From assembly GCA_903887325.1 (NCBI GenBank), contig CAISPG010000131.1, positions 1 to 64,000 of the forward strand: 64,000 nucleotides of DNA, given 5' to 3'. The notes under the pieces are model-generated. The model was given only the letters and a program-made list of their open reading frames with translations, was not told where the DNA came from and ran no database searches. Positions 1-64,000 of this stretch are shown in pieces (the stretch's first letter is position 1; the number at the start of each line of letters is the position of its first letter). Origin of the DNA: an uncultured Burkholderiales bacterium (GTDB taxonomy: Bacteria > Pseudomonadota > Gammaproteobacteria > Burkholderiales > Burkholderiaceae_C). The position numbers and the translations under genes were made by a program.

Positions 1-248
1 ATGGGTGCTGTTGTCGGTGCAGGGGGCAAGGCCAGCGCGATGAATTCCGGCCGCGCAGACACCTGCAGCACGCCGCGCGCTTGCAGCTCGCGCGCCTGGC
101 GGCGCCACTTGTGTACGAGATAGGCGTTCAGGCCATGGGCCAGCGCGATGCCAGCTACTGAGGCGCCTGCCTGAACGCATTCGCTCAGAACCTTTGCCCT
201 CAGCTCGTCGCTGTGACGACGCCGGGGCGGTAGGTTGGAGTGTTCCAT
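1..248 (-). mobile_element. tnpA: IS66-family accessory protein TnpA, N-terminal part (continues off the window), next to an IS end
   Basis: Reverse-strand reading from ATG at 248 gives MEHSNLPPRRRHSDELRAKVLSECVQAGASVAGIALAHGLNAYLVHKWRRQARELQARGV..., an IS66 Orf1-type HTH protein; open at the window edge. Confidence 0.8.
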
Positions 249-279
249 GGTGTCCACTTAAGTTCTTGGTGGACACCAT
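247..279. repeat. Inverted repeat at the IS end (ATGGTGTCCAC / GTGGACACCAT)
   Basis: Perfect 11-bp arms at 247-257 and 269-279 around 11 nt, overlapping the tnpA start. Confidence 0.75.
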
Positions 280-310
280 CGTCGCCTTGCACTGCTACGG
301 ATTCAATATG

Positions 311-1514
311 TGTTGCCCGGACGCATACGGTGAACAATGCGTATGTAAATAAAAATTACGGCGGTATCTGGGTGGTGTGGGACCGCTTGTTCGGTAGCTT
401 CAAGCAAGAAGACGCTCAACAGCCATGTATTTACGGTACGCGTGCGCCGCTCCACAGCTGGGACCCGTTGTGGGCCAACTGGCAGGTGTACAGCGGATTG
501 GTGCACGACAGCTGGCATGCAGCGCGTTGGCGCGACAAGCTTGGCGTTTGGTTGCGCCATCCGGGTTGGCGGCCTGCGGATGTGGTTCTGCGTTTTCCCA
601 CACCGGCGTTTTCTTTGGCGCAACATGCGGCTTTCAAACCGGAGCAACAACGCAGCAGTTTGCAATGGGCGGTGGGTTGGTTTGTCTTGTTGCTTGGTGC
701 AGCGGCCGAGGTGCTGTGGCACATGGACAGCATGCCTTGGGGAGACGCTGCGGTGTGCGTGCTGGCTGTCACCGCAGGTTTGTGGGGCGTGAATGCTTTG
801 CTGCAAAACCGCATCACCCCCTTGCTGTGTGCGTTTGTGCAAATGGCCTGCTTGTCCACCGCTGCCGGTGCTTGTGCTTGGACAGATGTGTTTAATCTCG
901 CCAAACCACTGGCCTTGATGTTGTTGATGTTTGTGGCCTGGCTGCCCAATGGTTTGGCAGACAAGCCGCAAACCTGGCTGGTGCGTGCACTCGTTTTGAG
1001 TTGGGTCGGCGACGTGTTGTTGCTCTACCCCGGTTTGTTTCTGCCGGGCTTGGTGGCTTTTTTGGCCGCGCAGGTGTGCTATTTCAAATTGCTCACCCTG
1101 GATGCGCCCCTGTTGCCAAACCGAAGCGCGTTGTTGCGCTGTGTACTTGCAGGTGCCCTGATGTATGCGGTGTTGTTCTTCAATGGCCTGCCGATGGACA
1201 TGCGGTTACCAGTGGCGTTGTACGTGGCGGTGATTTCTCTGATGGCCGCACAGGCTTGGGGCCGCAGCACGCATTTGAAGGACAGCGGCGGTTTGATGAC
1301 CGCAATCGGTGCGACGCTGTTCATGCTGTCCGACAGCTTGCTGGCCGTCGATACCTTCATCAACCCCTTGCCTTATGCGGGGCTGTGGGTGTTGGCCACC
1401 TACTATGCGGCGCAAGCCTTGATGGTCAGCGGCGTGTTGTTGTCCTTGCGGCAACAGGCTGATGCATCACAGAAAAAACCGGCGACTCAAGCGAGCCAAT
1501 TTAGAAACACCTGA
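311..1514 (+). pseudogene. 5'-truncated sterol desaturase/fatty acid hydroxylase C-terminus fused to a YhhN (TMEM86-like, lysoplasmalogenase family) domain
   Basis: Frame reads HTVNNAYVNKNYGGIWVVWDRLFGSF, the end of a sterol-desaturase domain, then about 8 hydrophobic segments with YhhN-like SWVGDVLLL and LFMLSDSLLA. The N-terminal catalytic part is absent and the upstream DNA is IS-derived. Confidence 0.7.
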
Positions 1515-2194
1515 GCGACAGCCTGCGGTTCTTCCATGGTCAGAATGTGCCCGGCTTGAGGTATCACAGTCACCCCGGTTTTCGACAGTAACAGATCTGC
1601 CATGGCGCGGTGTTGTGCCACGTCGGCCCAAGCGTCGTGCTCGCCGGTCATCACCAGGCAGGGGATGCGGATGTTTGCAAGTACATCGCTGGCGTCTGGT
1701 CGATTCAGCAGAGCATGCAGTTGGCGTTCAAACACAGCAGCTGATTTGCGCTCGAACATGTCGAGAATGGTGTTGATCAACGACTGATCTTGCAAGCGCT
1801 CAGGTGCCACCATGTGTTGCACCCACTGTGCCGCCATGGCGCGCACGCCTTGGGTTTGCGCAAGGTTTAACAAATGCATTCGACCGGCACGCTCTTTTTC
1901 GCCTGCTTCACCGGCAGCCAATGGCAGGTAACCGGTGTTCATCAGCGCGATACGGCGCACCCGCTCAGGCGCAAGCCGGTAAACCTCGAGCGCGACGCGT
2001 CCGCCCATGGAATGCCCGGCCATGTCGAACAGTGGCGGAGCGGTTTTCAACAGGCGCTGCGCCATTTCAATCAGTGAGTCGCTGTCGCCGTGGTCTGCGA
2101 TATGTACTTGTTGGTGGGCAAGCAGTGGCAGTAATGGGGACCAGACGCTGTGGTCGCACATCAGGCCGGGAAGGAGGATGAGAGGGGTGGGCAT
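1487..2194 (-). CDS. Alpha/beta hydrolase
   Basis: MPTPLILLPGLMCDHSVW...GHSMGGRVALE...GEHDAW...GHILTMEEP; nucleophile-elbow GHSMGG. Confidence 0.88.
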   Translation of the reverse strand: MPTPLILLPGLMCDHSVWSPLLPLLAHQQVHIADHGDSDSLIEMAQRLLKTAPPLFDMAGHSMGGRVALEVYRLAPERVRRIALMNTGYLPLAAGEAGEKERAGRMHLLNLAQTQGVRAMAAQWVQHMVAPERLQDQSLINTILDMFERKSAAVFERQLHALLNRPDASDVLANIRIPCLVMTGEHDAWADVAQHRAMADLLLSKTGVTVIPQAGHILTMEEPQAVAQVFLNWLA

Positions 2195-2240
2195 GGGGGG
2201 ACTGTAGCTTTGGGTTGGGCGCGGAATGAAATACATTAAC

Positions 2241-2262
2241 GGCATATACTATGATATATACC
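2241..2262. promoter_or_regulatory. Imperfect palindrome GGCATATACTATGATATATACC, candidate VapBC operator
   Basis: Near-symmetric 22-mer just upstream of the vapB start. Confidence 0.5.
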
Positions 2263-2285
2263 ATTTGTTGTGTGAAAGGCAATCA

Positions 2286-2570
2286 ATGTCACAAACTGCC
2301 AAACTTTTTGCCAATGGCCGCAGTCAGGCCGTGCGCCTCCCTGCCGCATACAGATTCGATTCCCAGGAAGTTTTTATACGTAAAGACATGGTCACCGGGG
2401 ACGTTATTTTGTCAAGCCGACCGCTAGATTGGACAGGTTTTGTGGCGGCAGCCCAGGCAGTTGAAGTCCCGGAGGATTTTTTGACCCCCTACGAACGCGT
2501 GACGGCCGGGCACACTCAAGCGCCAGAGCGCGATCCATTGGATGCCGTGTCTAAGACTCTTAGCAACTGA
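2286..2570 (+). CDS. vapB: VapB-type antitoxin (AbrB/MazE fold)
   Basis: MSQTAKLFANGRSQAVRLPAAYRFDSQEVFIRKD, typical VapB N-terminus, directly followed by a PIN-domain gene. Confidence 0.88.
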   Translation: MSQTAKLFANGRSQAVRLPAAYRFDSQEVFIRKDMVTGDVILSSRPLDWTGFVAAAQAVEVPEDFLTPYERVTAGHTQAPERDPLDAVSKTLSN

Positions 2571-2578
2571 GCTTCGCC

Positions 2579-2977
2579 ATGGCCAATCGCTACATGCTGG
2601 ACACCAACACGGTGAGTCACATCATCAAACGCCAACCCGATGTCATGGCGAAACTGGTGGAAGTGCCCATGCACAGCGTTTGCATATCCGCGATCACAGC
2701 AGGTGAACTGGCTTTTGGACTGGCTAAGCGCCCGCAAGCTATCGCGCTAAAGGCCGCAGTGAAGGAATTTTTGCGTCGAGTTGAAGTTATGCCTTGGGAT
2801 GACGCGGTTGCACAAACCTATGGCTCACTTAGAGCGCAATTGCACATCACCGGAACGCCGTTGGCTCCGCTGGATTTACAAATTGCGTCGCACGCCTTGC
2901 ACCTGAAAACTACGCTCGTGAGCGATGACAAGGCATTTACACACGTGAAAAACTTGCAATTAGAAAATTGGCTTTGA
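2579..2977 (+). CDS. vapC: VapC-type PIN-domain toxin
   Basis: MANRYMLDTNTVSHIIKRQP...ITAGELAFGL...PLDLQIASHAL...LVSDDKAF; conserved PIN acidic residues. Confidence 0.9.
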   Translation: MANRYMLDTNTVSHIIKRQPDVMAKLVEVPMHSVCISAITAGELAFGLAKRPQAIALKAAVKEFLRRVEVMPWDDAVAQTYGSLRAQLHITGTPLAPLDLQIASHALHLKTTLVSDDKAFTHVKNLQLENWL

Positions 2978-3049
2978 CCATCTAAAGTGACATGTAAGAG
3001 ATGTCAAGCGTAGTCAAGTTTTCAAAGCCAAGGCATCAAATGCACTAAA

Positions 3050-3084
3050 CATGAAAATCGGTCATGTCATCACCGATTTTCATG
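3050..3084. repeat. Perfect inverted repeat CATGAAAATCGGT-N9-ACCGATTTTCATG
   Basis: 13-bp arms (3050-3062, 3072-3084), 9-nt spacer, next to the gatB fragment. Confidence 0.8.
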
Positions 3085-3097
3085 GTGGGGGAGCAAC

Positions 3098-3297
3098 TCT
3101 ACCCAGCTTTTTCAGTAACAGTTCATTCACCTGGGCCGGATTGGCCTTGCCCTTGCTGGCTTTCATGATGGGGCCGACCAAGCCGTTCAAGGCCTTGGTG
3201 TTACCTGCTTTGAATTCTTCGACGTTTTTCGGGTTGGCGGCAAGCACCTCGTCGATGATGGCTTCCAAAGCGCCGGTGTCCGGGTTGAACAACACCC
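3098..3297 (-). pseudogene. Chimeric, internally deleted duplicate of gatB
   Basis: Encodes [64 protein letters not shown]; matches the C-terminus of gatB in this window plus an upstream gatB segment. Confidence 0.9.
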
Positions 3298-3317
3298 TGC
3301 AGCTCTGTAAACCCGCG

Positions 3318-3379
3318 TGAAGCGTAAAAACACCATTTGCGCTTCATATTTGAAGCGTAAAACCCTAAAATACGCTTCA
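3318..3379. promoter_or_regulatory. Two tandem 29-bp inverted repeats (TGAAGCG-N15-CGCTTCA), putative fic operator
   Basis: Copy 1 at 3318-3346 and copy 2 at 3351-3379 have identical geometry; copy 2 ends on the A of the fic ATG. Confidence 0.8.
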
Positions 3380-4503
3380 TGTACCTCTGGCAATCCCCTC
3401 AATGGCCTGAATTTCAGGTGGACTTGGCCGCGCTGCAACCCGCGCTGGCGGCTGCGCGCTATGCGCAAGGGCGAACCATGGGACTTGTCAGCCACCTGCA
3501 ATTGATGGACTTGGGCACGCTGCAATTACAAGGCTGGACCGATGAAGCCATTGCTACCGCGCAAATCGAAGGTGAAACCCTGCAAGTCAATTCGGTAAGT
3601 GCTTCAGCCGCGCGGCGCTTGGGCCTGCTAAACACCAAAGCGGTAGAGCGTGATGCCCGCACCGAAGCCACATTGGACGTATTGCAAGCCGCCATCAAGC
3701 AAAGTCAGCAAGCCCTGAACCACGACATGCTGTGCGGCTGGCACGCAGCGCTCTTTCCCTCCGGGCGCAGCGGCATCCAGAAAATCCGCACGGGCGCCTA
3801 CCGCGACCATGCCGAACCGATGCAGATCGTCACGCCCCGGCTGGGCAAGCCAGACATCGTTCACTACCAAGCCCCCAATTCGAATGATGTGCCTGCGCAA
3901 ATGAATCAACTGATCGACTGGTTCAACACCAGCCTGGGTCAAACTGATGGCCTGGTGCGTGCGGCCATGGCCCACTTGTGGTTTGAAACCATACATCCTT
4001 TTGAAGACGGCAATGGCCGCGTGGGCCGCGCATTGAGCGAAATGGCCCTGGCACAAGACCTCAAAACCGATCAGCGGCTATGGAGCCTGTCGCAACAAAT
4101 GTGGCTCGACAGAGCGGGTTATTACGCCCATTTGCAGGCAGCGACCGGTCAAGCCAACATGGATGTGACACCTTGGGTGAAATGGTTCGTAGGCTGCGTG
4201 CACAAAGCTGCTGACGCGACCTGGGAACACATGCAACTGGCCATGCGCAAAACCCGCTTTTGGGCGGAGCTGCGCGAGCAACATCCAGAACTCACGCCCA
4301 CACAAACCAAGGCGATCAACAAACTGTTTGACCTTGGTCCCGAGGGTTTTGCCAACGGCATCAGCACCGAGAAATACGTGAACCTGTGCCGCGTGTCACG
4401 CGCCACGGCCTACCGCGAACTCACGTCGCTGTGCGAGATGGGGGTGTTGGTGCAGACGGGGGTGGGGCGGGGGACGCGGTATCGGCTTGCGGGGGAAAAT
4501 TAA
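3379..4503 (+). CDS. Fic/DOC family protein with DUF4172-like N-terminus and C-terminal winged HTH
   Basis: MYLWQSPQWPEFQVD N-terminus; Fic motif HPFEDGNGRVGR; possible inhibitory motif TAQIEG; C-terminal wHTH-like SRATAYRELTSLCEMGVLVQTGVGRGTRYRL. Confidence 0.93.
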   Translation: MYLWQSPQWPEFQVDLAALQPALAAARYAQGRTMGLVSHLQLMDLGTLQLQGWTDEAIATAQIEGETLQVNSVSASAARRLGLLNTKAVERDARTEATLDVLQAAIKQSQQALNHDMLCGWHAALFPSGRSGIQKIRTGAYRDHAEPMQIVTPRLGKPDIVHYQAPNSNDVPAQMNQLIDWFNTSLGQTDGLVRAAMAHLWFETIHPFEDGNGRVGRALSEMALAQDLKTDQRLWSLSQQMWLDRAGYYAHLQAATGQANMDVTPWVKWFVGCVHKAADATWEHMQLAMRKTRFWAELREQHPELTPTQTKAINKLFDLGPEGFANGISTEKYVNLCRVSRATAYRELTSLCEMGVLVQTGVGRGTRYRLAGEN

Positions 4504-4650
4504 GCGCTCTTAATCAAATTCACAAAGCCTTCTGCCAGCGACTCGATTTTTTTGATGGATCTTTTGTCTTGGGGTGCCGTAAATATGCTCCAGTACTTTG
4601 CATCGTTCCATTCGAATTTGCGCACCTTGGATCCCGGTTTGGAGTGCTGA
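4501..4650 (-). pseudogene. C-terminal remnant of an unidentified coding sequence
   Basis: Reverse strand reads IQHSKPGSKVRKFEWNDAKYWSIFTAPQDKRSIKKIESLAEGFVNLIKSA*; protein-like but no start codon. Confidence 0.4.
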
Positions 4651-4672
4651 ATTGATCTTCCCTTATATAAGA

Positions 4673-6190
4673 TCAACTCAGTTTCTTTTTCAACAGATCA
4701 TTGACCTGCGCCGGATTCGCCTTGCCCTTGCTGGCTTTCATGATCGGGCCGACCAAGCCGTTCAAGGCCTTGGCATTACCCGCTCTGAACTCTTCAACGT
4801 TTTTCGGGTTGGCGGCCAGCACCTCGTCGATGATGGCTTCCAAAGCGCCGGTGTCGTTCATTTGTTTCAGGCCTTTGGCTTCGATGATGCTGTCGATCAC
4901 CGAAGCGGCTTGCGCGACATCAGTCATGTTGTCGCCAACAGTTACTTTGTTGTCATTCCACAGCGTATCAAACACTTGCTTGGCAGCGTTGTTGCTGATG
5001 GTGTTGTCGGTAATGCGTTCGATCAATTTGGCCAGTTGTGCAGCATTAACGGGGGCCTGTTCAATGGACAGGTCATCCGCATTCATACGCCGCGACAACT
5101 CACCCATGATCCAATTGCTCGCCAACTTCGCTTGTCCGCACGCCTTGGCCGTCTCTTCAAAATAAGCCGCCATGGCTTTGCTTTGCGTCAGCGTGGTCGC
5201 GTCGTATTCAGGCAAGCCGTATTGCGTGACAAAACGCTCGGCCATCACGCGCGGCAACTCGGCCATCTCACTGCGCACACGCTCCACCCATTCGCGCGAA
5301 ATCACCAGCGGTGGCAAATCCGGGTCGGGGAAGTAGCGGTAATCGGCAGCATCCTCTTTGGTGCGCATGGCGCGGGTCTCGCCGGTGTCAGGGTTGAACA
5401 GCACCGTGGCTTGTTGAATCGCGTGCCCGTCTTCGATTTGCTCAATTTGCCAGCGCACTTCATAGTCAATCGCTTGTTGCATGAACTTGAAGCTGTTGAG
5501 GTTTTTGATTTCACGCCGTGTGCCCAGCAGCGCGCCGGGTTTGCGCACCGACACGTTGGCGTCGCAACGGAAACTGCCTTCTTGCATATTGCCGTCGCAA
5601 ATGCCAATCCAGGTGACGATCTTGTGCAATTCTTTGGCGTAAGCCACGGCCTCAACGCTTGAGCGCATATCCGGCTCGGTGACGATTTCCAACAGCGGCG
5701 TGCCGGCGCGGTTCAGGTCGATGCCGCTAAAGCCCCGGCCATTTCCAATGGACGCTCCAAGGCTTGAGTCTTCGTGCAGCGATTTACCCGCATCCTCTTC
5801 CAAATGCGCCCGCACCAAGCGCACGGTTTTTTTATCGTCGCCTAAAAAGAACGACACCGCGCCACCTTGCACCACCGGTATTTCAAACTGGCTGATCTGG
5901 TAGCCCTTGGGCAGGTCGGGGTAAAAATAATTTTTGCGTGCAAACACACTTCGCTCGGCGATGTGTGAACCCAACGCCAACCCAAGCTCAATAGCGCGTT
6001 CGACCGCGCCTTTGTTCATCACCGGCAGCGTACCGGGCAAGGCCATGTCCACCGCGCAAGCTTGGGTGTTGGGCTCGGCACCAAAGGCCGTGGACGCGCG
6101 GCTGAAAATTTTGCTTTGCGTGGACAGTTGGGCGTGTGTTTCGAAGCCGATGACGACTTCGTAGCCGTGGACTAAAAGGGAGGTGCTCAT
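4673..6190 (-). CDS. gatB: Asp-tRNA(Asn)/Glu-tRNA(Gln) amidotransferase subunit B
   Basis: [19 protein letters not shown]...[30 protein letters not shown]; gatCAB order. Confidence 0.98.
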
Positions 6191-7717
6191 TTACACGCCC
6201 TCAGGTGTTGCGTTATGGAATGCAGTGGCTTGCTGAAAGCGGTGTGCCACATTCAACAAAGATGCTTCTTGTAAATAGTTACCAATCAACTGCATGCCCA
6301 CAGGCATGCCGATGTCGCCCAAGCCCACTGGAATACTCATGCAAGGCAAACCCGCCAGCGACGCAGGCAATGTGAAGATGTCGGCCAAATAGTTGGCCAC
6401 CGGGTCGTCTGCTTTGTCGCCCAGTTTCCATGAGGTGGTCGGTGCAACAGGCCCGGCAATCACGTCGCATTGCGCGAATGCTTTTTGGAAATCTTCGGCG
6501 ATCATGCGGCGTATTTTTTGTGCTTGCAAGTAGTAGGCGTCGTAATAGCCGTGCGACAACACATAGCTGCCAATCATGATGCGGCGCTTGACCTCATCAC
6601 CGAAACCTTCGGAGCGGGTGCGCTGGTACATATCGGCCAAGTCGGAAAACTCTTTGGCGCGGTGGCCGAATTTCACGCCGTCAAAGCGGCTTAAGTTGCT
6701 GGAGGCTTCGGCGGCGCAGACGATGTAGTAAACAGGAATAGAGAGCTGTGTGTTGGGCAATGCAATGGGCTGAACCACAGCTCCAAGATTTTCGTAGGCA
6801 TGCAGCGCATCTTGAATAGCAACACGCACTGCAAGTGAGCAACCATCAACTTCACCTACAGCGTGGCCTTGTTCAATCGCCAGCCAATTTGCTGGCACAC
6901 CAATCTTCAACGGCCCGCCATCTTTCCCCGCTGTCGCTAACGGCTTGTCGCCCGCAGGCACGGCAAGCAGCCTCGAAAAATCTTCGTTCTTCACATTCAA
7001 TGAAGTCGAATCTCTGTCTAAGTCCGGCCCGCACATCGCAGACAGCAACAGCGCACAGTCTTCGGCGCTGCGTGCCATCGGTCCGGCTTGGTCCAAGCTG
7101 GAAGCAAACGCCACCATGCCGTAGCGCGAGGCGCGTCCGTAGGTGGGCTTGATACCGGTGATGCCGCAAAACGCAGCGGGTTGGCGAATGGAGCCGCCGG
7201 TGTCGGTGCCAGTGGCCGCTGGCGTTAAGCGTGCTGCAACTGCGGCTGCGCTGCCGCCCGATGAGCCGCCGGGAATGCGCGTCGTGTCCCAAGGGTTGGT
7301 CACTGCACCATAGGCCGAATTTTCATTCGCCGAGCCCATGGCGAATTCATCGCAATTGAGTTTGCCCAATGTCACCATGCCGGCTTCGCGCAACTTTGAA
7401 ACCACGGTGGCATCAAACGGTGAGCGGTAGTCTTTCAACATCTTCGATCCCGCTGTTGTGGCGAAATCTTTGGTGACAAAAATATCTTTGTGCGCAATCG
7501 GCACACCTTCCAAGCGGCCTGCATTGCCCTTGGCAATTTTCTCGTCCGAGGCCTGTGCCTGTGCCAGCGTCACTTCGCTGTTGATGTCCAAAAACGCGTT
7601 ATGCGGATTGCCGCCCATGCGTGCCAGAAAGCGTGTAGCCACTTCCACCGCACTGAAATCTTTCTTTTTTAAACCGGCTGCCAATTCGGTAACCGTCATG
7701 TTGTGTAAATCAGCCAT
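6191..7717 (-). CDS. gatA: Asp-tRNA(Asn)/Glu-tRNA(Gln) amidotransferase subunit A
   Basis: Amidase signature [32 protein letters not shown]. Confidence 0.98.
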
Positions 7718-7720
7718 GGC

Positions 7721-8056
7721 TTACTCGATCACTTTCGGCACCAAAAACAAACCGCGCTCCACCGCCGGAGCACTGCGCTGGTTGGCTTCGCGCTGGTTGG
7801 GCTCGCTCACCACGTCATCGCGCAAACGCAGCGTCATACCGTGTTCGTCGGTGTCTGCAATCGCTTGGGTTAAACCGTGCATGGCATCGGTCGGGTGCGC
7901 CATCGGAACCACGCCATCGGTCTTGACGGCGCGCATTTGTTCAACGATGTCAAAAAAGCCATTGAGCTGGCCCAGCAGCCGATCGGACGAAGCGGCATCA
8001 AATTGCAGGCGGGACAACTGCGCCAAGCGTTGAATATCTTGTGAAGTCAGGGACAT
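7721..8056 (-). CDS. gatC: Asp-tRNA(Asn)/Glu-tRNA(Gln) amidotransferase subunit C
   Basis: [19 protein letters not shown]...LRDDVVSE; upstream of gatA. Confidence 0.95.
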
Positions 8057-8069
8057 AGGCAGGAACTGA

Positions 8070-9194
<1,125 letters not shown>

Positions 9195-10112
9195 ATGCCG
9201 CTCGGCTCGCTGGAACGTTCGCCGCCGCCTTTCTTTAAGCAAGGCACGTCGGCACTGACCAAGCTGGTCATGTTCAGCACCCTGTCTTTCGGCCTGATGT
9301 TTGCCGATCAACACTACAACATCGTGCAACCGGCGCGCTGGGCCTTGTCATTGATCGTTTACCCGGTGCAATGGGTGGCCTTGCGCCCGCAAGTGCTGTG
9401 GGATCACTTCGACGATGTGTTCGAGAGCAAGCAGGATGCTTTGAGCGCGGTCGAGCAGGCTCGCACGCAATTGCTCAAACAGTCGGTGCGCGCCAGCCAG
9501 GTCGAACAACTCATGCTCGAAAACCGGGATTTGCGTCAATTGCTTCAATTGCGCGAGCGCCTAGGCAATCCGGCCATGGCCGCCGAGGTTTTGTACGAAG
9601 CGGCAGACCCGTTCACCCGCAAAATGATTCTGGACAAAGGCGCTTTGCAAGGCGTGCAAACCAGTTCGCCGGTGATGGACGAGCTAGGTATATTGGGCCA
9701 GGTCACTCGGGTGCACCCGCTGGTCAGCGAAATCACGCTGGTCACCGACCGCGAGCATTCCATTCCAGTCCTCAACACCCGCACCGGCGCACGAGGTGTG
9801 GCTTTCGGCGAATCCGGCGGCGCGCCCTTGCTTGAGTTGCGTTACATGGCCACCAATGCCGACATTGAAGAAGGCGATATGTTGACCACCAGCGGTGTCG
9901 ACGGGGTGTACCCGCCCGGTATTCCGGTCGCCCGGGTGGTCAAGATTGAGCGTCGCGCCGACTCGGTGTTCGCGCGGATTTTGTGCGAGTCGCTGGCGCG
10001 GGTGCAAGGTGCGCGCCATGTGATGGTGCTAGAGCCGGTGAAACTCACTCAGCCAAGTTTCAAAGAATTACCGCCGCCGCCGCAACCACCGGTCAAAGGG
10101 GGCAGAGGATGA
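9195..10112 (+). CDS. mreC: Rod shape-determining protein MreC
   Basis: MreC-type sequence (LVTDREHSIPVLNTRTGARGVAFG) directly after mreB. Confidence 0.96.
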   Translation: MPLGSLERSPPPFFKQGTSALTKLVMFSTLSFGLMFADQHYNIVQPARWALSLIVYPVQWVALRPQVLWDHFDDVFESKQDALSAVEQARTQLLKQSVRASQVEQLMLENRDLRQLLQLRERLGNPAMAAEVLYEAADPFTRKMILDKGALQGVQTSSPVMDELGILGQVTRVHPLVSEITLVTDREHSIPVLNTRTGARGVAFGESGGAPLLELRYMATNADIEEGDMLTTSGVDGVYPPGIPVARVVKIERRADSVFARILCESLARVQGARHVMVLEPVKLTQPSFKELPPPPQPPVKGGRG

Positions 10113-10639
10113 TCATGCCGCGCGGTCAGCAGCTGTTGCTGCCGGTCAGCCCCTTGTTCATGCTGTTCACCATGGCGTTTGCCTTGCTGCTGGACATGCT
10201 GCAAAGCATGGCCTGGACCGGCAACGCCGCCTGGGCGCCCGATTGGCTGGCGCTGGTGCTGGTGTTCTGGGCGATCCACCAGCCCTTGCGCGTCGGTGTG
10301 GGCGTGGCCTTTGTGCTGGGCTTGCTGACCGATGTGCACCAGACATCGCTGCTCGGCCAGCATGCGCTCACCTATACCGTGCAAGGCTATCTGGCGACCA
10401 TGATTCACCGCCGCATACTCTGGTTTGATGTGCCGTCTCAGGCTTTGCAGGTGCTGCCCGTGTTCATGGCCGCGCAATTGCTGGAGTTGAGCGTGCGCAT
10501 TGCCGCCGGCGGTTTGTTCCCCGGCTGGTCGTTCGCCATTCCGCCCGTGCTGCAGGCCTTGATGTGGCCGTTGGTGACATTGATACTGTTGGCCCCGCAG
10601 CGGCGCGCCCCGGATCCGGATAAACACCGTCCCTTATGA
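10109..10639 (+). CDS. mreD: Rod shape-determining protein MreD
   Basis: MIMPRGQQLLLPVSPLFMLFTMAFALLLDML, polytopic; between mreC and mrdA. Confidence 0.93.
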   Translation: MIMPRGQQLLLPVSPLFMLFTMAFALLLDMLQSMAWTGNAAWAPDWLALVLVFWAIHQPLRVGVGVAFVLGLLTDVHQTSLLGQHALTYTVQGYLATMIHRRILWFDVPSQALQVLPVFMAAQLLELSVRIAAGGLFPGWSFAIPPVLQALMWPLVTLILLAPQRRAPDPDKHRPL

Positions 10640-12630
10640 GTCTGCTGCGTAACGTCGAATACGATCTTCGACGCTTTCGTGCGCGCGTCATGGTGGCGTC
10701 TTTGATGGTGCTGGTGGCCTTCGGGCTGTTGTGTACACGTTTGATGTATTTACAGCTGTGGCGATACCAAGACTTCAGCGCACAGGCGGAGAGCAACCGC
10801 ACCGCCATCGTACCCATCGTGCCCAACCGCGGTGTCATCATGGACCGCAACGGCATTGTGCTGGCGACCAATTACTCTGCTTACACGCTGGAGATCACGC
10901 CGTCCAAAGTCGTTGAGCCCTTGGACGAGGTGATTGAAAAACTCGCTGAACTCATAGACATACAAGGCCGGGATAAACGGCGGTTTCGCAAGCTGCGCGA
11001 AGAGTCCAAAAGTTTTGAATCGGTACCTATCCGCACCCGTTTGAGCGACGAAGAAGTCGCTCGTTTTGCCGCGCAACGCTACCGCTTTCCCGGCGTGGAA
11101 ATCCGCGCGCGTTTGTTCCGCAATTACCCGTACAGCGAACTTGCCAGCCACGTCATCGGTTACATAGGGCGCATCAACCAGTCCGAAAAAGAAAAACTCG
11201 AAGAGCAGGAAAACGTCGGTAACTACCGGGGCACAGACTACATAGGCAAACTCGGCGTCGAGCAAAGCTACGAGCGACAGTTGCACGGCCAGACCGGCGT
11301 GCATGAAATGGAAACCTCGGCCGGCGGACACGCAGTACGGCGCTTGCGCAGCAGCCCGGCCACACCCGGCAACACGGTGGTGCTGTCCATAGACATCAAA
11401 TTGCAGCAACTTGTGGAAGACATGTACGGCGCCAGACGCGGCGCGCTGGTAGCAATCGACCCGAGCAACGGCGAGGTGTTGGCTTTTGTCAGCAAGCCGA
11501 CTTTCGACCCCAACCTGTTTGTCGAGGGCATTGATGTAGAAAACTGGCAAAAGCTCAACGAATCACCGGATAAACCTTTGCTTAACCGCGCCTTGCGCGG
11601 CACCTATCCGCCGGGCTCGACCTACAAACCGTTCATGTCACTGGCCGCGCTCAACACCGGCAAGCGAAGCGCCTCGCAAATCATTTACGACCCCGGTTTT
11701 TTTATGTTCGGTAACCACCGTTTCCGCGACGACAAAGAGGGCGGTCATGGGTCAGTGGACATGTACAAATCGATTGTGCAGTCATGTGACACCTATTACT
11801 ACATGCTGGCGCGCGACATGGGCGTGGACTTGATTCACGAGCAAATGAAACCTTTGGGCTTCGGTCAATTGACGGGTATAGACATACTGGGCGAGTCGCA
11901 CGGTATCTTGCCGTCTACGGAATGGAAGCAAAACACCTACAAGCGCGCCGAGCAGCAACGCTGGTACTCGGGTGAAACCATATCGCTGGGCATTGGCCAG
12001 GGCTATAACAGTTTCACCATGTTGCAACTCGCGCAAGCCGTGGCTATTTTGGCCAACAACGGCATACGCAACCGCCCGCACCTGGTACGCGAGGTGGTCG
12101 ACATAGAAACCAAAGAAAAACAGGTAGTGGTCAAAGACCCGCCGCAGTCGCTAGGGTTCAGGCCCGAGGATCTGGAGGTGATACGCAAAGCCATGGTCGG
12201 CGTGAATCTGGAAGGCACCTCAGCCGGCAGTTTTGTGTCTGCCGAATACACCAGTGCCGGCAAGACCGGTACCGCACAGGTTTACACCATCAAGCAAAAC
12301 GAAAAATACGTGGCCGGCAAGGTCGATGAGCGTTTGCGCGACCACGCCTTGTTCATCGCGTTTGCGCCGGCGGAAGACCCGAAAGTCGCTTTGGCCATGG
12401 TGGTGGAAAACGCGGGTTTTGGTGCGCAAAGCGCAGCCCCGATTGCACGCCGTGTGTTTGATTACATCTTGCTTGGGCTGTACCCGTCGCAAGAAGACTT
12501 AGACGCAGTACGCATCGGTCAGGCCACACGCCCGGTGGGCAAGCGCCGTCCGGCTTCGACTGTGCCGTGGCCGCCCAAGCCCAGCAGCGCACCGCCTGAG
12601 CCCGGCCTGGACGAAGAGAACGAGCCTTAA
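10636..12630 (+). CDS. mrdA: Penicillin-binding protein 2
   Basis: Transpeptidase motif YPPGSTYKPF, KTGTAQ; PBP dimer domain. Confidence 0.97.
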   Translation: MSLLRNVEYDLRRFRARVMVASLMVLVAFGLLCTRLMYLQLWRYQDFSAQAESNRTAIVPIVPNRGVIMDRNGIVLATNYSAYTLEITPSKVVEPLDEVIEKLAELIDIQGRDKRRFRKLREESKSFESVPIRTRLSDEEVARFAAQRYRFPGVEIRARLFRNYPYSELASHVIGYIGRINQSEKEKLEEQENVGNYRGTDYIGKLGVEQSYERQLHGQTGVHEMETSAGGHAVRRLRSSPATPGNTVVLSIDIKLQQLVEDMYGARRGALVAIDPSNGEVLAFVSKPTFDPNLFVEGIDVENWQKLNESPDKPLLNRALRGTYPPGSTYKPFMSLAALNTGKRSASQIIYDPGFFMFGNHRFRDDKEGGHGSVDMYKSIVQSCDTYYYMLARDMGVDLIHEQMKPLGFGQLTGIDILGESHGILPSTEWKQNTYKRAEQQRWYSGETISLGIGQGYNSFTMLQLAQAVAILANNGIRNRPHLVREVVDIETKEKQVVVKDPPQSLGFRPEDLEVIRKAMVGVNLEGTSAGSFVSAEYTSAGKTGTAQVYTIKQNEKYVAGKVDERLRDHALFIAFAPAEDPKVALAMVVENAGFGAQSAAPIARRVFDYILLGLYPSQEDLDAVRIGQATRPVGKRRPASTVPWPPKPSSAPPEPGLDEENEP

Positions 12631-13382
12631 AGCCAGGCATCCAGCGCGGTTTTGAAAGCCAGTGCGCTCACCACCACGATAAACACATAGCGCACAAACG
12701 CCGTGCCGTGACGCACCGCCATGCGCGTGCCCAGCAGGCTGCCGATCACATTGGCAATCGCCAGCGGAATACCAACCTGCCACCAGACATGGCCTTGCCA
12801 GGCCAGCAAAATCACCGCCGCCAGGTTACTGCTCAGGTTAAGGATTTTGCTGTGCGCCGAGGCTTGTAAAAAATCGAAACCCAGCACACGCACCAGCAAA
12901 AACACCAGAAAGCTGCCGGTGCCCGGCCCGAAAAAACCGTCGTAAAAACCGATGACCGCGCCAATCAGCCCCATGTAAATCGCTTGCTGGCGGGTGGCAA
13001 AGCGCGGCGCATGCGCTTGCCCGAGTTGTTTGTTCCACAAGGTGTAGCCCAACAAGCCCAGCAGCAGCGCGGGCAGGGCCATGCGCAAATACTGAGGCGA
13101 CACCAGGGTCAGCACATACGCCCCGGCCCATGAACCGCCAAACGCCAGCAGGCTGGCGATCAGCAAGGCGCGCCAGGACAGTTGCACCCGGCGGCTGTAT
13201 TGCCAGGCGGCGAACAAGGTGCCCCACACAGACGCAGATTTGTTGGTGCCCAGCAGCGTGGCCGGGTGCAGCGACGGGTAGGTGGCAAACAAGGCCGGCA
13301 CCAGAATCAGGCCGCCGCCGCCGACCACGGCATCCACAAAGCCGGCCAGTGCCGACATCAGGCTGACCAGCACAATGTCCAT
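12627..13382 (-). CDS. TSUP family transporter (TauE/SafE)
   Basis: MDIVLVSLMSALAGFVDAVVGGGGLILVPALFA; polytopic. Confidence 0.93.
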   Translation of the reverse strand: MDIVLVSLMSALAGFVDAVVGGGGLILVPALFATYPSLHPATLLGTNKSASVWGTLFAAWQYSRRVQLSWRALLIASLLAFGGSWAGAYVLTLVSPQYLRMALPALLLGLLGYTLWNKQLGQAHAPRFATRQQAIYMGLIGAVIGFYDGFFGPGTGSFLVFLLVRVLGFDFLQASAHSKILNLSSNLAAVILLAWQGHVWWQVGIPLAIANVIGSLLGTRMAVRHGTAFVRYVFIVVVSALAFKTALDAWL

Positions 13383-13400
13383 CACGTCTTTCTCACAGTC

Positions 13401-13429
13401 AAAAAAAAGCACCGTTGTGCGGTGCTTTT
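13401..13429 (-). terminator. Rho-independent-type hairpin upstream of the tauE-like start
   Basis: Reverse strand AAAAGCACCG-CACAA-CGGTGCTTTT followed by TTTT, 19 nt before the ATG. Confidence 0.75.
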
Positions 13430-13549
13430 CCGGTGTCGCTACCCTCCTTGTGGAGGATGCTTTTTTTGTCTCCTCTGACCCTCTGCATTCAACACCTGAG
13501 CGTTGTTTGCGAGTGGCTGAACTGTAGGTGAAACAGTTCAAGACTTTGC

Positions 13550-15280
13550 CTAGGAATTACCCTCGGCAAGCGCTTGCAATGCCAGCAATTCGGCGGCACG
13601 CTCTGCAATCATCAACACCGGGCTGTTGGTGTTGCCGCTGGTGATGCTGGGCATCACTGACGCATCGGCGATGCGCAGGCCGTGCACCAGACCGCCGCGC
13701 CCGTCGCGCACCCGCAGCTCGCTGTCGACCACCGCCAGCGGGTCGTCCAGGCGGCCCATGCGTGCAGTGCCCACCGGGTGAAAAATCGTGGTGCCGATGT
13801 CACCGGCCAGTCGGGCCAGCTCGTCGTCGGTTTCAAACTGCGTGCCCGGCTTCCATTCCTCGGGCTGGTATTTGGCCAGCGCCGGTTGCGCGGCGATCCG
13901 CCGGGTCACGCGCAAAGAGTCTGCGGCCACGCGCCGGTCTTCTTCGGTCGACAAATAATTTGGCGCGATCAGCGGGGCTTGCGAAAAGTCCGCGCTTTGT
14001 ATGTTGACCGTGCCGTGACTGCTGGGGTTCAAGTTGCAGACGCTGGCGGTGAACGCAGGAAAGCTGTGCAGCGGTTCACCGAATGCGTCCAAACTCAACG
14101 GTTGCACGTGGTATTCGATGTTCGGCCAGGGCTGCGATGGGTCGCTTCGGGTGAATGCGCCGAGTTGAGAAGGCGCCATGCTCATCGGGCCGCTGCGGTG
14201 CAACAGGTATTCCAAACCGATGGCGGCTTTGCCCCACCAGCTGTTGGCCATGGTGTTCAAGGTCTTCACGCCTTTGACTTTGAACACCGCGCGGATTTGC
14301 AAATGGTCTTGCAAGTTTGCGCCCACACCCGGCAGATCGGCCAGCGGCGTGATGCCGTGTTGTTGCAACAGCGCTGCCGGGCCAAGCCCCGAGAGTTGCA
14401 GCAACTGCGGCGTGCCTATGGCGCCGGCGCACATCACCACAGCTTGACGCGCCACCGCTTGCACACGCTCTTTGCCGTTCCACACGTCCACGCCTGTGCA
14501 AGCCAGGCTGCCGTCGGCTTGTGTGTTTATGTTCAATTTGGAGACCTGCGCGGCAGTCCACATTTCAAAATTGGGCCGCGCATAACAAGCGGGCCGCAAA
14601 AACGCTTTGGCCGTGTTCCAGCGCCAACCGCTTTTCTGGTTCACTTCGAAATAGCTGACACCTTCGTTCGTGCCCCGGTTGAAATCATCGGTGGCGGGAA
14701 TGCCGGCTTGCACCGCAGCTTGGGCAAACGCGTCCAGCACGTCCCAGCGCAAGCGTTGTTTCTCAATCCGCCATTCGCCGCCTGCATTTCGGTGCCGCAG
14801 GGTTTGGTGATAAACACTTTGGCCTTGTTGCACCACTTGCGCGGGCGTGCCTTTGGCACCGTGCAAGTCGTTGGCACCGAGGTAATGGTCTTCGTGCATT
14901 TTGAAGTAGGGCAGGCTGTGTTCCCAACTCCAACGCGGGTCACCGGTGATGGTGGCCCATTGGTCGTAGTCACGCGATTGGCCGCGCATGTAAATCATGC
15001 CGTTGATGCTGGAGCAGCCGCCGAGCACCTTGCCACGCGGGTAGCGCAAGCGGCGGCCGTTCAAACCGTCGGCGGGCTCGGTCTGGTACAGCCAGTCGGT
15101 GCGCGGGTTGCCTATGCAATACAAATAGCCGACCGGGATATGCACCCAGTGGTAATCGTCTTTGCGACCGGCTTCGATCAGCAATACCCGCTTGGACGCG
15201 TCTGCACTCAAGCGGTTGGCCAGCAGGCAACCGGCGGTGCCCGCGCCGATGATGATGTAGTCGAAGGTGGTGTCGCTCAT
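13550..15280 (-). CDS. GMC family oxidoreductase (choline dehydrogenase-like)
   Basis: MSDTTFDYIIIGAGTAGCLLANRLSAD...GKVLGGCSSINGMIYMRG...HPVGTARMG. Confidence 0.95.
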   Translation of the reverse strand: MSDTTFDYIIIGAGTAGCLLANRLSADASKRVLLIEAGRKDDYHWVHIPVGYLYCIGNPRTDWLYQTEPADGLNGRRLRYPRGKVLGGCSSINGMIYMRGQSRDYDQWATITGDPRWSWEHSLPYFKMHEDHYLGANDLHGAKGTPAQVVQQGQSVYHQTLRHRNAGGEWRIEKQRLRWDVLDAFAQAAVQAGIPATDDFNRGTNEGVSYFEVNQKSGWRWNTAKAFLRPACYARPNFEMWTAAQVSKLNINTQADGSLACTGVDVWNGKERVQAVARQAVVMCAGAIGTPQLLQLSGLGPAALLQQHGITPLADLPGVGANLQDHLQIRAVFKVKGVKTLNTMANSWWGKAAIGLEYLLHRSGPMSMAPSQLGAFTRSDPSQPWPNIEYHVQPLSLDAFGEPLHSFPAFTASVCNLNPSSHGTVNIQSADFSQAPLIAPNYLSTEEDRRVAADSLRVTRRIAAQPALAKYQPEEWKPGTQFETDDELARLAGDIGTTIFHPVGTARMGRLDDPLAVVDSELRVRDGRGGLVHGLRIADASVMPSITSGNTNSPVLMIAERAAELLALQALAEGNS

Positions 15281-15281
15281 G

Positions 15282-16805
15282 TCACTTGGACGTCGGCATG
15301 ACAAACTCCGCACCCTTGGGCGTGCTCTCCGGCCAGCGCTGCATGATGGATTTTTGCTTGGTGTAAAAACGCACGCCTTCTTCGCCGTAGGCATGCATAT
15401 CGCCAAACAGCGAACGTTTCCAACCACCAAAGCCATGCCAAGCCATGGGCACAGGAATCGGCACGTTGATGCCGACCATGCCCACTTGTATGCGGCGTGA
15501 AAACTCGCGTGCCACATTGCCGTCGCGGGTGAAGCAACTCACACCGTTGCCGAACTCGTGGTCGTTGATGATTTGCACCGCCGTGGCGAAATCGGGCACG
15601 CGCACGCATGCCAGCACCGGGCCGAAGATTTCTTCTTTGTAAATACGCATGTCGGTTGTCACGTGGTCAAACAGTGAGCCGCCCATCCAGAAACCGCCCG
15701 AAGTGTCAGTTCCGCAACCGGCACCGGCTTGCGCAGCTTTGAAGCCGCGACCATCTACCAATAATTTCGCACCTTCTTCCACGCCCAATCCGATGTAGCC
15801 GCTGATGCGCTCGTGGGCAAGTTGCGTGACGATGGGGCCCATTTCGGCTGCCAGGTTTTCGCCGTTCAGCACTTTCAATGCTTGGGTGCGCGCTATCAAC
15901 TTAGGCAAAATTTTGTCGGCCACATCGCCGACCAACACCGCCACGCTGATGGCCATGCAACGTTCACCCGCTGATCCGTAAGCCGCGCCGATCAGCGCAT
16001 CCACCGCTTGATCAATGTCGGCATCGGGCATGACCACCATGTGGTTTTTCGCGCCGCCCAGCGCTTGCACGCGTTTGCCGTGGTGCGCGCCGGTTTCATA
16101 GATGTAATTGGCAATCGGTGTGGAGCCGACAAAGCTGATGGCTTTGACATCCGGGTGCACCAGCAAAGCATCGACAGCTTCTTTGTCGCCTTGCACCACG
16201 TTGAACACGCCGTCGGGCAGCCCGGCTTGCTTGAGCAAATCGGCCATCATCAAAGATGGCGTCGGGTCGGTCGGGCTGGGTTTGAGGATGAATGTGTTGC
16301 CCGCTGCAATCGCCACCGGGAACATCCACATGGGCACCATGACGGGAAAGTTGAACGGCGTGATGCCGGCCACCACGCCCAGCGGCTGGCGCAAGGTCCA
16401 GTTGTCTATGCCGGTGGCGACTTGTTCTGTGTAATCGCCTTTGAGCAATTGCGGGATGCCTGTCGCGAATTCAACGATGTCTATGCCGCGCGCGACTTCG
16501 CCTTGGGCATCGGTGAACACCTTGCCGTGCTCGGCGGTGATGGCGTGGGCCAGCGCGTCTTTGTGCTGGTGCAGCAGTTCCAAAAATTTGAACATGACGC
16601 GGGCGCGGCGCAGGGGCGGCGCGTCTGCCCAGGCAGGGAACGCGGCCTGGGCAGCGGCGACGGCTGTTTTCACGTCTTGCGCTGAGCCGAGGGTAACTTG
16701 TGCGGTGACGGCACCGGTGGCGGGGTTGGTCACCGGTTGTGAGCGCTGGCCTTGTCCGGCGACAGGCGAGCCGTTGATGTGGTGACCGATGCGGGTGGTG
16801 CTCAT
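15282..16805 (-). CDS. mmsA: CoA-acylating methylmalonate-semialdehyde dehydrogenase
   Basis: ALDH fold with [31 protein letters not shown] and [11 protein letters not shown]. Confidence 0.95.
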
Positions 16806-17110
16806 GGCGTTGTCTCGTTCTTGAAACACCCATTATCTGTGCAGTATGGCTAGGCACGTTTCATGAAGTGAGGTGTTCACGCCACGGCGGTTGTGCCTTT
16901 GAGTAAAGTGCTCACGCCACGCCGGTTCGGTCGCCGCTCACTGCCGCTGCGCGCCAATGTTCGCGTCGGCCCGCCCGCCATGTCGTCGTCCGTTCGCAGT
17001 TTTCTCCGACTGCATATCTGCGGTTAAAGAAACCAAGCTTCAACCAAATACATGACAGAGGCCGACAGAGGGGGCGATTTTTTCGAGCGAAAGCGCAGAA
17101 AAAAATCGCA

Positions 17111-17185
17111 CCGGATGGTCGGCCAAAGCGTGTCTTCAATGAACCGTACGAAAGCCAATACATCCGGATGGTCGGCCAAGCGTGT
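17111..17185. repeat. Near-identical direct repeats ccggatggtcggccaa(a)gcgtgt
   Basis: 17111-17133 and 17164-17185, differing by one A. Confidence 0.7.
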
Positions 17186-17186
17186 A

Positions 17187-17639
17187 TTAACCGCGCCGCC
17201 TAAACATTCCCCAACCTTCCATGTGCAACACCTTGTCGCCATGCTGGTTGAACATTTCCCACAGATTGCGGGTCATGCCTATCTCCGGGCGTTTGCCCAT
17301 GGGCTTGGTTTCCAGCACCGTCGTGCGCAAACTCAGCGTGTCGCCGGGAAAGACCGGCTTGGTCCATTTGATGCCTTCCAGCCCGGGCGAACCCATGCTA
17401 GAGGTGTGGCGCAAAAAATTTGTCACCATCAGACGCATCGCCATGGCGCAGGTATGCCAGCCGCTGGCGCACAAGCCGCCGAACACCGAGGCTTTGGCCG
17501 CCTCGTCATCCAGGTGAAACGGCTGGGGATCGAACTGAGTCGCAAACGCAATGATCTCTTCCCGCGTCGGTGTGATGCTACCCAACTCCCTGACATCACC
17601 GACTTGCATGTCTTCCCAAAAAATAGTGACCTCGCTCAT
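17187..17639 (-). CDS. MaoC family dehydratase
   Basis: MSEVTIFWEDMQVGDVRELGSITPTREEIIAFATQFDPQPFHLDDEAAKASVFGGLCASGWHT. Confidence 0.93.
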   Translation of the reverse strand: MSEVTIFWEDMQVGDVRELGSITPTREEIIAFATQFDPQPFHLDDEAAKASVFGGLCASGWHTCAMAMRLMVTNFLRHTSSMGSPGLEGIKWTKPVFPGDTLSLRTTVLETKPMGKRPEIGMTRNLWEMFNQHGDKVLHMEGWGMFRRRG

Positions 17640-18400
17640 ACCCGTCCGCCGGCCACATTCAAAGTGGTGCCGGTCACATAAGACGCGGCATCGCCGAGCA
17701 GCCAGACGATGCCCTGGGCCACCTCTTCAGCCGTGCCCGGGCGTTGCATAGGCACCTGGTTGGCGAGTTGGTGGGCGCGGTCCGGCTGGCCCCCACTGGC
17801 GTGTATGTCGGTCAATATCAATCCGGGGCGCACGCCGTTGACGCGTATGCCTTCGGTGGCCACTTCCTTGGACAGGCCCATGGTGAAGGTGTCTATGGCG
17901 GCCTTGCTGGCGGCGTAATCCACGTACTGGTTGGGTGAACCCAACAAAGCGGCGGCGCTGCTCAGGTTGACAATGCTGCCGCCCGCGCCGCCGTGGCGCG
18001 TGCTCATGCGCTTGACCGCTTGCGCCGCGCAGGCAAAACTGCCGAGCACGTTGATGCGCATCATGCGCTCTAGCCGCGCCCAGGACATGTCCTCGACCCG
18101 CGCCGCCACATCGACTACGCCGGCGTTGTTGATGAAGCCGGTGATGCGACCCATGGCGTCATCGACTTCTTTGAACAAACGCTCAATGTCCGCTTCTATG
18201 CCGATGTCGGCCTGAAACGCCTGTGCCCGCCCGCCCATGGCGTGAATCTGCGCCACCACATCAGCGGCTGCTTTGGCGTCTTGGGTGTAATTGACGGCGA
18301 CGGCCCAGCCTTGCTTAGCGGCGAGCAAAGCGCAGGCCGCGCCTATGCCGCGGCTGCCGCCGGTGATCAAAACCAAGGGGGTGGGGGTAGATGCGTTCAC
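17636..18400 (-). CDS. SDR family oxidoreductase
   Basis: GTG start; LVLITGGSRGIGAACALLA...NNAGVVD...YVDYAASKAAIDTFT. Confidence 0.92.
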   Translation of the reverse strand: MNASTPTPLVLITGGSRGIGAACALLAAKQGWAVAVNYTQDAKAAADVVAQIHAMGGRAQAFQADIGIEADIERLFKEVDDAMGRITGFINNAGVVDVAARVEDMSWARLERMMRINVLGSFACAAQAVKRMSTRHGGAGGSIVNLSSAAALLGSPNQYVDYAASKAAIDTFTMGLSKEVATEGIRVNGVRPGLILTDIHASGGQPDRAHQLANQVPMQRPGTAEEVAQGIVWLLGDAASYVTGTTLNVAGGRV

Positions 18401-18502
18401 GTGAGCTCCGTTCAGTAGGTAGGTGGGTGCGAAATAGTAGGATGCGGCTTGGCGACCGGCCTGCATGGCTTGTCTAAAAAGATAACACGATTGAAAGCGC
18501 TT

Positions 18503-19108
18503 ATGCCATTGACCATTGATTACTTTCTCGCCCCGCAAAGCCCGTGGACTTATTTCGGGCATGCCAGGCTGACCGCCATGGCAGCAGCTGCCGGCGCCAC
18601 GGTGCGCATCAAGCCCATGGACCTGGGCGGGCAGGTGTTTCCGGTGACCGGCGGCTTGCCGGTCGGCCAGCGTTCAGCGCAGCGTCAGGCTTACCGGCTG
18701 GTCGAACTGCGCCGCTTCGCCGACCATTTGAAATTGCCGCTGAACCTGCACCCCCAATTTTTTCCGGTGCCCGGGGACGACGCATCCCGCCTCATCATTG
18801 CCGTGGATCAACATGACGGCGCAGATGCGGCCATGCGTTTGTGCGGCGCGCTGTTGTCAGCGGTCTGGGCGGATGAGCGTAACATCGCCGACCACGCGGT
18901 GCTGGCCGAGTTATTGCATGAACACCAGATTGACGCCGCGCGGTTAGAGCAGAGCAAAGAAGCAGGTGCGCAATCGGCCTACCAGGCGTACACCGACGAA
19001 GCTTTGAAACTCGGCGTGTTCGGCGCGCCGACTTTCATAGTGGACGGCGAATTGTTCTGGGGTCAGGACCGCTTGGAATTTTTACAACGCCGCTTGCAAG
19101 CCGGTTAA
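18503..19108 (+). CDS. 2-hydroxychromene-2-carboxylate isomerase-like (DsbA/kappa-GST fold)
   Basis: MPLTIDYFLAPQSPWTYFGHARL...GVFGAPTFIVDGELFWGQDRLEFL. Confidence 0.9.
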   Translation: MPLTIDYFLAPQSPWTYFGHARLTAMAAAAGATVRIKPMDLGGQVFPVTGGLPVGQRSAQRQAYRLVELRRFADHLKLPLNLHPQFFPVPGDDASRLIIAVDQHDGADAAMRLCGALLSAVWADERNIADHAVLAELLHEHQIDAARLEQSKEAGAQSAYQAYTDEALKLGVFGAPTFIVDGELFWGQDRLEFLQRRLQAG

Positions 19109-19119
19109 CAACGAGGTGC

Positions 19120-19815
19120 TTGATGGGACATGCGATTGAATTGAAAGCCGTTGACGGGTTTGCTTTCGCGGCCTATGTGGCCCAACCGAAAAAACCGCCG
19201 CGCGCCGCCATTGTGGTGTTGCAGGAAATTTTCGGCGTGAATGCACATATCCGTGCGGTGGCCGACGGCTTCGCTCTTGCGGGTTTTCTGGCCATTGCAC
19301 CGGCCACGTTTTCGCGGGTGCAAAAACATGTCAGTCTGGGTTACAGCGCAGACGATGTGGCCACGGGTCGCGAACTCAAAGGCCGCGCCGAGGCGCTACC
19401 CGCGCCCGGCGTGATGGCCGATGTGCAAGCGGCCATCACCCATGCATCGCTGGCGAGCAAAGGCAAAGTCGGGGTGGTCGGTTATTGCTGGGGCGGCTTG
19501 CTGACCTGGCGCGCCGCCACGCAATTGAGCGGTGTGAAAGCGGCTGTCTGTTATTACGGCGGCGGCATGACGCTAGCGCCTGAACTGAGCGCCACACCTT
19601 TGTGTCCGGTGCTGACACATTTCGGCGCCCATGATCCGCTGATTCCTGTCGATACGGTAGAGGCGTTTCGCGCAGCGCAGCCGCAAGTCGAGGTGCAGGT
19701 GTATGACGCCGATCACGGCTTTAACTGCGATCACCGCGGCAGCTACAACGCTGCCGCTGCCGAACTGGCGCTTGAAAAAACCCTGGGGTTTTTTATCGAC
19801 CACTTACAGTTGTAG
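19120..19815 (+). CDS. Dienelactone hydrolase family protein
   Basis: IVVLQEIFGVNAHIRAVADGFA...VGYCWGGLLTW...DADHGFNCD. Confidence 0.94.
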   Translation: MMGHAIELKAVDGFAFAAYVAQPKKPPRAAIVVLQEIFGVNAHIRAVADGFALAGFLAIAPATFSRVQKHVSLGYSADDVATGRELKGRAEALPAPGVMADVQAAITHASLASKGKVGVVGYCWGGLLTWRAATQLSGVKAAVCYYGGGMTLAPELSATPLCPVLTHFGAHDPLIPVDTVEAFRAAQPQVEVQVYDADHGFNCDHRGSYNAAAAELALEKTLGFFIDHLQL

Positions 19816-19839
19816 CCGCAGGCCTGAGGCTTTGTAACT

Positions 19840-20922
<1,083 letters not shown>

Positions 20923-20956
20923 TTAAGCACCCCGGGCTTGCCACTAAACTCAAGCC

Positions 20957-21385
20957 ATGTTGTGGGTCAAAGCCTTTCATATCGTTTTCGTTGCCAGCTG
21001 GTTTGCCGGCTTGTTTTACCTGCCGCGTATTTTTGTCAATCTGGCCATGGTGCCGCCGGATTCCTTGGCCGAGCGCGAGCGTCTGCTGCTGATGGCCCGC
21101 AAGCTGATGCGCTTCATGACCTTGTTGATGTGGCCGGCCCTGGTGCTGGGCCTGAGCTTGTGGCTGGGTTACGGCATAGGCGGGTTGCCGCCATCAAACT
21201 GGATGACGCTTAAGCTGGCGGCGGTGGTTCTGGCCATCGGCTACCACCATTTATGTGCCAGACATTTGCGTTTTTTCGAATCCGGTGCCGCCACTCACTC
21301 GCACATCTGGTACCGCTGGTTCAATGAAGCGCCCGTGCTGCTGCTGGTCGCGGCGGTGGTGCTGGTGGTGGTCAAACCTTTTTGA
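20957..21385 (+). CDS. hemJ: CopD/HemJ family membrane protein (protoporphyrinogen oxidase HemJ-like)
   Basis: MLWVKAFHIVFVASWFAGLFYLPRIFVNLA...RWFNEAPVLLLVAAVVLVVVKPF; next to hemB. Confidence 0.82.
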   Translation: MLWVKAFHIVFVASWFAGLFYLPRIFVNLAMVPPDSLAERERLLLMARKLMRFMTLLMWPALVLGLSLWLGYGIGGLPPSNWMTLKLAAVVLAIGYHHLCARHLRFFESGAATHSHIWYRWFNEAPVLLLVAAVVLVVVKPF

Positions 21386-21391
21386 TGTCCT

Positions 21392-22504
21392 ATGACGGCT
21401 AAGCGTCGTACCACGGCCTGGACGCTGTCCTGGCTTTGCGTGCTGGTGATTGTGTACGCCAGCTTGTACCCGTTTGAAGATTGGCGCAACCAGGAGATCG
21501 CCCCCTGGTCGTTTGTGACCGCCCACTGGCCCAAGTACAACACCTGGTTTGATATCAACAGCAATCTGCTGGGCTATGCGCCGTTGGGTTTTTGGCTGTG
21601 TCTGGCAGGCATGCGCAGCAGCTATTCGCGCGCCCGGGCCTGGCTGCTGGCTGCCGCAGGATCCTGTGTCTTGTCTTTCGGCATGGAGAGCATGCAGACT
21701 TTTTTGCCCGTGCGTATGCCGTCGCAACTGGATTGGCTGCTCAACACCTTAGGTGGCATGACCGGAGCGGCAGCGGCTGTTGTCTTAGAGAGGCGCGGCT
21801 GGTTGTACCGCTGGTCGCAGTTCCGCCGCGAATGGTTGACGCATGACGCCAAAGGCAGTCTGGTGCTGCTGGCCTTGTGGCCGGTGGCGCTATTGTTTCC
21901 GGTGACCGTGCCGTTGGGCCTGGGTCATGTGGTGGACTTGTTGCGCCGGTTTTTGCTGGAATGGCTTCCTGATTTTGAGACCCGTTTTTCAACTGCCCTG
22001 GAGTGGCTGGCGCTGCCGATGACGCCTTATTTTGAAATGGCTTGCGTTGCTTTGGGTCTGCTGGTGCCGGGCTTGCTGGCCATGGCTTTGTGCCGGCGTT
22101 CGGGGCAGCGCATTTCTGTCTTAGTGGCGGTGACTTTGCTGGCGGTGCTGGGCAATGCCTTGTCTGCCACCTTGACTTATGGCCCTGAACACGCCTGGTA
22201 TTGGCTGACGCCGCAGTCGGGCAGCGGCCTGGCCTTGGGTTTGTGTTTGCTGGTGTTGATGGTTAAGAGGTCTGAGCGTCGATTAACTCAAACACTGTTT
22301 CTGCTTCAATTGTCATTGCTGCTGCTGCTCAACCTGTCGCCGGTCAGCACCTACTACGAACAAACCATGCAAACTTGGGAGCAAGGTCGTTTCATCCGGT
22401 TTCACGGGTTGACGCCTTGGCTGAACTGGTTATGGCCCTGGGCCTTATTGTTTTGGGCGGCGTGGCGTTTGCGCCATAAAGATTTGCATACACACCGGCT
22501 CTAA
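21392..22504 (+). CDS. VanZ-like membrane protein
   Basis: SLYPFEDWRN...FDINSNLLGYAPLGFWL...ESMQTFLPVRMPSQLDWLLNTLGGMTGA. Confidence 0.85.
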   Translation: MTAKRRTTAWTLSWLCVLVIVYASLYPFEDWRNQEIAPWSFVTAHWPKYNTWFDINSNLLGYAPLGFWLCLAGMRSSYSRARAWLLAAAGSCVLSFGMESMQTFLPVRMPSQLDWLLNTLGGMTGAAAAVVLERRGWLYRWSQFRREWLTHDAKGSLVLLALWPVALLFPVTVPLGLGHVVDLLRRFLLEWLPDFETRFSTALEWLALPMTPYFEMACVALGLLVPGLLAMALCRRSGQRISVLVAVTLLAVLGNALSATLTYGPEHAWYWLTPQSGSGLALGLCLLVLMVKRSERRLTQTLFLLQLSLLLLLNLSPVSTYYEQTMQTWEQGRFIRFHGLTPWLNWLWPWALLFWAAWRLRHKDLHTHRL

Positions 22505-22513
22505 AATTCGCTC

Positions 22514-22849
22514 ATGACATCCAAAAGTTATTACCAACACCATGTGTTCTTCTGCCTCAACCAGCGCGATGCCGGTGAGGCCTGTTGTTCAGACCATCAG
22601 GCGCAAACGGCTTGGAAGCATTGCAAAACCCGGGTCAAGCAACTCGGCCTCAACGGCGAAGACGGTGTGCGTGTCAACCAGGCGGGTTGCCTGGACCGGT
22701 GCGCCGGCGGGCCGGTGTTGGTGGTGTATCCCGAGGCGGTCTGGTACACCTATGTGGACACCGCTGACATTGATGAAATCATCGAATCACATTTGCAAAA
22801 CGGCCAAGTCGTTGAGCGTTTGCTCGTACCGGATAACGCAGGTCGCTGA
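22514..22849 (+). CDS. (2Fe-2S) ferredoxin domain protein
   Basis: HVFFCLNQRDAGEACC...VRVNQAGCLDRCAGGPVLVVYPEAVWYTYVD. Confidence 0.92.
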   Translation: MTSKSYYQHHVFFCLNQRDAGEACCSDHQAQTAWKHCKTRVKQLGLNGEDGVRVNQAGCLDRCAGGPVLVVYPEAVWYTYVDTADIDEIIESHLQNGQVVERLLVPDNAGR

Positions 22850-22853
22850 CAGC

Positions 22854-23465
22854 ATGCCGGCGTTAAATCTCAAGCTCAGCGACCGTCACGTAGAAGCGGT
22901 GCTGGACAAAGCCGAAAGCGTGTCGCTAGGCCTGGCGGTGGTGGCTCATCCTCACCCGCTGTTTGGCGGCACCATGGACAACAAAGTGGTGCAAACGCTG
23001 GCGCGTGCCTGTGTGGCATCCGGTTGGGATTGTTTGCGCTTCAACTTTCGCGGCGTCTGCAGCAGCGAAGGCGTGTATGACGAAGGGCGCGGAGAAACCG
23101 AAGATTTGCTGGCCTCGGTCGCTCAACTCGCGCCTGATTCGCCGTTGGTATTGGCTGGTTTTTCTTTCGGTGCGTTTGTCGCTTGTCAGGCGGTTCAGTC
23201 TTTGTGGCCGACAGGCAGATTGCAAAAAATCATATTGGTGGGTACGGCGGTCAGCTATTTCCCTGCCAGCCCCTTGCCACTTGAGGCGCACAAGCACAGC
23301 CTGGTGATACACGGCGAGAGCGATGACACCGTGGCCTTGTCAGCCGTCATGGACTGGGCGCGCCCGCAGCAACTGCCGGTCACGGTCTTTCCCGGCACCG
23401 GGCATTTCTTTCATGGACAATTGCCCTTGTTGAAATCCTTGGCCATGCGCCACCTGAGGGCTTGA
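22854..23465 (+). CDS. Alpha/beta hydrolase
   Basis: MPALNLKLSDRHVEAVLD...VAHPHPLFGGTMDNKVVQTLARA...FNFRGVCSSEG...AGFSFGAFVA. Confidence 0.9.
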   Translation: MPALNLKLSDRHVEAVLDKAESVSLGLAVVAHPHPLFGGTMDNKVVQTLARACVASGWDCLRFNFRGVCSSEGVYDEGRGETEDLLASVAQLAPDSPLVLAGFSFGAFVACQAVQSLWPTGRLQKIILVGTAVSYFPASPLPLEAHKHSLVIHGESDDTVALSAVMDWARPQQLPVTVFPGTGHFFHGQLPLLKSLAMRHLRA

Positions 23466-23491
23466 AACCCTTTCACTGCTACCTGCTACCC

Positions 23492-24643
23492 ATGAAAAAT
23501 ACGTTTTTATTTGCCGCCCTCAGTCTGTTTATGGCGGCCTTCTCTCAGGCCCAAACGCCTCAGCCTCCGGAAATCGCTGCACGCGCTTATTTGCTGGTGG
23601 ACGTCAGCGCCTCGCAGGTGCTGGCGCAAAAAGAGGCCGACACACCGGTGGAACCGGCGTCGCTGACCAAGTTGATGACGGCTTATCTGGTGTTTGATGC
23701 CTTGCGCCAGAAAAAAATCAGCTTGCAGCAAACCTTCTCAGTCAGCCCCAAGGCCTGGAAGATGGAAGGCTCGCGCATGTTCATCGACCCCAAAATGCAG
23801 GTGCCGGTGGAAGACTTGCTCAAGGGCATGATTGTTCAATCAGGCAATGACGCTACCATGGCGCTGGCCGAAGGCGTGGGCGGTACCAGCGAGCATTTTG
23901 TCGAGATGATGAACGCCCAAGCCAAAGCGCTGGGCATGAACAACACCGCTTACAAAAACCCCGAAGGACTGACCGAAACCGGCCACACCACCACGGCGCG
24001 CGACTTGTCTGTTCTTGCCACCCGCTTGATGCAGGATTTCCCGGCTTATGTCGGTTACTACGCCATCAAAAAATACCGTTATCCCGGCACGCCCGCGGCC
24101 AACGACAGCAACCGCAATTTGCTGTTGTTCAGGGATCCGACAGTCGACGGCCTGAAAACCGGCCACACTGACGCCGCCGGGTTTTGTCTGGTGGCTACTG
24201 CCAAACGTGATTTTCCCAATCTCCAAGGCCGTCGTCTGCTGGCCATCGTTTTGGGAGCGGCCAGTGAAAACGCGCGTGCCGAAGAGGCGCAGAAATTGTT
24301 GAACTGGGGCTACACCGCTTACGATGGCATCAAATTGTTTGAGGCCGGACAAGCGGTGGTGACGCCTGCGGTGTTCAAGGGACGCCAACCGCAGGTGGGC
24401 TTGGGCAGAAACCAGGCCATTGTGGTGGCAGTACCACAGGGTCAGGCCGGCAACATCAAAACCATGGTGACCCGCCCGGACCCCTTGCTGGCCCCCTTGC
24501 AAAAGAACCAGCCGGTGGCCACCCTCAAAGTGCTGCTGAACCAGGCCCCGCTGGTTGAAATCCCCTTGCTGGCTTTGTCGGCGGTGGAAGAGGCCGGTTT
24601 CCTCGGGCGCACCTGGGACACGCTGACTTTGTGGCTTAAATAA
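23492..24643 (+). CDS. dacC: D-alanyl-D-alanine carboxypeptidase (PBP5/6 family)
   Basis: Signal peptide; EPASLTKLMTAYLVFDAL (SxxK), QSGNDATMALAE, VDGLKTGHTDAAG. Confidence 0.92.
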   Translation: MKNTFLFAALSLFMAAFSQAQTPQPPEIAARAYLLVDVSASQVLAQKEADTPVEPASLTKLMTAYLVFDALRQKKISLQQTFSVSPKAWKMEGSRMFIDPKMQVPVEDLLKGMIVQSGNDATMALAEGVGGTSEHFVEMMNAQAKALGMNNTAYKNPEGLTETGHTTTARDLSVLATRLMQDFPAYVGYYAIKKYRYPGTPAANDSNRNLLLFRDPTVDGLKTGHTDAAGFCLVATAKRDFPNLQGRRLLAIVLGAASENARAEEAQKLLNWGYTAYDGIKLFEAGQAVVTPAVFKGRQPQVGLGRNQAIVVAVPQGQAGNIKTMVTRPDPLLAPLQKNQPVATLKVLLNQAPLVEIPLLALSAVEEAGFLGRTWDTLTLWLK

Positions 24644-24776
24644 TGCTTTGGTATTTGTTTGTGGCTTGGCTTCAATAAATCAGCCGGTTTCTACGGCTTA
24701 CTGCTATACTGTCAGGCTTTTCGGAAATTTCCGAATCAATTTCTTTTTCAAGTTCAAACGTTGAAGGACGTTTTCA

Positions 24777-25154
24777 ATGCCAACCATTAACCAACTGGTG
24801 CGTCACGGTCGTGAGGTCGAAAAGACCAAGTCCAAGAGCCCTGCGATGCAAAATTCGCCCCAACGCCGTGGCGTTTGCACACGTGTCTACACCACTACAC
24901 CTAAAAAGCCAAACTCTGCGTTGCGTAAGGTGGCCAAGGTTCGTTTGACCAATGGCTTTGAGGTGATTTCTTATATCGGCGGCGAAGGCCACAACCTGCA
25001 AGAGCACTCAGTGGTGCTGGTGCGCGGCGGCCGTGTCAAGGATTTGCCCGGTGTGCGTTACCACATCGTGCGCGGTTCACTCGATTTGCAAGGCGTGAAA
25101 GACCGCAAGCAATCACGTTCCAAATACGGCGCTAAGCGCCCCAAGAAAGCCTGA
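24777..25154 (+). CDS. rpsL: 30S ribosomal protein S12
   Basis: [60 protein letters not shown]. Confidence 0.99.
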
Positions 25155-25309
25155 TTTTTTTCAGGTGGTTAGGTTTGCCCCGGCAAGGGTGGGCCTGACC
25201 AAGACCTCAGAGTGCGGACGCGGTGTCCGCGCGGGTCAAGTAAGTGAGAACCTGCATGGTTCTCGGGTTTGCGCCCAGCGCAACCAACTGAAGCAACAAA
25301 GGAAGCAAC

Positions 25310-25780
25310 ATGCCACGTCGTCGCGAAGTCCCCAAACGGGAAATACTGCCTGATCCTAAATACGGCAACATCGAACTCTCCAAATTCATGAACGTGGTGA
25401 TGGAAAGCGGCAAAAAAGCTGTCGCCGAGCGCATCATCTACGGCGCACTGGAGCAAATCCAGTCCAAATCCGGCAAAGACCCGGTCGAGTTGTTCAGCAA
25501 CGCCATCAATAACGTCAAGCCCATGGTCGAGGTGAAATCCCGTCGTGTCGGTGGTGCCAACTACCAAGTGCCTGTGGAAGTGCGCCCTGTGCGCCGCCTG
25601 GCCTTGTCCATGCGTTGGATCAAAGAAGCCGCCCGCAAGCGTGGCGAAAAATCCATGGCATTGCGCCTGGCCAACGAATTGCTGGAAGCCGCTGAAGGTC
25701 GCGGCGGCGCCATGAAAAAGCGTGACGAAGTCCACCGCATGGCTGAAGCCAACAAAGCGTTTTCACACTTCCGCTTCTGA
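25310..25780 (+). CDS. rpsG: 30S ribosomal protein S7
   Basis: [36 protein letters not shown]. Confidence 0.99.
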
Positions 25781-25923
25781 CCGAAGCAGCAGTTTGCAGG
25801 TGCCGGGTTCGCGTGCTCTTTGCATGCGAAAAACGGTTCATCCGGCCTGCAACTGCGCTATCTGTTGTCACAAACGACGCAGACAATTTCCTGTTTTTAA
25901 TCTGATTCCCCAAGAGGTTGACC

Positions 25924-28026
25924 ATGGCACGCAAGACTCCTATCGAGCGCTATCGCAATATTGGTATTTCTGCGCACATCGATGCGGGCAAAACCACCAC
26001 CACCGAGCGCATTCTTTTTTACACCGGCGTGAACCACAAAATCGGTGAAGTGCACGACGGTGCCGCCACCATGGACTGGATGGAGCAAGAGCAAGAGCGC
26101 GGCATCACCATCACCTCTGCTGCTACCACCTGTTTCTGGAAGGGCATGGATGCCTCTTTCCCCGAGCACCGCATCAACATCATTGACACACCCGGACACG
26201 TGGACTTCACGATTGAAGTCGAGCGCTCTATGCGCGTGCTTGACGGCGCCTGCATGGTGTATTGCGCGGTTGGCGGCGTTCAGCCTCAATCTGAAACTGT
26301 TTGGCGTCAGGCCAACAAATACAGAGTGCCGCGTCTGGCCTTTGTCAACAAAATGGACCGCACTGGTGCCAATTTCTTCAAGGTCTATGACCAGATGAAA
26401 TTGCGTCTCAAAGCCAGCCCTGTGCCTATCGTCATTCCTATTGGTGCTGAAGAAAACTTCACTGGCGTGGTGGATTTGCGCAAAATGAAGGCCATCATTT
26501 GGGACGAAGCTTCTCAGGGCATGAAATTCCGTTTTGAAGAGATTCCTGCGGAATTGCAAGCTGAAGCCAAAAAATGGCGCGAAAACATGGTTGAGGCCGC
26601 TGCAGAAGCGTCCGAAGAACTCATGAACAAATACCTCGAAGAAGGTGATTTGACCGAAGAAGAAATCACCCATGGTTTGCGCGTTCGCACCATTGCCAGT
26701 GAAATCCAGCCTATGTTGTGCGGAACGGCCTTCAAAAACAAGGGCGTTCAACGTATGTTGGATGCGGTCATCGAACTCATGCCTTCGCCCATCGACATCC
26801 CGCCCGTCAAAGGCATGGATGAAGACGAAAAAGAAGTGCACCGCGAAGCTGACGACAAAGAAAAATTCTCTTCATTGGCCTTTAAGTTGATGACCGACCC
26901 GTTTGTCGGCCAACTCACTTTCGTGCGTGTGTATTCAGGCGTGCTGAAAAAAGGCGACACGGTTTACAACCCTATCAAGGGCAAAAAAGAGCGTATCGGC
27001 CGTATCGTGCAAATGCACGCCAACAACCGTGAAGAGGTGGATGAAATTTGCGCCGGCGACATTGCCGCTTGCGTCGGTTTGAAGGACGTGACCACCGGTG
27101 AAACACTGTGTGATCCATCCGCCATTGTCATGCTCGAGCGCATGGTGTTCCCAGAGCCGGTGATCACCCAAGCTGTGGAGCCCAAAACCAAAGCCGACCA
27201 GGAAAAGATGGGCATTGCTTTGCAGCGTTTGGCACAGGAAGACCCGTCTTTCCGCGTCAAGACCGACGAAGAATCCGGCCAGACTTTGATTGCGGGTATG
27301 GGCGAGCTGCACTTGGAAATCATTGTGGATCGCATGAAGCGCGAGTTCGGCGTGGAAGCCAACGTCGGTAAGCCGCAAGTGGCTTACCGCGAAACGATTC
27401 GCAAAACCATTGAAGACAGCGAAGGCAAGTTCGTGCGTCAGTCAGGTGGTAAAGGTCAGTACGGTCATGTGGTGTTCAAAATCGAACCTAACGAAGCCGG
27501 CAAAGGTTTTGAGTTTGTCGACGCCATCAAAGGCGGTGTGGTGCCGCGTGAATACATTCCTGCGGTTGAAAAAGGCGTGATTGAAGCCTTGACCGCCGGT
27601 GTGCTCGCCGGTTATCCGGTGGTCGATGTCAAAGTGACATTGCACTTCGGCTCTTACCACGACGTTGACTCCTCTGAGATGGCGTTCAAAATGGCCGCGA
27701 TCTTCGGCTTCAAAGAAGGCTGTCGCAAGGCCAGTCCTGTCATTCTGGAGCCGATGATGGCTGTGGAAGTGGAAACACCTGAAGACTACGCCGGTAACGT
27801 GATGGGTGATTTGTCCTCACGTCGCGGCATGGTGCAAGGCATGGACGACATGGTCGGCGGCGGCAAAGCGATCAAGGCTGAAGTGCCTTTGTCCGAGATG
27901 TTCGGTTACTCGACTACATTGCGCTCCATGTCGCAAGGTCGCGCCACCTACACCATGGAATTCAAACACTACACCGAAGCCCCGCGCAACGTCGCCGAAG
28001 CGATTGTTGCCGCAAGGGCTAAATAA
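25924..28026 (+). CDS. fusA: Elongation factor G
   Basis: [46 protein letters not shown]. Confidence 0.99.
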
Positions 28027-28032
28027 GTACCT

Positions 28033-28070
28033 GGGGACAGATCAAACCGCTTGCGGTTTGCTCTGTCCCC
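28033..28070 (+). repeat. Nested inverted repeat GGGGACAG-ATC-AAACCGC-TT-GCGGTTT-GCT-CTGTCCCC
   Basis: Two perfect stems (8 and 7 bp) read directly, 6 nt after fusA. Confidence 0.9.
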
Positions 28071-28172
28071 TCTGATTAGACATGGGGGCATGTTGGCCGC
28101 TTGCGGTTTGCTCTGTCCCCTCTGATTAGACATGGGGACATGCTCGCCGCTTGCGGTTTGCTCTGTCCCCTC
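28047..28172. repeat. Tandem repeat, 50-bp period, about 2.5 copies
   Basis: ccgcttgcggtttgctctgtcccctc begins at 28047, 28097 and 28147; the first two copies continue tgattagacatggggNcatg. Confidence 0.93.
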
Positions 28173-28283
28173 AGTTTTCAAGTGTCTGCGACGACGCGCC
28201 GTCCTGTTACCCGTGCGGGACGAACCAGCAGCATCGTGCAGACGTAAAACCTGTACACGGGCCTGTTCTTTGGAGAAAAGACA

Positions 28284-29474
28284 ATGGCAAAAGGCAAATT
28301 TGAGCGGACAAAACCGCACGTCAACGTGGGCACCATCGGCCACGTGGACCATGGCAAGACGACGCTGACGGCGGCGATCACGACGATTTTGTCGGCGAAG
28401 TTTGGCGGCGAAGCCAAGGCTTACGACCAAATTGACGCGGCGCCCGAAGAAAAAGCGCGCGGCATCACGATCAACACGGCACACGTCGAGTACGAGACGG
28501 CTAACCGTCACTACGCGCACGTGGACTGCCCCGGACACGCCGACTATGTGAAAAACATGATCACCGGTGCGGCGCAAATGGACGGTGCGATTTTGGTGTG
28601 CTCGGCCGCTGACGGCCCTATGCCCCAGACCCGCGAGCACATTCTGCTGGCGCGCCAGGTGGGCGTGCCTTACATCATCGTGTTCCTGAACAAGTGCGAC
28701 ATGGTTGACGATGCGGAGTTGCTCGAACTCGTCGAGATGGAAGTGCGCGAGTTGCTCGACAAATACGATTTCCCTGGCGACAGCACACCGATCATCCATG
28801 GCTCAGCCAAGCTGGCCATCGAAGGCGACAAGGGCGAGTTGGGTGAGCTGGCGATTTTGAAGCTGGCTGATGCGCTGGACACTTACATCCCTCTGCCCGA
28901 GCGCGCCATTGACGGTGCGTTTCTGATGCCGGTGGAAGACGTGTTCTCCATCTCCGGTCGCGGCACGGTGGTGACAGGTCGCGTCGAGCGCGGCATCGTC
29001 AAAGTCGGCGAAGAGATCGAGATCGTCGGTATTTCTGACACCGTCAAGACCACCTGTACCGGCGTGGAAATGTTCCGCAAACTGCTGGACCAGGGACAAG
29101 CGGGCGACAACGTCGGTATTTTGTTGCGCGGCACCAAGCGCGAAGACGTGCAGCGCGGCCAAGTGCTGTGCAAGCCCGGTTCGATCAAGCCGCACACGCA
29201 TTTCACCGCTGAGATTTATGTCTTGTCAAAAGACGAAGGCGGGCGCCACACACCGTTCTTCAACAACTACCGCCCGCAGTTTTACTTCCGTACAACGGAC
29301 GTGACCGGTGCGATCGAGTTGCCTGAAGGCAAAGAGATGGTGATGCCTGGCGACAACGTGTCGATCACGGTCAAGCTGATCCACCCGATTGCGATGGAAG
29401 AAGGCTTGCGCTTCGCCATCCGTGAAGGCGGTAAAACCGTCGGTGCCGGTGTGGTTGCCAAAATCATCGCTTAA
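28284..29474 (+). CDS. tuf: Elongation factor Tu
   Basis: [36 protein letters not shown]. Confidence 0.99.
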
Positions 29475-29483
29475 GGAATCAGC

Positions 29484-29798
29484 ATGTCAACCAAACAAAA
29501 AATCCGCATCCGCCTCAAAGCGTTTGATTACAAACTGATCGACCAGTCTGCCGCTGAAATCGTGGACACCGCCAAGCGCACCGGCGCCATCGTCAAAGGC
29601 CCCGTGCCATTGCCGACACGCATGAAGCGTTTTGACATTCTGCGTTCACCGCACGTGAACAAATCCAGCCGTGACCAGTTGGAAATCCGTACACACCAGC
29701 GTTTGATGGACATTGTGGATCCGACTGACAAAACTGTTGATGCTTTGATGAAGCTGGATTTGCCGGCCGGCGTCGACGTCGAAATCAAGCTGCAATAA
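29484..29798 (+). CDS. rpsJ: 30S ribosomal protein S10
   Basis: [30 protein letters not shown]. Confidence 0.98.
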
Positions 29799-29984
29799 AA
29801 CCAGCCGCCGCCCTCAAGCGGCGCGGCGCTGCAGGAAAAAAAAGCAAAAAATCCGCACAAGCGGAAAAATTCAGCTAGAATGCAAGGCTTCGCATGTAAC
29901 GTGCGAAGAAATTATCAACCTTCTTTCATACACCAAACGCAGTTGCCAATTGAAGTGACAGCGGTGAAAGTTTTGGAGAAAAAC

Positions 29985-30650
29985 ATGAGTCAAAGCAATC
30001 GACTGGGATTGCTGGGCCGCAAGGTGGGCATGATGCGTCTGTTCACTGATGATGGGGACGCAGTGCCTGTCACAGTGGTAGATGTATCCAACAACCGAGT
30101 GACCCAGGTGAAAACCCAGGAAAATGACGGCTACGTCGCCTTGCAGGTGACGTTTGGTTTGCGCAAAGCTTCGCGCGTCACCAAGCCGCAGGCCGGTCAC
30201 ATGGCCAAAGCCGGTGTTCAATCTGGCGAAATCACCCAGGAATTCCGCGTCACCGCAGAAACCGCAGCGCAATACCCTGCCGGTACCTCGGTGCCTCCTT
30301 CTGCCATTTTCACTGTCGGTGAAAAAGTGGACGTACAAGGTACTTCCATCGGTAAAGGCTTCGCAGGCACCATCAAGCGCCACAATTTCCGTTCACAGCG
30401 CGCGTCTCACGGTAACAGCCGTTCGCACAATGTGCCCGGTTCCATCTCTATGGCGCAGGATCCCGGTCGTGTCTTTCCAGGCAAAAAAATGTCGGGACAC
30501 ATGGGCGACGAGACCGTCACCACCCAAAACCTGGACGTGATTCGCATCGATGAAGCGCGTCAACTGTTGCTGATCAAGGGCGCTGTGCCCGGATCCGCCG
30601 GTGGTTTTGTCACGGTGCGTCACGCCATCAAATCCAAGGGAGCCAACTGA
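29985..30650 (+). CDS. rplC: 50S ribosomal protein L3
   Basis: [31 protein letters not shown]; operon order. Confidence 0.98.
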
Positions 30651-31270
30651 TGCAAATCGAACTCCTGAATGACCAGGGCCAGGCGTCTGCCAAATTTGAC
30701 GCGCCTGAAACTCTGTTCGGCCGCGCTTACAACGAAGACCTGGTGCACCAGATTGTGGTGGCCTACCAGGCCAACGCGCGCCAAGGTACACGTGCACAAA
30801 AAGACCGTGAACAGGTCAAGCACTCGACCAAAAAGCCGTTCAAGCAAAAAGGCACTGGTCGCGCCCGTGCCGGTATGACTTCTTCCCCCATCTGGCGTGG
30901 AGGCGGTCGTGCCTTTCCAAACAGCCCGGAAGAAAATTTCACACAAAAAATCAACAAGAAGATGTACCGCGCCGGCATGGCCGCCATCTTCTCCCAGTTG
31001 GTGCGTGAAGGCCGTCTGGCTGTGGTGGACTCGCTCAAGATCGAAGCCCCTAAAACCAAGCTGTTGGCTTCTAAATTGAAAGCCATGAATCTGCAATCGG
31101 TGTTGGTCATTTCCGAAGAGGTAGATGACAACTTGTACTTCGCGTCGCGCAACCTGGCCAATGTGCTGGTGGTCGAGCCGCGTTACGCAGACCCGGTTTC
31201 GTTGGTGCATTACAAAAAGGTGCTGGTCACCAAAGGTGCCATCGACAAACTCAAGGAGATGTTCGCATGA
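30650..31270 (+). CDS. rplD: 50S ribosomal protein L4
   Basis: L4 family sequence ([14 protein letters not shown]); operon order. Confidence 0.98.
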
Positions 31271-31581
31271 GCACCCCGAAATTTGACGAAGGCCGTTTGA
31301 TGGCCGTGCTCGTGGCTCCCATCGTGTCTGAAAAAGCCACCATGGTTGCCGAAAACTCCAATGCAGTCACTTTCAAAGTGCTGCAAAACGCCACCAAGCC
31401 CGAAATCAAGGCCGCTGTTGAACTCATGTTCAAGGTCGAGGTCAAAGGCGTTTCCGTGGTCAATATCAAAGGCAAAACCAAGCGTTTTGGCCGTTCCGTA
31501 GGTCGCCGCGACAACATCCGCAAAGCCTATGTGACGCTCAAGCCCGGTCAAGAGCTGAACCTGTCTGGAGAGGTGGCTTAA
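31267..31581 (+). CDS. rplW: 50S ribosomal protein L23
   Basis: [22 protein letters not shown]; operon order. Confidence 0.98.
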
Positions 31582-31583
31582 TC

Positions 31584-32408
31584 ATGGCAGTCATCAAAAT
31601 GAAACCCACCTCCCCCGGTCAACGGGGTGTGGTCAAGGTCACGCGTGACCATTTGTTCAAAGGCCCTGGTTATGCGCCATTGCTGGAACCTCAGTTCCAA
31701 CACGCCGGTCGCAACAACAACGGCCACATCACGGTTCGTCACAAAGGCGGCGGTCACAAGCACCATTACCGCGTTGTCGATTTCCGTCGCATGAAAGACG
31801 GCATTCCCGGCAAGGTCGAGCGTATTGAATACGACCCGAACCGCACCGCTCACATTGCCTTGATTTGCTACGCCGATGGCGAGCGCACTTACATCATCGC
31901 CCCGCGCGGTCTGGAAGTCGGCGCCACCATTCACAGCGGTGCAGAAGCGCCGATCCGCGCTGGCAACACGCTGCCGATCCGCAATATTCCAGTGGGTTCA
32001 ACCATTCACTGCATCGAATTGCGTCCCGGTAAAGGCGCGCAAATCGCCCGTTCGGCCGGCACCTCTGCCACTTTGCTGGCACGTGAAGGCACTTACGCCC
32101 AGGTGCGTATGCGCTCAGGTGAAGTCCGCAAAATCCATATTGAATGCCGAGCCACCATCGGTGAAGTCGCCAACGAAGAGCACAGCTTGCGCCAATTGGG
32201 CAAAGCCGGTGTCAAGCGCTGGATGGGTATCCGCCCGACCGTTCGCGGTGTGGCCATGAACCCGGTCGACCACCCGCACGGTGGTGGTGAAGGCCGTACC
32301 GGCGAAGGCCGCGCGCCTGTGGATCCATGGGGCAATCTGACCAAGGGCTATCGCACCCGCAATAACAAGCGCACCCAGGTCATGATCGTTTCACGTCGCA
32401 AGAAATAA
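31584..32408 (+). CDS. rplB: 50S ribosomal protein L2
   Basis: [26 protein letters not shown]...[19 protein letters not shown]. Confidence 0.99.
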
Positions 32409-32418
32409 GGGTTAACAC

Positions 32419-32697
32419 ATGACACGCTCACTCAAAAAAGGCCCGTTTGTTGACCACCATTTGCTGGCCAAAACGGAAAAAGCCGTTGCCAACAAAGACA
32501 AAAAACCGATCAAAACCTGGTCGCGCCGTTCCATGATCCTGCCCGATTTCATCGGCCTGACCATTGCGGTACACAACGGCAAGCAACATGTGCCGGTCTA
32601 TATCACCGATCAGATGGTGGGTCACAAGTTGGGCGAATTCGCGCTGACTCGGACCTTCAAAGGCCATCCGGCTGATAAAAAAGTTCAGAAGAAGTAA
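32419..32697 (+). CDS. rpsS: 30S ribosomal protein S19
   Basis: [18 protein letters not shown]. Confidence 0.99.
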
Positions 32698-32706
32698 GGA
32701 GCAGCT

Positions 32707-33036
32707 ATGGAAACACGTGCAGTCCTGCGAGGTGTGCGCTTATCGGTCGACAAAGGCCGTTTAGTCGCAGATCTGATTCGCGGCAAAAAAGTGGACCAGG
32801 CTCTTAACATCCTGAACTTCACCCAGAAAAAAGCAGCCGGTATCGTCAAAAAAGTGTTGGAGTCAGCGATTGCCAACGCCGAGCACAACGACGGTGCTGA
32901 CATTGACGAATTGCGCGTCAAAACCATTTACGTGGAACAAGGCGCAACACTCAAGCGTTTCACCGCGCGCGCCAAAGGCCGTGGCAACAGCATCAGCAAG
33001 CCCACGTGCCATGTGTACGTGACGGTCGGTAACTGA
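32707..33036 (+). CDS. rplV: 50S ribosomal protein L22
   Basis: [22 protein letters not shown]...[18 protein letters not shown]. Confidence 0.98.
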
Positions 33037-33051
33037 AAGGTCTAGGAAGAT

Positions 33052-33939
33052 ATGGGACAAAAAATACACCCCACCGGTTTCCGCCTGTCGGTCAGCCGCA
33101 ACTGGGCCAGTCGCTGGTATGCCAGCAACAAAGACTTTGCCGGCATGTTGGCAGAAGACATCAAGGTGCGCGAGTACCTCAAGGTCAAACTCAAAAATGC
33201 AGCTGTCTCACGCATCCTGATTGAGCGTCCTGCGAAAAATGCCCGCATCACCATTTTTTCCGCACGCCCCGGCGTGGTCATCGGTAAAAAAGGCGAGGAC
33301 ATTGAAAACCTCAAGAAAGAACTGGCCGCTCGTTTGGGCGTGCCTGTGGCAGTCAATATCGAAGAAGTGCGCAAGCCCGAAATCGATGCGCAACTGATCG
33401 CCGACAGCATCACACAACAGCTGGAAAAGCGGATCATGTTCCGCCGCGCCATGAAGCGCGCCATGCAAAACGCCATGCGTCTGGGTGCCCAGGGCATCAA
33501 GATCATGTCAGCCGGTCGCTTGAACGGTATCGAAATTGCGCGTACCGAGTGGTACCGCGAAGGCCGCGTGCCTTTGCACACACTGCGTGCAGACATCGAT
33601 TACGCGACTTCTGAAGCCAAAACCACCTACGGCATCATCGGCGTCAAAGTGTGGGTCTACAAAGGCGACACACTGGGCCGCAATGATGCACCTGCTGCAC
33701 AAGAGCCCCGCTCTGAAGAAGAACGTCGTCCGCGCGGTCCGCGCCGTGACGCACGTCCGGGCGGTGACCGTCCACCTGCACGCGGCGCACGCCGTCCCGC
33801 AGGAACCAATGCCGCACCGGCTGATGGCAGCGATAAACCCGCTGACGCCACCGATGCTCCCAAAACCACCGTCAAGCGCGTTCGTAAGATCACCGCGCCC
33901 GCATCCACTGGCACGGCTGCGGACGGACAAGGAGAATAA
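33052..33939 (+). CDS. rpsC: 30S ribosomal protein S3 with a long low-complexity C-terminal tail
   Basis: [24 protein letters not shown]; tail after about residue 212 rich in A/P/R/D. Confidence 0.98.
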
Positions 33940-33941
33940 GC

Positions 33942-34358
33942 ATGCTGCAACCAGCGCGCCGTAAATACCGCAAGGAACAAAAAGGTCGCAACACCGGCAT
34001 CGCCACCCGTGGCAATACCGTGGCGTTCGGCGACTTTGGCTTGAAATCCACCGACCGAGGTCGTTTGACCGCGCGTCAAATCGAATCCGCACGTCGTGCG
34101 ATTTCGCGTCACGTCAAACGTGGCGGCCGTATCTGGATCCGTATTTTTCCGGACAAGCCGATTTCACAAAAACCTGCCGAAGTCCGTATGGGCAACGGCA
34201 AGGGCAACCCTGAATACTACGTGGCAGAAATTCAGCCCGGCAAAGTGCTTTATGAAATCGTCGGTGTACCCGAAGAACTCGCGCGTGAAGCCTTCCGTTT
34301 GGCGGCTGCCAAACTGCCTTTGCGCACCACCTTTGTGTCCCGCCTTATTGGCCAATGA
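33942..34358 (+). CDS. rplP: 50S ribosomal protein L16
   Basis: [36 protein letters not shown]. Confidence 0.99.
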
Positions 34359-34373
34359 TTCAGGAGCTGACAC

Positions 34374-34571
34374 ATGAAAACATCTGAATTACGCCAAAAA
34401 GACGCCGCCGGTCTCGAGACTGAGATCAAGGAATTGCAAAAAGCCCATTTCAATATGCGCATGCAAAAAGCCACGCAACAACTCAACAACACCTCGCAAA
34501 TGAAGGTGACACGCCGTGCCATTGCCCGCGCCAAAACCATACAGGCTGAACAAGCCGCAGCCCAGGAGTGA
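34374..34571 (+). CDS. rpmC: 50S ribosomal protein L29
   Basis: [31 protein letters not shown]. Confidence 0.97.
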
Positions 34572-34573
34572 AC

Positions 34574-34843
34574 ATGACTGAAGCCAAAACATCACTCAAA
34601 CGCACCCTGATCGGCAAGGTCGTCAGCGCCAAGCGCGCCAAAACTGTCACTGTGCTCGTCGAGCGTCGTGTCAAGCATGCGCTTTACGGCAAGATTGTCG
34701 GCAAGTCCAGCAAGTACCACGCCCATGACGAAACCGGCCAGTACCACCTGGGTGACGTGATTGAAATCACTGAAAGCCGCCCGATTTCTAAAACCAAGAA
34801 CTGGGTTGCCACCCGTCTGGTTGAGAAAGCACCTGCGGTTTGA
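34574..34843 (+). CDS. rpsQ: 30S ribosomal protein S17
   Basis: [40 protein letters not shown]. Confidence 0.98.
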
Positions 34844-34876
34844 ATTGAATTCGCGTTCGCGCGTACAAAGTTTGAC

Positions 34877-34909
34877 CAAATGGCCCACAATTGTGGGTCA
34901 TTTGTTTTT
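34877..34909 (+). terminator. Rho-independent terminator after rpsQ
   Basis: CAAATGGCCCACAA/TTGTGGGTCATTTG (14-bp stem with one G-U) followed by TTTTT. Confidence 0.82.
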
Positions 34910-34924
34910 ATAAGGAGCATTACC

Positions 34925-35431
34925 ATGATTAAAGTTGGCGATACCATTCCACACACCACCTTGATGGAGTATTCAGAGGTCGAGGGCGAAGGTTGCAGCA
35001 TCGGTCCTAACGCGATTGACGTGGCCAAGGCCACCGCAGGAAAAACCATTGCCTTGTTTGCCTTGCCAGGCGCATTCACGCCCACTTGCTCTGCCAAGCA
35101 CGTGCCCGGTTACTTAGACAAGATGACTGAGTTGAAAGCAGCCGGTGTAGATGAAATCTGGTGTGTCAGTGTCAATGATGCTTTTGTCATGGGCGCCTGG
35201 GGCCGTGAATTGCACGCCACCGGCAAAGTGCGCATGATGGCGGATGGCGACGCGGCATTCACCAAAGCCACAGGCCTGACCCTGGACTTGACCGGCAAAG
35301 GTCTGGGCTTGCGCTCCAACCGTTACTCCATGCTGGTCAAAGATGGCAAAGTACAAACCTTGAACATCGAAGGCCCCGGTAAATTTGAAGTCAGTGACGC
35401 CGACACCATGTTGTCGCAAGTCAAACACTGA
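34925..35431 (+). CDS. Peroxiredoxin (Prx5/redoxin family)
   Basis: MIKVGDTIPHTTLMEY...LFALPGAFTPTCSAKHVPGYL. Confidence 0.95.
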   Translation: MIKVGDTIPHTTLMEYSEVEGEGCSIGPNAIDVAKATAGKTIALFALPGAFTPTCSAKHVPGYLDKMTELKAAGVDEIWCVSVNDAFVMGAWGRELHATGKVRMMADGDAAFTKATGLTLDLTGKGLGLRSNRYSMLVKDGKVQTLNIEGPGKFEVSDADTMLSQVKH

Positions 35432-35482
35432 TCCTGAGCACTGGCCCGCAGTGTGTTGCGGGCCGGTTGGCTTTTCACCGTA

Positions 35483-36178
35483 TTAGCTGGAAGCGGCCTT
35501 TTCTAAGATGTAAACCCCGGCCAAAACCAACGCGGCGCACAAGCTGAAAACCCCTAAAGCCTTGAGGCGTTGCAGCTTATTGTCTGTAGAAAACATAACC
35601 TGACGGTCCTGCCAGAGGCGATAACCGCTGACCATGGCGCGTACCAAGGGCTGGAGTTTGTAAAAAGTATGAAATAAGACAGCACCAAGATGTAGACCAA
35701 TCAGCATGCCCAATATCCATTTACCAATACCTGCGTGGTAAAAAGTGAGCAATTCAACCGTCCGGTTGCTTACCAGGGCACTCGCGGGGCCGTTGAAACC
35801 GGCATCGTCATCTGCGCACAAGCCGCTGGCAACTTGCATGAACAAAACGATCAACATGGCCCAAACCGACCAAGCCGCTAAGGGGTTATGACCGGGCTGC
35901 TGCCAGTTGTCAGGTTGTCGCAGATAAGCCAGGCTGCGCTGCACAGAAGGGATGAACGACACGAAACGCGACCAATACCCGCCTGTAAAGCCCCAGACCA
36001 GACGAAATAGCAGAAGTGACAGCACGGCATACCCACAGTAAGCATGCCAAGTCATGTTCTCAAAATAAAAAACGCTGAGGGCTGAGCCGCACACACTGCC
36101 CAGCAGCAGCCAGTGAAACAAGCGGGTGGGCAAATCCCAGACTTTGACAGCGGTTGGCATGGTTGCAGATTCGTTCAT
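35483..36178 (-). CDS. Cytochrome b561 / Ni,Fe-hydrogenase-type cytochrome b
   Basis: VKVWDLPTRLFHWLLLGSVCGSAL...HAYCGYAVLSLLLFRLVWGFTGG. Confidence 0.92.
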   Translation of the reverse strand: MNESATMPTAVKVWDLPTRLFHWLLLGSVCGSALSVFYFENMTWHAYCGYAVLSLLLFRLVWGFTGGYWSRFVSFIPSVQRSLAYLRQPDNWQQPGHNPLAAWSVWAMLIVLFMQVASGLCADDDAGFNGPASALVSNRTVELLTFYHAGIGKWILGMLIGLHLGAVLFHTFYKLQPLVRAMVSGYRLWQDRQVMFSTDNKLQRLKALGVFSLCAALVLAGVYILEKAASS

Positions 36179-36261
36179 GAGACCTAGTTACATGGTACTA
36201 GACCTGAGAGCGAAAAAACCCAGCAAGGCTAAACTTCAAATATGACCTCTGGAGATTTTAA

Positions 36262-36717
36262 ATGTTGAAAACCGCGCTTTACACCTCGTTATTCATGAGT
36301 GCTTGCCTGACATTCCCGGCACAAGCCCAGTTTGCCAAGGCCGAAGACGCTATCAAGTACCGCCAAAGCGCCTTGTTTGTCATGGGCCAGCATTTCACCC
36401 GGCTGGCTGCCATGGCCCAGGGAAAAATCCCGTTTGATGCCAAAGCCGCAGCCGACAATGCCGCATTGGTCGAAACCATGTCAAAACTGCCGTGGGCAGG
36501 CTTTGGCGAAGGCACGGACCAAGGCGGCAATACCAAAGCCAAGCCCGAAATCTGGACAGACAACACCAAGTTCAAGGACGCCGCAGAAAAAATGCAGGCC
36601 GAAGCGGTCAAACTGTCTGCGGCAGCCAAAACCGGCAAGCTGGAAGACTTGAAATCAGCAGTCGGCACCACCGGCGGAACGTGCAAAAACTGTCACGATA
36701 ACTTCCGCAATAAGTGA
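36262..36717 (+). CDS. Cytochrome c' family protein
   Basis: Signal peptide and C-terminal heme motif CKNCH. Confidence 0.9.
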   Translation: MLKTALYTSLFMSACLTFPAQAQFAKAEDAIKYRQSALFVMGQHFTRLAAMAQGKIPFDAKAAADNAALVETMSKLPWAGFGEGTDQGGNTKAKPEIWTDNTKFKDAAEKMQAEAVKLSAAAKTGKLEDLKSAVGTTGGTCKNCHDNFRNK

Positions 36718-36731
36718 GTTTTTGCGGTTGA

Positions 36732-37931
36732 TCAGCCCAGCCATTCATCGATGACCTGCTGAGTGTGCTGGCCCAGCATGGGTGGCGGTAAGTCTTGGCG
36801 CACCGGTGTTTCGCTCATTTTGATCGGGCTTGCCACCAGCGACAAACCGGCTTTGAGCGGATGCTGCCACTGTTGCACCATGCCGCGCTCAAGCACATGC
36901 GGGTCGACAAACACCTCGGCCAGATTATTAATAGGCCCGCACGGCACCTTGGCGGCCTCTAGCAAGGCCAGCCAGTGTTTTTTGCTGTGAGCCATCAAGG
37001 CTGAAGCCAGCATGGGAACCAGCACATCACGGTGTATGACCCGGCCCTGGTTGCGCACAAAGCGCTCATCGCTTGCCCATTCAGGGTGGCCTATGCACTC
37101 ACAGAATTTGGCGTACTGGGAATCATTGCCTACCGCAACAATCAAAAAATCGCGTTCTCCTGCCGGGTTGGCGGCCACCTCAAACACCTGGTAGGGAACG
37201 ATATTCACGTGTGCATTGCCCATGCGACCCGGCGGCGGTTTAGGCGGGGAGTTGATCAGGTAATTGGCGCCCAGATTGGCCAGCATCGCTACCTGCGTGT
37301 CCAGCAAAGCCATGTCTATGTGCTGGCCGTTGCCGGTGCGCTCCACATGGCGTAAGGCCGCCAGGATAGATACCGTGGCGTACATGCCGGTGAACAAATC
37401 AGCCACGGCCACACCGACTTTTTGTGGCCCGCCGGCTGCGTCGTCGCGCTCGCCGGTGACGCTCATCAAGCCGCCCATGGCCTGTACCGCAAAGTCATAA
37501 CCGGCGCGATCTGCATAAGGACCGGTTTGACCGAATCCGGTGATGCTGCAATACACCAGGCGCGGATTGATGGCTTTGAGGCAAGCGTAGTCAAGCCCGT
37601 AGCGTTGCATATCGCCGACCTTGAAGTTCTCCACCAACACGTCTGCTTTCACAGCCAGCGCACGAATCAGTTGCTGGCCGTCAGCGCTGGACAGGTCGCA
37701 GGTGATGGAGCGTTTGTTGCGGTTGGCGCCTAAAAAATAGGCGGATTCTGCACTGTCGGTTTGCGCGGCGGTTTGTAAAAAAGGCGGGCCCCAGCCGCGG
37801 GTGTCGTCACCAACACCGGGGCGCTCGACCTTGACCACGTCTGCGCCCAAGTCGGCCAGGGTTTGTGTACACCAGGGTCCGGCCAGCACGCGGGACAAAT
37901 CCAAAACTTTGATGCCATCAAGTGAATGCAT
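36732..37931 (-). CDS. CaiB/BaiF family CoA-transferase
   Basis: MHSLDGIKVLDLSRVLAGPWCTQTLADLGADVVKVERPGVGDDTRGWGPPF. Confidence 0.96.
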   Translation of the reverse strand: MHSLDGIKVLDLSRVLAGPWCTQTLADLGADVVKVERPGVGDDTRGWGPPFLQTAAQTDSAESAYFLGANRNKRSITCDLSSADGQQLIRALAVKADVLVENFKVGDMQRYGLDYACLKAINPRLVYCSITGFGQTGPYADRAGYDFAVQAMGGLMSVTGERDDAAGGPQKVGVAVADLFTGMYATVSILAALRHVERTGNGQHIDMALLDTQVAMLANLGANYLINSPPKPPPGRMGNAHVNIVPYQVFEVAANPAGERDFLIVAVGNDSQYAKFCECIGHPEWASDERFVRNQGRVIHRDVLVPMLASALMAHSKKHWLALLEAAKVPCGPINNLAEVFVDPHVLERGMVQQWQHPLKAGLSLVASPIKMSETPVRQDLPPPMLGQHTQQVIDEWLG

Positions 37932-37997
37932 GCAGGCATTGTCTCTTAACAAGGACTGAACCGGGCGAGCGGTGATAATCCAGCCGGAGTCCCGTAC

Positions 37998-38399
37998 ATG
38001 AGCACACGCATTCTGATCATTGCCCACGCACCTTTGGCCAACGCCTTGAGGGATTGTGCTTTGCACGTCTTTCCCGATTGCAGCGCTGAAGTCATGGCGA
38101 TGGATGTGCCGCCGCATGAAGCGCCTGAGGACAGTTTGTCGGCAGCGCGCCTGTTGCTAGCGGCTGAGCCTGAGTCAGATACCCTGGTGTTGACGGATGT
38201 GACGGGGGCCACACCGGCCAATGTGGCCCGGCGACTGGTCAACGGGTTCAACACAAGATTGGTGGCAGGTGTGAATCTGCCCATGCTTTTAAGAACGGTT
38301 TGCTACCGGCATGAAAGTCTAGACCAGCTGACCGAGCGCGCTTTGGACGGCGGTACAAAAGGGGTTTGCCGGCTTGAAGGCAATCCAGTCAATACATAA
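37998..38399 (+). CDS. PTS EIIA component, mannose/fructose superfamily
   Basis: MSTRILIIAHAPLANALRDCALHVFP...DTLVLTDVTGATPANVARRLV; followed by HPr and EI. Confidence 0.88.
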   Translation: MSTRILIIAHAPLANALRDCALHVFPDCSAEVMAMDVPPHEAPEDSLSAARLLLAAEPESDTLVLTDVTGATPANVARRLVNGFNTRLVAGVNLPMLLRTVCYRHESLDQLTERALDGGTKGVCRLEGNPVNT

Positions 38400-38413
38400 C
38401 AATTTCAAAAGCA

Positions 38414-38683
38414 GTGATGAAAACAAATACAGTGGTTTGCAACAAACTGGGCTTACACGCGCGGGCCTCGGCCAAATTGACCAAAATGGCAGGTAGTTTT
38501 CCCTGCGACGTCTGGGTGACGCGCGGCGAACGCCGGGTCAATGCCAAAAGCATCATGGGCGTGATGATGCTGGCGGCTGGCATGGGCACCGAAATCAGCA
38601 TTGAAACCATAGGCGAACAGGAGCAGGAGGCCATGCAGGCCTTGTTGAAACTGATCGCTGATAAATTTGACGAAGGGCAGTAA
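38414..38683 (+). CDS. ptsH: Phosphocarrier protein HPr
   Basis: NKLGLHARASAKLTK (His15 region); KSIMGVMMLAAGMG (Ser46 region). Confidence 0.96.
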   Translation: MMKTNTVVCNKLGLHARASAKLTKMAGSFPCDVWVTRGERRVNAKSIMGVMMLAAGMGTEISIETIGEQEQEAMQALLKLIADKFDEGQ

Positions 38684-38690
38684 GTCCGTC

Positions 38691-40454
38691 ATGACTTTTT
38701 CCATCCATGGATTGGCAGTCGCGCGCGGTATAGCCATAGGCAAAGCGGTGCTGGTGGCCAGCAGCCGGGTGGATGTGGCTCACTATTTCATCAAGCCGGG
38801 GCAAATTGACGAGGAGTTGCTGCGCATCACGCAGGCACGTGCCGCGGTGATGGCCGAGGTGCAGCGCTTGCACCAATCGGTGCCCAAGGACGCGCCGCCC
38901 GAGTTGCCGGCGCTGCTGGAAGTGCACATGATGTTGTTACAGGACGAGATGCTGGCCGACGGCGTCAAGCACTGGGTGACCGACCGGCTCTATAACGCTG
39001 AGTGGGCGCTGACCTCGCAGCTAGAAGTGGTAGCCAGACAGTTTGACGACATGGAAGACGCGTATTTGCGCGAGCGCAAAGGCGACCTCGAGCAAGTGGT
39101 CGAGCGTTTGCTGCGGCACATGAAAGGCTTGCCGACCAGTTTGCCGCAACCCGCCGCGCGCAAGCCGACGAGCTCGTGGCACCAAGACCATTTGCTAGAC
39201 GATAACCATGAAGTCCCACTGGTGTTGATAGCCCACGATTTGTCACCGGCCGATATGCTGCAATTCAAGCAAAGCGTGTTCACCGGCTTTGTCACCGACG
39301 TCGGCGGCAAGACCTCGCACACCGCCATCGTGGCGCGCAGCCTGGACATTCCCGCCGTCGTCGGCGCGCGCAACGCGAGCCAGTTGGTGCGCCAGGACGA
39401 CTGGGTCATCATCGACGGCGATGCAGGCGTCATCATCGTCGGCCCGTCGCCCATCATCCTGGCTGAATACGCTTTTAAGCAACGCCAGGCCGAATTAGAG
39501 CGCGAGCGTCTGGCGCGATTAAGACATACACCGGCGGTGACACTGGACGGCAAACACATACATTTGCTGGCCAATATCGAATTGCCCGAGGACACCCGCA
39601 TTGCCATGGACATGGGCGCTGTCGGCGTAGGTTTGTTCCGCAGCGAATTTTTATTCATGGGCCGCGAAGGCCGCTTGCCTGACGAAGAAGAGCAATACCA
39701 AGCCTACAAAAAAGCGGTCGAAGGCATGCAAGGCTTGCCGGTGACCATACGCACGGTAGACGTAGGCGCAGACAAACCGCTGGACCGCACCGCCAAAGAC
39801 CAGGCCCACTTAAACCCGGCGCTTGGACTGCGTGCCATCCGCTGGAGTCTGGCAGATCCGGGCATGTTTTTGAGCCAGTTGCGCGCCATATTGCGTGCGG
39901 CGGCGCACGGCAAAGTCAATTTGCTGATTCCCATGTTGGGAAATGCCAAGGAGATACAGCAAACCTTTCAACTGCTGTCCCAAGCGCGCCAGCAATTGGA
40001 TAAAAAATCTGTGCCTTACGGCCCTTTGCGTGTCGGCGCCATGATTGAAGTACCGGCTGCGGCCTTGAGCTTGCCGCTGTTTCTCAAGCATTTTGATTTT
40101 TTATCGGTAGGCACCAACGATTTGATTCAGTACACGCTGGCCATCGACCGTGCTGACGAGCAGGTGGCGCATTTGTACGACCCCTTGCATCCGGCCATCT
40201 TGCATTTGCTGGCAGACACGATTGCTCAGGGCGCGGCGGCCGGCAAAGAGGTGGCTTTGTGCGGCGAAATGGCGGGTGACCCGGCCATGACACGCTTGCT
40301 GCTGGGTTTGGGCTTGCGTTATTTCTCTATGCACCCGACCCAGATACTGCGGGTCAAACAGGAAGTGCTGCGTTCAGATACTGGACGACTTGCACCCTGG
40401 GCTCGGCAGGTCATGGCAGCGGAAGACCCGGCGGCGGAAATACTCAAGCCTTGA
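38691..40454 (+). CDS. ptsI: PTS enzyme I
   Basis: GGKTSHTAIVARSLDIPAVVGA...GVGLFRSEFLFMGR...SVGTNDLIQYTLAIDR. Confidence 0.97.
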   Translation: MTFSIHGLAVARGIAIGKAVLVASSRVDVAHYFIKPGQIDEELLRITQARAAVMAEVQRLHQSVPKDAPPELPALLEVHMMLLQDEMLADGVKHWVTDRLYNAEWALTSQLEVVARQFDDMEDAYLRERKGDLEQVVERLLRHMKGLPTSLPQPAARKPTSSWHQDHLLDDNHEVPLVLIAHDLSPADMLQFKQSVFTGFVTDVGGKTSHTAIVARSLDIPAVVGARNASQLVRQDDWVIIDGDAGVIIVGPSPIILAEYAFKQRQAELERERLARLRHTPAVTLDGKHIHLLANIELPEDTRIAMDMGAVGVGLFRSEFLFMGREGRLPDEEEQYQAYKKAVEGMQGLPVTIRTVDVGADKPLDRTAKDQAHLNPALGLRAIRWSLADPGMFLSQLRAILRAAAHGKVNLLIPMLGNAKEIQQTFQLLSQARQQLDKKSVPYGPLRVGAMIEVPAAALSLPLFLKHFDFLSVGTNDLIQYTLAIDRADEQVAHLYDPLHPAILHLLADTIAQGAAAGKEVALCGEMAGDPAMTRLLLGLGLRYFSMHPTQILRVKQEVLRSDTGRLAPWARQVMAAEDPAAEILKP

Positions 40455-40455
40455 A

Positions 40456-40959
40456 TCAGGCCGGCCCACCGGACATGAAGACGCTGGCATCCGTATAAAT
40501 CGCGTCCAGCGGTAAACGTATACCGCGAATATGGTCTTCGGCGCAGCGGATCAACAACCGGCTGCGATGCCGCTCATGACTGGCCTGCATTTCGTCCATG
40601 CTCATCCATAGCGTTCGCACGATGCCGGTGTCTAGTTGTCGCTGCGGATCATGCGCACCCAATTCGCCGGTGAAGGCAAACCGCAAATAAGTGATGTCTT
40701 CATCCGGGTCATCAGGCGTGGCAGGTTTGCTAAAGCGCGACAGGTAAATACCTACCAAGGCCGTTGGCCTGAATGCATAAGCGGTTTCCTCCAGCACTTC
40801 GCGTACGCAAGCTTGCAGCGGCGACTCGCCCGGGTCGAGGTGACCGGCGGGGTTGTTGAACATAAGGCCTTTGGGGGTGTGCTCTTCGACAAGCAGAAAA
40901 CGGCCGTCTTTTTCGATGATGCCGGCCACGGTCACACTGGGTTTCCAACGTTGCGTCAT
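40456..40959 (-). CDS. NUDIX hydrolase (NudJ-like)
   Basis: NNPAGHLDPGESPLQACVREVLEETAYAFRP. Confidence 0.94.
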   Translation of the reverse strand: MTQRWKPSVTVAGIIEKDGRFLLVEEHTPKGLMFNNPAGHLDPGESPLQACVREVLEETAYAFRPTALVGIYLSRFSKPATPDDPDEDITYLRFAFTGELGAHDPQRQLDTGIVRTLWMSMDEMQASHERHRSRLLIRCAEDHIRGIRLPLDAIYTDASVFMSGGPA

Positions 40960-41033
40960 GGTGCAAAATGGCCCTTTTCAGGGCAGTTGATGAATCTGCG
41001 ATGATTCTCGCCCATTGAGTAGAGGAGATAACC

Positions 41034-42164
41034 ATGCTGATTGGCGTTCCTGCCGAAACCGCGGCGGGCGAAACCCGTGTTGCCGTGACCCCTGAGACGG
41101 CCAAAAAAATCATTGCCCAAGGCCATACGGTCAAGGTGCAGTCCGGTGCTGGCATCAACGCCAGCGTCACCGATGCCGCCTATGAAGCCGTGGGTGCGCA
41201 GATCACCGATGCGGCGGGTGCACTCGCCGCAGAGCTGGTGCTCAAAGTGCGCGCACCGTCTGCCGCCGAGTTGGGGCACATGAAAACAGGCAGCGCGCTG
41301 GTGGGCATGCTCAACCCGTTTGATGCCGACGGCTTGCAGCGCATCGCGTCCGCCGGTATCACTAGCTTTGCTTTGGAAGCCGCGCCGCGCACCACACGGG
41401 CGCAAAGCATGGACGTGCTGTCTTCGCAGGCCAATATCGCCGGTTACAAGGCCGTGATGATGGCGGCTGACAAATACCAACGCTTTTTCCCCATGTTGAT
41501 GACCGCCGCTGGAACCGTCAAGGCTGCGCGGGTCGTCATTTTGGGCGTGGGCGTGGCCGGTTTGCAGGCGATTGCCACGGCCAAGCGCTTAGGCGCAGTG
41601 ATCGAAGCTTCGGACGTGCGCCCCAGCGTGAAAGAACAAGTCGAGTCGCTCGGCGCCAAGTTCATCGACGTACCTTATGAAACTGCCGAAGAAAAAGAAG
41701 CTGCCGAAGGCGTGGGGGGCTATGCACGCCCGATGCCCCAGAGTTGGCTGGACCGTCAGAAATTGGAAGTAGCCAAGCGCGTGGCACAAGCCGATGCCGT
41801 CATTTCCACCGCTTTGATTCCTGGACGTGCCGCGCCGGTGCTGATCACCGAGGACATGGTGAAAAGCATGAAACCGGGCTCGGTCATCATCGACTTGGCA
41901 GCAGGCAAAGGCGCGGATGGCGTGGGCGGTAACTGCCCCTTGAGTGAAGCCGACCGTACCGTGGTCAAACACGGTGTCACGGTGGTCGGTGAAACCAATT
42001 TGCCTGCGCTGGTGGCGGCTGACGCGTCTGCACTTTATGCACGCAATGTGCTGGATTTTTTGAAACTGGTGTTGCCCAAAGACAAGGGCTTCACGGTTGA
42101 CATGGAAGACGACATCGTGGCGGCCTGCCTGATGACACAGGGCGGCGACGTCAAAAGGAAATAA
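41034..42164 (+). CDS. pntAA: NAD(P) transhydrogenase alpha subunit part 1
   Basis: [40 protein letters not shown]. Confidence 0.96.
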
Positions 42165-42166
42165 GC

Positions 42167-42469
42167 ATGGACCACACCATCACCAACCTCATTATTTTCG
42201 TGCTGGCGATTTACGTCGGCTACCACGTGGTCTGGAATGTCACACCCGCTTTGCATACGCCTTTGATGGCGGTGACCAATGCGGTGTCGGCCATCATCAT
42301 CGTCGGTGCCATGCTGGCCGCCGCGCTCACCGTCACGCCATTGGGCAAGACCATGGGCGTACTGGCCGTGGCATTGGCCGCGGTCAATGTGTTCGGCGGT
42401 TTTTTGGTGACACGGCGCATGCTGGAGATGTTCAAGAAAAAAGCCCCCAAAGCAGGAGCTGAAAAATGA
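42167..42469 (+). CDS. pntAB: NAD(P) transhydrogenase alpha subunit part 2
   Basis: [35 protein letters not shown]. Confidence 0.95.
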
Positions 42470-43896
42470 GCATGAACCTTGTTGTTCTTTTGTATTTGGT
42501 CGCCAGTATTTGTTTTATTCAGGCGCTCAAAGGTTTGTCGCATCCGACGACATCGATTCGCGGAAATATGTTCGGCATGAGTGGCATGGCGATAGCCGTG
42601 ATCACGACCGCCGCGCTGATTGTCAACTTGGCCGGTCACGCCGACGGCCTGGGCTGGGTGCTGCTCGGTCTGGTGATCGGTGGTGGTGCCGGCGCCATCA
42701 TGGCGCAGCGGGTCGAGATGACCAAGATGCCCGAGCTCGTCGCCTTCATGCACAGCATGATCGGCTTGGCAGCGGTGTTCATCGCGATTGCAGCGGTCGT
42801 TGAACCTGCGGCTTTCGGCATCGTGCAGCAAGGTCTGGGCACCCTGGACATTCCTAACGGTAACCGCTTGGAGTTGTTCTTGGGCGCGGCGATTGGCGCG
42901 ATCACCTTCAGCGGCTCGGTCATCGCCTTTGGCAAGCTGTCGGGCAAATACAAATTCCGTTTGTTCCAAGGCGCACCCGTGGTGTTTGCCGGTCAGCACA
43001 TGCTGAATCTGGCTTTCGGTGTGGCTACTGTCGGTTTGGGCGTGTACTTCATGTTCACCGGCAACTGGGATGCATTCCTCATCATGCTGGCGCTGTCTTT
43101 TGTGCTGGGCGTGCTGATCATCATCCCGATTGGCGGCGCGGACATGCCGGTGGTGGTGTCCATGCTCAATAGCTACTCAGGCTGGGCGGCGGCAGGCATT
43201 GGTTTTTCGCTGAACAACAGCATGCTGATCATTGCCGGTTCGCTGGTCGGCTCATCCGGCGCCATCCTGTCCTACATCATGTGCAAGGCCATGAACCGCT
43301 CGTTCTTCAACGTGATTTTGGGTGGCTTCGGCGGCGAAGCAGGCACGGCTGTGGCCGGTAGCACTGAACAACGTCCGGTGAAAAGCGGCAGCGCCGATGA
43401 CGCAGCCTTTATTTTGGGCAATGCCGAAACCGTGGTCATCGTGCCTGGCTACGGCTTGGCCGTGGCGCGTGCCCAGCATGCGGTGAAAGAGTTGGCCGAA
43501 AAACTCACCCACAAAGGCATTTCCGTGAAATATGCGATTCACCCCGTGGCCGGTCGCATGCCAGGCCATATGAACGTGTTGCTGGCCGAGGCTGAAGTGC
43601 CTTACGACCAGGTGTTCGAGATGGAAGACATCAACGGCGAATTCGGCCAGGTGGATGTGGCCATCATTTTGGGTGCCAATGACGTGGTCAACCCGGCCGC
43701 CATGATCAAGGGCAGCGCGATTTACGGCATGCCGATCTTGGAAGCCTACAAAGCCAAAACCATCATCGTCAACAAGCGCTCCATGGCGGCAGGCTACGCC
43801 GGTCTGGACAACGAACTCTTCTACATGGACAAAACCATGATGGTGTTTGGCGACGCGAAAAAGGTGGTCGAGGACATGGTCAAGGCGATTGAATAA
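42466..43896 (+). CDS. pntB: NAD(P) transhydrogenase beta subunit
   Basis: [21 protein letters not shown]...[23 protein letters not shown]...[10 protein letters not shown]. Confidence 0.97.
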
Positions 43897-43935
43897 AGCC
43901 GTTCACAAAGCGCCGGCTTTGAGCAGGAGAAGAAC

Positions 43936-44826
<891 letters not shown>

Positions 44827-45492
44827 ATGAGCACTCAAGCACAAGGCGTTGCCAATGAACCAGCGTTGCGCAAGCAAATGCTGGCCGCCGCTTTGCAACT
44901 CGACGCTGTCGGATTGAACCGGGGCAGCACTGGCAACCTGTCGGTACGTATTGGCGAGCATTGGCTGGTCACGCCTTCAGGCGTTGCCGCTCAGGATTTA
45001 ACGCCGCAGTCCATGGTGCGAATGAATTTTGACGGCGAACCGTCGGGCCCGGGCAAGCCTTCCAGCGAATGGCGGTTTCACAGGGACATTCTGGCCTCGC
45101 GTCCCGATGTCCACGCCATCGTGCACACGCACTCGCGTTTCGCCACCGCTTTCGCCTGCCTGCACCGCGAGATTCCTGCGTTTCATTACATGATTGCCAT
45201 CGCCGGGGGTGACAACATACGTTGTGCGCCTTATGCCTTGTTCGGCACACAGGCATTGTCTGACCATGCACTCGAGGCCTTGCAGGACCGAAAAGCCTGT
45301 TTGCTGGGCAACCACGGCTTGATTGCCTTGGGGGCTGATTTGAAAAAAGCGGTGGCAGTGGCCATCGAAGTCGAGTCCTTGTGCGAGCAATACTGGACTG
45401 CGCTGCAACTCGGTGAGCCGACAATTCTGAGCCTTGAGCAAATGCAAGCCGTGCATGAAAAATTCAAAACCTACGGTCAAACCAACACATGA
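44827..45492 (+). CDS. Class II aldolase/adducin family, FucA-like; candidate 5-methylthioribulose-1-phosphate aldolase
   Basis: GLNRGSTGNLSVRI...PSSEWRFHRDILASRPDVHAIVHTHSRFATAFACLHREIPAFHYMIAIAGGDNIRCAPYALFGT; between mtnP and mtnA. Confidence 0.85.
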   Translation: MSTQAQGVANEPALRKQMLAAALQLDAVGLNRGSTGNLSVRIGEHWLVTPSGVAAQDLTPQSMVRMNFDGEPSGPGKPSSEWRFHRDILASRPDVHAIVHTHSRFATAFACLHREIPAFHYMIAIAGGDNIRCAPYALFGTQALSDHALEALQDRKACLLGNHGLIALGADLKKAVAVAIEVESLCEQYWTALQLGEPTILSLEQMQAVHEKFKTYGQTNT

Positions 45493-46550
45493 CAACTGCT
45501 GAACATACCCGGGTTGAAACCTTGCGCTGGTGTGCTGACAAGCTGGAGATGATCGATCAGCGCATTTTGCCTACGCGCTTTGAGTACCTGTCCTACACCA
45601 ATGCAGACGAAGTCGCCGAAGGCATACGCAGCATGGTGGTGCGCGGCGCGCCTGCCATCGGTTGTGCGGCAGCTTACGGCGTGGCCTTGCAGGCTTTGGC
45701 AAATCAGCACAAAGATAAAACAGTATTTGACGCAGCCATGCAGCATGGCTACGAAGTGTTGGCAGCGAGTCGTCCAACCGCAGTGAATTTATTCTGGGCG
45801 CTGCAGCGGATGAAGCATTCTCAGCATGCACAGACAGGGATTTCGCAAGCGGAGTTGGCAGTCGTATTGCTCACGCTGGCGCATGAGATATGCGCAGAAG
45901 ATGTGCGCATCAACCGCGCCATGGGCGATTTCGGTGCCGCCTTATTGAAAGACGGCGCGCGTGTATTGACCCATTGCAATGCAGGTGCCTTGGCCACTGC
46001 CGGTCACGGAACTGCCTTAGGTGTGATCCGCTCAGCGGTTGAGGTCGGTAAAAAAATCTCTGTGTTTGCCGATGAAACCCGTCCGTTTTTGCAAGGTGCC
46101 CGACTGACCGCCTGGGAAATGGTGCAGGAAAACATTCCGGTCACGCTGATCACCGACAACATGGCCGGACATTTGATGAAATGCGGCGAGATAGATGCGG
46201 TGATTGTCGGTACCGACCGGGTGGCGGCCAACGGCGACGTGGCCAACAAAATAGGCACATACATGGTGGCGGTGTTGGCGCACCGGCACAACATCCCTTT
46301 TTATGTAGCTTGTCCTTTATCGACCATCGATATGCAATTGCCGCATGGAGACGCGATTCCCATTGAGGAGCGCAGCCATGACGAAGTCACCGGGTTTGGC
46401 GCACAGCGCTGGGCACCGGCAGGTGTGCAAGTTCGCAATCCGGCGTTTGATGTGACACCGGCCGAACTGGTGACTGCGCTTATCACTGAAAGAGGCGTGA
46501 TCCATCAGCCCGATACGGCACAACTCAAAAAACTGATGGTACAGAACTAA
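45489..46550 (+). CDS. mtnA: S-methyl-5-thioribose-1-phosphate isomerase
   Basis: MVVRGAPAIGCAAAYGVAL...THCNAGALATAGHGTALGVIR...VGTDRVAANGDVANKIGTYMVA. Confidence 0.96.
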   Translation: MTTAEHTRVETLRWCADKLEMIDQRILPTRFEYLSYTNADEVAEGIRSMVVRGAPAIGCAAAYGVALQALANQHKDKTVFDAAMQHGYEVLAASRPTAVNLFWALQRMKHSQHAQTGISQAELAVVLLTLAHEICAEDVRINRAMGDFGAALLKDGARVLTHCNAGALATAGHGTALGVIRSAVEVGKKISVFADETRPFLQGARLTAWEMVQENIPVTLITDNMAGHLMKCGEIDAVIVGTDRVAANGDVANKIGTYMVAVLAHRHNIPFYVACPLSTIDMQLPHGDAIPIEERSHDEVTGFGAQRWAPAGVQVRNPAFDVTPAELVTALITERGVIHQPDTAQLKKLMVQN

Positions 46551-46565
46551 GCCCTGTTTGCCCGG

Positions 46566-47555
46566 TTAACGCAACCAGCCGCGCTTGTAGCAAAACCACA
46601 TGGGTAAGGCAGCGCTCAAAAACATCAAGCTGACCACATACGGGTAGGCGTAACTGCCGAGCAGCGCAAACTCAGGAAACTGCAGGTTCATACCGTAAAT
46701 GCTGGCCACCAAAGTGGGTGGTAACAAGGCCACGCTGGCCACTGAGAAAATCTTGATGACTTTGTTCTGACTGATGTTGATGAAACCGACGGTGGCATCC
46801 ATCAAGAAGTTGATCTTGTCGAATAAAAATGCAGTGTGGCTGTCGAGTGAATCAATGTCGCGCAGAATTTGGCGGGCATCGTCAAATTGCTCGGCGTTAA
46901 GCATGCGCAGCCGCATGGCAAAACTCAAGGCGCGCCGGGTGTCCATCATGTTGCGGCGTATGCGGCCGTTCAAATCTTCCTGGCGCGCAATCTCTGCCAG
47001 CACTTCACCGGCGAGTTCGTCGGTCACATCGCCTGACAAGACCATCTTGCTGACTTTTTCCAGTTCATCGTAAATGCCTTCGAGTGTGTCGGCTGAGTAT
47101 TCAGCGTCGACTGAAAACAATTCAAGCAACACATCTTTGGCGTCTTCGATCAGCCCCGGGGCGCGTCGTGCCCGCAGGCGCAGTAAACGGAACACCGGCA
47201 AATCTTCTTCATGGATAGAGAACAGCACGCCGTGGCTTTTCAAGGCTTCGTTGTGCTGGTTCAAAATAAAAGCCACACGCACGGCGCGCGGCTCGTCTAT
47301 GTCGGCGATCAAAAAGTCGGAGCGGATATGTAACTCGCCGTTGTCTTCTTCGTAAAAGCGCGCCGACTCTTCAATGTCCTCGTCCATGGCGTCATCAGGG
47401 ACTTGCACGTCAAAGTGCTGGCTGATCCAGCGCTTTTCTTCGGGCGTGGGAGACTCTAAATCAACCCATATAGGTTGGAAACGGGACAGCTCTTCGAGCG
47501 AGGAAATTTCTTCCTGAAACAGGCGGCCGTTGGCCAGCGAAAAAATGTTGAGCAT
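46566..47555 (-). CDS. corA: Magnesium/cobalt transporter CorA
   Basis: C-terminal VASIYGMNLQFPEF (GMN motif) and two TM segments. Confidence 0.94.
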   Translation of the reverse strand: MLNIFSLANGRLFQEEISSLEELSRFQPIWVDLESPTPEEKRWISQHFDVQVPDDAMDEDIEESARFYEEDNGELHIRSDFLIADIDEPRAVRVAFILNQHNEALKSHGVLFSIHEEDLPVFRLLRLRARRAPGLIEDAKDVLLELFSVDAEYSADTLEGIYDELEKVSKMVLSGDVTDELAGEVLAEIARQEDLNGRIRRNMMDTRRALSFAMRLRMLNAEQFDDARQILRDIDSLDSHTAFLFDKINFLMDATVGFINISQNKVIKIFSVASVALLPPTLVASIYGMNLQFPEFALLGSYAYPYVVSLMFLSAALPMWFCYKRGWLR

Positions 47556-47630
47556 GGCAAATCTCAGTGCGTGAAAGGGCGGATGAAAGGGTAAGGTTCG
47601 CTTTCGATGCCGCCCGGCCTGGTGCCAGTG

Positions 47631-47693
47631 GACCGAAAGCTACCGACTAGGGTAGGTTTCCAAGGAGTTCGCTCCGTAGCTGTTCAAGCGGTC
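47631..47693 (-). promoter_or_regulatory. Candidate structured 5' leader of corA
   Basis: Reverse strand GACCG...CGGTC closing helix with inner AGCTAC/GTAGCT and GGAG-CGAA-CTCC. Confidence 0.4.
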
Positions 47694-47761
47694 ATTATCG
47701 CACTGCTTTGTGACATATCGATTGACTGTTAAAGTCTGTGGTTTGGTTTGGGCGCTGCTGA

Positions 47762-48994
47762 ATGCATACTGAATTAAAGCCCGGACGCGAACTGGCATTG
47801 CTGTTGACCTTGGCCGGCATCCAATTTACCCATGTGGTCGATTTCATGATCATGATGCCCCTGGGCCCGCAACTTACGGCCTTGTTTCTGATCAGTGATG
47901 CGCAATTCGGGTTGCTGGTCTCTGCTTACACCTTTGCAGCCGGTCTGTCCGGCCTGCTGGCGGCTTCCTTTGTCGACCGCTTCGAGCGCAAACGCCTGCT
48001 GTTGAGCATTTATGTCTTGTTCGCTTTGACCACCCTTGGCTGCGCGCTGGCACCCACTTACGGTATGTTGATGCTCGCCAGAATCGCCGCCGGCATGTTC
48101 GGCGGCATTTTGTCGGCCATGACGCAAACCGTCATCGGCGATGTGATTCCGTTTGCACGGCGCGGGCGTGCCACCGGCCTGGTGATGACCTCGTTTTCGC
48201 TGGCCACCGTCATGGGCGTGCCGTCCGGTTTGTTTCTGGCCAACCATGCCGGCTGGCACAGCAGCTTTATTGCGATTGCTGCGGTCTGCGCTCTGGTGGG
48301 GCTGGCGGCCGTGTTCAGCCTTCCGCGCCTGGACAAACATGTGGCACAGGCCAGAGGCCAGAACATGTTGTTTGCCGTTCGCGGCGTGCTGGCCGATGCC
48401 AACCACCGGCGTGCCCTGGCCATGTCTTGCGCCATGATGTTTGCCGCTTTCACTGTTGTGCCCTACATCACGCTTTACATGCAGGCCAACAAGGTGTTGC
48501 TGGCCTCTGAAATACCGCTTATTTATCTGAGCGGCGGCGTCGTGACTTTGCTGAGCGCGCGCTGGGTAGGCATACTCACAGACCGGGTTGGTAAGCGCCT
48601 CATGTTTCAGCGCATGTTGTTGCTGTCTATGCTGCCTTTGACCGTCACCACCTTGATGCAAACCGCACCTTTGGCGCTGGTTCTGTTTGTGTCGTCCAGC
48701 CTGTTTTTCTGCATGAATGCGCGAATGATCCCCGGCATGGCCTTGCTGACCTCTGCTGCTCTGCCGCAATTCCGCGGTACTTTCATGTCCTTGAACGGCG
48801 CGGTGCAGTCGGTGTCCATGGGCCTGGCCACCTGGCTTGGCGGCATGTTGATACAGCGCAACGCGCAAGGCCAGGTGACGCATTACTGGCTGTGTGCCGC
48901 GGCCGCCGTGGCGGCCTCTTTGCTTGCCTATGTGCTGGCGCAGCGGGTCAAGATGCATACAGCCGAAGGGCCGCCGTCTACGGTGTCTGGTTGA
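47762..48994 (+). CDS. MFS transporter
   Basis: 12-TM-like; [42 protein letters not shown]. Confidence 0.93.
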
Positions 48995-49140
48995 ATTCGG
49001 TCAGATGCAGCCACGGGCATGAAGGTTTATTGCGCTGCGGTTTGCTTTTTTCCGCCACCGGGTGCATAGTGGAGGTGACCTGTCAACGTTCAGGCATGAG
49101 GTCTGGGCGATACGCACAGGTTTTTGTCCGGAGGGTTTGT

Positions 49141-49476
49141 ATGAATTTAACGATCAGCGGTCATCATCTGGAAGTCACGCCTGCGCTGCGTGGCTATGTC
49201 ATTCAAAAACTCGATCGCGTCATGCGGCATTTTGACCAGGTGGTCGATGTGCGCGTTTTGCTGTCGGTGGAAAAGCAAAAAGAAAAGGAAGGACGGCAAC
49301 GAGCCGAATGCAATATCCACGTCAAGGGCAGCGATTTGTTCGCTGAGTCCGCCAGCCAGGATTTGTATGCGGCCGTCGATGATCTCGTCGACAAGCTGGA
49401 CCGTCAGGTGGTGCGCCACAAAGACAGGTTGCAGGATCACCATCACAGCAGCGCCAAACGTGAAATGATGAACTGA
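49141..49476 (+). CDS. hpf: Ribosome hibernation-promoting factor
   Basis: [46 protein letters not shown]. Confidence 0.95.
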
Positions 49477-49500
49477 AACCTGCCGCTCTGGCCACACACA

Positions 49501-49527
49501 ACCGCCTGCCCGTCAGGCGGTTTTTTT
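49501..49527 (+). terminator. Rho-independent terminator after hpf
   Basis: ACCGCCTG-CCCGT-CAGGCGGT followed by a T-run. Confidence 0.85.
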
Positions 49528-49609
49528 CTGCCAGTTTTATATAATATGAAAGTTATCAATATTTACCCTAGCTTGACACCCAAACTAGGTGCATAATCAG
49601 CCCCCAATC

Positions 49610-50077
49610 ATGAACAGACTCGCTGCCATATTGCCTGCTGCACAAGCGCTTGTGCAAGTAGACGCGACCAGCAAAAAACGTGCTTTTGAGGAAGCCGGTT
49701 TGCTGTTTGAGAATTTGCATGGCTTAAACCGTGCCATGGTGGCCGACAGTCTTTTTGCGCGTGAGCGCCTGGGTTCTACCGGTCTGGGTTACGGCGTGGC
49801 CATACCGCATGGCCGCATCAAGGGCATGAAGACCCCGTTGGCTGCGGTATTCCGCCTGGCCGATCCCATAGGTTTTGACTCCCCGGATGAAAAACCCGTG
49901 TGTTTGATGATTTTTCTGCTGGTACCGGAGGCTTCTACGCAAAAGCATCTGGAAATCCTGTCGGAAATGGCCGAAATGTTGAGCGACGCGGCATTGCGAG
50001 ACAAACTCAAAAGTTGCAATGACGCGTTGGAACTGCACCATCTGATCGCCAGCTGGCAATCGGTACAAACCGTTTAA
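49610..50077 (+). CDS. ptsN: Nitrogen-regulatory PTS IIA protein
   Basis: MNRLAAILPAAQALVQVDATSKKRAFEEAGLLFE...RERLGSTGLGYGVAIPHGRI. Confidence 0.95.
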   Translation: MNRLAAILPAAQALVQVDATSKKRAFEEAGLLFENLHGLNRAMVADSLFARERLGSTGLGYGVAIPHGRIKGMKTPLAAVFRLADPIGFDSPDEKPVCLMIFLLVPEASTQKHLEILSEMAEMLSDAALRDKLKSCNDALELHHLIASWQSVQTV

Positions 50078-50089
50078 GCCGACCTTGTT

Positions 50090-51046
50090 TTGAAACCCAC
50101 CGTCGTCAGCGCTGATGTTTTATTTGAAGACTTCAGACAGCGGTTGAATTGGCAATGGGTGGCCAGCCAAAGCGCCAAAGAACGCCATTTTGATGAAGTC
50201 GCGGTGCGCATGGCTCGCTCTGGCGCCGATCTGGTCGGCCACTTAAATTACATACACCCCTACCGGCTGCAAGTGCTGGGCGAAAGAGAAATCCAATATT
50301 TGCAACACGCTGACCCGCAAGTAGGCGAGCGACGTGTTGCACGCATCGTGACATTGGAGCCGCCGGTGCTGGTGGTGGCTGATGGCCAGACCCCTACCCC
50401 GGCACTTTTAAAGATGTGCGAGCAGGCGCACATTCCCATGTTTGTCACCGCCGAGTCTGCCTCTTTTGTGATCGACCTGCTGCGCGCTTATTTGTCCAAG
50501 CATTTTGCCGATCGCACCACCTTGCACGGCGTGTTCATGGATATTCTGGGCATGGGCGTGATGATCACCGGCGAATCGGGGCTGGGCAAAAGCGAACTCG
50601 GGCTGGAGCTGATTTCACGTGGACACGGCTTGGTGGCCGATGACGCAGTGGATTTGTACCGCATCAACCAGACCACCCTGGAAGGGCGTTGCCCGGCTTT
50701 GCTGCAAAACCTGCTGGAAGTGCGCGGCATTGGGTTGCTGGACATACAAGCTATTTTTGGTGAAACAGCGGTTCGCCGCAAAATGCGGCTCAAGCTGATC
50801 GTGCACCTGGTGCGCAAGGAAACCCTGGAGCGCGACTACGACCGCTTACCGCACGAACCGTTAACCCATGATGTGCTCGGCATTGCGGTGCGCAAAGTCG
50901 TGATACAGGTGGTCGCCGGTCGCAATATTGCGGTGCTGGTCGAGGCGGCGGTGCGCAATACGATTTTGCAGTTGCGCGGTATTGATACCTATGAGAAATT
51001 CGTGGTGCGCCACCGCGAGGCCATGCAATCCAATCAGGTGGACTAG
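50090..51046 (+). CDS. hprK: HPr kinase/phosphorylase (TTG start)
   Basis: Walker [20 protein letters not shown]; after ptsN. Confidence 0.96.
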
Positions 51047-51471
51047 GCGTTTTTGTTAGGGCAAGGGTTGCGCAAACAATGCGCGTACAGGCTGAGCGCA
51101 TGGTCGGCAATCTCAAAACCCTTGGCGCGCGCGATATCGTGCTGGCGCTTTTCGATTTCCGCATCAAAAAACTCTTCCACCCGGCCGCAATCCAGGCACA
51201 CCAGGTGGTCGTGGCGCTGGCCTTCATTGAGCTCATAAACCGCCTTGCCGCTTTCAAACTGGCTGCGCGTGAGCAGGCCGGCTTGTTCAAACTGCATCAA
51301 CACCCGGTAAATGGTGGCCAGGCCGATGTCGGCGCGCTCGTTCAGAACCAGGCGGTACACATCTTCTGCGCTCATGTGGCGCTGCCCGCTTTTTTGGAAC
51401 AATTCCAAAATGGTGATGCGCGGTAAGGTGGCTTTCAAGCCGGTATTTTTTAAATCACCTATGGACTGCAT
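51043..51471 (-). CDS. fur: Ferric uptake regulator
   Basis: [36 protein letters not shown]...[15 protein letters not shown]. Confidence 0.97.
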
Positions 51472-51550
51472 ATGAACCTTTCGCAACCATGGGCATGGAA
51501 CCATGACCCCTCGTTACAATGGATTCATCATAGCCTGCTTATTCCCCCAC

Positions 51551-52105
51551 ATGACTTCTTGGCAACCTCTCACGGCGCGCAGCTGCGGCCTGTTTCTTAC
51601 CGTCAGTCTGGCTGCGTGCTCCTTTGTGGAAGACCCCGTTGCCAAAGCCATGAAAAGGATGACGCCCTACCGAGCTGAAGTCGTCCAAGGCAATTTCGTC
51701 TCCAAGGAGCAGCTGCAGGCCTTGCGACCGGGTATGAGCCGCAAACAAGTCAGGGAAATTCTCGGCACCCCTTTGATCGCCAGTGTGTTTCACGCCAATC
51801 GCTGGGATTACGCCTTCACCATCAAGCGCCAGGGCACCGCGCCGCAACAACGCAAGCTCTCGGTTTTTTTCAAGGACGATATGTTTGACCGGGTCGATGC
51901 CGAGGAGTTGCCCAGCGAATCTGAATTCGCTGAAAAATTGACCACCAACCGTTCTGAAAACATCAAAGTCCCTGAGCTCAAAGCCTCCGAACAGGATTTG
52001 GAAAAATTCCGCAAAGCCAGCCCTGCCCCTGTTGCAGCAGATGCGCCTGCCGATGCCAGCGGTCCCGCTAAAACCTATCCGCCGCTGGAACCCAAGTCGC
52101 CTTGA
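51551..52105 (+). CDS. bamE: Outer membrane protein assembly factor BamE
   Basis: Lipobox [35 protein letters not shown]. Confidence 0.93.
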
Positions 52106-52116
52106 GACGTGACACC

Positions 52117-52956
52117 ATGACCGATAACAACTCAGCCCTTCACCGTATCGCGATCGCAGGTGCCAGCGGGCGCATGGGCCGCATGTTGATCGAAGCGGTC
52201 ATGCAGGCCGGTGACACGCAACTTGCCGGCGCGCTGGACATTGCCAGCAGCCCGCATATCGCAACCGATGCCGCCGCTTTTCTCGGCAGGCCCGCCGGTG
52301 TAAGGATCAGCGCCGATATGGATGCGGGTTTGAAAAACGCACAAGTGCTGATTGATTTCACCCGTCCCGAAGGCACCATGCAGCATCTGGCGGCATGCCG
52401 CCGACTTGGTGTGCAAATGGTCATAGGCACCACCGGGTTTTCTGACGCCCAAAAGGCCGAGATTCAAGCCGCCAGCCGTGAGATTGCCATCGTCATGGCG
52501 CCGAACATGAGCGTGGGCGTGAATGTCACGCTCAAATTGCTGGAACTGGCAGCCACGGCGCTGAACAACGGTTATGACATTGAAATCATCGAAGCTCACC
52601 ATAAACACAAAGTGGATGCACCTTCAGGCACTGCACTGAAGATGGGGGAAGTCATCGCCTCGGCGCAAGGCCGTCAATTGAAAGACTGTGCTGTGTATGA
52701 GCGCTATGGCCATACCGGCGAACGTGTGGACGGCAGCATAGGTTTTTCCACCATACGCGGCGGCGACATCGTCGGCGACCACACGGTGATGTTTGCCACC
52801 GAAGGCGAGCGTATAGAAATCACCCACAAATCCGCCAGCCGCAGCACCTATGCCCAGGGCAGTTTGCGCGCCGTGCGTTTTCTGGCGCAGCAGCGCAGCG
52901 GATTGTTCGACATGTTTGATGTGCTCGGCTTAAAGCAGGCAGGACAGCAGCCATGA
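52117..52956 (+). CDS. dapB: 4-hydroxy-tetrahydrodipicolinate reductase
   Basis: [18 protein letters not shown]...[20 protein letters not shown]. Confidence 0.97.
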
Positions 52957-53606
52957 ATTTGTGGGACATGCTGGCCCAGGCCGATGGCGTGAGCCGGGCT
53001 GTCACGCTGTTGCTGCTGTGCATGTCCATGGCCAGCTGGTACATCATTCTTTATAAAAGCTGGTTGCTGCAGCAGGCCGTCAAACAGTTGGCAACCTGCA
53101 AAGCCTTGTTCTGGCAAGCCTCAGATTGGACACAGGCGCGCGCGCACTGGCTGGGGGCAGACCCTCAAGCCATGTTCACGGTGCTGTTAGACGCAGCCGC
53201 AACCACGCCTGAAAGCGGTCTGGCCGCTGCCGCCAGCCGGGAAGACCAATTGACCCGCCGCTTGCGCGAAGCCTTGCAAACGGTTCGTGCCCGGCTTCAG
53301 TGGGGCCAGGACTTGTTGGCCACCATTGGTGCCACCGCACCCTTCGTCGGCTTGCTGGGCACGGTCTGGGGCATTTTTCATGCGCTCACCAATCTGGCGG
53401 TCGCCGGACAGTACACCTTGGACAAAGTGGCCCAGCCGGTCGGTGAAGCGCTGGTCATGACCGCCGCCGGTCTGGCGGTTGCTATCCCCGCAGTCATGGC
53501 CTACAACCTGATGGGCCGCCGTCTGGCCCGCCTGGACGCCGAGCTCGAAGGCCTGGCCTACGACTTGCGCGCCCTGGCCCAGGCCGATGCGCAGAACAAA
53601 GCTTGA
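52953..53606 (+). CDS. MotA/TolQ/ExbB proton channel family protein
   Basis: [23 protein letters not shown]...[21 protein letters not shown]. Confidence 0.94.
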
Positions 53607-53616
53607 GTGTGTTTGC

Positions 53617-54069
53617 ATGGCATTCGGTGAATTTGAAAAGCGCCAGTCCCATGCACCCATGGGCGACATCAATGTCACGCCGCTGGTCGATGTCATGCTG
53701 GTGCTGCTGGTCATTTTCATCATCGCCGCGCCATTGATGACCAGTGGCTTGCACATGGAGCTGCCGCAAGCGGATGCGCCGCCCGCCCCGGCCAAGCCGG
53801 TGCTGCTTGAGGTGGCGCTCGACAGCACCGGACAATTGAGGGTCGACGGCCAGGCGCTGTCCGTCAGCCAACTCGCCGCCGCGCTCAGCTTGCGCGCAGC
53901 GGCAGCACAAACCACCGAAGTGCAACTCAAAGTCGATAAATCCGTGCCCTACGGCAGCGTGGCCGAAGTGCTGGCCGAAATCCAGAAATCCGAATTACAC
54001 AGTGTGTCGCTGGCGGTGCAGTCGGCTGCGCCTAAAATCCAGCCCACCTCCCCGCCACCGCGCAACTGA
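53617..54069 (+). CDS. ExbD/TolR family protein
   Basis: [29 protein letters not shown]. Confidence 0.95.
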
Positions 54070-54097
54070 GCGCGCACGGGGTTTCTTATTGAGCCCC

Positions 54098-56974
54098 ATG
54101 CAACACACCCCTTCCCATTCCGATCACGCCGGCGGCAACATCAGCGGCGATTACCAGGCTTCAGCCATAGAAAAGGCTGTACAGGCCGCTTGGACGCACT
54201 CAGATGTTTACCGCGTCACCGAAGACAAGTCGCGCCCCAAGTACTACGCCTGCTCCATGCTGCCTTACCCCAGCGGCAAATTGCACATGGGCCATGTGCG
54301 CAACTACACCATCAACGACATGCTCACGCGCCATTTGCGCATGAAGGGCTTTAACGTGCTCATGCCCATGGGCTGGGACGCGTTCGGCTTACCGGCCGAG
54401 AACGCCGCTTTGAAAAACGGTGTGCCCCCGGCCAAGTGGACCTATGAAAACATCGCCTACATGAAGCAGCAAATGCAGGCCATGGGCCTGGCGATTGACT
54501 GGTCGCGCGAAGTCGCTACCTGCGATGCAAGCTATTACAAATGGAACCAGTGGCTGTTTTTGAAGATGCTGGAAAAGGGCGTTGCTTACCGCAAGACCCA
54601 GGTGGTGAACTGGGACCCGGTGGACCAGACGGTGCTGGCCAATGAGCAAGTGATTGACGGCAAAGGCTGGCGCACCGGTGCAGTGGTGGAGAAGCGGGAA
54701 ATTCCCGGCTATTACCTGAAGATCACCGATTACGCGCAAGAGTTGCTTGATCATGTGCAAATCGGCAACCCCAAGGCCACGTTGAACGGTTGGCCGGACA
54801 AGGTGCGCTTGATGCAGGAAAACTGGATCGGCAAATCCGAGGGTGTGCGGTTTGCGTTCACGCACGGTATTCGGGATGCCAGTGGTCAGTTGATACAAGA
54901 CGGTCGCATGTATGTGTTCACCACGCGTGCGGACACCATCATGGGGGTGACGTTTTGTGCGGTGGCGCCCGAGCATCCGTTGGCGCTGCATGCCGCCGTT
55001 GGCAACCCGAAACTGGCAGCCTTCATTGAGGAATGCAAAGCCGGTGGCACCACCGAGGCGGAGTTGGCGTTGAAGGACAAGGTCGGTATGGACACTGGCC
55101 TGAAGGTGACGCATCCGTTGACGGGCGAGCAGGTGGCGGTGTGGATCGGCAACTACGTGTTGATGAGCTATGGCGACGGCGCGGTGATGGGTGTGCCGGC
55201 GCATGATGAGCGGGATTTTGCGTTTGCGTTGAAGTACCAGTTGGCTATCAAACAGGTGGTCAGTGTTGGTGCCGATGACGTGTCGGTATTGCGTTCGGAT
55301 GGTGGTGCCGCTGCGCAGACTGCTCCCGGCTCGTCGGTCGCAGGCTCCGACTCCTCGCCGAAAGCAGTCTCCGCATCTGTTGCTACTGCTTCGGTCAAAG
55401 CTGTTTCATTCGACAACCGCGCTTGGCAAGAGTGGTATGCCACCAAAGATGGCGTATGCCTGAACTCCGGCGCGCTGGACGGTTTGCGTTTTAAAGAAGC
55501 GGTCAACAAAGTGTCCGAGCTACTCGCCGCCAAAAACCTGGGCGAGAAAAAAATCACCTGGCGTTTGCGCGACTGGGGTGTCAGCCGCCAACGTTACTGG
55601 GGTACGCCGATTCCCATCATCCATTGCGATGAACACGGCGCAGTACCTGTGCCGGAAAAAGACCTGCCGGTGGTGTTGCCGCAAGACTGTATTCCTGATG
55701 GCTCAGGCAACCCTTTGCACAAGCACGAAGGTTTTCACCACGGCGTGGTGTGTCCGACCTGCGGCAAACCGGCGCGGCGCGAAACCGACACCATGGACAC
55801 GTTTGTCGATTCAAGTTGGTACTACATGCGCTATTGCGACCCGACGAATGCCGACAAGATGGTGGCCGATGGCACCGACTATTGGATGCGCCAAGAGGGC
55901 GTGGCCACGGGCGGCAGCGGCATGGACCAGTACATAGGCGGTATAGAACACGCTATTCTGCATTTGCTGTATGCGCGTTTTTGGACCAAGGTGATGCGTG
56001 ATTTGGGTTTGGTGAAAGTGGATGAACCGTTTACCAAACTGCTGACCCAGGGCATGGTGCTCAACCATATTTACTCGCGCAAAAGCGAGAAGGGCGGCAT
56101 CGAGTATTTCTGGCCGCACGAGGTGCAAGACCAGCATTATGCCAATGGCAAAGTCATTGGCGCGGTGTTGAAAGAAGCCAAAGGCCATTTGCCTGCCGGT
56201 ACACCCATCGTCTATGAAGGCGTGGGCACCATGAGTAAGAGCAAGAACAACGGCGTGGATCCGCAAGACCTGATTGAGCGCTACGGCGCTGACACGGCGC
56301 GTCTTTACACCATGTTCACCGCGCCGCCCGAGGCGACGCTGGAATGGAACGATTCGGCGGTGGAAGGCAGTTACCGGTTTTTGCGGCGAGTGTGGAATTT
56401 CGCCCACAAGCACCGTGCCGCCATCGCCACTGGAATGGCTGTAGACCGCAGCCAGTCGGTGGAATTCGGCAAAGCGGCCAAGGCATTGAGACTCGATATA
56501 CACAGTGTGCTCAAGCAGGCGAATTACGACTACGAGCGCATGCAATACAACACTGTGGTGTCGGCGGTGATGAAAATGCTCAACACCTTGGAAGACGCGG
56601 CTTTGAGCGACAGCCCCGAGAATTGCGCTGCATTGGCGGAATGTGTGTCCATTTTGTTGCGCGTGCTGTATCCGGTGTGTCCGCACATTGCTTTTCATCT
56701 GTGGCAAGACTTGGGGCTACAGAACGCTAGTGGCAGCTTGCTTGATGTTGAGTGGCCCAAAGTGGACGAAACCGCCCTGGTGCGCGACGAAATCGAACTG
56801 ATGTTGCAGGTCAACGGCAAGCTGCGCGGCTCGCTGCTGGTCAGTGCGCAAGCAGACAAAGCCGCCATCGAGCAGGCGGCGCTGGCCAGCGAAGCCTTTC
56901 AGAAACAGGCACAGGGAGCCGCGGTGAAAAAAATCATCATCGTCCCGGGCCGCCTCGTCAACCTGGTGATCTGA
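54098..56974 (+). CDS. leuS: Leucyl-tRNA synthetase
   Basis: [19 protein letters not shown] (HIGH) and [13 protein letters not shown] (KMSKS). Confidence 0.98.
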
Positions 56975-57522
56975 TGCCACATTCCAATGCTGTTGCTATG
57001 CTGTCCCGCCGTTCGCTATTGAACCAAACCTGGCGGGCGGGCACAGGTCTGGCAGGTGCTGCTTTGCTGACGGCTTGCGGGTTTCAGTTGCGCAAAGCGC
57101 CTGAACTGGCCTTTAGCACGATGTATATGAACATTGCCGAGGCTTCGGTGTTTGGTCAGTTACTCAAGCGCAATCTCAAGACCATCAACAACCTCGAAGT
57201 CATCACTGATACCCGCGAGATTGAGCGCGCCCAGGTGATTCTGGAGTTGACTCAGGAAGCTCAGGAAAAAGTGATTCTCAGCAAATCGTCCACCGGTACG
57301 GTGCGCGAATACGTATTGCGTTACCGGGTGCGTTTCAAGTTGCGCACCCGTGACGGGTTCGAGCTGATACCGGATTCCGAATTGGTACAGGAGCGTGAAA
57401 TCAGTTTCAATGAAACCGCCGCCTTGTCCAAGGAAACTGAAGAGCAATTGCTTTACCGCGACATGCGTTCTGATCTGGTGCAGCAATTGATGCGCCGTTT
57501 GGCCGCAGTGCGCCAGCTCTGA
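56974..57522 (+). CDS. lptE: LPS-assembly lipoprotein LptE
   Basis: Lipobox LLTACGFQLRKAPELAFSTMYM; between leuS and holA. Confidence 0.93.
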   Translation: MPHSNAVAMLSRRSLLNQTWRAGTGLAGAALLTACGFQLRKAPELAFSTMYMNIAEASVFGQLLKRNLKTINNLEVITDTREIERAQVILELTQEAQEKVILSKSSTGTVREYVLRYRVRFKLRTRDGFELIPDSELVQEREISFNETAALSKETEEQLLYRDMRSDLVQQLMRRLAAVRQL

Positions 57523-57531
57523 CCCGTCGCC

Positions 57532-58584
57532 ATGCAAATCGCGCCCGCCCGTTTGCAGGAACACCTGAACAAGGACTTGCGCAGCCTGTATACCTTACAC
57601 GGCGATGAGCCCTTGTTGCAACAGGAGGCCGCCGATCTGATTCGCCAGAGCGCCCGGGCCCGTGGCTATACCGAGCGCCATGTGTTTACCGTGGCAGGAG
57701 CGCATTTCAACTGGAGCGAGGTGCATGCCGCCGGGGCTTCCATGAGCCTCTTTGCCGACAAGTTGATCCTGGATCTGCGCATTCCTTCCGGCAAGCCCGG
57801 CAAAGAGGGCAGCGTCGCTTTGCAGCAACTCGCTGAAAGCACCGCTGGCAATGACGCTGTGCTGTTGCTGGTGTCTTTGCCCCGGCTGGACAAGACCGCC
57901 AAATCCAGCGGCTGGTATTCGGCGCTGGAGGCCAACGGCGCAACGCTTCAACTCGACCCGGTAGAGCGCCCGGCACTGCCTGCCTGGATTGCACACCGCT
58001 TGGGTGAGCAGCAGCAGCGTGTGCGTGAAGGCGAAGAGGGCCAGCGCAGCCTGCAATTTTTTGCCGACCGGGTGGAAGGCAATTTATTGGCGGCGCACCA
58101 GGAAATTCAAAAACTCGGGCTTTTGTACCCGCATGGCGAATTGAGCTTTGAGGAGATTGAGCAAGCGGTGTTGAACGTGGCGCGTTATGACGTGTTCAAA
58201 CTGGGTGAGGCGGTGCTCGCCGGTCAACACCTGCGGGTGCAGCGCATGGTGGATGGTTTGCAGGCCGAGGGCGTGGCCGAGGTGCTGGTGCATTACACGC
58301 TGGCCGAAGACATACGCAGTTTGAAGCGCGTCAAGGATGCGGTGTCTGCCGGCCGACCCTTGCCCCAGGCATTGCGGGAGCAACGCGTCTGGGGCCACAG
58401 GGAACGCTTGTTCGAACGTGTCTTGCCGCAACTGACGCCGGCTGTACTCAATCGCTTGTTGCAAAGCGCGCATCAGGTTGACGGTGTCGTCAAAGGCATG
58501 AAACTGCCGACCTGGCCGTCCAATAACTGGCAGGCATTGCTGCGCCTGGCGCTGATGATGAGCAAGGCATGCAGCCCGCGCTGA
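57532..58584 (+). CDS. holA: DNA polymerase III delta subunit
   Basis: [38 protein letters not shown]. Confidence 0.95.
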
Positions 58585-58615
58585 CGGCCGGGCACATGTC
58601 TGCCAAAATCGGCGC

Positions 58616-59896
58616 ATGAACACTCACACGATTCCTGAATTGATGCAGGCCATGGGCCAGCAGGCCAAAGCCGCCAGCGCTGTCATGGCCAAGGCCAGCG
58701 CCGCCAGCAAAAGTGCAGCCTTGCGTGAACTCGCCCGCTTGTTGCGCAGCGACACCGGTGCCCTGGTTGCAGCAAACCATGAAGATGTGCAGCGAGCCAA
58801 GGCCAACGGTTTGGACGGCCCTATGCTGGACAGGCTCAAACTCTCTCCATCTATTTTGGAGACTTGCGCCACCGGCTGTGAGCAGTTGGCCACCATGCCC
58901 GACATCATCGGCAGCATCTCAGGTATGACGCAACAGCCCAGCGGCATTCGCGTCGGCCAGATGCGCGTACCCATCGGTGTGTTTGGCATGATTTTCGAGA
59001 GCCGGCCCAACGTCACCATCGAGGCCGCTTCGCTGGCCATCAAAAGCGGCAACGCCTGTATTTTGCGTGGCGGCACTGAAGCTTTGACCTCCAATACCGC
59101 GCTGGCGCAACGCGTGCAACAGGCTTTGCACAACGCCGGTTTGCCGCGGGATGCGGTGCAACTCGTCCCCATCACCGACCGCGAAGCTGTCGGCCAGTTG
59201 ATCGCCATGCCGGCCTATGTGGATGTCATCATCCCGCGCGGCGGCAAAGGACTGATTGAGCGCATCAGCCGCGACGCCAAGGTGCCTGTCATCAAGCATT
59301 TGGACGGCAATTGCCACACTTACATCGACGATCCCTGCGACTTGGAGATGGCGTTACGCGTCACCGACAACGCCAAAACCCAAAAGTACAGCCCTTGCAA
59401 TGCCACCGAAAGCCTGCTGGTAGCGCGCGGCGTGGCGGCGGCATTTTTGCCGCGCATCGGCAAAGTGTTTGCTGACAAAGGCGTGGAGATGCGCTGCTGC
59501 CCTGAGAGCAAAGCCTTGTTGTCGGGCGTGAGTGGTGCCGTGTTGAAAGACGCGGTTGAGCAGGATTGGTTTGAAGAATATTTAGCACCCGTCATCAGCA
59601 TCAAGTTAGTGGATGGTGTGGACGAGGCGATTGCGCATATCAACCACTACAGCAGCCACCACACCGATGCCATCCTCACGCTCAACCATGTGAACGGCCA
59701 ACGCTTTGTGCGCGAGGTGGATTCAGCCAGCGTGATGATCAACGCCAGCACCCGGTTTGCCGACGGCTTCGAATATGGACTGGGCGCCGAGATCGGTATC
59801 TCCACCGACAAATTTCATGCGCGCGGCCCGGTGGGCATAGAAGGCCTGACTTCGTTGAAGTTTGTGGTGTTGGGTGCGGGGGAAGTCAGGGGTTAA
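58616..59896 (+). CDS. proA: Glutamate-5-semialdehyde dehydrogenase
   Basis: [35 protein letters not shown]...CNATESLLV. Confidence 0.98.
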
Positions 59897-59902
59897 AGCC
59901 TG

Positions 59903-61075
59903 TCACGCAGTTTGCAAGACCTGCATCAATTCCACCAAGCCAATGGCTTGCGTGCCATGGCGCATTGGAAAACGCTCGGTGCCTGGGTAAACCACAAAGC
60001 GCTGGGTAATGCCTAAATCATCGCAAGCCAGTGCAAAGCCTTTGCTCAAGCTGGGGGTGGTCGAGCGTTTGATTTCAACGGCCATCCAAGGTTTTCCGCC
60101 GCGCTCCAAGACCAAGTCAATTTCAGCCCCCGCATGGGTGCGGTAGGTGTAGGGCGTGACACTGGCTTTGGTGGCCGCCAGCAAGTTGTCGATGCAAAAG
60201 CCTTCATAGCTCAAGCCACACACGGGGTGCCCAGCCACATCGTGAAGATTCTCCAAGCCCAACAGCGCATGAACCAAACCGCTGTCACGCACATACACCT
60301 TGGGTGCTTTCACCAAACGCTTGCCTGTGTTGATGCTCCAGGGGCGCAAGCGGCGAACCAATTGCAAGTCCACCAGCAAATCGATATAGCGCTCCAAAGT
60401 GGGACTGCTGACACCCAAGCCACTGGCCAAGCGGCTTTGCTGTAACAAAGCGCCTTGTTGATGGGCCAGCATGGTCCACAGGCGACCCACGGTTTCAGCA
60501 GGCAAACGAGGGGCGAACATGGGTACATCGCGCTGCAAGTAGCTGCGCACAAAGTCTTCACGCCAGCGCAGGCTGGCGGCCTCATTGGAGGCCAGCAAAC
60601 TGTCTGGAAAACCGCCGCGCAACCAGAGGGTGTCCAGCGCTGTCGATTCCCATTCCAAGGCTTGAATTGGCCCCAAATCCACATAGGCCACGCGCCCGGC
60701 CATTGTTTCACTGCTTTGCTGCATCAAGTCCAGCGAAGCCGAGCCCAACAGCAAAAAATGGCCAAAGCGCTGACCGTCGCGCCGTCGCTCATCAATGATG
60801 CCGCGCAATATCTCAAACAAGCCGGGCATGCGGTGGATCTCATCCAATATCACCAGCTTGCTGCCTTGGGTGCGCAAAAAAGCGTCGGCATCGTCCAGCC
60901 TCAAGCGGTCAGCAGGGCGCTCAAGGTCCAGATAAATGCTGCCCGCTGGCCAGTGTTCTGCCACTTGCAGGGCCAAGGTGGTTTTGCCTACTTGGCGCGG
61001 CCCAAGCAACACCACGGCAGGGGACTCTTGCAGGCGTTGGGTCAGTGTTGAAAGCAATTGACGGGTAATCATCAT
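59903..61075 (-). CDS. AAA family ATPase with DUF4143 C-terminus
   Basis: Walker A LLGPRQVGKTTLALQ; VILDEIHRMPGLFEILRG; DUF4143-like YRTHAGAEIDLVLERGGKPWMAVEIKRS. Confidence 0.93.
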   Translation of the reverse strand: MMITRQLLSTLTQRLQESPAVVLLGPRQVGKTTLALQVAEHWPAGSIYLDLERPADRLRLDDADAFLRTQGSKLVILDEIHRMPGLFEILRGIIDERRRDGQRFGHFLLLGSASLDLMQQSSETMAGRVAYVDLGPIQALEWESTALDTLWLRGGFPDSLLASNEAASLRWREDFVRSYLQRDVPMFAPRLPAETVGRLWTMLAHQQGALLQQSRLASGLGVSSPTLERYIDLLVDLQLVRRLRPWSINTGKRLVKAPKVYVRDSGLVHALLGLENLHDVAGHPVCGLSYEGFCIDNLLAATKASVTPYTYRTHAGAEIDLVLERGGKPWMAVEIKRSTTPSLSKGFALACDDLGITQRFVVYPGTERFPMRHGTQAIGLVELMQVLQTA

Positions 61076-61108
61076 TGAAATTTTAACGGCACACTTTAAA
61101 ATTTCAAT
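61074..61108. promoter_or_regulatory. Perfect inverted repeat ATTGAAATTTTAA-N9-TTAAAATTTCAAT at the ATPase start codon
   Basis: 13-bp perfect arms, 9-nt spacer. Confidence 0.8.
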
Positions 61109-61213
61109 GTATTTTTAAATAATTAAATACCAATGTACTCCTGACACCCCGTTGTCCGTAGCCCTCAGGCAAAGTCCTTTCCTGTGCGCAGACGGTCTGT
61201 GCACATTCAAAGG

Positions 61214-61600
61214 ATGGACAACATGAAGCAAGTGATCGATTGGTTTGAGATTCCCGTGAGCGATATGTCGCGTGCCCAAGCGTTTTATGAGGTGGTTTTG
61301 CAAACCACATTGCAACGTGAAAATTTTGCGGGCCCCAACATGCAAATGGTGGTGTTTAAAGAAGACGGTCAACGAGCCAAAGGTGCTTTGATATCGGGGC
61401 ACCCAGCATTGCAACCGGGCACCAGCGGCACCTTGGTGTATTTTCATGCGGGGGTATCACTCGATGAGGCCCTGCAGCGAGTGGTTGCTTCGGGTGGAGA
61501 AGTGGCGATGGCTAAAGTCGCTTTGCCAGGTGGCGTGGGATTCATGGCGCACATGCTGGATGTGGACGGCAACCGGGTGGGCTTGCATGCTTACGCCTAA
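61214..61600 (+). CDS. VOC family (glyoxalase-like) protein
   Basis: VIDWFEIPVSDMSRAQAFYEVVLQTTLQRENF...FMAHMLDVDGNRVGLHAYA. Confidence 0.92.
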   Translation: MDNMKQVIDWFEIPVSDMSRAQAFYEVVLQTTLQRENFAGPNMQMVVFKEDGQRAKGALISGHPALQPGTSGTLVYFHAGVSLDEALQRVVASGGEVAMAKVALPGGVGFMAHMLDVDGNRVGLHAYA

Positions 61601-61643
61601 AGAACCTAGACTGGGTCCCATTTTTTAAAACACTTACCTCGCC

Positions 61644-62336
61644 ATGCGCCGCGCAGACCGCCTGTTCCACATCGTCCAACTCATCCGAGGCCGTCGCTTG
61701 ACCACGGCCCCGTGGCTGGCGCAAAGGCTAGAGGTATCAGAGCGCACGGTGTATCGCGATGTGGCTGATCTGCAATACCAAGGTGTGCCGATTGAGGGTG
61801 AAGCGGGTGTGGGCTACCGTTTGGGCAAAGGTTTTGAGTTGCCGCCACTCATGTTTACGGTTGAAGAGGCCAGTGCCTTGGTGGCGACCACACGCTTGGC
61901 GCAGCAATGGTTGGATCCGGCGTTGGCACAAGCCTCTGAATCGGCTTTGTCTCGTGTCATGAGCGTGCTGTGAGTTGAACAACGTCAACAAGCGCAGAGT
62001 TTGGCGGTGTATGCAACCCCCTTTGGGTTATCGCAATCCATTCGCCGGCGTTTGCAATTGTTTCGAGAGGCTGTGCAACAACGACGCAAAGCGATATTCA
62101 AATATGGGGACGCTCGGCATTTGCAGAGTTAACGTTGCGTTTCACCTCTGGGCTGTTTCTTTTGGGGTGATGGATGGACCTTGGTGGCTTGGTGCGATAC
62201 ACGTGAAGACTTCCGCACTTTCAGAATGGATCGCATCATGGACGCTCGATTGACTGACCAAACATTTGACCCAACGCAATCGAAATCATTGCCCGCATAC
62301 ATGCAACGACATGGCTTCAAATTAGAAGATCTTTAA
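61644..62336 (+). pseudogene. YafY/WYL-domain HTH regulator with two in-frame stops
   Basis: Frame 61644-62336 (231 codons) is continuous except TGA at 61971-61973 and TAA at 62130-62132. The downstream part reads VEQRQQAQSLAVYATPFGLSQSIRRRLQLFREAVQQRRKAIFKYGD...WTLVAWCDTREDFRTFRMDRI. Confidence 0.85.
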
Positions 62337-62783
62337 ATGGATTCGGAGATGAATTACTGGATCGGTGTGGTCAGCCGCTCGCATGTTCAGCGCGGTGTGG
62401 CGGGTGGTTTTGCGCAGATGAATCACGGCAAACAAGCACCGCTCAAGCGCATGAAGGCAGGAGACGGTTTGATTTATTACTCGCCGCGCGAGTCTTACCC
62501 CGATGGCGCACCCTTGCAGGCCTTCACGGCTTTGGGGTTCATCCGCACGGGTCAGGTTTATGAATAAGACATGACGGCTGACGGCGTGCCTGGGTTTGTG
62601 CCGTGGCGTATTGATGTGGATTATGTGGATATGCATATCACGTCCATCAGGCCCTTGATCACGCAATTGGATTTCATCACCGACAAAACCCACTGGGGTG
62701 CGGCTTTCCGGTTTGGTCAATTAAAGATTGGCAAAGATGATTTCAATAGGGTCGCCCGCGCCATGGGGCGGTTATCTTGGTAA
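62337..62783 (+). pseudogene. EVE-domain protein with one in-frame TAA stop
   Basis: MDSEMNYWIGVVSRSHVQRGVAGGFAQMNHGKQAPLKRMKAGDGLIYYSPRESYPDGAPLQAFTALGFIRTGQVYE*DMTADGVPGFVPWRIDVDYVD...WGAAFRFGQLKI; same frame before and after the TAA at 62565-62567. Confidence 0.85.
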
Positions 62784-62798
62784 CGACAGCAAGCTGAT

Positions 62799-62921
62799 TT
62801 AATGGTCTGTCTTTTCAGACTCAGCTTTGCTTTTTTCTTTGGCTTCAAAGTATGAAGCTGCTAAAGCCATGGCGCACATCAGAATGCCAAAAAATAAAAC
62901 GATGAGTTGTGATTCAGTCAT
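62799..62921 (-). CDS. Small single-TM protein (40 aa), hypothetical
   Basis: MTESQLIVLFFGILMCAMALAASYFEAKEKSKAESEKTDH*; below the ORF-track cutoff; start overlaps the end of the upstream small ORF. Confidence 0.5.
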   Translation of the reverse strand: MTESQLIVLFFGILMCAMALAASYFEAKEKSKAESEKTDH

Positions 62922-63189
62922 GAGGCGAATCCTTGGAAAAAGTGATGCTAACGGAGGTTAAAAGTATAAGAGACAGCCCAATCACCATCAACAAAACCAA
63001 GTTCTCCCAATCTCTATTCCCCAAAATCAGAAACGCCACGCAAGCGTTTCCCGTCATCATTGAGCCAGTTGCACGCAGGCCCGATTTGAAGTCTGGTTTG
63101 GAAAATGAAAACACCATGGCGTATAGCTTATGCAGAACTTGATGGCTTGCTGTTAACGCGCAATTACTCATTTTGTATGCCTGACACAA
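62914..63189 (-). CDS. Small membrane protein (two TM segments), hypothetical; true start may be internal (e.g. MVFSF)
   Basis: ...MVFSFSKPDFKSGLRATGSMMTGNACVAFLILGNRDWENLVLLMVIGLSLILLTSVSITFSKDSPHD. Confidence 0.5.
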   Translation of the reverse strand: MCQAYKMSNCALTASHQVLHKLYAMVFSFSKPDFKSGLRATGSMMTGNACVAFLILGNRDWENLVLLMVIGLSLILLTSVSITFSKDSPHD

Positions 63190-63253
63190 GCCCTTCGCTT
63201 GAAACTGTCAAAATCAACCCCATATCCGAAAAACACACGAGACGACAAGCCCC

Positions 63254-64000
63254 ATGGTTCCCCACCTCATCACCGCGCTCACCGGCCCCATCAACGAGCT
63301 GGAACAGCGCATCATCGACTCCATGCCGGCCATAGAACGCTGGTTTCGCATGGAATGGATGGAGCACACCCCGCCGTTTTACTCCTCGGTCGATATCCGC
63401 AATGCCGGTTTCAAACTCGCGCCGGTAGACACCAACCTGTACCCCGGCGGCTGGAACAACCTCACCCCCGAGATGTTGCCGCTGGCTGTGCAAGCCGCCA
63501 TGGCGGCGATTGAAAAAATCTGCCCGGAAGCGCGCAACCTGTTGCTGATTCCCGAGAACCACACGCGCAACACGTTTTACTTGAGCAATGTCGCGCAGCT
63601 GGCGCGTATCTTCAACATGGCCGGGCTGAATGTGCGCATAGGCTCCATCAACCCGGACATCAAGGAAAACACCGCGTTTGAATTGCCTAATGGCGACAGC
63701 CTGTTGCTTGAGCCGGTGATACGCAGCAAAACCCGTCTGGGCTTGAAAGACTTCGACCCTTGCACAATCTTGCTGAACAACGATTTGAGTGCGGGTATTC
63801 CGGGTATTTTGGAGGACTTGCACGAGCAACACCTGTTGCCCCCGCTGCATGCGGGCTGGTGCGTGCGTCGCAAAAGCGTGCACTTTGCTAACTACGAGGA
63901 AGTGGCCAAGCGTTTTGGCAAATTGCTGGGCATTGATCCTTGGCTGATCAATCCCATGTTCAGCCAATGCGGCGAGGTCAATTTCGCCGAAGGCGAAGGC
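63254..64000 (+). CDS. gshA: Glutamate-cysteine ligase (proteobacterial GshA type), partial at window end
   Basis: MVPHLITALTGPINELEQRIIDSMPAIERWFRMEWMEHTPPFYSSVDIRNAGFKLAPVDTNLYPGGWNNL; open to the window edge. Confidence 0.93.
   Translation, partial: MVPHLITALTGPINELEQRIIDSMPAIERWFRMEWMEHTPPFYSSVDIRNAGFKLAPVDTNLYPGGWNNLTPEMLPLAVQAAMAAIEKICPEARNLLLIPENHTRNTFYLSNVAQLARIFNMAGLNVRIGSINPDIKENTAFELPNGDSLLLEPVIRSKTRLGLKDFDPCTILLNNDLSAGIPGILEDLHEQHLLPPLHAGWCVRRKSVHFANYEEVAKRFGKLLGIDPWLINPMFSQCGEVNFAEGEG

Follow-up and report, generated by a model that had tools for sequence, protein, structure and literature searches.

The question raised by this locus is what a run of palindromic repeats is doing between fusA and tuf. 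The window (the whole stretch of 64,000 nucleotides analysed here) comes from a bacterium that we take to be a freshwater Limnohabitans, with a draft assembly of 2.47 Mb in 142 contigs. As tuf begins at 28284 and is followed by rpsJ, the site lies at the junction between the str and S10 operons, and the first hairpin starts 6 nt past the fusA TAA. The earlier note took the repeats for a REP/BIME-like element that might also influence the fusA mRNA and the expression of tuf. The array is real, unusual and locus-specific, and we read it, with a probability of roughly 0.5, as an RNA stem-loop in the str mRNA, peculiar to its lineage and tied to this locus, that marks the fusA mRNA off from the tuf mRNA.

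The architecture of the array agrees with the earlier description in its main lines: a hairpin directly after fusA is followed by further copies of its 24-nt right half, CCGCTTGCGGTTTGCTCTGTCCCC, whose three occurrences, at 28047, 28097 and 28147, lie at exact 50-bp intervals. What has to be revised is the idea that the later copies are bare right halves, as each of units 2 and 3 also has a left arm, though a weaker one (GGGGGCATGTTGGCCGC and GGGGACATGCTCGCCGC), and the repeat unit is therefore the whole hairpin. Each unit consists of a 37–38-nt hairpin and a 13-nt linker, and the three are arranged head to tail in one orientation, 50 bp apart (Table 1). In unit 1, GGGGACAG ATC AAACCGC TT GCGGTTT GCT CTGTCCCC, the ATC and GCT segments form A-U and C-G pairs flanking a single T.C mismatch, not a 3x3 loop. 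This unit ranks first among the inverted repeats of the window and ties for the best (17 of 18 pairs) in a 450-kb sample covering 18% of the genome; the array itself has a TRF score of 231, well above both remaining arrays of the window. Elsewhere in the window, at 61073-61109, the arms CATTGAAATTTTAA and TTAAAATTTCAATG form a perfect inverted repeat of 14 bp, separated by 9 nt. When the stretch 28027-28190 is folded as RNA, the predicted energy is -90.8 kcal/mol (z = -9.7 relative to dinucleotide-shuffled sequences), and in such folding the three units can cross-pair into a single long structure, while the tuf leader that adjoins them folds independently of the array.

Table 1. Features of the fusA-tuf region, in window coordinates
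Feature	Position	Strand	Description	Basis
fusA (EF-G)	25918..28026	+	TAA stop 28024-28026	ORF list
Hairpin unit 1	28033..28070	+	18-bp arms, 2-nt loop, one T.C mismatch, -27.2 kcal/mol	homologs in congeners
50-bp tandem array	28047..28172	+	2.5 copies in register	TRF
Hairpin unit 2	28084..28120	+	outer GGGGGC/GTCCCC, inner CCGC/GCGG, middle degenerate, -18.6 kcal/mol	
Hairpin unit 3	28134..28170	+	outer GGGGAC/GTCCCC, inner CCGC/GCGG, middle degenerate, -20.3 kcal/mol	
Structured tuf leader RNA	28182..28283	+	nested stem 28183-28244 plus pseudoknot; adjoins the array, not part of it	covariation, model R1
Pseudoknot strand CCCGTG	28210..28215	+	apical loop of leader	covariation
Pseudoknot partner CACGGG	28256..28261	+	just upstream of tuf ribosome-binding site	covariation
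tuf (EF-Tu)	28284..29474	+	rpsJ next at 29484	ORF list

A search of the same genome for dispersed relatives of the array found no second match to the whole stretch, and the 18-mer of unit 1, allowing up to three mismatches, returned one poor other site with 3 mismatches in 18. A genome-wide REP family of the array's sequence was accordingly rejected, the sequence being confined to 28033-28170 without a good second site. On a larger scale, 84,980 genomes were scanned for the 17-base core GCGGTTTGNTCTGTCCCC, which was found in 22 stretches: its matches in the window's genus come from six records, every one of them situated between fusA and tuf, and the hairpin is absent at three other matches that were inspected (records named Klebsiella, Marinobacterium and Photobacterium). 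A looser core, GAYCAA...TTGCTC with a free middle, gave about 150 matches in seven genomes, six of them with at least seven inner pairs, and four of these six are fusA-tuf hairpins; two matches outside the locus (G053 C267 and G089 C15) were discarded as candidate dispersed palindromes, their outer arms being unpaired. The hairpin sequence was unmatched in phage and plasmid collections, and the 17-base pattern was matched exactly twice in IMG/VR. A literature search, limited to open-access papers and hence weak evidence, returned nothing on the fusA-tuf region in Limnohabitans.

The genome does possess the kind of system that the earlier note looked to, namely a RAYT and a REP-like family, and the array's sequence is not among the members. 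There is one RAYT-like Y1 transposase gene (C125; PF01797, 59.9 bits), and a REP-like family, GGGGTCAGGTTCCAA, with 24 matches in the genome (20 exact and 4 with one mismatch; 0 for the reversed control), sits on both sides of it (C125:110318 region, L027/L193) and at about 20 further sites. Several copies are inverted doublets 41–46 bp apart, of which GGGGTCAGGTTCCAATTAATTTAATTGGAACATGACCCC forms a hairpin with 17 of 18 positions paired, resembling the fusA-tuf hairpin in size and in its GGGG...CCCC ends. Several doublets stand at contig ends (C7, C10, C42, C56), so the copy number of the family is probably underestimated. The fusA-tuf hairpin was considered as a member of this family and set aside on account of its different sequence. 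In REP elements a GT(A/G)G head adjoins the palindrome (PMC2817692); no GTAG or GTGG head is present beside the palindrome here, where the flanks are GTACCT and TCTGATT. Because it occupies a single locus, has all its copies in the same orientation and has no GTAG head, the array is not a REP/BIME by membership.

Descent from such an element is nonetheless possible, given a 13-nt identity with a RAYT 3' end and a similar hairpin size. In several congeners the 3' end of the RAYT bears GGGGACAGATCAA after an A/T-rich stretch, and these 13 nt are identical to the first arm in the window and G089 only, other species having ACC or AGC for ATC; the comparison was post hoc, and a 13-mer is expected by chance about 0.07 times per genome of such size under equal base use. 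The same RAYT 3' end (L193 1440-1510, and other loci among L194-L221) also has two GGGG-motifs in the same orientation, GGGGTCAGRT and GGGGACAGAT, at a distance of about 49 bp, near the 50-bp period of the fusA-tuf array. A link between the hairpin and the presence of a RAYT was considered and rejected: almost the whole genus has RAYT-like genes, which were found in 74 of 84 congeners regardless of the hairpin, and no association is visible.

The history of the site can be followed among relatives, where 84 genomes of the genus yielded 51 fusA 3' ends and, once G001 and G083 (leader absent after fusA) had been set aside, 49 fusA-tuf spacers including that of the window. Homologous hairpins occur in 11 of these genomes, the window's included, always in the same orientation after fusA. 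Copy number, which the earlier note had proposed to compare, varies from one to four: G097 has four units, the window and G053 three and G022 two, with single units in G047, G024, G089, G051, G056, G070 and G017. These changes probably occur by replication slippage. The three hairpins of G053 (L107 287-439) occupy the same fusA-tuf site with a different arm sequence and a period of 52, and because both arms and period differ it seems probable that arrays arose at least twice. Non-homologous hairpins are found at the spot in G016, G043/G086/G073, the G042 group, G023, G088 and the G078 group, as well as in other genera, and canonical intrinsic terminators with a T-run lie between fusA and tuf in G076, G059 and L170 of another genus. 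At L170, L111 and L106, canonical T-run terminators stand upstream of an intact tuf leader. The hairpin is wholly absent in many congeners (G062, for example), and since these include the close relatives G015, G081, G010 and G020, it must be dispensable. In a tree from 300 bp of fusA, in which several forks are weak, the carriers do not form one clade, which points to gains, losses or both.

The arms of the hairpins co-vary. In a count indexed by hand from both ends (11 hairpins by 18 positions), standard pairs occupy 181 of 198 cells, and six of the 18 positions (3, 5, 14, 15, 16 and 17) show two-sided changes with pairing kept, each with two or three kinds of standard pair; at position 3, for instance, G-C is replaced by U-A in G056 and G053. 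An automatic count over all 19 units gave a weak pair signal, owing to a register error in the alignment of the inner stems of G053 and G017. Such co-variation could also come from template-switch mutation without selection, as switching between arms can alter both at once, an effect known for quasipalindromes (PMC7202029). A pyrimidine mismatch at position 10 (C.C, U.C or C.U) is, however, retained in 10 of the 11 hairpins, and as template switching tends to erase a mismatch, its persistence in this small set of related sequences would argue mildly against switching as the sole cause.

What might the hairpins do? Action at the RNA level, in the mRNA, seems most likely because orientation and place after fusA are fixed, pairing is kept, and terminators stand at the same spot in relatives. 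In the mechanism we propose, a stem-loop that follows the fusA stop codon and precedes the conserved tuf leader would have been tandemly expanded, probably via replication slippage, to three units in the window's species; once transcribed, the array would fold into one or several long hairpins separate from the leader, and these could block 3' exonucleases, serve as a double-strand processing site, or both; they might also cause a degree of pausing or incomplete termination. Of the possible functions, those put forward in the earlier note (stalling, protection or termination of the fusA mRNA, with tuf expression uncoupled) are still the best guess. Promoters within fus provide E. coli tufA with additional transcription (PMC10931766), and similar promoters in Limnohabitans would make a boundary between fusA and tuf tolerable.

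Were the hairpins instead a transcription attenuator, ending part of transcription after fusA and so setting the ratio of EF-G to EF-Tu, their strength and GC-richness would be expected, as would the canonical terminators at the same place in G076, G059 and L170. We nevertheless regard this as unlikely: a terminator scan of the window's spacer called none, and none of the three stems directly precedes a T-run, being followed by TCTGATT, TCTGATT and TCAGTTTT, respectively. The spacer also yielded no promoter-like site. With the T-run missing, we favour protection of the fusA 3' end or a processing site over intrinsic termination. That near-perfect palindromes are repeated in one orientation might suggest an element acting as DNA, bound by a protein or extruded as a cruciform independently of the mRNA, but the fixed orientation and position after fusA speak against it, as does the replacement of arm sequence with pairing kept, since a site recognised by a protein should conserve its sequence; we consider this very unlikely.

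The replacement of arm sequence while pairing stays also weighs against a fossil REP, that is, a RAYT-mobilised palindrome that landed once between fusA and tuf in an ancestor, was inherited, diverged and was duplicated by slippage, with no function for the host. This possibility, which we think conceivable but not likely, draws on the GGGGACAGATCAA shared by the first arm and the RAYT 3' end of several congeners, on the equal size and similar ends of the GGGGTCAGGTTCCAATTAATTTAATTGGAACATGACCCC doublet, and on the patchy presence of the hairpin among congeners, but dispersed copies are absent from every genome searched, RAYT-like genes occur irrespective of the hairpin, and the 13-nt match is confined to the window and G089. 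An assembly artefact or collapsed repeat, the outcome by which the earlier note's reading was to fall, might be suspected in so fragmented a draft, but is hardly credible when a separately assembled relative (L041/L079) shows four copies, again at a 50-bp period, and others have one or two.

The neighbouring tuf leader is the better supported structure and a stronger discovery than the array. Among the 39 leaders compared within the genus, 96.5% of cells are paired and 14 pairs show two-sided changes; with eight leaders of other genera added, the values are 96.0% and 18 pairs, and none of 500 shuffles reached as high a pairing, slid controls being far lower. Covariation of the pseudoknot is seen at columns 30-82 in 2 sequences and at 32-79 in 3, the cross-genus alignment having been fitted to the nested model and not to the pseudoknot. 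Searched across 300 genomes of the order, model R1 found one match each in nine, every one of them from the window's family, and it matched eight of nine other sampled genomes of that family. For the eight matches outside the genus, fusA lies upstream in all and tuf directly downstream in seven, the eighth (L168) being a short locus. The leader has been found only in Comamonadaceae, in an order-wide search whose strict filters may miss weak relatives outside the family. No Rfam 15 family matches the region, the only hit being to a miRNA family and put down to chance, at 19 bits against a gathering score of 140, and the open-access literature search (weak evidence, again) returned no tuf leader of such kind. 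Our guess is that its regulator is EF-Tu or a ribosomal protein.

It is tempting to go further and speculate that leader and array make up one control region for EF-Tu expression in Comamonadaceae, in which the leader would sense EF-Tu or a ribosomal protein while hairpin copy number would tune read-on from fusA to tuf, adjusting the EF-G to EF-Tu ratio, but we think this improbable. A series of hairpin copy numbers between two very highly expressed genes would in any case be a natural test of whether intercistronic stem-loops set mRNA ratios, and the covarying, pseudoknotted leader offers a direct way to ask whether tuf in this family is under the control of EF-Tu or of a ribosomal protein.

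Among known systems, the array resembles REP, BIME and REPIN sequences with their RAYT, or TnpA-REP (PMC2817692, PMC3116915), in being a short intergenic palindrome of REP size in a RAYT-bearing genome, with 13 nt identical to a RAYT 3' end. It differs in that each genome has it at a single locus, at an orthologous position across species, as opposed to the tens to hundreds of copies of a REP, in lacking the GTAG/GTGG head, and in running head to tail where BIMEs alternate in orientation. It is like an intrinsic terminator or intercistronic attenuator in placing a strong GC-rich hairpin right after a stop codon, where some relatives have true terminators, and unlike one in having up to four tandem units and no T-run. 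The tuf leader, for its part, has a different, pseudoknotted structure from the known leaders of the str operon, has been found in one family only and without an Rfam match, and precedes tuf as opposed to rpsL, rpsG or fusA. With those leaders (the uS7 site of rpsL-rpsG in E. coli, PMC10931766; the Pelagibacter rpsL motif, PMC2704228; and the rpsL/fusA leaders, PMC2965389) it has in common that it is a structured RNA within the rpsL-rpsG-fusA-tuf operon.
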